Positions 1 through 33,225 of a stretch of DNA of 33,225 nt are shown here, one piece after another. The stretch is from Nitrospirota bacterium. Lineage in GTDB: Bacteria; Nitrospirota; Thermodesulfovibrionia; Thermodesulfovibrionales; Magnetobacteriaceae. A model generated the notes under the pieces. It ran no database searches. It saw only the letters and a list, made by a program, of their open reading frames with translations, and had not been told where the DNA came from. Each line of letters starts with the position of its first letter. The first letter of the stretch is position 1. Location of the stretch: contig JADFYL010000014.1 in NCBI GenBank assembly GCA_015233045.1, forward strand, positions 1-33,225, written 5' to 3'. The translations under genes were made by a program, and so were the position numbers.

Positions 1-2
1 TT

Positions 3-104
3 GCGGTTGCGTTTTCTATAATAAAAAACCACGGTGGACACATTGAAGCAGAATCAGAAGAGGGTAGGGGCACTGTGGTGAATATTTATATACCAGCCAA
101 TTAG
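3..104 (+). CDS. Histidine kinase, C-terminal end (partial, 5' truncated by window edge)
   Basis: Only the last 33 codons are inside the window, read in the frame starting at base 3. They end with a TAG stop at 102-104. The peptide contains HGGHIEAESEEGRGTVVNI followed by a short end, IPAN. This matches the end of the HATPase_c domain of sensor kinases, where the G-x-I-x-x-E-S-x-x-G-x-G-T pattern precedes a final beta strand ending in (L/I)P. The ATP-binding N, G1 and G2 boxes and any sensor domains lie outside the window, so the stimulus is unknown. The gene is followed by a strong GC-rich hairpin. The family assignment is likely although the fragment is short. Confidence 0.75.
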   Translation, partial: AVAFSIIKNHGGHIEAESEEGRGTVVNIYIPAN

Positions 105-131
105 CAGTGTTACCGCCGCAAAAATACGGGT

Positions 132-152
132 GAAGGGGGGTTACCCCCCTTC
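132..152 (+). terminator. Perfect 9-bp hairpin downstream of the histidine kinase gene
   Basis: The arms are GAAGGGGGG and CCCCCCTTC with a TTA loop, 28 bases after the kinase stop codon. The hairpin is followed by the moderately T-rich GTCTTTAATCCTTT rather than an unbroken T run. Position and stem strength suggest a transcription terminator, perhaps a bidirectional one. The right arm belongs to a 31-bp sequence that recurs at 25952-25982. Confidence 0.6.
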
Positions 153-169
153 GTCTTTAATCCTTTATT
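139..169 (+). repeat. 31-bp dispersed repeat, copy A
   Basis: The sequence begins GGTTACCCCCCTTCGTCTTT and ends AATCCTTTATT. It is identical over 31 bases to 25952-25982. In copy B the repeat lies at the 3' end of a minus-strand kinase gene. Here, too, a short minus-strand reading frame stops at its edge (TAA at 168-170). It is probably a shared terminator module or a small duplicated segment. Confidence 0.75.
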
Positions 170-352
170 ATTGAGTCATAGATACCCCCCCGCTTCCTGA
201 CGCCGCTTTATGCCACATCAACAACATAAGCAAAAGCAGTGCCGCGAAGAGATGGCAGGGACAAAAGCCCTGCCTGTTGATTGTCTTTTTATGTCTGTTA
301 GTGATAAACTAATCATCATGCTGATGCGGTATTATACAGAGGGCCTCAGTTT

Positions 353-1876
353 ATGTTGAATATGACAATAGAGGTTGTTGAAGGTCTTCAGAAGGGTAAG
401 GAAATTACCTTAGACAGCACACAATCCATGATTATTGGCCGGTCTAAATCCGCACATTTGCAGATAGGAGTAGACGACAGGCTGATTTCACGAACCCATT
501 GCATTCTGGAAATTCGCCATGACAAGTGTGTAGTTACGGATTTGAACAGCAGAAACGGCACCTTTGTCAACGAAACGAAGATCAATAGCCGTGTACTGAA
601 CAGCATGGACGAAATAAGGGTTGGAAGTACCCGTATGCGTGTAATTATCGAACAGAAAGAAAGTAAAATATTGTTTTGCAGCGCCTGCGGCGGCCAACTG
701 CCTGAGGACGAAACAGGCGTTCACGCAAGGGAAGTGGAGCATGAGGATGTCTTATGCTCGCGATGCTGGAAGAAGAGGCTTGACGCTACGGTAAGGGTGG
801 AGTGCTCAGAGTTTTTTGCGGCAATGGGCTTAAAAGGAAAGACTTATACCTGCGGCAAGTGCCAGGCTGATGTCTCAAGCAGCGCTGATTTTGACGGCCT
901 GGCCTGTGAATTTCCTGATTCCACATACGTATGCCCGGAATGTGTCAAGGCAATGAGGAAGGATACGCAGACATATGACCTTGACGAATATTATCTCGTG
1001 TTGAAGGAAATCGGCAGGGGTGGAATGGGTGTCGTATATAAGGCAATCCATAAAGATACGGGCAGGATATGCGCGTTAAAGAAGATTCACCCGTCGGCCA
1101 TGGATGACCCCAAAAATATAAAGATATTTGAGCGTGAAATGATGGTTCAGTCGCGGGTTATCCACCCGAACCTCGTTCGCATTATGGACAAAGGAATTGT
1201 CAGCCGGACATATTATTTCGTCATGGAATTTATACAGGGGGGAAGCGTCCCGTCTCTTATGAATAGTATGCGTGGGAGGGTTCTTTCCCCGGGGAATGCC
1301 TGTGCAATCGCCGTTAATGTGCTAAACGGCCTCAACGCCCTGCATTGCAGTGGATTTATCCACAGGGATATTAAACCGTCTAATATCCTTTTGACCCCGC
1401 CTAAGGAGGACGGCCTGGGGCTGGCCAAGATTTGCGACTACGGGCTTGCGAAGTCGTTTGTCAAGTCTGGAAACTCATTTCTTGACATAACAAAGACACA
1501 AGGGGGATTTGCTGGTTCTGTCATGTATATGTCTCCAGAGATTATTAAAAACTTCAAGTACGCTAAACCCACCGTAGATTTATATTCCACGGGAGTTACG
1601 CTTTATTTTATGCTCACAGGGAAATACACCGTGAATATCTCGGAGGAATTCTTCAAGAATATGGGCAAGGGGATGTCTCCCCTGCAGCGCCATCCACTTG
1701 ATATTGTCATGGAGGATACCCCGATACCAGTATTAAACCGTAGGCTGGACATCCCCGAGGCCCTTGCCGCGGTAGTTGATAAATCCGTGTCAAAGGACAT
1801 TGCCAATGGATTTCAGGACGCCGAAGAGTTTAAGGCGGCAATAGAGGCCGTCATGGAACCAGAGGGCTGGAAGTGA
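353..1876 (+). CDS. FHA domain / zinc-ribbon / Ser-Thr protein kinase fusion
   Basis: This is a 507-aa cytoplasmic protein with three parts. Residues about 5-98 are an FHA phosphothreonine-binding domain (GRS at 29-31, SRTH at 46-49, NSRNGT at 65-70). Residues 109-197 carry cysteine pairs C109/C112, C135/C138, C167/C170 and C194/C197, which look like two zinc ribbons. Residues about 214-490 are a Hanks-type kinase: glycine loop GRGGMG 221-226, ATP lysine K243, HRD 337-339 with K341 and N344, DYG 362-364 in place of DFG, and SPE 394-396. All catalytic residues are present, so it should be active. FHA domains bind phosphothreonine, so self-binding or binding of targets of the second kinase downstream is plausible. 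It is followed by the lipoprotein and the giant kinase on the same strand. There is an alternative ATG at 362, and no strong Shine-Dalgarno decides between them. No transmembrane helix is evident. Confidence 0.9.
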   Translation: MLNMTIEVVEGLQKGKEITLDSTQSMIIGRSKSAHLQIGVDDRLISRTHCILEIRHDKCVVTDLNSRNGTFVNETKINSRVLNSMDEIRVGSTRMRVIIEQKESKILFCSACGGQLPEDETGVHAREVEHEDVLCSRCWKKRLDATVRVECSEFFAAMGLKGKTYTCGKCQADVSSSADFDGLACEFPDSTYVCPECVKAMRKDTQTYDLDEYYLVLKEIGRGGMGVVYKAIHKDTGRICALKKIHPSAMDDPKNIKIFEREMMVQSRVIHPNLVRIMDKGIVSRTYYFVMEFIQGGSVPSLMNSMRGRVLSPGNACAIAVNVLNGLNALHCSGFIHRDIKPSNILLTPPKEDGLGLAKICDYGLAKSFVKSGNSFLDITKTQGGFAGSVMYMSPEIIKNFKYAKPTVDLYSTGVTLYFMLTGKYTVNISEEFFKNMGKGMSPLQRHPLDIVMEDTPIPVLNRRLDIPEALAAVVDKSVSKDIANGFQDAEEFKAAIEAVMEPEGWK

Positions 1877-1904
1877 TAAACCACATAAAAAAAGGAGGAT
1901 TAAG

Positions 1905-2216
1905 ATGAGAGTTATTGTTAACGTGGTAGTGTTGTTGTGTTTTGTCTTGGCCATGCAGTCATGCAAAAAGGCGTCCGAGGTCTCTGAAAAAATCACCGAC
2001 ACGTCTATGAAAAAACTGGACGCCATGGATAAGTCGAAGGCCCTGGCACAAAAGACCGACATAGCAAATCTTCGCCAGGCCGTGAGCAGTTTTCAGGCGG
2101 CAGAGGGCAGATACCCGAAAGACCTCGCCGAACTGGAGCAATTTGCCGGAGTGACAATAGACAAGGGAATCTATAAATATGACCCGAACACGGGTTCGTT
2201 AGCGCAGATGCAGTAA
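1905..2216 (+). CDS. Small lipoprotein with pseudopilin-like C-terminal region
   Basis: This is a 103-aa protein. Its N-terminal hydrophobic signal (residues 3-18) ends in AMQSC, a plausible lipobox with C20 as the lipidated residue. The body contains a Lys-rich helix and then TDIANLRQAVSSFQAAEGRY with PKDLAELEQF. This resembles the region after the N-terminal helix in type II secretion/type IV pseudopilins of the GspG kind (LRQAV...F...GRYP..L.EL). A prepilin peptidase site is absent and a lipid anchor takes its place. A strong Shine-Dalgarno (AAAGGAGG) precedes the ATG. It sits 28 bases after the FHA kinase and 19 before the large kinase, which suggests one operon. It may be a periplasmic or outer-membrane partner of the signalling pair; no function is known. 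Confidence 0.7.
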   Translation: MRVIVNVVVLLCFVLAMQSCKKASEVSEKITDTSMKKLDAMDKSKALAQKTDIANLRQAVSSFQAAEGRYPKDLAELEQFAGVTIDKGIYKYDPNTGSLAQMQ

Positions 2217-2235
2217 CAGGGGGGGCCGCCTCTTA

Positions 2236-5200
2236 ATGAAAGGAAACATGTCCTCAAAGGCCGCGGAGCGTGGGCTTTGGAAGAACAACGCCGTCATAGA
2301 CAACAGGTATGAGGTACGCGGCCTTGCGCGCGGCGGAATGGGCGAGGTGTATTTTGTCTTTGACAGGGAAATCGGAAGGATGGTGGCGGTTAAAACCCCC
2401 CTGCCGTCTGTCATGGCAAACCCTGACGGGCTGAACCGGTTTTATCGTGAGGCGGAGGCGTGGATAAGCCTTGGTGTTCACCCTAACATTTGCTCGGCGT
2501 ACTATGTTGCGGAGGTGGACGGGCTTCCACGCCTGTTTATTGAATACGTGGATGCCGGTGCGCTTGATAAATGGCTGAGGGAAGGGACATTGTCCACGTT
2601 TACCGAGAGGCTGGACATGGCCATTCAGATAGCCTCCGGTATGAATTGGACGCACACGTTTCTCTGGACAGACAACAGCGGTGTCTCACAAACGGGAATC
2701 GTCCACAGGGATTTAAAGCCCGCCAATATTCTTATGAGCAAGTACGGCATGGCCTTAATAACCGACTTTGGCCTTGTCGGGCTTGGCAGTTGGGGTAAGG
2801 ATGAGGTGCTGACAATCGGTGAGGAAAATGCCTCAATGATTGACATCCTCGCCGCGCAGGCTGAACTTCACAAGGATATATCAAACCCGTGGCAGACTAT
2901 GACCATTGGTGGAGTCCCATTTGGAACGCCGCAGTACATGGCCCCTGAGCAGTTTAAAGACGCCCATACCGCCGGCATGTCCTCTGATATCTACGCCTTC
3001 GGCTGTATTCTTTACGAATTGTTTTGCGGCAGGAGGCCTTTTATGCTTACGCCGGAACAAAGGCAGGGCATTATATTTTACCAGATTATGCTGTGGAAAA
3101 AGATTCATACTGAGGAGCCGCCACCTCTGCCGCAAGACCTGAACCCCGGCATTGACGACACCCTTTCCTGCCTGATGCTTGAGTGTCTTGATAAAGACAA
3201 AAACAACAGACCGGCAGACTTTGCCGCAGTCAGAGACAGGCTCATTGCGATTTATTCAAGCGCCACGGGGACCGCATATCCAAGGCCAGTGGCCGTGCCA
3301 TCAGCGTTGAAGGCGGACTCGTTGAACAATCAGGGGGTTTCCTATGCCACTATACAGCAGTTAAACCGCGCCGAGCAACACTGGAAGAAGGCCGTTGACA
3401 CTGACCCTGAGCATGTTGAGGCCGCCTTTAACCTTGCCCTGCTTGGCGTAAGAAAGGGTGCGCTTAAGGAGGACTCCGCCGTAACTAAAATGGACGGCTA
3501 TCTCCAAAGCCTTCAACACATCGGGCAGGGGAGGTTTTTGATGGGGAAACTCCACCTCATGCTTGGGGACGAATACACGGCCACCAATATTATTGATGAG
3601 TTTTCTAAAGAAAGAAATGACCTTCCTGAGGCGAGGAAAATACGCGCCCTCTTAATAGCCAACGGCGAGACGAATAGCGGAGACACCGAATTGCTGGAGG
3701 TGGCCGCCGCCAATTTCAGGTGGTTTCTGGATAACGGGAAAGAGGACCCGGTAACGGCCACAGGTTATTGCCATTGCCTTAAAGAGCTGGGCAGGGATTA
3801 TAGCGCCGAATATCAGAAATGGACGGGGCGTTTTACTGAGCTTCCCGAATCGCTGCCTGAAGCAGTTTTTAGGACACTTCCCGGGTTTTCGGTACGAAGG
3901 AGATATGTTGACGAGTTCAGGGAGGCGTCGTCATTGGCGCTGTCCAAAGACGGCAAGACGGCCTGTGCCGGCATGGGCGATGGCCGCGTATATGTGTACC
4001 CCCTTGACTCTGACACCCCTGTGTGCGTGTTTCAAAAGGGGCAGGATGTCGCGGTAACGGCAATTGACATAAACGTTGATAAGCGCTATATAGCCGCTGG
4101 CCTTGATGACGGCACACTACATATCATAAACGCGGGCAATGGCCAGACACTCCATACCTTTGCGGCAGATGGGCAGAAGGGCCTGTCCGCGGTCAGGTTT
4201 TTACCTTCCACGATTTACGTAATAGCCGCCTCGCGCGATGGCGCAATCAGGGTGTGGGACATAAAGAACTCAAAGGCCGTCGGGGCATATAAGACAGAGA
4301 AGATTCCCGTTACCGCTCTAACCCTCTCGCCTGATTTAAAGTATGTCTATACGTCGCACAAGGGTGGCCCGCCGTGTAAGTGGGAGACAAAGACCGGCAA
4401 GCTAGCGCTCAGGTTTTCGGGGCAGTCAGGTGGTGCTCAGACGATTGCCCTCAATGGTGACGGCAAACTTGCCGTTACAGGAAGTGGCAGGGATTCAGTC
4501 ATATTGTGGGACACAGAGACGGGTAAACCAGTGGAACAGTTTCGCGGACACAGCAGCCCAATCGTGTTTGCGGGATTCAGCGCCGACGAGCGTTTTATGA
4601 TTGCCGTTGATGAGACTGCCGTCAGGGTGTGGGAATTAAAGACCAGTCTTATTCACAGGATTATAAAATACAGAGGGCCGATAAGGTGCGGCGCTATAAG
4701 CGAGGCTGAAAACAAACTCATCATAGGCCAGGGCAATGACATCATATTTGTCAACTTTGAAAATACCTACGCGCTGTCATACACATTAGTCCAGCCGGCG
4801 GTAATCAGAGAGAGTGAAATAAGCTATGAATTCTCAAAAAGGTTGTCCGAGGCAAAAGAAAAAATAAACCATTCTGACTTCATAGGGGCGGCCACCGTGA
4901 TAGAGGCGGTTCGCTCCCTGACCGGGTACGAGCAAAACGCCGAGGCCACGGAACTATTGGCTGCGGTGCCACTGGCATACAATAGGAAATTCCCTAAGGG
5001 CGGCTGGAGGGTTAATGATTATCCCTCCTCAGGCGCTATTGCCAGCACGCTTTCGATAACGTATGACGGACGCTGTTTAATAACGGGTGACAGAGACGGC
5101 ATGGTGCGTAAGACAGACGTCTCAAGTGCGGCCGTCATCAGCGAGGCGGGGACTGACGGCAGCGCGGTCACATCTATGGCCGCTGACTTTATGTCGAGGC

Positions 5201-6990
5201 TGATATGCGTTGGCACAGAAAACGGCAATGTGCTGACAGTGGATATTGACACCGCTGTTCAGACAAATAAGTTTTCAAAGCACAAGGGGCCGGTGAAGGC
5301 GATTGCCATGACGGGCAATGGACGGTATGTCTTTTCGGCGGCCACAGAGAGGACTATCCGGCTGTGGGACGCGGCCGAGGGGGGCGGCTATCTGGGACGC
5401 TTTGAGGAGTGCGGTGCCATGGTGACTGCCCTCGCGCTTCATAAGGACGAGAGGATTTTTATTTCGGGGATGGAAAACGGCTCTGTCGTATTTTGGGACA
5501 GCGTTACGGGCAAGGCCGCCCGAAGTGCCGATTGCCACGATGGCGCGATAAACGCCATAGCGCTTAGTGAGGACGGGCTTTATGCCCTTACGGCGGCCGA
5601 GGATGGTTTAGTAGGCCTGTGGAACATTAAATCAATGAAACTTGTCAGGACGTTTAATACAGGGGAGTCAAATTGCCTGAGCGTTGCCTTCTGCCACAGT
5701 GACGAAAAGTATTTTGCATGTGGGACAATGGAAGGGCAAATCAGCATTTTCGACATTGAAAGCGATGAGTGTTTATTTAAACTCACCGGCCATAGGGACG
5801 GTGTAAACGCCCTTGTTTTCAGCCCAAACGGGTTTTATCTGTACTCGGCGTCTCTTGACGCGACGGTTGTGAGGTGGTTTATTGAGTGGGAACTTACGGC
5901 AGAGGAAAACACATCCGGCAGACAGACGTTAAGACAGATTATGACGCAATACATCTCCTTTTCCCATGAGGATGTGTCCAGCAGTCATGGGACACACGCA
6001 GAGCTGGAGAAAATGATAACGGCGGCAGGATTGAGCCATCTCATTGACGACACATTTGAACCGACACTGAGGCAGATAGAGAAGACCCTCGTAAAGAAGG
6101 CCATCATGCGCCCGCCGCTTATACAGGAAGAGATAGCGGAAAAACCTACCGCCGCCGAGGTGAGGGTCAAGGCCGAGACTACGTGGCTGAAGAAGGTGAT
6201 TGTCGCCACCGCGCTGATATTACTTGGCATTATAGCGGCAGTGGTAGTGCACACTATGACAACTACGAGATATAATACGTCGCAGTTGAAGGAATTGGTC
6301 AAGGAAGACGTTTATTTTACGCTTGTCTATGACGCGGTAAAGTTCATGGACAAGCACCCCTCCGGTTGCAGCCCATCTAATATTGACGCCTACAAGGAAA
6401 GCTATTCGGTATTCATAAGGAAGGATAGGGCGGTAGTGGCGTCACTTAACCCTAAGAGCCGTGAGAACATTGCCTGTCTGATTGGGCTTCGTTCTGATAA
6501 GGTTGTGGTAAAGACTTTGATTTATGATATGACGCAGGAGGCTGACCCTGTGAATTCGCAGGCGCTGTCAATTTTGCTGTCATATATGGGCAATGACGCG
6601 CTGTCCTCTTTGACGGACTTGTTGAGCAGCGAGGGGTTTGTCAGGGGCAACCCGGCGGGGGCGAGGCTGGTTGCCTCAACATTGGCGGCGATTGGGACCG
6701 CGGAGTCCGTTAACGCCCTTGCGGAGTTTGCCATTAGTAATCCGTACCTCGGCACGATAGTGGCGCCATCGCTGGGCAGGATGTTCTTTTCAAAAAAACT
6801 TGACCCTGAAAAGGCGCTCCAGTTGATTGAATCATTGATGGGAAGCCCTGATGAGCAGGTAAGAAAGGATGCCGTTTCAGCGCTGATATTTATGAAAGGC
6901 TCAAAGGCAAAAGGGGTAATAAAAAAAGGCATGTCCGACTCAAGCGCCAAAGTTGCAGGGGAAGCCAAAAAAATCTTTGAATCGTTTTGA
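2236..6990 (+). CDS. Giant Ser/Thr protein kinase with TPR, two WD40 propellers, membrane helix and HEAT-like repeats
   Basis: This is a 1584-aa protein. The kinase domain (about 24-335) has glycine loop ARGGMG 31-36, K53, HRD 157-159 with K161 and N164, DFG 177-179, and the P+1 segment GTPQYMAPEQ; all key residues are present. TPR-like helices follow (about 355-530, with NNQGVSYATIQQLNRAEQHW). WD40-type repeats occupy about 553-855 and 935-1215, recognisable from repeated GH/WD-like endings such as IRVWD, VILWD, IRLWD and VGLWN. A helical linker separates them, giving two likely beta-propellers. One hydrophobic helix lies at about 1321-1342 (VIVATALILLGIIAAVVV). The last roughly 230 residues are helical with HEAT-like repeats and would be extracytoplasmic if the topology is simple. 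The propellers lie on the kinase side and so should be cytoplasmic scaffolds. ATG 2236 is preceded by a G run; ATG 2248 is an alternative start. The minus-strand frames over it are shadows. Confidence 0.9.
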   Translation: MKGNMSSKAAERGLWKNNAVIDNRYEVRGLARGGMGEVYFVFDREIGRMVAVKTPLPSVMANPDGLNRFYREAEAWISLGVHPNICSAYYVAEVDGLPRLFIEYVDAGALDKWLREGTLSTFTERLDMAIQIASGMNWTHTFLWTDNSGVSQTGIVHRDLKPANILMSKYGMALITDFGLVGLGSWGKDEVLTIGEENASMIDILAAQAELHKDISNPWQTMTIGGVPFGTPQYMAPEQFKDAHTAGMSSDIYAFGCILYELFCGRRPFMLTPEQRQGIIFYQIMLWKKIHTEEPPPLPQDLNPGIDDTLSCLMLECLDKDKNNRPADFAAVRDRLIAIYSSATGTAYPRPVAVPSALKADSLNNQGVSYATIQQLNRAEQHWKKAVDTDPEHVEAAFNLALLGVRKGALKEDSAVTKMDGYLQSLQHIGQGRFLMGKLHLMLGDEYTATNIIDEFSKERNDLPEARKIRALLIANGETNSGDTELLEVAAANFRWFLDNGKEDPVTATGYCHCLKELGRDYSAEYQKWTGRFTELPESLPEAVFRTLPGFSVRRRYVDEFREASSLALSKDGKTACAGMGDGRVYVYPLDSDTPVCVFQKGQDVAVTAIDINVDKRYIAAGLDDGTLHIINAGNGQTLHTFAADGQKGLSAVRFLPSTIYVIAASRDGAIRVWDIKNSKAVGAYKTEKIPVTALTLSPDLKYVYTSHKGGPPCKWETKTGKLALRFSGQSGGAQTIALNGDGKLAVTGSGRDSVILWDTETGKPVEQFRGHSSPIVFAGFSADERFMIAVDETAVRVWELKTSLIHRIIKYRGPIRCGAISEAENKLIIGQGNDIIFVNFENTYALSYTLVQPAVIRESEISYEFSKRLSEAKEKINHSDFIGAATVIEAVRSLTGYEQNAEATELLAAVPLAYNRKFPKGGWRVNDYPSSGAIASTLSITYDGRCLITGDRDGMVRKTDVSSAAVISEAGTDGSAVTSMAADFMSRLICVGTENGNVLTVDIDTAVQTNKFSKHKGPVKAIAMTGNGRYVFSAATERTIRLWDAAEGGGYLGRFEECGAMVTALALHKDERIFISGMENGSVVFWDSVTGKAARSADCHDGAINAIALSEDGLYALTAAEDGLVGLWNIKSMKLVRTFNTGESNCLSVAFCHSDEKYFACGTMEGQISIFDIESDECLFKLTGHRDGVNALVFSPNGFYLYSASLDATVVRWFIEWELTAEENTSGRQTLRQIMTQYISFSHEDVSSSHGTHAELEKMITAAGLSHLIDDTFEPTLRQIEKTLVKKAIMRPPLIQEEIAEKPTAAEVRVKAETTWLKKVIVATALILLGIIAAVVVHTMTTTRYNTSQLKELVKEDVYFTLVYDAVKFMDKHPSGCSPSNIDAYKESYSVFIRKDRAVVASLNPKSRENIACLIGLRSDKVVVKTLIYDMTQEADPVNSQALSILLSYMGNDALSSLTDLLSSEGFVRGNPAGARLVASTLAAIGTAESVNALAEFAISNPYLGTIVAPSLGRMFFSKKLDPEKALQLIESLMGSPDEQVRKDAVSALIFMKGSKAKGVIKKGMSDSSAKVAGEAKKIFESF

Positions 6991-7100
6991 CGGTGGAGAT
7001 TGCAGGGCAAACGCACTACGATAGTGATGGAAGGTTGACAATGGAGGTTCTGTAAAGGGTTGGATAAGCGGCCTGATTGTGGATGCGGTTAGCGTGTGCC

Positions 7101-7130
7101 TTGATTTATGATGGTATGACATGGTACGAT
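7101..7130 (+). promoter_or_regulatory. Candidate sigma-70 promoter for the secreted Gly/Ser-rich protein
   Basis: TTGATT (7101-7106) and TACGAT (7125-7130) are separated by 18 bases. A GGAGG Shine-Dalgarno and ATG lie 24-36 bases further down. The separate promoter suggests this gene is not part of the upstream kinase operon. Confidence 0.45.
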
Positions 7131-7165
7131 AGCATATCTTGAGAGAGCGCGAAGGAGGTAATAGT

Positions 7166-7690
7166 ATGAGCAAAATTGCGGCACACATTGTAGTCTTGGC
7201 GTCAATATCTTTGATAAGCATGGGAATTGCCTTTGGGGCAGAGGCAGGCGGCCATGTGGTCAAAAGGAATGCGGCTGGCGGTATCAGCGGCGGTTCAGCT
7301 CGTGGCATTAAGGGGGCAAATGGCAAGGCTGCCACAATGAAGGGTTTCGCAACCGACGGTAAGGGAAATGTAGCCGGCGGAAGCGCTGCGGCAGTTAGTA
7401 CCCCCTCGGGCACTAAAGCCGCACGCGCGGGAAGGTTCACACGCGGCAGCGACGGCACAATCAACCACAGAAGCGGCATGGCCGTGACTGGCCGCAGGGG
7501 CAGTGCCGCATCCTCAGGCAGCGCCACCAAAGACTCCTCCGGCAATGTCAGCGGTGAACGCTCCACATCTGCCACATCTTCAAGTGGTTCTTCCTATCAG
7601 GGCGACACCACATACAACAAAAGCACAGGAGTTTCCCACTCCGGTACATGCAAGGATGCGGCAGGCAATGTGGTTTCATGTCCCAAATAA
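7166..7690 (+). CDS. Secreted Gly/Ser/Ala-rich low-complexity protein
   Basis: This is a 174-aa protein when started at ATG 7166, which has a strong Shine-Dalgarno (GGAGG) 8 bases upstream. The TTG at 7139 would add nine residues before the signal peptide and is less likely. Residues 1-26 form a signal peptide (positively charged start, hydrophobic stretch, cleavage near AFGAEA). The mature part is rich in Gly, Ser, Ala and basic residues, with loosely repeated G-x-x-G-K/N motifs such as DGKGNVAGGS, and DSSGNVSGER with KDAAGNVVSC near the end. There are only two cysteines, both in the last 15 residues. The composition suggests an exported, flexible surface or matrix protein. I do not recognise a specific family, and the role is unknown. 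Confidence 0.7.
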   Translation: MSKIAAHIVVLASISLISMGIAFGAEAGGHVVKRNAAGGISGGSARGIKGANGKAATMKGFATDGKGNVAGGSAAAVSTPSGTKAARAGRFTRGSDGTINHRSGMAVTGRRGSAASSGSATKDSSGNVSGERSTSATSSSGSSYQGDTTYNKSTGVSHSGTCKDAAGNVVSCPK

Positions 7691-7706
7691 ACCCATTTTT
7701 AAGTAT

Positions 7707-7738
7707 GCAAGTATTCGGACGTACGTCCGAATACTTGC
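7707..7738. repeat. Perfect 32-bp palindrome
   Basis: The left half GCAAGTATTCGGACGT is the exact reverse complement of the right half, with no loop. It starts 16 bases after the stop of the secreted protein gene. There is no T run on either strand after it. It could be a terminator stem, a binding site for a dimeric regulator, or the footprint of a mobile element. Confidence 0.85.
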
Positions 7739-7760
7739 GAGGTAGGAAAGTGGGCACTAA

Positions 7761-7804
7761 GCCTTGCCGTTGCGTTACATGGAAAGGGTATCTGGCGGCA
7801 AGGC
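7761..7804. repeat. Inverted repeat with 9-bp arms upstream of fliW
   Basis: GCCTTGCCG (7761-7769) pairs with CGGCAAGGC (7796-7804) across a 26-nt loop. It lies in the 298-bp gene-free stretch between the secreted protein gene and fliW. No T run follows, so the function is uncertain. Confidence 0.45.
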
Positions 7805-7933
7805 AAACGCGTTAGCAAAAATTGCCTATGCCTTCAGTTCCAAAAGTTGGAATCCAGTCTATGAGGTTCCTATTGTAATTTTCAGATGTGTTTGCCCTGG
7901 ACCTGCCACATGATATATTAATGATAATTATTG

Positions 7934-7939
7934 TATAAT
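7934..7939 (+). promoter_or_regulatory. Candidate -10 element for fliW
   Basis: A perfect TATAAT sits in an AT-rich stretch 50 bases upstream of the fliW GTG. No good -35 hexamer lies at 16-18 bases. A small GGCGTTTGAACGCC hairpin falls in the predicted 5' leader at about 7947-7960. Confidence 0.4.
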
Positions 7940-7988
7940 ATATTAAGGCGTTTGAACGCCGTTAACGCGAAAATGTATTGGGGGAAAC

Positions 7989-8441
7989 GTGAAGATCAAT
8001 ACAACAAGGCTTGGTGAAGTGGAAGTAGATGATGGGAAGATAATTAGTTTTCCAAGAGGCATCATAGGTTTTAAGAAACTGACTCGTTTTTGTCTGCTGC
8101 CATACAAGGACCCGATACAGTGGCTGCAGTCAGTGGATGACCCTGATGTGGCCTTTATTGTATCCGACCCTTTTTCATTGTTTAATAACTACGGGTTTAA
8201 AGTGGAGGATTTTGTCGAGGAATATCTTGAATGCAAGAAAATAGAAGACATGGCGGTGTTTGTTATCCTCGTTGTGGAAAATAATCAGTTGTTTGCGAAT
8301 TTGAAGTCGCCAATATTAATAAACTCGGCAAACATGAGGGCAGCCCATTTATTTATAGCGGACGACAGCGTCTCCATGAAGGCGCTCGTAGAACGTCCGC
8401 CAACCGAGACGAAGACATGTGGGTGTGGATGTTCCCACTAA
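7989..8441 (+). CDS. fliW: Flagellar assembly factor FliW
   Basis: This 150-aa protein has the usual FliW length. It shows the family pattern F-x-x-G-I-x-G-F (FPRGIIGFKKLTRF, residues 21-34), LPYKDPIQWLQSVDDPDVAF, and a conserved C-terminal part with ANLKSPILIN. FliW binds flagellin and also binds and inhibits the RNA-binding regulator CsrA, coupling flagellin translation to filament assembly. It is usually encoded beside csrA and flgL or hag. No csrA or flagellar structural gene is visible here, so it is isolated from its usual neighbours. The C-terminus carries an unusual CGCGC tail (residues 144-148). GTG at 7989 is preceded by GGGG and is the natural start. It is followed 29 bases later by a SprA-related gene. 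Confidence 0.9.
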   Translation: MKINTTRLGEVEVDDGKIISFPRGIIGFKKLTRFCLLPYKDPIQWLQSVDDPDVAFIVSDPFSLFNNYGFKVEDFVEEYLECKKIEDMAVFVILVVENNQLFANLKSPILINSANMRAAHLFIADDSVSMKALVERPPTETKTCGCGCSH

Positions 8442-8470
8442 AAGTAATGTGACCAACTGAGGTGCGGGTG

Positions 8471-9085
8471 ATGGCGATTAGTCCGGTGGGGTATCAGGCA
8501 AATTCGTATCCTGCCAATATAGTGGTCGGTGGTGACTCACAAAATGGCAATGCCTCCGGCACGGGGGCTGCCGCCTCGTCGGCTTCTGGAAACGCAAACG
8601 ACACGCAGACACAGCAGGAAATCCAGAAGCTCAAACAGCGGCAGCAGCATGTGATAACCCATGAAATGGCCCACGAATCCGTCGGCGGGCAGTATGCCAG
8701 CGCGCCGACTTACACGTATACGAAAGGCCCTGATGGAAAATCATATATCAGCGGGGGAGAGGTATCCATAGATGTCTCAAAGGCAAAGACCCCTGAGGAA
8801 ACGGTAATAAAGATGAGACAGGTTAGGGCGTCTGCCCTTGCCCCTTCTGACCCATCCCCTCAGGACGAGAGCGTTGCCCAAAAGGCATCCCAAATCGAGG
8901 CGCAGGCCCAACAACAAATAGCGCAGCAACAAACAGGCTCAACCTCAACGGGGACTCATTCTAACGCCGCTCCCGCCCGGGCTAAAACAGCCTCACCATC
9001 AGATAATACAGCCAAGTTTCAGCATCTTCAATCTGTTTACAGCGCAAACATGGAAACAGTCGGCCATATCTCCATTTACGCCTAA
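8471..9085 (+). CDS. SprA-related putative metalloprotease (HExxH) protein
   Basis: This is a 204-aa protein from ATG 8471, which has GAGGTG 6 bases upstream; GTG 8462 is in frame but overlaps that Shine-Dalgarno. The core matches the SprA-related family (annotated in other bacteria as putative metalloprotease CJM1_0395 family): HEMAH at residues 64-68 (HExxH), then YTYTKGPDGKSYISGGEVSI and an RQVRASALAPSDPSPQD segment. The family is widespread and poorly characterised; the HExxH suggests zinc binding, but activity is not established. The N-terminal 50 residues are Gly/Ser/Ala/Asn-rich and the C-terminal 60 are Gln/Ala-rich, both probably disordered. No signal peptide is evident. It lies directly downstream of fliW and is probably cotranscribed. 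Confidence 0.75.
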   Translation: MAISPVGYQANSYPANIVVGGDSQNGNASGTGAAASSASGNANDTQTQQEIQKLKQRQQHVITHEMAHESVGGQYASAPTYTYTKGPDGKSYISGGEVSIDVSKAKTPEETVIKMRQVRASALAPSDPSPQDESVAQKASQIEAQAQQQIAQQQTGSTSTGTHSNAAPARAKTASPSDNTAKFQHLQSVYSANMETVGHISIYA

Positions 9086-9114
9086 TCCTGCCGCAAAAAA
9101 AATAAATTTATATC

Positions 9115-9144
9115 TTTCCATTCAAAATAGAACTGTTATATAAT
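9115..9144 (+). promoter_or_regulatory. Candidate sigma-70 promoter
   Basis: TTTCCA (9115-9120) and TATAAT (9139-9144) are 18 bases apart. They lie 41 bases upstream of the next ATG, which has its own GGAGG Shine-Dalgarno. The -10 is perfect and the -35 matches at four of six positions. Confidence 0.45.
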
Positions 9145-9184
9145 AGATCTTACGAACGGCCTTACAAAAACAAACGGAGGAGAT

Positions 9185-9625
9185 ATGGCAAAGGAAGATA
9201 CTCAAGGTAAGCCTGTCAATATGAATATAATAAAGTTCGGCGCTCTTTTGATTTTGGCGCTCGTGATTGTGGTTTACTCAATATTGCTCTTTACGGGGAG
9301 TTTCGGGAAGCCTGCCGCTAGTTCACAAAAAATCACCGCGAGCAAGGAAGAAATAGAAGCGGCTAAGAAGCAAATCGAGGGCCTTCTGTCGGCTCAATTT
9401 GTAAGGGGACACTCTGAGACTAACAGTGTTCTTACTATTAAGATAGACACCGAGCTTTGGAAGAAGCTGAGCATAAAGGATAGAAAGGCCTATGTAATGA
9501 ACATCGGCACACAAAAGGCCATCACAGAAGTCTCTCCGGTTATAAAAATAGCTGATTTAAGAACCGGTACGGAATATGCCTCATACGAATACAATAGAGT
9601 CACACTGGCAGAGCTGGGGTTTTAG
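9185..9625 (+). CDS. Membrane-anchored hypothetical protein
   Basis: This is a 146-aa protein with a short charged N-terminus, one transmembrane helix (residues about 15-36, IIKFGALLILALVIVVYSIL) and a soluble C-terminal domain of about 105 residues. That domain starts with a charged helix (KEEIEAAKKQIEGLLSAQF) and continues with alternating beta/alpha sequence ending near EYNRVTLAELGF. The N-in, C-out topology suggests a periplasmic domain anchored to the inner membrane. ACGGAGGAGAT gives a strong Shine-Dalgarno 5 bases before the ATG. I do not recognise a family. It stands alone with its own promoter-like sequence, 99 bases after the SprA-related gene. Confidence 0.65.
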   Translation: MAKEDTQGKPVNMNIIKFGALLILALVIVVYSILLFTGSFGKPAASSQKITASKEEIEAAKKQIEGLLSAQFVRGHSETNSVLTIKIDTELWKKLSIKDRKAYVMNIGTQKAITEVSPVIKIADLRTGTEYASYEYNRVTLAELGF

Positions 9626-9824
9626 CTCATATTAACTGATTATTCTTGAGAATCACCTGGCTCAACATGGGGAATCCACGCGCCTTACTGACATCCGCGC
9701 CGCAATATAGTGTCATGCCCCGCCACCAGCCCCATATGGAGTATGTGACAAAAAAAGATGGATGAGCATATGATTGTAATAAAATAACCTTGTATTATTT
9801 CCAACGGTTTTAGTAAATTAATTC

Positions 9825-10379
9825 ATGGTCAGCAGGCATAGGTTAACAGCGGTGGATTCGGCCATTTTGATTGTGGACATACAGGAGCGGCTTGCCGCGG
9901 TTATGCCGGAGAGGGACACGCTCATAAAAAATACCTTGCACATGATTGAGCTGGCTAAACTATTACATATCCCAATAATCCTGACAGAGCAGTATCCAAA
10001 GGGGCTTGGCCGGACGGTTGCGGGAATAAGAGACGCCCTCCCTGAATATAAACCCATCGAAAAGACAGCCTTCAGCGCGTGCGCTGAGGATGGATTTATA
10101 GGGAATCTCAGGGGATGCGGCAGAAAAAAGGTAATCCTCTGCGGCATAGAGACGCATATTTGTATCTTACAGACATGCCTTGACTTGCTCGACTCAGGGT
10201 ATGAAGTTCATGTGGTAAGCGATTGTACGTCGTCAAGGACTGCGGACAACAAGGCAATTGCACTCAGGCAAATGGCCCAATGTACGGCGGTTATAACCTC
10301 TGTTGAGACCGTTTTGTTTCAACTGCTTGTCAGGGCTGGCACAGACGAATTTAAAATAATATCAAACAGGATAAAATGA
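9825..10379 (+). CDS. Isochorismatase-like cysteine hydrolase
   Basis: This 184-aa protein is typical in length for single-domain isochorismatase/nicotinamidase-like hydrolases. The catalytic triad is visible: D18 in LIVDIQ, K80 in EKTAFS, and C113 in the GIETHICILQT segment, preceded by a conserved beta strand (KKVILCG). The ISOC1/YcaC-like subgroup is more likely than nicotinamidase, since the metal-binding His pattern of nicotinamidases is not obvious. The substrate is therefore unknown. ATG 9825 has no Shine-Dalgarno; GTG 9852 is an in-frame alternative that leaves the fold intact. It lies 18 bases upstream of the SspB-like gene and may lead the operon containing mnmG and rsmG. Confidence 0.85.
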   Translation: MVSRHRLTAVDSAILIVDIQERLAAVMPERDTLIKNTLHMIELAKLLHIPIILTEQYPKGLGRTVAGIRDALPEYKPIEKTAFSACAEDGFIGNLRGCGRKKVILCGIETHICILQTCLDLLDSGYEVHVVSDCTSSRTADNKAIALRQMAQCTAVITSVETVLFQLLVRAGTDEFKIISNRIK

Positions 10380-10397
10380 ATCGGAGGACAAACAAAG

Positions 10398-10883
10398 GTG
10401 AGCGATAACAACAACGCGATGTCAAAATTGAACGAACTCAAGAAAACGGTTTTTTATGAGCTACTAAACGTCATGGGCAGGGTTTTCGTGATAGTTCGAT
10501 ACTCGGAGGACGTGAAAGTAGGCACAAGGGGGTTTCTCAAGGCCGAAAAGGAAAACGGCCTGGTGCTGGTGTTTAACGCCAAGATGAACTTCACATGGGA
10601 TGATGATGGTTTAATCGCGGCAACGCTTGTCTTTGGCACGAAGCAAGAGGACTGCCTTATCCCCGTAGAGCATATCATAGCCGTATATTCGCCCGAATTG
10701 CAGACGCAGTTTGTTACGACATACACGGCGGAGGTCCAAAACTCCTCAGCGCCTCCGGCAGAGGCCGCCCCTGTCACTGAGAAAGAGGGAGAGCCGGAAG
10801 ACAAAGAAGATGTCCCCGCGGCCACCGAATCGGACAATAAGATACTGAAAGTAGATTTCAGCAAAAAGAAGAAGAAAAAGTAA
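10398..10883 (+). CDS. SspB-like ClpXP adaptor protein
   Basis: This 161-aa protein starts at a GTG with GGAGG 10 bases upstream. Residues about 9-105 follow the SspB fold pattern: an N-terminal helix (KLNELKKTVFYELLNVMG), a V-x-V-x-x-x-G segment, a beta strand (GLVLVFNAKMNF), and the LIPVEHIIAVYS strand-helix that matches the IP-x-x-x-(I/V)-x-AIYA signature. Residues about 115-145 are a Pro/Glu-rich flexible linker. The protein ends KILKVDFS followed by six lysines, comparable to the C-terminal ClpX-docking motif of SspB (LRVVK-like). SspB delivers ssrA-tagged proteins to ClpXP. The hydrophobic-plus-Lys end supports this, although the lysine tail is longer than usual. Its stop codon abuts the mnmG start, so the two are cotranscribed. 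Confidence 0.7.
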   Translation: MSDNNNAMSKLNELKKTVFYELLNVMGRVFVIVRYSEDVKVGTRGFLKAEKENGLVLVFNAKMNFTWDDDGLIAATLVFGTKQEDCLIPVEHIIAVYSPELQTQFVTTYTAEVQNSSAPPAEAAPVTEKEGEPEDKEDVPAATESDNKILKVDFSKKKKKK

Positions 10884-12770
10884 GTGCCGCGCACAGGCTC
10901 CTATGACGTAATAGTTATCGGGGGAGGCCATGCCGGATGTGAGGCCGCCCTTGCGTGCAGCCGTATGGGGTTGAGGACGTGCCTGTTTACGATGAACGTG
11001 GACACTATTGCGCAGCTTTCGTGTAATCCCGCCATAGGGGGGCTTGCGAAGGGCCATCTGGTCAGGGAAATTGATGCCCTCGGCGGGCAAATGGCGAAGA
11101 CTACTGACGCCTCTGGTATTCAGTTTAGGGTACTCAACCGTTCTAAAGGGCCGGCCGTTTGGTCTATGAGGGCGCAGGCCGATCGCTCATTATATAAATT
11201 TTCAATGAAAGAGGCCCTCGACAACGCCTCAAACCTATACATCAAACAGGCCGCGATAGAGGAATTACTTGTTGATAATAATAAGATTACGGGTGTGTTG
11301 ACCGCGTCAGGTGAGACCTATGAGGGGAGGGCGGTAATCGTCACAACGGGGACTTTTCTTAATGGGCTGATTCACATTGGGCTTACGAATTACCCATCGG
11401 GCAGGGCTGGGGAGTTTCCATCGGTGGGGCTTTCTGGTTGCCTCTTGCGGCTGGGATTTAAGATGGGACGCCTTAAGACCGGCACCCCGCCGAGAATTGA
11501 CGCGAGGACTATTGATTTTTCTAAGACTACCCCCCAATGGGGCGACGACCCGCCAGAACCCTTTTCCTTTTCCACGCTCCAGATAAAAAATCCCCAGATG
11601 CCTTGCTTCATTGCCTATACGAACGAGACCACACATGACATTATCCGGTCGTCGCTGGCGCGTTCGCCCCTCTATAGCGGCGTAATAAAAGGCGTAGGGG
11701 CGCGCTACTGCCCTTCAATAGAGGACAAGGTGGTCAGATTTTCTGACAAACCGCGCCATCAGGTGTTTCTTGAGCCGGAGGGCCTTCACACGAAGGAATA
11801 CTACGCAAACGGCATTCCAACCAGCCTTCCCGTTGACGTGCAGATACGCATGATACGCAGCATTGAGGGGCTTAACGAGGCTGAAATCGTGCGTCCGGGC
11901 TATGCCATTGAGTATGACTGTGTATATCCCACACAGCTTAGGCATACACTTGAGACGAAGGACGTTGATGGCCTCTACCTTGCAGGCCAGATAAACGGCA
12001 CATCGGGCTATGAGGAGGCCGCCGCCCAGGGGCTTATGGCCGGTATAAACGCCGCCCTTAAGATTACGGGACAGCCCCCCCTGATACTCCAAAGACACGA
12101 GGCCTATATCGGCGTCCTCATAGACGACCTCGTCACACTAGGCACAAAAGAGCCGTACAGGATGTTTACATCGAGGGCTGAGTACAGGCTGCTCCTCAGG
12201 AATGACAACGCTGAGATGAGACTAAGGGACGCTGGGGCGCGCGTGGGGCTTGTCAGTGAAGAGGACTACGGGCGTTTTACCAGTAAGCGTGCCCTCATTG
12301 AGCTGGAACTAATCCGTCTTAAGCGGCAATATGCCCGCCCTGATGAGATAAATGAGACGCTCATCGCCCTCAACACAACCCCCATTGAGGAAAAGGCCAC
12401 GCTTGAGCAACTGCTCAAACGCCCCGAAGTGACGTATGCCTCGTTAGAGAAATTATACCCGTCCCAGCCGCTGCCACTTGACGCCATGCAGTATGTTGAG
12501 ACCGAAATCAAGTATGAGGGTTATGTAAAGCAGCAGGAGAGGCTCGTTGCGAGGATGAAAAAACTTGAGTTCAAGCAAATCCCGCCCGATTTCGATTATC
12601 GGGCCATCAGTGGCCTATCACGCGAGGTCTTAGGCAAACTGGAAGAGGTACGCCCTGAGACCGTGGGGCAGGCGGGAAGGGTACCTGGTGTTACACCGGC
12701 GGCGGTCTCGCTGTTGATGGTTGTTATCGAAAAGGCAAAGAGAAGACAGTCCGGTGAACGCGACCCTTAA
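10884..12770 (+). CDS. mnmG: tRNA uridine-5-carboxymethylaminomethyl modification enzyme MnmG
   Basis: This 628-aa protein is full length for MnmG (GidA). It has the N-terminal FAD-binding Rossmann motif (VIVIGGGHAGCEAAL, residues about 9-23), CNPAIGGLAKGHLVREIDAL, the RAQADRSLYK segment, a GTFLNGLIHIG region, YCPSIEDKVVRF, and the second family signature GQINGTSGYEEAAAQGLMAG. The C-terminal helical domain ends with the conserved GQAGRVPGVTPAA motif. With MnmE it installs the cmnm5 modification on wobble uridine of several tRNAs, using FAD and methylenetetrahydrofolate. GTG 10884 directly follows the TAA of the SspB-like gene, with the Shine-Dalgarno inside its lysine codons. It overlaps rsmG by 17 bases. 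mnmE is not in the window. Confidence 0.97.
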   Translation: MPRTGSYDVIVIGGGHAGCEAALACSRMGLRTCLFTMNVDTIAQLSCNPAIGGLAKGHLVREIDALGGQMAKTTDASGIQFRVLNRSKGPAVWSMRAQADRSLYKFSMKEALDNASNLYIKQAAIEELLVDNNKITGVLTASGETYEGRAVIVTTGTFLNGLIHIGLTNYPSGRAGEFPSVGLSGCLLRLGFKMGRLKTGTPPRIDARTIDFSKTTPQWGDDPPEPFSFSTLQIKNPQMPCFIAYTNETTHDIIRSSLARSPLYSGVIKGVGARYCPSIEDKVVRFSDKPRHQVFLEPEGLHTKEYYANGIPTSLPVDVQIRMIRSIEGLNEAEIVRPGYAIEYDCVYPTQLRHTLETKDVDGLYLAGQINGTSGYEEAAAQGLMAGINAALKITGQPPLILQRHEAYIGVLIDDLVTLGTKEPYRMFTSRAEYRLLLRNDNAEMRLRDAGARVGLVSEEDYGRFTSKRALIELELIRLKRQYARPDEINETLIALNTTPIEEKATLEQLLKRPEVTYASLEKLYPSQPLPLDAMQYVETEIKYEGYVKQQERLVARMKKLEFKQIPPDFDYRAISGLSREVLGKLEEVRPETVGQAGRVPGVTPAAVSLLMVVIEKAKRRQSGERDP

Positions 12771-13368
12771 AAGGGGCCTTTCGGCCATTGGCATAGACCC
12801 CACAGATGAGATAATGGGGACGTTTGCCACCTATGCCGCCGCGCTCCAAAAATGGACAAAGGTTCACAATCTCACCTCTGTTACAGATGAGGAGGGGATA
12901 GCGATAAAACACTTTTTGGACTCCGTGCTATTTACGATTCCGCTGAGAGACGGCGATTGTGAGATATTAGACGTGGGAAGCGGGGCGGGATTTCCGGGGA
13001 TTCCAATGAAGATAGTGAGACCGTCGCTCAGGCTTACCCTGCTTGAGCCCAAGGGTAAAAAGGCCGTGTTTCTCAGGCACATCGCCAATGAGTTGAATCT
13101 TAGCAAGGATGTCATAGTTTGTGAGGGCCGGCTTGAGTCGTTTCGACCGCGGGGGCTATATGACGTTGCCGTTGTCAGGGCGCTCTTCACAGCCGATGAG
13201 TTCGTAAAACAGGTATCCCCACTGGTCAAACCAGGCGGCCTGATATGTCTTGGAAAGGGCAGGGATTATAGAAAGGAACTCACTGGTCTGTCGGCCATTA
13301 ACGTATCGAAGTTTACGATACCATTTACGGACATAGAGAGGGTCTTCCTGACGATGGTTAAAACTTAA
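12754..13368 (+). CDS. rsmG: 16S rRNA (guanine527-N7)-methyltransferase RsmG
   Basis: This protein has 204 residues if started at GTG 12754; an upstream TTG at 12721 would add 11 poorly conserved residues. RsmG (GidB) methylates N7 of G527 in 16S rRNA using S-adenosylmethionine. Visible signatures are HNLTS (38-42), HFLDS (53-57), the SAM-binding loop ILDVGSGAGFPGIP (71-84), then LEPKGKKAVFL and a VVRAL strand. The C-terminal half shows KPGGLICLGKGR. The start lies inside the 3' end of mnmG (17-bp overlap), the classical mnmG-rsmG arrangement, so translation is probably coupled. parA and parB, which often follow in other bacteria, are absent here. Confidence 0.95.
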   Translation: MNATLKRGLSAIGIDPTDEIMGTFATYAAALQKWTKVHNLTSVTDEEGIAIKHFLDSVLFTIPLRDGDCEILDVGSGAGFPGIPMKIVRPSLRLTLLEPKGKKAVFLRHIANELNLSKDVIVCEGRLESFRPRGLYDVAVVRALFTADEFVKQVSPLVKPGGLICLGKGRDYRKELTGLSAINVSKFTIPFTDIERVFLTMVKT

Positions 13369-13378
13369 TGCCACAATA

Positions 13379-13633
13379 ATGCGTCGAAAAAATGATATAG
13401 GCTTTAAGCAGACACCGCTTACATTGGCCTTTAACCGCCTGTCCTTTCCTGAAGCCCTTAAAGTGTTTGAAGTGGCCAGCCCTGAAGAGAGACAAAAGCT
13501 ACAGGCAATGTTGCAGAGGAAATATCAGGGCGCGATTAAAAATGAGCCGTTGTCTCAACTGCGGCCACAATATCAATCCGGCGGTGAGCAGGACGGCCCT
13601 TTAAGCCTTAAAGTCTGGCATTATTTTTTATAA
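13379..13633 (+). CDS. Small hypothetical protein
   Basis: This 84-aa frame starts 10 bases after the rsmG stop, with no clear Shine-Dalgarno. It is hydrophilic. The central SFPEALKVFEVASPEERQ with KLQAMLQRKYQ looks like a short helical motif (ALxVxxxASPEER) sometimes seen in small accessory proteins. The C-terminal part is Gln-rich and featureless. The position directly behind rsmG and an ordinary amino-acid composition favour a real gene, but no function can be assigned. Confidence 0.45.
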   Translation: MRRKNDIGFKQTPLTLAFNRLSFPEALKVFEVASPEERQKLQAMLQRKYQGAIKNEPLSQLRPQYQSGGEQDGPLSLKVWHYFL

Positions 13634-13688
13634 TTAGTTGGAATCAAACAATTAATATGATGGGCCATCCCGAATTCAGGAATTCAGG

Positions 13689-13717
13689 TTGACTAAAGTC
13701 TTTCCTTGTGCTATCCT
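13689..13717 (+). promoter_or_regulatory. Candidate promoter giving a leaderless mRNA
   Basis: TTGACT (13689-13694) and TATCCT (13712-13717) are spaced exactly 17 bases apart. The next ATG is at 13724, about where transcription would start. There is no Shine-Dalgarno in front of that ATG. Confidence 0.5.
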
Positions 13718-13723
13718 AAAAGC

Positions 13724-14065
13724 ATGAGCGTGATAGCGATACCAAGAGTATTGAGAGAGAGATTGGGCGAAGACGGCGTTGACGCGCTTCTTACTGTATT
13801 CGGTGATGTAAGCCTTAGTACCCGTACAGATTTAGCTACCAAGTCTGACGTAAAGGATATGGCGACCAAGTCTGACATAAAGGATATGGCGACCAAGTCT
13901 GATTTAAAGGATATGGCTACTGCCCTCCGTCAAGAAATGGCAACCAAAGACGGCGTTAAGGCCGAAATCGAATCCGCCAAGTCAGAACTCTTGAAGTGGT
14001 CATTTATCTTCTGGGTATCGCAGATTGGCATACTGATAGCCGCCCTAAGATTCTTTGTGAAGTAG
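13724..14065 (+). CDS. Small coiled-coil protein with C-terminal membrane helix
   Basis: This is a 113-aa protein from ATG 13724; an in-frame GTG at 13706 would lie inside the predicted promoter. An N-terminal helix (PRVLRERLGEDGVDALLTVF) is followed by a predicted coiled coil with three perfect 9-residue repeats of the form ATKSD(V/I/L)KDM, then charged helix and a C-terminal hydrophobic segment (KWSFIFWVSQIGILIAALRF). This architecture resembles the small DUF1640/CCDC90-like coiled-coil membrane proteins common next to toxin or restriction genes and in intergenic islands. The function is unknown. It is likely tail-anchored in the inner membrane. It is convergent with moeA. Confidence 0.65.
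   Translation: MSVIAIPRVLRERLGEDGVDALLTVFGDVSLSTRTDLATKSDVKDMATKSDIKDMATKSDLKDMATALRQEMATKDGVKAEIESAKSELLKWSFIFWVSQIGILIAALRFFVK
13835..13915 (+). repeat. Three in-frame 27-bp tandem repeats
   Basis: Units start at 13835, 13862 and 13889. Each encodes ATKSD, then V, I or L, then KDM, and they differ at only a few bases. A fourth, degraded unit (ATALRQEM) follows. The repeat length allows expansion or contraction by whole coiled-coil segments without a frameshift. Confidence 0.85.
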
Positions 14066-14193
14066 TACGGCTGGCCGGGGCATCGGCCATAGGGTTCTGT
14101 GTATTTCTTTCTGCTGCCATATACTCGTTGTTTGTGTCGCTTCATGGCCTTGCAAATAATTGGGACACATCCAAATCGCAGTTACGCGACATG

Positions 14194-15444
14194 CTAAAAT
14201 AGTCTAACGAGGACTTCTTCGTCTTTTTCAAGCCCCCGTCTTTCGGCTGGGATTTCTATTACGCCGTCAGCCGTCACGAGTGTTGAGATGAGGCCGGATT
14301 TACCTAGTATGGGCTGTGCGTAAAGCCCACCATCTTTATTTAGGATTTTTACCCATATAAAATCAGTCCTTGCTGGTTGTGACGCGATATTTGACGTGAG
14401 CCTTGCCTTGATGTTGGTGTGATATGTTTCGTTGAGTAATTCGCCGGTGAGGCGTTTTAAAACCGCTGCTGCTTTAATAAAAACCTCGAAACTGACTGTT
14501 ACAGCGGCGGGATGTCCGGGGAGGCCGAAGACAGGTATGCCGTCAACGCAGCCTGCGATGATGGGTTTGCCGGGCTTTACAGCAACGCCGTGAAACAGGA
14601 CGCCGGGGCTTCCTAGTCCGTTAATAATCCTCTCAGTCATGTCCATCGTGCCTACGGAGCTGCCACCGGTGATTATGACCATCTGAGACGTTTTAATGGC
14701 CTCGGTGGCGACGGCGGCAATAGTATCATAGTCGTCCCCATAAATACCTTTTCGGATGGGTGTTGCACCATTGTTAAGAAGCAGGCCGCTTAAGTTATAT
14801 GAATTAATATCCCTGATTTGTGCGCCTTCAATGGGTATCCCCGGGGGGACAATCTCGTCGCCCGTTGAGATAATGGAAACAATGGGTTTTCTATAGACCA
14901 ATACCTCAGAGACGCCGATTGCCGCGAGCGCCCCCATGTCCTGGGGTCTGATTTTGTGGCCACGACAAAGCAGTGCCGTTGCCTTAGAGACATCTTGTCC
15001 CTTTTGGATGACATTGTCACCGGGGGCCAGGGACTTCAATACCTCAATGTCCGAGCCGCCGAAAGGCTGTGTGTGTTCAAACATTATGACCGCGTCTGCT
15101 CCGGAAGGAAGCATCCCGCCGGTTGGGATCCTGGCCGCTTCGCCATGCGAAATATGGAATAACGGGGACTTACCCATGATTACTTCATTAGTCACTTTAA
15201 TGTATGCGGGCAAGGTCTCTGTTACGCCGAATGTATCCTCCGCCCTCAGCGCGTATCCATCCATCGTGGAACGGGCGTAGTGAGGCACGTCCTCATTTGA
15301 GGTAATTGACTCGGCCAGTATCCTCCCGCAGACGTCCTCTATGGGTGCTTTTTCTATCTCAGGCACTACAAATACGGTATTGTTGAGCAGTTCAAGCGCC
15401 CTGTTTAGCGGGATGACATCCGCCCTGCCAAGCATATCAATCAT
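14194..15444 (-). CDS. moeA: Molybdopterin molybdenumtransferase MoeA
   Basis: This 416-aa protein is full length for MoeA. It inserts molybdate into adenylylated molybdopterin in the last step of molybdenum cofactor synthesis. Seen in order: HYARSTMDGYALRAEDT (55-71), ARIPTGGMLPSGADAVI (104-120), the MogA-like core STGDEIV (193-199), TGGSSVG (259-265), PGKP (291-294) and GLPGHPAAV (307-315), then the C-terminal beta domain. ATG 15444 overlaps the TGA of the upstream exported-protein gene (ATGA), indicating translational coupling. The other molybdenum cofactor genes are not in the window. Confidence 0.96.
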   Translation of the reverse strand: MIDMLGRADVIPLNRALELLNNTVFVVPEIEKAPIEDVCGRILAESITSNEDVPHYARSTMDGYALRAEDTFGVTETLPAYIKVTNEVIMGKSPLFHISHGEAARIPTGGMLPSGADAVIMFEHTQPFGGSDIEVLKSLAPGDNVIQKGQDVSKATALLCRGHKIRPQDMGALAAIGVSEVLVYRKPIVSIISTGDEIVPPGIPIEGAQIRDINSYNLSGLLLNNGATPIRKGIYGDDYDTIAAVATEAIKTSQMVIITGGSSVGTMDMTERIINGLGSPGVLFHGVAVKPGKPIIAGCVDGIPVFGLPGHPAAVTVSFEVFIKAAAVLKRLTGELLNETYHTNIKARLTSNIASQPARTDFIWVKILNKDGGLYAQPILGKSGLISTLVTADGVIEIPAERRGLEKDEEVLVRLF

Positions 15445-16223
15445 AATTTGTTAACGGGATCTTGCAGGAATAGTTTTTTATAAATTGAGCCGTGCACTAT
15501 TTCACCCGCTGGTCTGTATTTCGTAACCGAAGAGTTTCGCCCATTTGTCATGACGTCAACGATACGTTTTAGTGATGTGTCAGTAAGGTCCTTAATGGCC
15601 TCAGTGGGGGGGCTGCAACTCAAAAAGAATGATTTCTCAAACAGATTGACAAAAGACATGGATGTAAACAAGGACATATAGACGAGACTTTTGAAGATTC
15701 TCTTGTTGGCCTTGTAAGAGAAAAAGGTATTGCATATGGAATGCTCAAGGAATTCGTCATTGCGTTTCTGGACGCTTCGTTTGATTGCTACCGCGCGCAG
15801 CCAGTATTTTTTGTTTATAAGGCTGTCGGCCTTTAGTTCGTATATTGTGTGTTCTATGTTCTTTTTTTCCTTTGTGAGGATTTCATGTGAGACAGTATCC
15901 GCGGCGAGGTGGCAGAGGTAGCCGTAGCTGAAGGCCTTTTGCTGGGCATTACGGGCGTTGTCCAGGAGGGCGAAGCCGAATTCCCACGTGTGGGAACTAC
16001 CGATTTGAGGGAGGTATTTTTTACCGAGGACGATGTCGGCTATTATGTTTCCATAGAGGAAATCTTCTTTGAATTTCTTTATAATTACATATATGGCCGG
16101 AGGAAGCAGATACGGCAGGGACAACACCTCGCTGCCCAGATACATATGGGTCAGAGGCCCCCACGCGTAACCCGCCGTTGGTATTGCTATAAATCCCAGC
16201 ACAACGAATGTGAACAGCAGCAT
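15441..16223 (-). CDS. Exported zinc-dependent phospholipase C-like protein
   Basis: This 260-aa protein has an N-terminal signal peptide (LLFTFVVLGFIAIPTAGYA) with likely cleavage just before W21. That would leave WGPLTH as the mature start, as in zinc-dependent phospholipase C (PF00882), where the N-terminal Trp is a zinc ligand. Other likely ligands are D63 (IIADIVLG), H78 (SSHTWEF), H105 and H113 (YLCHLAADTVSHE). The C-terminal half is Lys-rich and less recognisable. It probably acts in the periplasm or envelope; the substrate is uncertain. It overlaps moeA by 4 bases. Upstream lies the mobile repeat at 16269-16451, so its promoter region was altered by the insertion. Confidence 0.8.
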   Translation of the reverse strand: MLLFTFVVLGFIAIPTAGYAWGPLTHMYLGSEVLSLPYLLPPAIYVIIKKFKEDFLYGNIIADIVLGKKYLPQIGSSHTWEFGFALLDNARNAQQKAFSYGYLCHLAADTVSHEILTKEKKNIEHTIYELKADSLINKKYWLRAVAIKRSVQKRNDEFLEHSICNTFFSYKANKRIFKSLVYMSLFTSMSFVNLFEKSFFLSCSPPTEAIKDLTDTSLKRIVDVMTNGRNSSVTKYRPAGEIVHGSIYKKLFLQDPVNKL

Positions 16224-16268
16224 CGTCCTTATATTCTATAACATTCCCGCCTAAAATACTATAACAAT

Positions 16269-16451
16269 CTCACTCTACGACATTTCTAACCAAACTTTCG
16301 CACAGGGAGTAATGGATTTACCGTATAGTCCGTCATTCCGGCTTGTCTGGAATCTGTTTCTACACATTCTCACCAGCCAAATAAGATTTTGGACAAGCCG
16401 GAATGACGACAAGGCAAGCACTGTGGATACAATTTTCCATCGTGGAGTGAG
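16269..16451. mobile_element. MITE-like element, copy 1 (183 bp, 9-bp target duplication)
   Basis: The left end CTCACTCTACGA is the inverted complement of the right end TCGTGGAGTGAG with one mismatch. Exact 9-bp direct repeats TATAACAAT flank it at 16260-16268 and 16452-16460. Inside is a palindrome with 25-bp arms (16331-16355 and 16384-16408, CGTCATTCCGGCTTGTC-type). It has no reading frame of useful size, so it would depend on a transposase elsewhere. It lies between the lone receiver gene and the phospholipase-like gene. Its central loop is inverted relative to the copy at 31227-31410. Confidence 0.88.
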
Positions 16452-16499
16452 TATAACAATAATTTACTCAGGGAGACGCAAAGAGTGAACCGAGCGGCC

Positions 16500-16919
16500 T
16501 TACAGGGCAATTAACGTGGTAATGGCGTCCAGTAATTCGTCGAATTTATATGGTTTTACCAATATGCCGCAGAATCCGAACTCCTTGTAGTTGTCAAGGA
16601 TGTAGTCGTTTGAATAGCCACTGGCAACAAGCGCCTTAACAGATGGGTTTAATTTATGTAATCTGGCAATGGTGTCTTTTGCCCCCAAGCCTTTGGGAAC
16701 GACAAGGTCAAGGACAACAACATCAAAGACGGTGTTGTTAACAAGAGATTTCTCATAAATAGAGATGGCCTCAGAACCTTCCTCAGCCAGCGTGACCGCA
16801 AAGCCGAACTCATGGAGAAGCTCAGCCGTAACCTCCCTTATATCGCCATCATCGTCCATGAAAAGGACACTCCCACGGGACGCGGCACCAACCGCGACTG
16901 TTACACTATCACTCCCCAA
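16500..16919 (-). CDS. Stand-alone response regulator receiver domain
   Basis: This 139-aa protein is a single CheY-like domain. It has the acidic pair D22-D24 (FMDDDGD), phospho-acceptor D71 (VVLDLVVP), S100 (VASGYSND) and K122 (LVKPYK). The ASGYSND and GFCGILVKPYKFDEL segments are typical of the C-terminal receiver of hybrid kinases of the PAS type, so this looks like such a receiver encoded separately. TTG 16919 is the only usable start after an in-frame TGA; GGGGAG lies 6 bases upstream. No kinase is adjacent. Downstream lies the mobile repeat, then the phospholipase-like gene. Confidence 0.85.
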   Translation of the reverse strand: MGSDSVTVAVGAASRGSVLFMDDDGDIREVTAELLHEFGFAVTLAEEGSEAISIYEKSLVNNTVFDVVVLDLVVPKGLGAKDTIARLHKLNPSVKALVASGYSNDYILDNYKEFGFCGILVKPYKFDELLDAITTLIAL

Positions 16920-17153
16920 TACACTCTCCCCAGTACAAGTAACTCAACCAAAGCCGCCACATCATCAATTGAATCGCACCTAACGACAAATCGCGCCTAC
17001 ACAGCAACTTCCCGCGATAGTCTAACAAAGTTCTATTAATAATGCAAGAAAAAAATGATTGAAAGAATAATAATGACAGCTCAATAAGGTTATTAAATAT
17101 GCCTGTCCTTTAGTGTACAATAAGATACACGAGATGCCAATGAGGACGAGTGA

Positions 17154-19403
17154 ATGAGAAACGGCAACGCGATTAAAGCGACGCTGTATGTATTTATAGT
17201 TATCACCTTGATACATATAGGAATCAGCATGGCAATACCGGCTTCCAGTTTTAATACCGGCTTTAGCTATTCAACACTCATGGAGGCCGACTCTCCAGAG
17301 GCCAAAGACACCGCACCCTTTCCGCCTCCGATGTATGTTGCGGAGCAGCGCGTTGGTATGCCCGACAATTTGAGGGTCTATTCGTTTATCGGGGGGCAGG
17401 CGCAAGAGCAGTTTTCCCGTTGGTACGTTGCTCGCGGTGATTTTTACATTATGACGGGTGGGTTTCCTTTTTTGGATGGCAATGCGGTGCAGGTGGAGGT
17501 TCAGTCGGAAAGCAGTATGCAAAAAAGGTTTGACTTAACAGATAGGGTAAATCCCAGAAATGTCATGGTCATAAGGAAAATACACCTTAACCGGGAGCGG
17601 GGACCATATAAGGTCAGAATAGTGGCAAAACAGGGAGCGGTCAGCAGTACTAACACATGGTTTGCAGTGTCTGAGCCGTTCGTTATTACGGGGAAGACGG
17701 GCGAATTGATGGCTGTTTTGAGGATTGTCCTTTCTGTGTTTGCCGCCGTGACATTGATACTGGGGCCGGGGCTTGCCATCAGGACATTACTATGGCAAAA
17801 TTCAGTTTTTAGGGCGGCGGCGTTTATTGCTGTGCCGGGGGCGCTTGTTTTAGCCATATGCGGCCTGATATGCTGGAAGGAGGCTCTGAGGATAAATCCA
17901 CAGTATATTGCGGCGGGGTTCAGCCTGACAATCTTACTTTTCTGTTTTTTTGTCATGGGTATAAGGAGTGCCTCCGCGTTAGTCTCAGATGTGGAGTGGA
18001 AGGTCATCGGCATTGTATTTATCGTCGTATTAATAGCGGCGGCAAAGGGGAGTTATTCTGTCGGGCCGTTTGAGGAGATGTATGGAGGGACCATATCAAG
18101 GACACTGGATGCCGGAGGGCGTCCTGACAGCAGGATTCAATACCATGTGGTGCAGTTGACGGGCAATGGACTTGACCCGTACAGCAGGGCGGGCAGTAGG
18201 TATTTCTACCCGTGGTCGTTTTCGTCGCGCACGCCTATGGGCGGGTTGACGGCTGCCTCTCTGGTGTTTTTAGCTGGTGGAAGGCCACCTCTTGGGATGC
18301 CTTCGCAGGCATGGGCACCTTTTGACAACGAGGGGTTTGCCGTATATCGGATTGCTATGATAGTGTTGTCGGCGGCGTGTCTTTTGGCCATGTTTAGTGT
18401 GGCCTCTGTGCTTGCTGACGAAAGGGCAGGGTATTTTATTGTGCTACTGATGGCACTGACGCCGTTTTTTATTCACGAGGTCTATTATTCATGGCCTAAA
18501 CTTGCGGCGTCAGGTCTTGTTATGACGGCCTTATATATGGTCATTGTAAAACGCCCGCGGTTGTCCGGCCTTCTTCTTGGACTGGGGTATTTGTTTCACC
18601 CGATGGCGCTCTTATCGCTTCCCGTTATCCTGTTCGTTTTGATAACGGTGGAGGCGGACGGTTCACTCAGGGGTTTATTTTTCGTGAAATATAAAAAGAT
18701 GTTGCTTGACGGAGGCATTATCGTCATAACCTGCGGGTTATTTCTTTTTTTCTGGGAAGTAGTTAACGTGGATTCTGATCGTCAGGCTTTTTTTCTTCAG
18801 TACATATTGATGTCCAATGAAAAGCTGGGTGCCGGGCCTTTGGCATGGTTTACTTCACGCCTTCAGTCGTTAGCCAATACTGTGGTTCCCCTTTACTTGT
18901 ATATTCACACGGGTGGCGCACAAGAGGTCAACTCTTTGAATGGCCGGGTGCCAGGCATTATACCCTTTTGCTTTCAGTACTGGAATACGGTGCCGTTTGG
19001 TTTTGGGCTGGCGGCGGCTGCGTTATTTATAAAAAAGATGTATGACGGCGCGCGGGTGCATCCGATTGTGTTTACGGCGGTGGTGGCGGTTCCTTTTTTT
19101 GCCTTTGCCGTTTATTGGGGTTTTAATGTGACCGGTTTGATGCCGGAGGGGCTTCATGTGTGGGTGATGAGTGTGTTTTTGTTTATGGTATGGGTGTGGA
19201 GACCGTTGGTTATTACGAGGGGACAGTCCATCGTGTTGTCGCTGCGGGGGATTGAGGTATTGGTAATGCTTATAGCGCCCGTATGGTTTTCTATGGATAG
19301 GCGACTTGATGATATATATTATATTAACGATATTATCATGCTCGGTGTGATGCTTGGTGGGACTGCCATGCTTGTTAAAAAAACAATGGCAACCTGCTCA
19401 TAA
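17154..19403 (+). CDS. Large polytopic membrane protein, possible GT-C-type glycosyltransferase
   Basis: This 749-aa protein has one N-terminal transmembrane helix (residues about 8-28). A soluble, probably periplasmic domain of about 150 residues (about 40-185, beta-rich, with FDLTDRVNPRNV) follows, then ten or more hydrophobic helices to the end. Layout and size resemble integral membrane glycosyltransferases of the GT-C class (GT39/GT83-like). However, the domain order is unusual, and I cannot point to a certain catalytic Asp/Glu in the first loop. The function is therefore open. ATG 17154 has GAGGA 7 bases upstream, and TACAAT at 17116-17121 could be a -10. No glycan-synthesis genes are adjacent. 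Confidence 0.7.
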   Translation: MRNGNAIKATLYVFIVITLIHIGISMAIPASSFNTGFSYSTLMEADSPEAKDTAPFPPPMYVAEQRVGMPDNLRVYSFIGGQAQEQFSRWYVARGDFYIMTGGFPFLDGNAVQVEVQSESSMQKRFDLTDRVNPRNVMVIRKIHLNRERGPYKVRIVAKQGAVSSTNTWFAVSEPFVITGKTGELMAVLRIVLSVFAAVTLILGPGLAIRTLLWQNSVFRAAAFIAVPGALVLAICGLICWKEALRINPQYIAAGFSLTILLFCFFVMGIRSASALVSDVEWKVIGIVFIVVLIAAAKGSYSVGPFEEMYGGTISRTLDAGGRPDSRIQYHVVQLTGNGLDPYSRAGSRYFYPWSFSSRTPMGGLTAASLVFLAGGRPPLGMPSQAWAPFDNEGFAVYRIAMIVLSAACLLAMFSVASVLADERAGYFIVLLMALTPFFIHEVYYSWPKLAASGLVMTALYMVIVKRPRLSGLLLGLGYLFHPMALLSLPVILFVLITVEADGSLRGLFFVKYKKMLLDGGIIVITCGLFLFFWEVVNVDSDRQAFFLQYILMSNEKLGAGPLAWFTSRLQSLANTVVPLYLYIHTGGAQEVNSLNGRVPGIIPFCFQYWNTVPFGFGLAAAALFIKKMYDGARVHPIVFTAVVAVPFFAFAVYWGFNVTGLMPEGLHVWVMSVFLFMVWVWRPLVITRGQSIVLSLRGIEVLVMLIAPVWFSMDRRLDDIYYINDIIMLGVMLGGTAMLVKKTMATCS

Positions 19404-19546
19404 TATTTTACAACATTATAACTATTATTTTACTGACAACAGCTTGTGTTGCATGTACCATAGGACGCTGTATACATTAAGTTGGTATGGAGCCGTTTTT
19501 CAAGCGGCGTTGTCGTACAATGAATTTCAATAGGAAGTGGTCTACG

Positions 19547-20009
19547 ATGAAAAAACTCGTAATCGTGGCGCTGTCAACCTTAGTGTCTTTGCGGCATAAT
19601 GCCATGGAAAGGCGCAAGTCGTTGTGAGGCGCTCTGTCTTGCCAACAATACGGATATGGCGATTAATTTTGTTTTAATGGACCCAACAGGCCAACGAAAG
19701 TTTATAAAGGGCAAGGTAAAAAATGAAAGCGAACCGCAGTGTTTCCCCGGTGGAAGCCCTACGCTTGGCGGTGCCAGGATTGTTGGCTTCTTTCATGTCC
19801 CCGCGGGCAATACAAGTCCATATTTCAACAATTACGTGGTGCCTATTACAGTACCTAAGAACGCTGATGTGGTATTTTCAATACTGAACGACCAGAATGG
19901 TATAAAAGATATGACCCAGGTCGTGGTAAAGGTTATTGATAACGGTACAACTTTATACAGCGGGCTGCCAACCGGGCCAACCCAGATGTTACTGAGAGGA
20001 GGAAATTAA
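19547..20009 (+). pseudogene. Small exported protein with apparent frameshift in the signal peptide
   Basis: An ATG at 19547 with AGGAAG upstream begins MKKLVIVALSTLVSL, a good signal peptide, but the frame ends at a TGA at 19625-19627. The body (19599-20009) reads in another frame and contains CEALCLANNTDMAINF, CFPGGSPTLGG and a beta-rich domain ending TQMLLRGGN. It lacks a signal peptide and a Shine-Dalgarno of its own. Skipping one base between 19583 and 19598 joins the two into a protein of about 153 residues. The break is therefore a real mutation, a sequencing error or programmed frameshifting. The function is unknown. The gene ends one base before the next exported protein, whose Shine-Dalgarno lies within it, so the two form a pair. 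Confidence 0.55.
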
Positions 20010-20010
20010 G

Positions 20011-20451
20011 ATGATAAGGTTTCGACTGAAAATCGTTGTAATAGCAGCATTGTTTATCGCAATGACCGCGAATATTGCGTTTGGTGGTTATATGGTTGTA
20101 AATGATACAACCGCATCCATTTCTGTGTGGGATAATAGCTGCAATCTTCATTGGTATGACTATGATTGTCTGAGTGCATCTGTCGCTTCTTATTCAAATG
20201 TAAGTTGCAGTGGCGTTGGATGTGCGTCCAACAATATAATTTGTTTCAATTATGGAAGTATTCAGAATTGTTGGACCGGGGCAAACGTAACGCCAAACGG
20301 TCTGATATATGTTTCGCCAACATGTTCTGGAAATGGAACTTGTAGCACTATCAATTCCTGCAGTGATATGTGGTGCCAGGTTTTGGATGATAATAACAAT
20401 ACACTTTATAATGGAGCATGTCAGGCTAACTCTTCCCAGTGTCAGCAGTGA
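20011..20451 (+). CDS. Small exported cysteine-rich protein
   Basis: This 146-aa protein has a clear signal peptide (residues 1-25, cleavage near IAFG-GY). The mature part has 12 cysteines and many Asn, Ser and Trp residues, for example WDNSCNLHWYDYDC and CSGVGC. An even number of cysteines suggests a disulfide-stabilised extracellular or periplasmic protein. I recognise no family. A strong Shine-Dalgarno (GAGGAGGAA) overlaps the end of the preceding exported-protein gene, so they are cotranscribed. The local composition is more AT-rich than the surrounding housekeeping genes, consistent with an accessory pair. Confidence 0.75.
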   Translation: MIRFRLKIVVIAALFIAMTANIAFGGYMVVNDTTASISVWDNSCNLHWYDYDCLSASVASYSNVSCSGVGCASNNIICFNYGSIQNCWTGANVTPNGLIYVSPTCSGNGTCSTINSCSDMWCQVLDDNNNTLYNGACQANSSQCQQ

Positions 20452-20608
20452 TAGCTTATGTTTAGTTATCCGCATAATTTATCTCAACAGCGGCAATGAG
20501 ATGTGTATCTGGCAAGCGCGCCTGGTATAGTCGGGGATGAATGGAGATATAATCGGTTGCCATGGAAAAAGGGGAGGGCTAGCCTGTTAGCAAAGGTGCC
20601 GAGGAAGT

Positions 20609-20674
20609 CTCACTCCACGACATTTCTAACTGAACTTTTGCACCAAGAATATGGTGAATCTACCTTTACCGTGA
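20609..20674 (+). mobile_element. Truncated left end of the MITE-like repeat
   Basis: CTCACTCCACGACATTTCTA at the start continues with CTGAACTTTTGCACCAAGAA and a near-match to GTGAATTTACC. This corresponds to the first ~65 bases of the elements at 16269 and 31227. The palindromic centre and right end are missing, and no target duplication can be seen. Confidence 0.75.
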
Positions 20675-20687
20675 AAATCCTACGGAG

Positions 20688-20888
20688 CTAGCACAACACT
20701 TTAACAATGCTTCCATAACTCCATTTCACCTCCTTCTCTTGTGGCCAGTTTTTGTTGTTAGGGTAGGAATTGTGGATTACCTTGCTTACACTTTCGTACA
20801 AGCAGGTCTTTTTACCGTGCGTCCTGTTGCCATATATGGCATGGACATGCGGGGGGTCGTGCCACAATCCCCAAGTCAGTTTAGTCAT
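20688..20888 (-). CDS. Possible small protein (66 aa)
   Basis: The frame starts at an ATG with GGAG 8 bases upstream, and a perfect -10 (TATAAT on the minus strand, 20924-20929) lies 36 bases before that, which supports expression. The peptide begins MTKLTWGLWHDPPHVHAIYG and is hydrophilic, with no signal or membrane helix. I recognise no family. It ends 14 bases short of the truncated mobile-repeat end, so its original 3' part may have been lost. Confidence 0.35.
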   Translation of the reverse strand: MTKLTWGLWHDPPHVHAIYGNRTHGKKTCLYESVSKVIHNSYPNNKNWPQEKEVKWSYGSIVKVLC

Positions 20889-20960
20889 CGGGGTTTCTCC
20901 ACCATCGACCGTTTCCCTCCCCTATTATAACTGGTTACCATGAAATGAGGAAATATTGCA

Positions 20961-21143
20961 GAATGACTACGTAATTTTCATGGGCGGGGGCGAATATTAA
21001 CTCTATTCATGAAGGTTTAGTCCGTCATTCCGGCTTGTCCGGAATCTTATTGGGCGTGAGGACGTCGTGGAGAGACAGATTCCGGACGAGCCGGAATGAC
21101 GACAAGACAAACAGGGTGGGGGCAATTTTTGTCGCGGCGTGAG
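20961..21143. mobile_element. Decayed copy of the MITE-like repeat
   Basis: The internal palindrome is intact (arms 21023-21047 and 21077-21101, CGTCATTCCGGCTTGTCC-type). The right end GTCGCGGCGTGAG (21131-21143) matches the element terminus. The left end has drifted and is placed by length only. No 9-bp target duplication is recognisable, so this is probably an older insertion. It ends 24 bases before the likely yajC -10. Confidence 0.6.
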
Positions 21144-21166
21144 CGATACCCTCAAAAATACCTTGA

Positions 21167-21172
21167 TATAAT
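21167..21172 (+). promoter_or_regulatory. Candidate -10 element for the yajC-secD-secF-recJ operon
   Basis: A perfect TATAAT lies 58 bases before the yajC ATG. No good -35 is present at normal spacing. Any -35 region would fall right at the end of the decayed mobile repeat (21143). Confidence 0.45.
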
Positions 21173-21229
21173 AATCGTACAAAGGTTATCATAGCGATTA
21201 TCTATAAAAAATTTTGGAGGTATTAACCA

Positions 21230-21565
21230 ATGTTTGAGAATCTGGTGTGGGCAATGGGTTCGGCGCCGCCGTCCGGGCAAGCCGCGGGTGCCCCTGATAT
21301 GTTTATGAGTTTCTTCCCGTTGATCGTTATTTTTGCGATCTTCTATCTGCTCCTCATTCGGCCACAGCAAAAAAAGGCAAAGGAGCATAAGGAGATGTTG
21401 AATAACGTCAAAAAGGGTGATAAGGTCATCACCTCCGGGGGTGTCTATGGCCTCGTGGAGAGCGTAGGCGACAATACTGTCGTCCTGAAGATTGCGGAGA
21501 ATGTGAAAGTCAAATTCGGCAAATCCTTTATAGCCGCCGTACGGGTTAATCAGGAAGAGGACTGA
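21230..21565 (+). CDS. yajC: Preprotein translocase subunit YajC
   Basis: This 111-aa protein is typical in length for YajC, the small membrane partner of SecDF in the Sec holotranslocon. It has a short periplasmic N-terminus, one transmembrane helix (residues about 24-43, MSFFPLIVIFAIFYLLLI), then the family signature RPQQKKAKEHKEM and a small cytoplasmic beta domain (VKKGDKVITSGGVYGLV). GGAGG lies 11 bases upstream of the ATG. It is the first gene of yajC-secD-secF-recJ, all on the plus strand. Confidence 0.96.
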   Translation: MFENLVWAMGSAPPSGQAAGAPDMFMSFFPLIVIFAIFYLLLIRPQQKKAKEHKEMLNNVKKGDKVITSGGVYGLVESVGDNTVVLKIAENVKVKFGKSFIAAVRVNQEED

Positions 21566-21626
21566 GTTTCTGTCACTGCCTTGCGAGTTACCGGTATCGT
21601 TCACATTACGTTAAGGAGGTTTTTTT

Positions 21627-23249
21627 GTGAAAAAGAACATAAAGTGGCGCTTTTCTCTAATCGCCCTGGCGCTTGTGGCGTCGTTTATAGCACTGCTTCC
21701 CAATACGCCTGTTTATAAGTTAATGAACAAGGCTTACAGGGACTATATGCCGGACAAAGGTATTATACTTGGCCTTGACCTTCAGGGTGGAATCTACCTT
21801 GTCTTTGAGGTGGAGGGTGACAAGGCCGTTGCGCTCAACGCCAAAAGGACTGCCAGCGGCATTAATAAGCTCCTGTTGAAGAAAGAAATGAAGGCGGAGG
21901 CCACGGTAAGCGGCTCAGAGATAATTATCGTCCCCGCCTCCGCTGACGCAAGAAAGGTCGTTGAGGACGCGTATCCCACGCTTACCGCCAAAGAATCCGA
22001 TGGCCGGTTGGTCTATACCCTCTCCGAAAAGGAAATTAAATCCATTAAGGAAAACGCGGTGGACCAGGCCCTTGAGACCATACGCAACCGCATAGACCAG
22101 TTCGGAGTTGCCGAGCCGGTTATCCAGCGGCAAGGGGAGGGCGAGATAGTTGTTCAACTACCCGGCGTAAAAGACCCCAAACGGGCGATTGATTTAATCG
22201 GCAAAACAGCCCAGCTTGAATTTAAGCTCGTTGATGACGAATCCAAACTGGCCGCCGAGGTTCCCGCCTCTGTCAAGCCAGCCGACGAGGAAGAGTTCAT
22301 CGCGAAGATGAAGGAAAAAATCCCCGAAGACGGCGAGATACTCTTTGAAAGACACACTTCTAAGGATACCGGGGAGGTCACAAAGCGCCCGTATCTGCTA
22401 AAGAAAGAATCGCTTCTCACCGGAGATTTTCTGTCAGAGGCCAGAGTGGCCATTGATTCGCGCTTCAATACGCCGTATATCTCTGTGACTTTTAATCCTG
22501 AGGGGGCGAAGCTCTTTGAGGAGCTTACTGGAAAGTTCGTAAAGAAGCGTCTGGCCATTATACTTGACGGCAACGTGTACTCCGCCCCTGTGATTCAGGA
22601 GAAAATCTCTGGCGGAAACGCCCAAATCTCTGGGTCATACACAATGGAAGAGGCAAAAGACCTTGCCATAGTGTTAAGGGCCGGCTCTTTACCTGCCCCT
22701 GTGACCCTGCTTCAGAATATCACCGTGGGGCCGTCGCTTGGGTCTGATTCCATTGAGGCTGGCAAGCGGGCGGCGATGGTGGCGTTTCTCCTTGTGGCCG
22801 TGTTCATGGCCTTTTACTACCGCCTGGCCGGGGCTATCGCCGATGTCGCACTGGTTTTAAACATAGTTTTTCTTCTAGGCGCTATGGCGGCAATGAACGC
22901 CACACTGACAATGCCCGGCATTGCTGGTATTGTCCTTGCGATAGGTATGGCCGTTGATACGAACGTCCTTATGTTTGAGCGTATGAGAGATGAAATAAAA
23001 CTTGGGAAGACCCCGCGGGCGGCGGTTGACTCAGGATACGATAAGGCGTTTCTGACGATTGTCGACTCACATGTAACCACACTCATAACGGCGGCGGTGT
23101 TGTTTCAATTCGGCACCGGCCCGATAAAAGGGTTTGCTGTTACATTGAGCATTGGTATAGCAATCAACCTTTTTACCTCTCTCATAGGCACGAAGGCCGT
23201 CTTTGACTACCTAAATACATCTAAGGAGGTTAGGAATCTCAGCATATGA
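21627..23249 (+). CDS. secD: Protein translocase subunit SecD
   Basis: This 540-aa protein is full length for SecD. It has an N-terminal transmembrane helix (about 8-24), the D1 motif LGLDLQGG (48-55), the periplasmic P1 domain with ALETIRNRIDQFGVAEP and PGVKDPKRA, and five C-terminal helices from about residue 380. These include the RND-type motif AVDTNVLMFERMRDE, whose Asp takes part in proton use. SecD with SecF uses the proton gradient to pull exported proteins through SecYEG. GTG 21627 has a strong AAGGAGG 7 bases upstream. The stop codon overlaps the secF start by 4 bases (ATGA). Confidence 0.97.
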   Translation: MKKNIKWRFSLIALALVASFIALLPNTPVYKLMNKAYRDYMPDKGIILGLDLQGGIYLVFEVEGDKAVALNAKRTASGINKLLLKKEMKAEATVSGSEIIIVPASADARKVVEDAYPTLTAKESDGRLVYTLSEKEIKSIKENAVDQALETIRNRIDQFGVAEPVIQRQGEGEIVVQLPGVKDPKRAIDLIGKTAQLEFKLVDDESKLAAEVPASVKPADEEEFIAKMKEKIPEDGEILFERHTSKDTGEVTKRPYLLKKESLLTGDFLSEARVAIDSRFNTPYISVTFNPEGAKLFEELTGKFVKKRLAIILDGNVYSAPVIQEKISGGNAQISGSYTMEEAKDLAIVLRAGSLPAPVTLLQNITVGPSLGSDSIEAGKRAAMVAFLLVAVFMAFYYRLAGAIADVALVLNIVFLLGAMAAMNATLTMPGIAGIVLAIGMAVDTNVLMFERMRDEIKLGKTPRAAVDSGYDKAFLTIVDSHVTTLITAAVLFQFGTGPIKGFAVTLSIGIAINLFTSLIGTKAVFDYLNTSKEVRNLSI

Positions 23250-24211
23250 TTGAAATTATTAAACGAACCAATATAGATTTTATGGGGAAGCGATATATTG
23301 CCTTTATTGTCTCAGGGGTGCTGTCGTTAGTCGGCATTCTTGCCATCGTGGCGATAGCGCGTGGGACGGCGAATCTTGGGATAGATTTCGCTGGCGGCAC
23401 GGCCGTTCAGGTCAAGTTTGACACTGTGGTTACCCTTCACCAGGTCAGGGCAGCCCTTGAAGGTAACGGTATAAAAGGGGCAGACCTTCAGGACTTCCCC
23501 TCGGCGAAGAAAGTGCTTATCGTACTAAAAAAAGCCGGTGAACACACATCATCATCAACATCGCCAACCTCTTCCCCGACGCTGTCGTCAATAGAGAAAG
23601 GGTTGTCTGACAAGGTCATTGAGGCCCTAACGAAGGGTTTTCCGGGTAACAAGATAACCGTGGATTCCATCTCTGAGATAGGCCCGAAGGTAGGTAAAAG
23701 GCTCAGGGTAGACGCACTGTGGGCGGTGATTGCCTCCACTGTTGGGATTCTCATATATGTTGGATGGCGCTTTCAGTTCAGTTTCAGCTTAGGGGCTACG
23801 GTGGCCACATTTCACGATGTCCTTGCCGTGCTTGGATTTTTTTACATCACCGGACTTGAGATAAACCTAATCCTCCTTACAGCACTCCTAACCATCGCTG
23901 GATATTCGCTAACTGACACAGTGGTCGTATTTGACAGAATCAGGGAAAACATGAGGGTGTTGTTGAAGGAGACCATTGACAGCCTCATAAACAGGAGCAT
24001 TAATGAGGTGCTCTCAAGGACATTGATTACGTCTCTGACGGTGCTTCTGGCCTCGATAGCGCTGTTTATATTCGGCGGCGAGGTGCTGCATGACTTTGCG
24101 CTTGCGATGATTCTCGGTGTCCTTGTGGGCACATATTCGTCCGTTTTCGTAGCCAGTCCGGTCGTGCTGCTGTGGTCAGGGAATAAGCCGTTGATAAAGA
24201 AACAACGTTGA
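23246..24211 (+). CDS. secF: Protein translocase subunit SecF
   Basis: This 321-aa protein is typical for SecF. It has a first transmembrane helix (about 17-38), GIDFAGGT (45-52), then the periplasmic domain and five C-terminal helices with the TVVVFDRIRENMR motif and SRTLITSLT. An insertion rich in Ser, Thr and Pro (HTSSSTSPTSSPTLSS, about residues 99-114) interrupts the periplasmic domain and looks like a flexible linker specific to this lineage. Translation is coupled to secD by a 4-bp overlap. recJ follows 4 bases after the stop. Confidence 0.97.
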   Translation: MIEIIKRTNIDFMGKRYIAFIVSGVLSLVGILAIVAIARGTANLGIDFAGGTAVQVKFDTVVTLHQVRAALEGNGIKGADLQDFPSAKKVLIVLKKAGEHTSSSTSPTSSPTLSSIEKGLSDKVIEALTKGFPGNKITVDSISEIGPKVGKRLRVDALWAVIASTVGILIYVGWRFQFSFSLGATVATFHDVLAVLGFFYITGLEINLILLTALLTIAGYSLTDTVVVFDRIRENMRVLLKETIDSLINRSINEVLSRTLITSLTVLLASIALFIFGGEVLHDFALAMILGVLVGTYSSVFVASPVVLLWSGNKPLIKKQR

Positions 24212-24215
24212 CGCC

Positions 24216-25910
24216 ATGCCTTCGATACAAAAGCGATGGCTGCTAAAAAGGACTAATAAGGATTTCTTAGAGTACTTTGCCAGGGAGTTGGACATGTCTC
24301 CGTTGGTTGCGCAGGTGTTGGTCAACCGTGACATCAAAACAACGGAGCAGGCGAGGGATTTTCTTCACTTAACGATAGATTCCATTGGCGACCCTTTTAT
24401 GCTCTCCGGCATGGAAAGGGCGGCTAGTGAGATAAGCCGTGCCGTCGCACATTCAGAGAAAATATTCATCAGTGGCGACTATGACACGGACGGCACAACC
24501 GCGGCCGCAATATTAACTGAGACCCTTCGTGGCATGGGTGCCTCTGTTGAGTGTTTTATCCCGAGCAGGTTTAAGGACGGCTACGGGTTTCACGTACAGG
24601 CGGTTGAGAGGGCAAGGGAGCTGGGATGCTCTCTGATTGTGACAGTTGACTGTGGAATAAGCTCTTATATGGCCGTTGAGACGGCACGCCAGTATGGAAT
24701 TGGCGTTATTATCACCGACCATCACGAGCCATATGTTGATGGCGGCGGAAGTGAGCTTCCCAGGGCGGTCAGCATAATAAATCCAAAGATAGAAGGGGAT
24801 AACTCGCCGTTTCCAAATCTTACCGGTGCGGGAGTTGCCCTTATGCTCAGCGCTGCCCTGCTTTGCAGGCTGGACAAAGGCTTGCTGGATATGGCAGCCC
24901 TTGGAACCATAGCCGACGTAGCTCCTCTGACTGGTGAAAACAGGTTGATTGTAAAGGACGGCCTTAAGGTATTGCGAGATAGTAGAAGGCCTGGCCTTAG
25001 GGCGCTTATAAAATGTTCCGGCATCAATGGGCGTGTACCTGAGCCGGACATGCTTTCATACATGCTGATACCGAAAATCAACGCCGCGGGCAGAATGGAC
25101 GACGCCGCCAATGTGGTGCGCCTCCTGCTGACAGAGGACCTGAATGAGGCGCAGACACTGGCCGAATATCTCACAAGGTTGAATCAGGAAAGGCAAAAAA
25201 TAGAAGAAGAGGTTTTTCGTAGCGCATTAGCAAAATTAGAGGCCGTTAAACCTCAGGGCCGCGTAATAGTAGTGGCGGACGAAGGTTGGCATGAAGGTGT
25301 TATCGGCATTGTTGCCTCAAAGCTGGTGGATAGATTTAATCTGCCCAGCATAGTGTTTTCCATAAAGGGCGGCATTGCGAGAGGCTCCGCAAGGAGCGTT
25401 CCTGAGATAGATATATGCAAGGCCATCTCTTCGTGCACACAACATATAATTCAATTCGGAGGGCATAAACAGGCGGCGGGGGTGAAATTGAAAGCCACCA
25501 ACATACCCTTGTTTGAACAGTCCGTCAACGAATTCGTAGAAGGGGCACGTGACGCCGACTCCTCGCCCACCATTACGATTGATGTGGACTGCTTTATTAA
25601 AGACGTGAACATGAAACTGATGTCCGAATTGTCGAGGCTTGCCCCGTATGGTTGTGGAAATCCCGACCCGATTTTCGGTTCGCGCGGCCTGTTGGCTATA
25701 AAACCCCGAATAGTAGGGAAGAACCACCTGAAGCTGAAACTAGGCCATAACGGCTTTGTCATTGACGCAATCGGATATGACATGGGCGGGCTTATAGATG
25801 ACATCGAAAACTCTGAATGTGTTGACGCCGCATTTACTCCCATTATAAACGATTACAACGGTAGCCGCTGCGTTCAGCTCAACATCAAGGCGCTGCGGGC
25901 CAGCGAATGA
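24216..25910 (+). CDS. recJ: Single-stranded-DNA-specific exonuclease RecJ
   Basis: This 564-aa protein is typical for RecJ. It is a DHH-family 5'-3' exonuclease for single-stranded DNA that acts in RecFOR recombination and mismatch repair. The DHH motifs are visible: DYDTDG (88-93; usually DYDADG), TVDCGIS (143-149), DHHEP (168-172) and the GTIADVAPL segment. The DHHA1 domain has GGHKQAAGV, followed by an OB-fold C-terminal part with LAPYGCGNPDPIF. The metal-binding Asp and His residues are present, so it should be active. It ends the secDF operon. The downstream hairpin at 25945-25965 lies between it and the convergent kinase gene. Confidence 0.96.
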   Translation: MPSIQKRWLLKRTNKDFLEYFARELDMSPLVAQVLVNRDIKTTEQARDFLHLTIDSIGDPFMLSGMERAASEISRAVAHSEKIFISGDYDTDGTTAAAILTETLRGMGASVECFIPSRFKDGYGFHVQAVERARELGCSLIVTVDCGISSYMAVETARQYGIGVIITDHHEPYVDGGGSELPRAVSIINPKIEGDNSPFPNLTGAGVALMLSAALLCRLDKGLLDMAALGTIADVAPLTGENRLIVKDGLKVLRDSRRPGLRALIKCSGINGRVPEPDMLSYMLIPKINAAGRMDDAANVVRLLLTEDLNEAQTLAEYLTRLNQERQKIEEEVFRSALAKLEAVKPQGRVIVVADEGWHEGVIGIVASKLVDRFNLPSIVFSIKGGIARGSARSVPEIDICKAISSCTQHIIQFGGHKQAAGVKLKATNIPLFEQSVNEFVEGARDADSSPTITIDVDCFIKDVNMKLMSELSRLAPYGCGNPDPIFGSRGLLAIKPRIVGKNHLKLKLGHNGFVIDAIGYDMGGLIDDIENSECVDAAFTPIINDYNGSRCVQLNIKALRASE

Positions 25911-25944
25911 TGTCCCGGGTAAAACATGGCGAGATTTACGGGGT

Positions 25945-25965
25945 GAGGGGTGGTTACCCCCCTTC
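25945..25965. terminator. Hairpin between recJ and the convergent kinase gene
   Basis: GAGGGGTGG and CCCCCCTTC pair around a TTA loop with one mismatch and one G-T pair. It lies 34 bases after the recJ stop and 12 before the end of the kinase gene on the other strand, so it can serve both. It is a weaker version of the hairpin at 132-152. Confidence 0.5.
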
Positions 25966-25982
25966 GTCTTTAATCCTTTATT
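25952..25982 (+). repeat. 31-bp dispersed repeat, copy B
   Basis: It is identical over 31 bases to 139-169 (GGTTACCCCCCTTCGTCTTT followed by AATCCTTTATT). Here the repeat supplies the TAA stop codon of the minus-strand receiver-kinase gene (25978-25980). Confidence 0.75.
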
Positions 25983-27132
25983 TTTGAAGGTGCCATGTGT
26001 CAATCCTGAACTCGGCGCCGCCCTCTACGTTTGATACTGAGAGCTGCCAGCCCATGTTGGTCTCTATTATTGTCTTAGACATGTAGAGGCCGATGCCTGT
26101 GCCTTTGTCTGGTGGCTTGGTCGTAAAATATGGCTTGAATATCTTATCCATTACGTCTTCCGGGATGCCGCCTCCGGTGTCGCGTATGGTAATTGTGATA
26201 TGGCCGCCGCTGTCTTTGCCAACGGTAATGTCAATCTTATTTTCAGTTCCTTTGTCTTTGCGGCTGAGTATAGCATCTTTTGAATTACTTATAAGATTTA
26301 ATACAACCTGCTTGAATTCGTTTGGGTAGCCGGTTATGGTGAAATCATCCCCTTTGAGCCAGAGCTTGAGACCGATGCCGCTTTTAGCGAAATAGGGGGA
26401 GAACATGGAGATTACCTCTTCGACGGCGTCATTTACACCAAACCGAATCTTTTCTTTTGAGGGACGAAGGAAATTTCTGAAATCGTCGGCTGTCCTCTGC
26501 ATAAATTCTGTCTGATTTGTTATTGTGGCCACTGAGGAATGCAGATATTCCTCGTCAAGCTCATTATGAGTAAAGGCGTCTTCAAGGTCTTGCGCCGTTA
26601 CAGCGATTGCGTTTAACGGCTGCTTCCACTGATGGGTTATCATGCCCAGCATTTCACCCATTGCCGCCATTTTGGACTGTTGTACGAGCATCTGCTCACC
26701 GCTTCGGCGTTTAGCGGTCTCTTCTTCCACCTTTTCTTTTAATGACCTTTGCAGAAAGTACAGATTCAGGTGCGTGCCCACGCGGGAGATTACCTCATCC
26801 TTCTGAAAGGGCTTACAGATATAGTCAACCCCACCGCATTTGAACGCGTTGACCTTTTCGGCCACATCTGTCAGGGCGCTTATAAAAATCACGGGAATAC
26901 CCGCCGTAATGGCGTTGGCCTTCAGACGGCGACAGACCTCGTATCCATCCATATCGGGCATCATTATATCAAGAAGGATTAAATCCGGCATGTGTTTAGC
27001 TGCCATATCGAGGGCCTCCTGCCCACCGTATGCCATCAACACCACAAACCCGGCGGACTGAAGCTGTACCGAGAGCAGCTTTACGTTTATCGGCTGGTCG
27101 TCAACAGCCAGAACGCACCCCTTATTTTCCAT
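25978..27132 (-). CDS. Receiver-histidine kinase (CheY-like domain fused to HisKA-HATPase)
   Basis: This is a 384-aa cytoplasmic protein with no membrane helix. The receiver (about 5-122) has D11-D12, phospho-acceptor D55 ([11 protein letters not shown]) and K107. A short coiled coil leads to the HisKA domain with H167 in [10 protein letters not shown], the H-Q-W-(K/R)-Q-P-L type of H-box. The ATPase has the N box [11 protein letters not shown]1 DTGGGIP, F box FKPYFTTK and G2 [10 protein letters not shown]. It therefore probably receives phosphate at its N-terminus and autophosphorylates under control of it. It is the last gene of a minus-strand two-component operon and overlaps the single receiver gene by 11 bases. 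Its stop codon lies in the 31-bp repeat. Confidence 0.93.
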
Positions 27133-27502
27133 CAGCCTGCCCCGTATAGAATGACGAAATCGTCTCCAGAAATTCCTTATACCTTATAGGCTTGGACACA
27201 TAGCCGTCGCATCCGGCCTCTCGCATACGCTGCTCATCTCCCTGCATCGCAAAGGCCGTAAGGGCAACCACCTTAATATGCCTTGTTGAGTTGTCCTGCT
27301 TTAATATCGTAGTAGCGGTAAGGCCGTCAATGCCTGGAAGCTGAATGTCCATCAGAATGACTGTGGGTTGGGCCTCTTCGGCAATCCTGATTCCATCGGT
27401 GGCGTTGTCGGCCTCAAACACCGTATAGCCGCTTCGCCGGAGGACCTCCGACACCAGTTTCATGTTTAAGGGATTATCCTCTACAATCAGGATTTTCTTC
27501 AT
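27122..27502 (-). CDS. Single-domain response regulator (DivK/CheY-like)
   Basis: This 126-aa protein consists only of a receiver domain: E8-D9 (VEDNPLN), phospho-acceptor D52 (LMDIQLPGIDG), T/S position in ALTAFA, and K104 (SKPIRYKEF). There is no output domain. It most likely passes phosphate or binds a partner, as with DivK or Spo0F-like shuttles in phosphorelays. It overlaps the giant hybrid kinase by 4 bases (ATGA) and the receiver-kinase by 11 bases, so the three proteins are made together and are the natural phosphorelay partners. Confidence 0.93.
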   Translation of the reverse strand: MKKILIVEDNPLNMKLVSEVLRRSGYTVFEADNATDGIRIAEEAQPTVILMDIQLPGIDGLTATTILKQDNSTRHIKVVALTAFAMQGDEQRMREAGCDGYVSKPIRYKEFLETISSFYTGQADGK

Positions 27503-30500
27503 ATCTTGACATCCGGCGTCTGCGTTTGCACAGGGCCTCTGCCCCGCATAGCCCGCCTTGCCTCGGCAATCAAGTCCACCTTGTCAAACCGCCCCTTATT
27601 TACAATCTTAAGGACATTATGGTTCAGCTCCTTACGGTCTTCCTCTGTTATTACCTTAGCGGTGAGGATTATGATATATATCGACGCTGTTTCAGGGGCT
27701 TCTTTCAGGCAGCGCACGACGTCAAAGCCTGTCACCTCCGGCATCATCAAATCAAGCAGCATCAAATCCGGCAGCTCGCGTCTTGCCGTATCAATGGCCT
27801 CCTGCCCGCCGTATGCCCTGAATACCGCGCAGTTTTCATTCTGAAGATAAAGGGATACGATTTCAACCGCCTTAGGGTCGTCATCCACCACTAGCACCTT
27901 TAATTGACGTGTCAGGTCTTCGGGCACAATTCCGATTTGCCTGACGGCCTCAATAAGCTCATCCTTTGATACCGGCTTTTGCAGCACATTGGACGCCCCA
28001 AGGGAAAAACCCTTCGATTTGTCGTTCAACATAGATATAATAAGCACAGGGATACGTTTTGTGGCCTCGCTTTCCTTTATATGCTTAAGAAAATCCAACC
28101 CGTTCATGTCTGGAAGCATGATATCAAGGGTGATAAGGTCGGGGATTTCCTGCGCCGCAAGGGCAAGCCCTTCCTCGGCGGTTGAGGCACGAATTGTCCT
28201 ATAGCCCTCTGAGCCAAGCTGGATACATAAGAGTTCGGCTGACTTCATGTCGTCCTCTACGATAAGCACAAGCGGCTCTTTTATTTCTTTGAGTAATTGT
28301 TCGGGCGGTGAGTTAAGACCTTCCTCTGCCGGATGGCTAATCTCTGTCTGTTGCACATCAGACACCTCCTCCCTGTAAGGGATGTTGAAGGTAAACTTGC
28401 TGCCCTTGCCCTCCTCGCTCTCAACGCCTATCGTACCGCCGTGCAGCTCAACCAGCCGTTTCACCATCGCAAGCCCTAGCCCTGTGCCCTCATATTTTCG
28501 CGAAAGCGAGCCGTCTATCTGCTCAAATGGCCTGAAGAGTTTCTTCATTCCCTCTTCTGACATGCCGATTCCCGTATCGGTTACGGATATCTCAAGGAAT
28601 TTTCTGTTATCCACAGTGATGATGTCGGCTTTTAGGGTTACCGTCCCTTTGGCGGGGGTGAATTTAACCGCGTTGGAGAGCAGATTATAGACGATTTGTT
28701 TGAATTTCCTCGCGTCTGCGAACATATGACCAACAGATTCCTGTACGTTGAGTTTGATGGCTATATTGTGAGCGTGAGCCTTTTCTTTTATTATTGAGAG
28801 GCTGTTTTCAAGCATATAGGGGATATCAAGCCTGTCAAGGTCAAGGGTCATCTTGCCGGCCTCTATCTTTGAGAGGTCAAGAATGTCGTTAATAAGAGAT
28901 AACAGGTGTTGGCCGCTGGTAAATATATCATTTATATATTCCTTCTGGCCATCTCCAAGGTCGCCCAGTACGCCGTCTTTGAGAATCTCCGAAAACCCGA
29001 TAATCGCGTTAAGCGGCGTTCGGAGCTCATGTGACATGTTTGCCAGGAACTCTGACTTCAGCCTGTTTGACTCCTCAAGTTGGGTATTCTTTCTGGCTAT
29101 CTCATCGCCCCTTAATTTTACCTGCTCTGTAAGCTCTTTCATATCATTATACTGCCTCAGGCTCTGGAGGGAAATGCCGATGTTTATCGAAAGCCGCTCA
29201 ATAAACCCCCTGTCAAGGTCGGTAAGCGGGATGACTGACGCCACCACAAGGACACCCATTACCATTCCCTGATGGAAGACGGGCTGGACGATTACGGCCT
29301 GAGGGGTTATTGAGATAAGCCCCGTTTCTATAGTAAGGGGAAAGTGTTCGCTGCCTGTTATCTCAATGGCGCGTCCGCTCACAATTGACTGTCCGACTAT
29401 CCCCTCTGAAAGGCCGAATTCCTTTCTTAGAGAGCCTGACACACCGTAGGATGAGTCACACACGAGCAACCCCGCCCACTCGTCGTATGAATAAAAGGCG
29501 AGGCTGGGATACGACAGGGACTCTGACAGCAGCGCCAACATATCCGATATGGCCTGTTTCTGGTCGAAGGTCGTGCTGAATATAGACATTGCCCTGGCAT
29601 ACACCGAATCGTAACGGGACCTTGCCTCAAGCTCGGCGTTCTTTTTAGAGGCCTCAGCCTCCGCTATTTTTCTCGCCGTTACATCATTTTTTATCGCCAC
29701 AAAATGCGTCACGGTTGCGTTTTCGTCTTTTATCGGGGTAATCGTCGCGTCTTCATAGTAAATCTCGCCGTTTTTCTTTTTGTTGCTGAACTCGCCGTGC
29801 CAGATACTCCCGCCAATAATGGTATCCCATAGCTCCTTATAAAATGACCTCGGCTGGAGGCCTGATTTGAGCATCCTAGGATTCTTTCCTATCGCCTCCG
29901 CGCGGCTGTAGCCGGAGGCACGCTCAAAGGCCGGGTTGACGTATTCAATAGCCCCGCCGCGGTCTGTTATCACTACCGATTCTGATGACTGTTCTATGGC
30001 GTTGGAGAGTTTCTGCATCTCCATCTCTGTCTTTACCCTTTCTGATATGTCGCGCATTATGGCGTTAAATACCCTGCCCGTCTGTGTAATGCTTTCACCT
30101 ACGGAGATGTCAACATCGAATATCTCGCCGCTTTTCCTTTTTGCCTTTGCCCTGACAACTCTGCCCATTACCTTTTTTACGCCTGTTTCAAGGTAATTCT
30201 CGACATACTGGTCATGATTAGAATGAAATGGCTCAGGCATAAGACAATTGACATTCGTGCCAATAACCTCGTCAGCCCGATAGCCAAATATCTTCTCTGC
30301 CCCTTTGCTGAAAAGGATTATCGTATTGTATTCGGGGTTGATTGAGACAATCGCGTCCGCGGCGCTGTCAAAAAACGACTGCATCCTCGAATTTGTGGTA
30401 GACAGTTCTATTGTCCGCTGCTGAACCCTCTCTTCCATTTCTTTGAAAGACCGTCCTATGGTCCCTGTCATGATGTTAAAACGTTCCGCAAGCACCATCA

Positions 30501-31221
30501 GCTCGTCTGCCGCCTGAATTTCGACCAAAGACAAATAATCGCCACCGGTTATTTTCTCCGTATCCCGAATCAGCGCCGCTATCGGCTTCAGCACCCTGCG
30601 CCGCAAATAAATCAGATTAGATATCATCAACAAGACGCCTATCGCCGTGAGAACATATCTGGTCCAGATAAAAATCCCCTCCGCCTTCTCCACACTGTTT
30701 ACCAGATGTGTTACAACCCCATCAATGTCCACCTCGACGAAATCGTGTATCTTCTTTCCCTGTTCCCGCAAAAGACTCGCCCTGTCTTGTGGCGACGCAA
30801 TAAAAATTGACTCAAGTCCGGGCTTAAATTCCTCATCCCAGCGATGGATTATGAATCTGAGCTTTTTATCTGATTCAGGGTCTGAAACTCGTACAAGATC
30901 GTATTTGACGCTGCCGTCTTTAAGGGCGTTGAGGATTTCCTCGAATCTGCCCATTTCCATTTTTACGTGTCCGAGGGCCTCTTCCTTTTGCGGGGATTGT
31001 TCATCGAATGCCTTCTTAACCATATATACTATCTGAAACGCCCTCATCCTCTCTGAACCGGCAAGGTTTATAGCCTTGCTGAAACCATTGACCCTGGACG
31101 AAAACCACATCCCGCTCACAATGAAGGCTATAAAGATAAGAACTATGGAGGCAAAAATCAGGTGAAAAGACCTCCTCATCGGTGTAAACGTGCGCTCAGG
31201 AGTTTTATTAATCTCTCTCAT
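27499..31221 (-). CDS. Giant membrane hybrid histidine kinase with two C-terminal receivers
   Basis: This is a 1240-aa protein. An N-terminal helix (about 19-40) is followed by a periplasmic domain of the PilJ/NarX type (INLAGSERMRAFQIVYMVKK, about 50-70) up to a second helix (about 186-204). HAMP follows (about 206-260). PAS domains lie at about 284-395 and 404-520 (the second with WHGEFSNKKKNGE), then a GAF-like domain (about 537-690). HisKA has H731 (NMSHELRTPLNAI), and the HATPase has NLLSNAVKFTP and GTGLGLAMVKRL. Two receivers have phospho-acceptors D1033 and D1157. All catalytic motifs are present. The ATG lies only 5 bases from the end of the mobile element at 31227-31410 and inside its target duplication, so the present ribosome-binding site (GGGAGTGAG) comes from the element. 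It is translationally coupled to the next gene. Confidence 0.94.
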   Translation of the reverse strand: MREINKTPERTFTPMRRSFHLIFASIVLIFIAFIVSGMWFSSRVNGFSKAINLAGSERMRAFQIVYMVKKAFDEQSPQKEEALGHVKMEMGRFEEILNALKDGSVKYDLVRVSDPESDKKLRFIIHRWDEEFKPGLESIFIASPQDRASLLREQGKKIHDFVEVDIDGVVTHLVNSVEKAEGIFIWTRYVLTAIGVLLMISNLIYLRRRVLKPIAALIRDTEKITGGDYLSLVEIQAADELMVLAERFNIMTGTIGRSFKEMEERVQQRTIELSTTNSRMQSFFDSAADAIVSINPEYNTIILFSKGAEKIFGYRADEVIGTNVNCLMPEPFHSNHDQYVENYLETGVKKVMGRVVRAKAKRKSGEIFDVDISVGESITQTGRVFNAIMRDISERVKTEMEMQKLSNAIEQSSESVVITDRGGAIEYVNPAFERASGYSRAEAIGKNPRMLKSGLQPRSFYKELWDTIIGGSIWHGEFSNKKKNGEIYYEDATITPIKDENATVTHFVAIKNDVTARKIAEAEASKKNAELEARSRYDSVYARAMSIFSTTFDQKQAISDMLALLSESLSYPSLAFYSYDEWAGLLVCDSSYGVSGSLRKEFGLSEGIVGQSIVSGRAIEITGSEHFPLTIETGLISITPQAVIVQPVFHQGMVMGVLVVASVIPLTDLDRGFIERLSINIGISLQSLRQYNDMKELTEQVKLRGDEIARKNTQLEESNRLKSEFLANMSHELRTPLNAIIGFSEILKDGVLGDLGDGQKEYINDIFTSGQHLLSLINDILDLSKIEAGKMTLDLDRLDIPYMLENSLSIIKEKAHAHNIAIKLNVQESVGHMFADARKFKQIVYNLLSNAVKFTPAKGTVTLKADIITVDNRKFLEISVTDTGIGMSEEGMKKLFRPFEQIDGSLSRKYEGTGLGLAMVKRLVELHGGTIGVESEEGKGSKFTFNIPYREEVSDVQQTEISHPAEEGLNSPPEQLLKEIKEPLVLIVEDDMKSAELLCIQLGSEGYRTIRASTAEEGLALAAQEIPDLITLDIMLPDMNGLDFLKHIKESEATKRIPVLIISMLNDKSKGFSLGASNVLQKPVSKDELIEAVRQIGIVPEDLTRQLKVLVVDDDPKAVEIVSLYLQNENCAVFRAYGGQEAIDTARRELPDLMLLDLMMPEVTGFDVVRCLKEAPETASIYIIILTAKVITEEDRKELNHNVLKIVNKGRFDKVDLIAEARRAMRGRGPVQTQTPDVKI

Positions 31222-31414
31222 TTTTTCTCACTCCCTGACAAAAAAGTGTCTCCACACGGCTCGCCTTGCCGTCATTCCGGCTTGTCTGGAATCTGTCTCT
31301 CCACGACATCCTCAAGCCAAATAAGATTCTGGACAAGCCGGAATGACGGACTAAGGGTAAATTCACTATTCCTCGGTGCGAAGGTTCAGTTAGAGATGTC
31401 GTGGGGTGAGTCAT
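31208..31414 (-). other. 68-codon frame from the duplicated start codon through the mobile element
   Basis: It starts at the ATG in the upstream copy of the 9-bp target duplication, preceded by the likely original GAGGA of the kinase. It runs through the whole element and stops at 31208-31210, 14 bases beyond the first base of the kinase ATG, in a different frame. It is probably a by-product of the insertion, but could be translated as a leader and couple to the kinase. It is not a conserved protein. Confidence 0.35.
31227..31410. mobile_element. MITE-like element, copy 2 (184 bp, 9-bp target duplication at a start codon)
   Basis: The ends CTCACTCCCTGAC and GTCGTGGGGTGAG are inverted repeats. 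Exact 9-bp direct repeats TCATTTTTT flank it at 31218-31226 and 31411-31419. The internal palindrome has arms at 31270-31294 and 31324-31348. On the minus strand the target duplication contains ATGA, so the start codon of the hybrid kinase exists twice. In orientation it is reversed relative to the copy at 16269. Confidence 0.9.
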
Positions 31415-31444
31415 TTTTTATAATTCCTCATATTTTGAATTGCC

Positions 31445-32971
31445 TCAGCCTTTCAGCCTTTCATATACCTCTTCAAACTGCGAAGCGGCCTCTATAAATG
31501 CCTTGAGCACGTCGGGGTCAAAATGGTGCGGCATCGTTCTGCCATCGCCCTCAGTGATTATCTGGTATGTCTTAGTGTGGTCAAATGCGGGTTTATACGA
31601 TCTCGCGCTTCGGAGCGCGTCGTACTGGTCTCCTATGCTGATTATCCTGCCTTCTATGGGAATCTCAATCCCCTTCAATCCCGCCGGATAACCTGAGCCA
31701 TCCCATCTTTCATGGTGTGTTACGGCGATGGTCTTCGCTATTTCAAGTTTGCTATGTTCACCGATTATCTTAGTGCCATAAAAAGTATGGCTTTTCATGG
31801 CGGTGAATTCCTCATCGGTGAGCTTTCCCTTTTTCTTGAGAATATCGGGGTGTACGTGGATTTTGCCTACGTCGTGAAGCGGGGCCTGAACGCGCATAGC
31901 GCTGACAAAAGATTCGTCCATGCCTAAAATCTTTGCCGTTATGGCGCTGTACTCCCCAACCCGTATTATATGGTTTCCTGTATCCTCGTCATTGGCCTCA
32001 GACGCCCTCGCAAGGGCATATATGGCATACTCGAAGGCGTTTTCTGTTTCTGACAACTGTAGCGACAGTGACCGCAAAAACAGGCCCTGCATCACAAGAT
32101 TCTTTAAGATAGCGGTGTCGTATTTCTTAATCGGCCTACCGTAGTTAAGCGCAAACACGCAGAAATTCCCACCAAAATACCAGATAATGTTCGAGACCTT
32201 AATACCCTTTGACTCCAGAATTGAAACGAAGGCGTCTATCCCCGCCTCGCTCATGTCGTTTTTGTTCGCGCAGGAGAATATCTGTTCTCTGGTCTTTAAA
32301 TGTGGGCAGTTGTCGCAGTTGAGATCTATGGCTATAGACGACCTTACCACCTTGCCGTCTATTGAATCATACTTAAGCCAATGCCAGTTACTGAACTCAT
32401 CAATCGTATGTATAATAACTATATTGGGTTTATCCCGCTCCAGCGCTGTTTGCCTTATAAGCTTGCCTACGATTCTATCTATATTAGATATGTAGCTGAA
32501 TTTACCCGGGTCAAAATCCTGCATCACCTGTTCGCCAAACGAGGTCAAATCTCCTATGCAGTTATAGGCGAAAAGCAGGTTATCGTTTAGTCCCTTCATC
32601 TTGAGGAGCATTTTGATTCGCGCAAGCACCTCAGCCGGGTCAAACGGCTTCGATATAAAATCCTCTGACCCCGCCTCAATGCCCCTTATCCGGCTCTCGG
32701 TATCGGTCAACGCCGTTATCATAACAACCGGTATATTCTTATACCGCTCGTCTTCCTTTATCTCCTTGCATACCTCAAAGCCGTCCATACCGGGCATCAT
32801 AACATCCATGAGCACGAGGTCAATCTTATGTTCATCAATTACCTTAAGGGCGGCAAGGCCGTCCTCAGCCATCTTCACATCATAGCCCTTGTGGACTAGT
32901 ATGGCGTTGAGGAGTTTCAGATTCAACGGCTCATCATCAACACACAAAATAACCGGCCTTCGGTCAGTCAT
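31445..32971 (-). CDS. Response regulator with HD-GYP domain (c-di-GMP phosphodiesterase)
   Basis: This protein has 508 residues from ATG 32971, which has GGGAGG just upstream; GTG 33001 would add 10 residues without a Shine-Dalgarno. The receiver (about 6-122) has D12-D13, D56 ([11 protein letters not shown]) and K108. The middle part (about 125-315) is an uncharacterised domain with cysteines in CDNCPH and IFSC. The HD-GYP domain has HDVGKIH (H366, D367), [16 protein letters not shown] (GYP 427-429) and GDQYDAL. HD-GYP enzymes hydrolyse cyclic di-GMP; the residues for metal binding are present. It is the first gene of the minus-strand two-component cluster, so phosphorylation probably controls c-di-GMP breakdown. 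It was 34 bases from the hybrid kinase before the mobile element entered. Confidence 0.93.
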
Positions 32972-33016
32972 AATCCTCCCATGCGTATCTTCAATAGTCA
33001 CATTCTAATTAGCTTG

Positions 33017-33225
33017 TTAACTCATTGAAAAAGCGGGTTTGTTGCTTTCCTTTTCGGTTTCGTACAAGGACATTGCCACCTCCATTACGCGCTCTGCCCA
33101 TCTCTCGTCGTCTTTGTTTAATTTCATCTCTATGGAGAAATCCCTTATGTCGGGTACTGTTAGTTTGTAGGGGTTTTTTACGCTTTCGGGGTCTATGTAG
33201 ATGTGGCGGAGCTGATGTCTTACTA
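33017..33225 (-). CDS. Unidentified protein, C-terminal part (partial)
   Basis: An open minus-strand frame (codons from 33223 down) ends with TAA at 33017-33019. The 68 visible residues include RHQLRHIYIDPESVKNPYKL and KDDERWAERVMEVAMSLYE, a charged, mainly helical end without membrane segments. The composition and the absence of stops support a real gene, but I recognise no family. It lies 45 bases upstream of the HD-GYP gene and may share its transcript. Confidence 0.6.
   Translation of the reverse strand, partial: VRHQLRHIYIDPESVKNPYKLTVPDIRDFSIEMKLNKDDERWAERVMEVAMSLYETEKESNKPAFSMS

Follow-up and report, generated by a model that had tools for sequence, protein, structure and literature searches.

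M1 elements and other features of the window

The window, i.e., the whole stretch of 33,225 nucleotides that was analyzed, is one contig of the host MAG (2.6 Mb in 190 contigs, 73.6% complete), and it harbors three copies of a MITE family, here named M1. Copy A (16269..16451, + strand) is 183 bp long, has no coding capacity, and gave an RNA fold with a z of -7.4; the 9-mer TATAACAAT abuts it on the left (16260..16268) and, as read directly in the sequence, on the right (16452..16460), in agreement with the exact 9-bp target duplication claimed in an earlier note on this DNA. Copy B (31227..31410, - strand) lies in the opposite orientation and is likewise flanked by an exact duplication, namely TCATTTTTT (31218..31226 and, again by direct reading, 31411..31419). 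The note had also assigned it the same length and ends as copy A, which did not hold, since it is 184 bp long and its ends, CTCACTCCCTGAC and GTCGTGGGGTGAG, are similar to those of copy A, not identical. The absence of a transposase from the element was borne out, as the open reading frames of copies A and B, elements of only 183-184 bp, include none for a transposase. The 14-bp consensus of the M1 ends is CTCACTCCRCGACA; the short form of these ends is CTCACTCC.

The inner core of copy A is a 78-bp inverted repeat (16331..16408, repeat I11), made of arms at 16331-16355 and 16384-16408 around a 28-nt spacer; as described below, it is a head-to-head dimer of CGTC-type REPs that recurs in other MITE families. 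The core of copy B (31269..31349, repeat I7) has its arms at 31269-31294 and 31324-31349, and its spacer is inverted relative to the element ends when compared with copy A. The third copy, C (20609..21143, + strand), retains both ends and the REP dimer core (21023..21101, repeat I8); one of its arms is split by ~345 bp of foreign sequence (roughly 20669-21013), and no clear target duplication is seen at its borders (CGAGGAAGT / CGATACCCT). This copy, the 78-bp inverted-repeat core and the opposite orientation of copy B had all been missed by the earlier note. The complement of the insert in copy C terminates in ...AGCTCCGTAGGATTTTCACGG. At locus L266, a truncated element of another family, M3, has next to it an end that is much alike, AGCTCCGTATGATTTTCACGGT; judging by these ends, the insert and its L266 counterpart may be a further mobile sequence.

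Copy B was inserted at the start codon of a 1240-aa ORF (31221-27499, hybrid kinase), such that the ATG (CAT on the + strand) is included in the left duplication. The end of the element now places AGGGAG about 10 nt upstream of this ATG, and this end (GGAGTGAG; duplication and end together, 31218-31240), which looks like a Shine-Dalgarno sequence and is similar in the orthologous copy of congener G003, may be regarded as a putative ribosome-binding site. Other repeats were also observed in the window. A 47-bp repeat, found at 128-174 and 25941-25987, contains a terminator-like GGGGGG-TTA-CCCCCC palindrome, and a related copy of it in G003 (L136) is split by a MITE of family M2. In addition, three 27-bp tandem repeats at 13821-13920 code for KSDxKDMAT within a 119-aa ORF (13706-14065).

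Transposition and distribution of M1

When the host genome and its congeners were scanned for paired M1 ends, 15 independent two-ended copies were retrieved. Exact 9-bp duplications flank five of these (TATAACAAT, TCATTTTTT, TCATATCCT, AGGCAATGG, AATCACACT), and near-matching ones flank three more (8/9 in one copy, 7/9 in two). Over the 15 copies, the flanking 9-mers agree at 92 of 135 positions, against a mean of 44 when the right flanks were shuffled, and none of 100,000 such shuffles was as good as the observed pairing. A good duplication is missing in about half of the two-ended copies, as is to be expected if these copies are old or rearranged. The earlier note had proposed a listing of the flanking 9-mers as a check on its reading, and the outcome went in its favor.

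Comparison with relatives, which had been proposed as well, revealed a precise empty site for copy A in congener G001, where contig C98 carries a single TATAACAAT with high identity in both flanks, and where the BLAST alignments of the two flanks share exactly 9 bp (C98:4369-4377). G003 (contig C110), on the other hand, carries the orthologous insertion together with the same duplication, which places the insertion before the split of G003 and the host. An ortholog of copy B was also found in G003 (C29), with a substitution in one of its duplications. This copy is missing in five other congeners (G001, G002, G004, G005 and G006), the locus being locally rearranged, such that the empty junction is approximate only; in G001, for example, a local gap of ~11 bp makes the empty site unclean.

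It may be argued that the element is a static intergenic repeat with a regulatory or structural role, such as a terminator or an mRNA hairpin, and that the duplications arose by chance. The very stable fold and the location of copies at gene borders, with copy B right at a start codon, would suit such a role. Nonetheless, the exact duplications and the presence or absence of the insertion among congeners speak against it, and the empty site refutes it, so that the probability left to this explanation is negligible. Exact 9-bp duplications that differ from copy to copy while the element boundaries stay fixed, together with the empty site in G001 and the orthologous filled site in G003, support transposition, as the earlier note had maintained, and confirm that 16269-16451 and 31227-31410 are MITE copies in opposite orientation.

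In the six genomes with the family, exact matches to the 14-bp end number 67 (G000, 7; G001, 15; G002, 1; G003, 32; G004, 6; G005, 6), whereas a reversed control was not found in the same genomes. Congener G006 has none, and the remaining 169 genomes of the order have only two, both within an apparent DnaJ-like coding sequence. Searches of the order (176 genomes) and the phylum (396 genomes) returned, outside the genus, chance matches only, namely the two DnaJ-like ones and two others without a matching second end. The M1 ends are therefore restricted to one genus, Candidatus Magnetominusculus (Nitrospirota), where they are found in some of its members.

An autonomous IS with M1 ends was found neither in the assembled host and congeners nor in the rest of the order or in the genomes sampled from the phylum; this absence carries little weight, since the MAGs are fragmented and their contigs break inside repeats. 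A check of viral contigs gave none. The IS-sized spans bounded by CTCACTCC ends show no duplication, and a pattern scan of the 396 genomes of the phylum revealed nothing more with M1 ends. A 1546-bp element in L154 was rejected as the partner, as its end (CTCACCTTCGACAG) is only superficially alike, a 9-bp duplication is lacking, and its transposase frame is decayed; an apparent IS in L210 was really a miniature M5-type element beside a chance match. Ends starting with CT or C and 9-bp duplications are typical of the IS10 and IS50 groups of the IS4 family. M1 resembles these groups in both respects, which is an analogy only. The PF01609 loci examined in the host and congeners (IS4, IS5, ISAs1 and IS1634 types) all bear other ends. 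Given such ends and a duplication of constant length (9 bp), we infer that a DDE-type transposase moves M1 in trans, which is more guarded than the view of the earlier note that the element must use the transposase of a related IS that shares its ends.

The REP dimer core and the MITE families that contain it

By inverted-repeat analysis, the core was found to consist of CGTCATTCCGGCTTGTCCGGAATCT, a spacer of ~28 nt, and then the complement. Its REP unit, CGTCATTCCGG-CTTGT-CCGGAATCT, and the complement of this unit form a head-to-head dimer, in which the CGTC tag lies outside an imperfect palindrome. The criteria applied for the REP class were a CGTC tag, a stem of 8-9 bp and a CCA tail (PMC3733652). 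The core is like the CGTC REPs of that study in the outer CGTC of each unit, the AT at the start of the stem, the 5-nt loop, and the conserved head-to-head spacer, whereas its stem is 7 bp and its tail is CT; this makes it a close relative of the CGTC REPs, not a member of the four described families. No dedicated transposase has been reported for the CGTC REPs, and a broad spectrum of transposases was suggested as possible movers (PMC3733652). In Rfam, the hairpin had no match at gathering score, and its matches to microRNAs, which were below threshold, were taken as chance.

The dimer occurs far outside the M1 family and the genus. Isolated cores in the host MAG were considered as free-standing REPs and rejected as such, as their flanks belong to other MITE families. 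At least three such families with unrelated ends, M2, M3 and M4, contain the same dimer. M2 has ends ATTCCATTTCTAAATCAT with TA abutting, and M4 has ends CACGGTAAATTTGTTC and 10-bp duplications, CGTTAATTAT being exact. The ends of M3 are CAGGGCAAACGCAYTA, also given as CAGGGCAAACGCATTA, and its 10-bp TSDs include CTCTATATTC (L256, by eye), CCCGATGCCT/CCTGATGCCT and AGACGCATAC/AGCCGCATAC. M5 has the M3 ends but with CACTA, and shows exact 10-bp duplications in the host (TCTGGTCTCT) and in G004 (ATCCTGTCCC and AGCTATTTAT). Inverted ends plus an 8-10-bp duplication were found at 20 of 70 distinct dimers, compared to 0-3 in twelve re-pairings of the flanks between loci.

The M3 ends are widespread in the order. 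In genome G078, an intact IS of 1212 bp (L287) lies between such ends, with the exact 10-bp duplication AGCGGCGGTG, and its 370-aa product is an ISAs1-family transposase (NF033564, 401 bits). M3, with its REP dimer core, shares both the ends and the duplication length of this IS and is accordingly an ISAs1-derived MITE, whereas M1 differs in its ends and in the length of its duplication (9 bp). In a sister genus, two MITEs of 289 and 168 bp (L298 and L299, respectively) have M3-type ends and exact 10-bp duplications, and are without the REP dimer.

Other sequences were observed within the core itself. An IS with ends CAGACTGTGTCA... is repeatedly inserted in the REP arm (L121, L086, L112, L020, L022, L026, L264, L274) and appears to use this REP as a target; the ORF beside this end in L121 resembles, by eye, an IS1380-family transposase. 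In L027 (G000:C9) and L039 (G000:C98), a sequence like the 3' end of a group II intron lies in the REP core loop of an M1 half-copy.

The arms of the various MITE families are mostly unrelated, and yet the right arm of M1 (M1R), with its terminal CTCACTCC intact, was found within one arm of M2 (M2a) and of M5 (M5a). Hybrid elements were also found, in which an M4 end is combined with an M1 end (L005; 67/79 and 35/44 matches to the reference arms) or with an M3 end (L262; 53/60 and 35/37). By inspection, neither hybrid has a target duplication, as is expected if they were born of recombination at the core and not of transposition as hybrids. Lastly, the orientation of the spacer relative to the M1 ends is one way in 5 and the other way in 7 of 12 two-ended copies, two orthologous pairs included. 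The simplest reading of these sequences is that the loop between the REP arms was inverted, which may have happened through recombination or template switching.

Movement of the elements and origin of the shared core

The explanation that we consider highly probable as a whole is that M1 is a MITE, that a DDE-type transposase with a 9-bp stagger moves it in trans, and that its REP-dimer core is a passenger and a recombination point. The CGTC REPs, without a known transposase of their own, would thus travel here inside MITEs. The repeated palindromic core would be the place where ends of different MITE families are joined, where half-copies of one family become part of another, and where the loop that separates the REPs is inverted. 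That recombination occurs at the core is suggested by the comparison of sequences.

Alternatively, the moving unit could be the REP dimer itself, as in REP/REPIN-type elements, with a RAYT-like tyrosine transposase mobilizing it in single-stranded form and the arms merely carried along. The core is indeed a head-to-head REP dimer, and it is found well beyond the M1 family and the genus. The duplications, however, are at the outer CTCACTCC ends and not at the REP borders, which largely refutes this reading, and IS200/IS605-type transposition leaves no target duplication, which also counts against it. Considering, moreover, that no Y1_Tnp (RAYT, PF01797) gene was found in the host MAG at its completeness of 73.6%, and that the CGTC REPs were described without an associated transposase (PMC3733652), mobilization of the dimer on its own is very improbable. 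The dimer could also be an independent insertion that repeatedly targeted the middle of palindromes or MITEs, in which case the shared core would reflect convergent targeting. This would fit the CGTC-1 dimers of H. neapolitanus and the GTAG-15 dimers of A. variabilis, both of which were described inside palindromic sequences (PMC3733652), as well as the M3-type ends without a dimer in the sister genus. Nonetheless, the REP-adjacent stretches that the families have in common (M1R in M2a and M5a) favor recombination or capture over insertion at a fixed point, and we consider convergent targeting unlikely, if still to be reckoned with. It is to be noted that the same data fit REPs as passengers and REPs as targets, and that each MITE family may have acquired the dimer on its own.

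As a MITE, M1 is of a known kind. Like Chunjie of Geobacter uraniireducens, QMITE2 of Coxiella and Nezha of cyanobacteria (PMC10969869), it is non-coding, shorter than 300 bp and bounded by inverted ends, with target duplications in the younger copies and many truncated copies. It differs from these three in its own ends, in having no known partner IS, and in a REP-dimer center that is common to other MITE families; this shared core, the hybrids and the loop inversion are what set the present elements apart. No paper on MITEs in Nitrospirae was found in the literature that was searched. The CGTC REP dimers of H. neapolitanus also lie inside palindromes, but the palindrome around the REP is here shown, by its target duplications and by an empty site, to be a transposable element, unlike in that account (PMC3733652). 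Miniature elements that form mosaics, as seen here, are also known from the TIMEs (PMC4133298), which, unlike M1, are derived from Tn3, and for which a REP core is not mentioned in the available part of that account.

The study in which the CGTC REPs were defined did not settle by what mechanism they move (PMC3733652). The REP dimer has now been found within MITEs with 9-bp duplications, 10-bp duplications and TA flanks, and for one of these families, M3, a transposase family can be named, ISAs1, which makes the movement of CGTC REPs testable in Nitrospirota. A broader view, to which we would give slightly less than an even chance, is that CGTC-type REPs ride in MITEs that depend on several unrelated families of transposase, with the dimer as a hinge for the exchange and capture of ends, such that each genome would assemble a combinatorial set of mosaic mini-transposons. 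Overall, a hairpin core common to otherwise different mobile elements suggests how such 'orphan' repeats spread.
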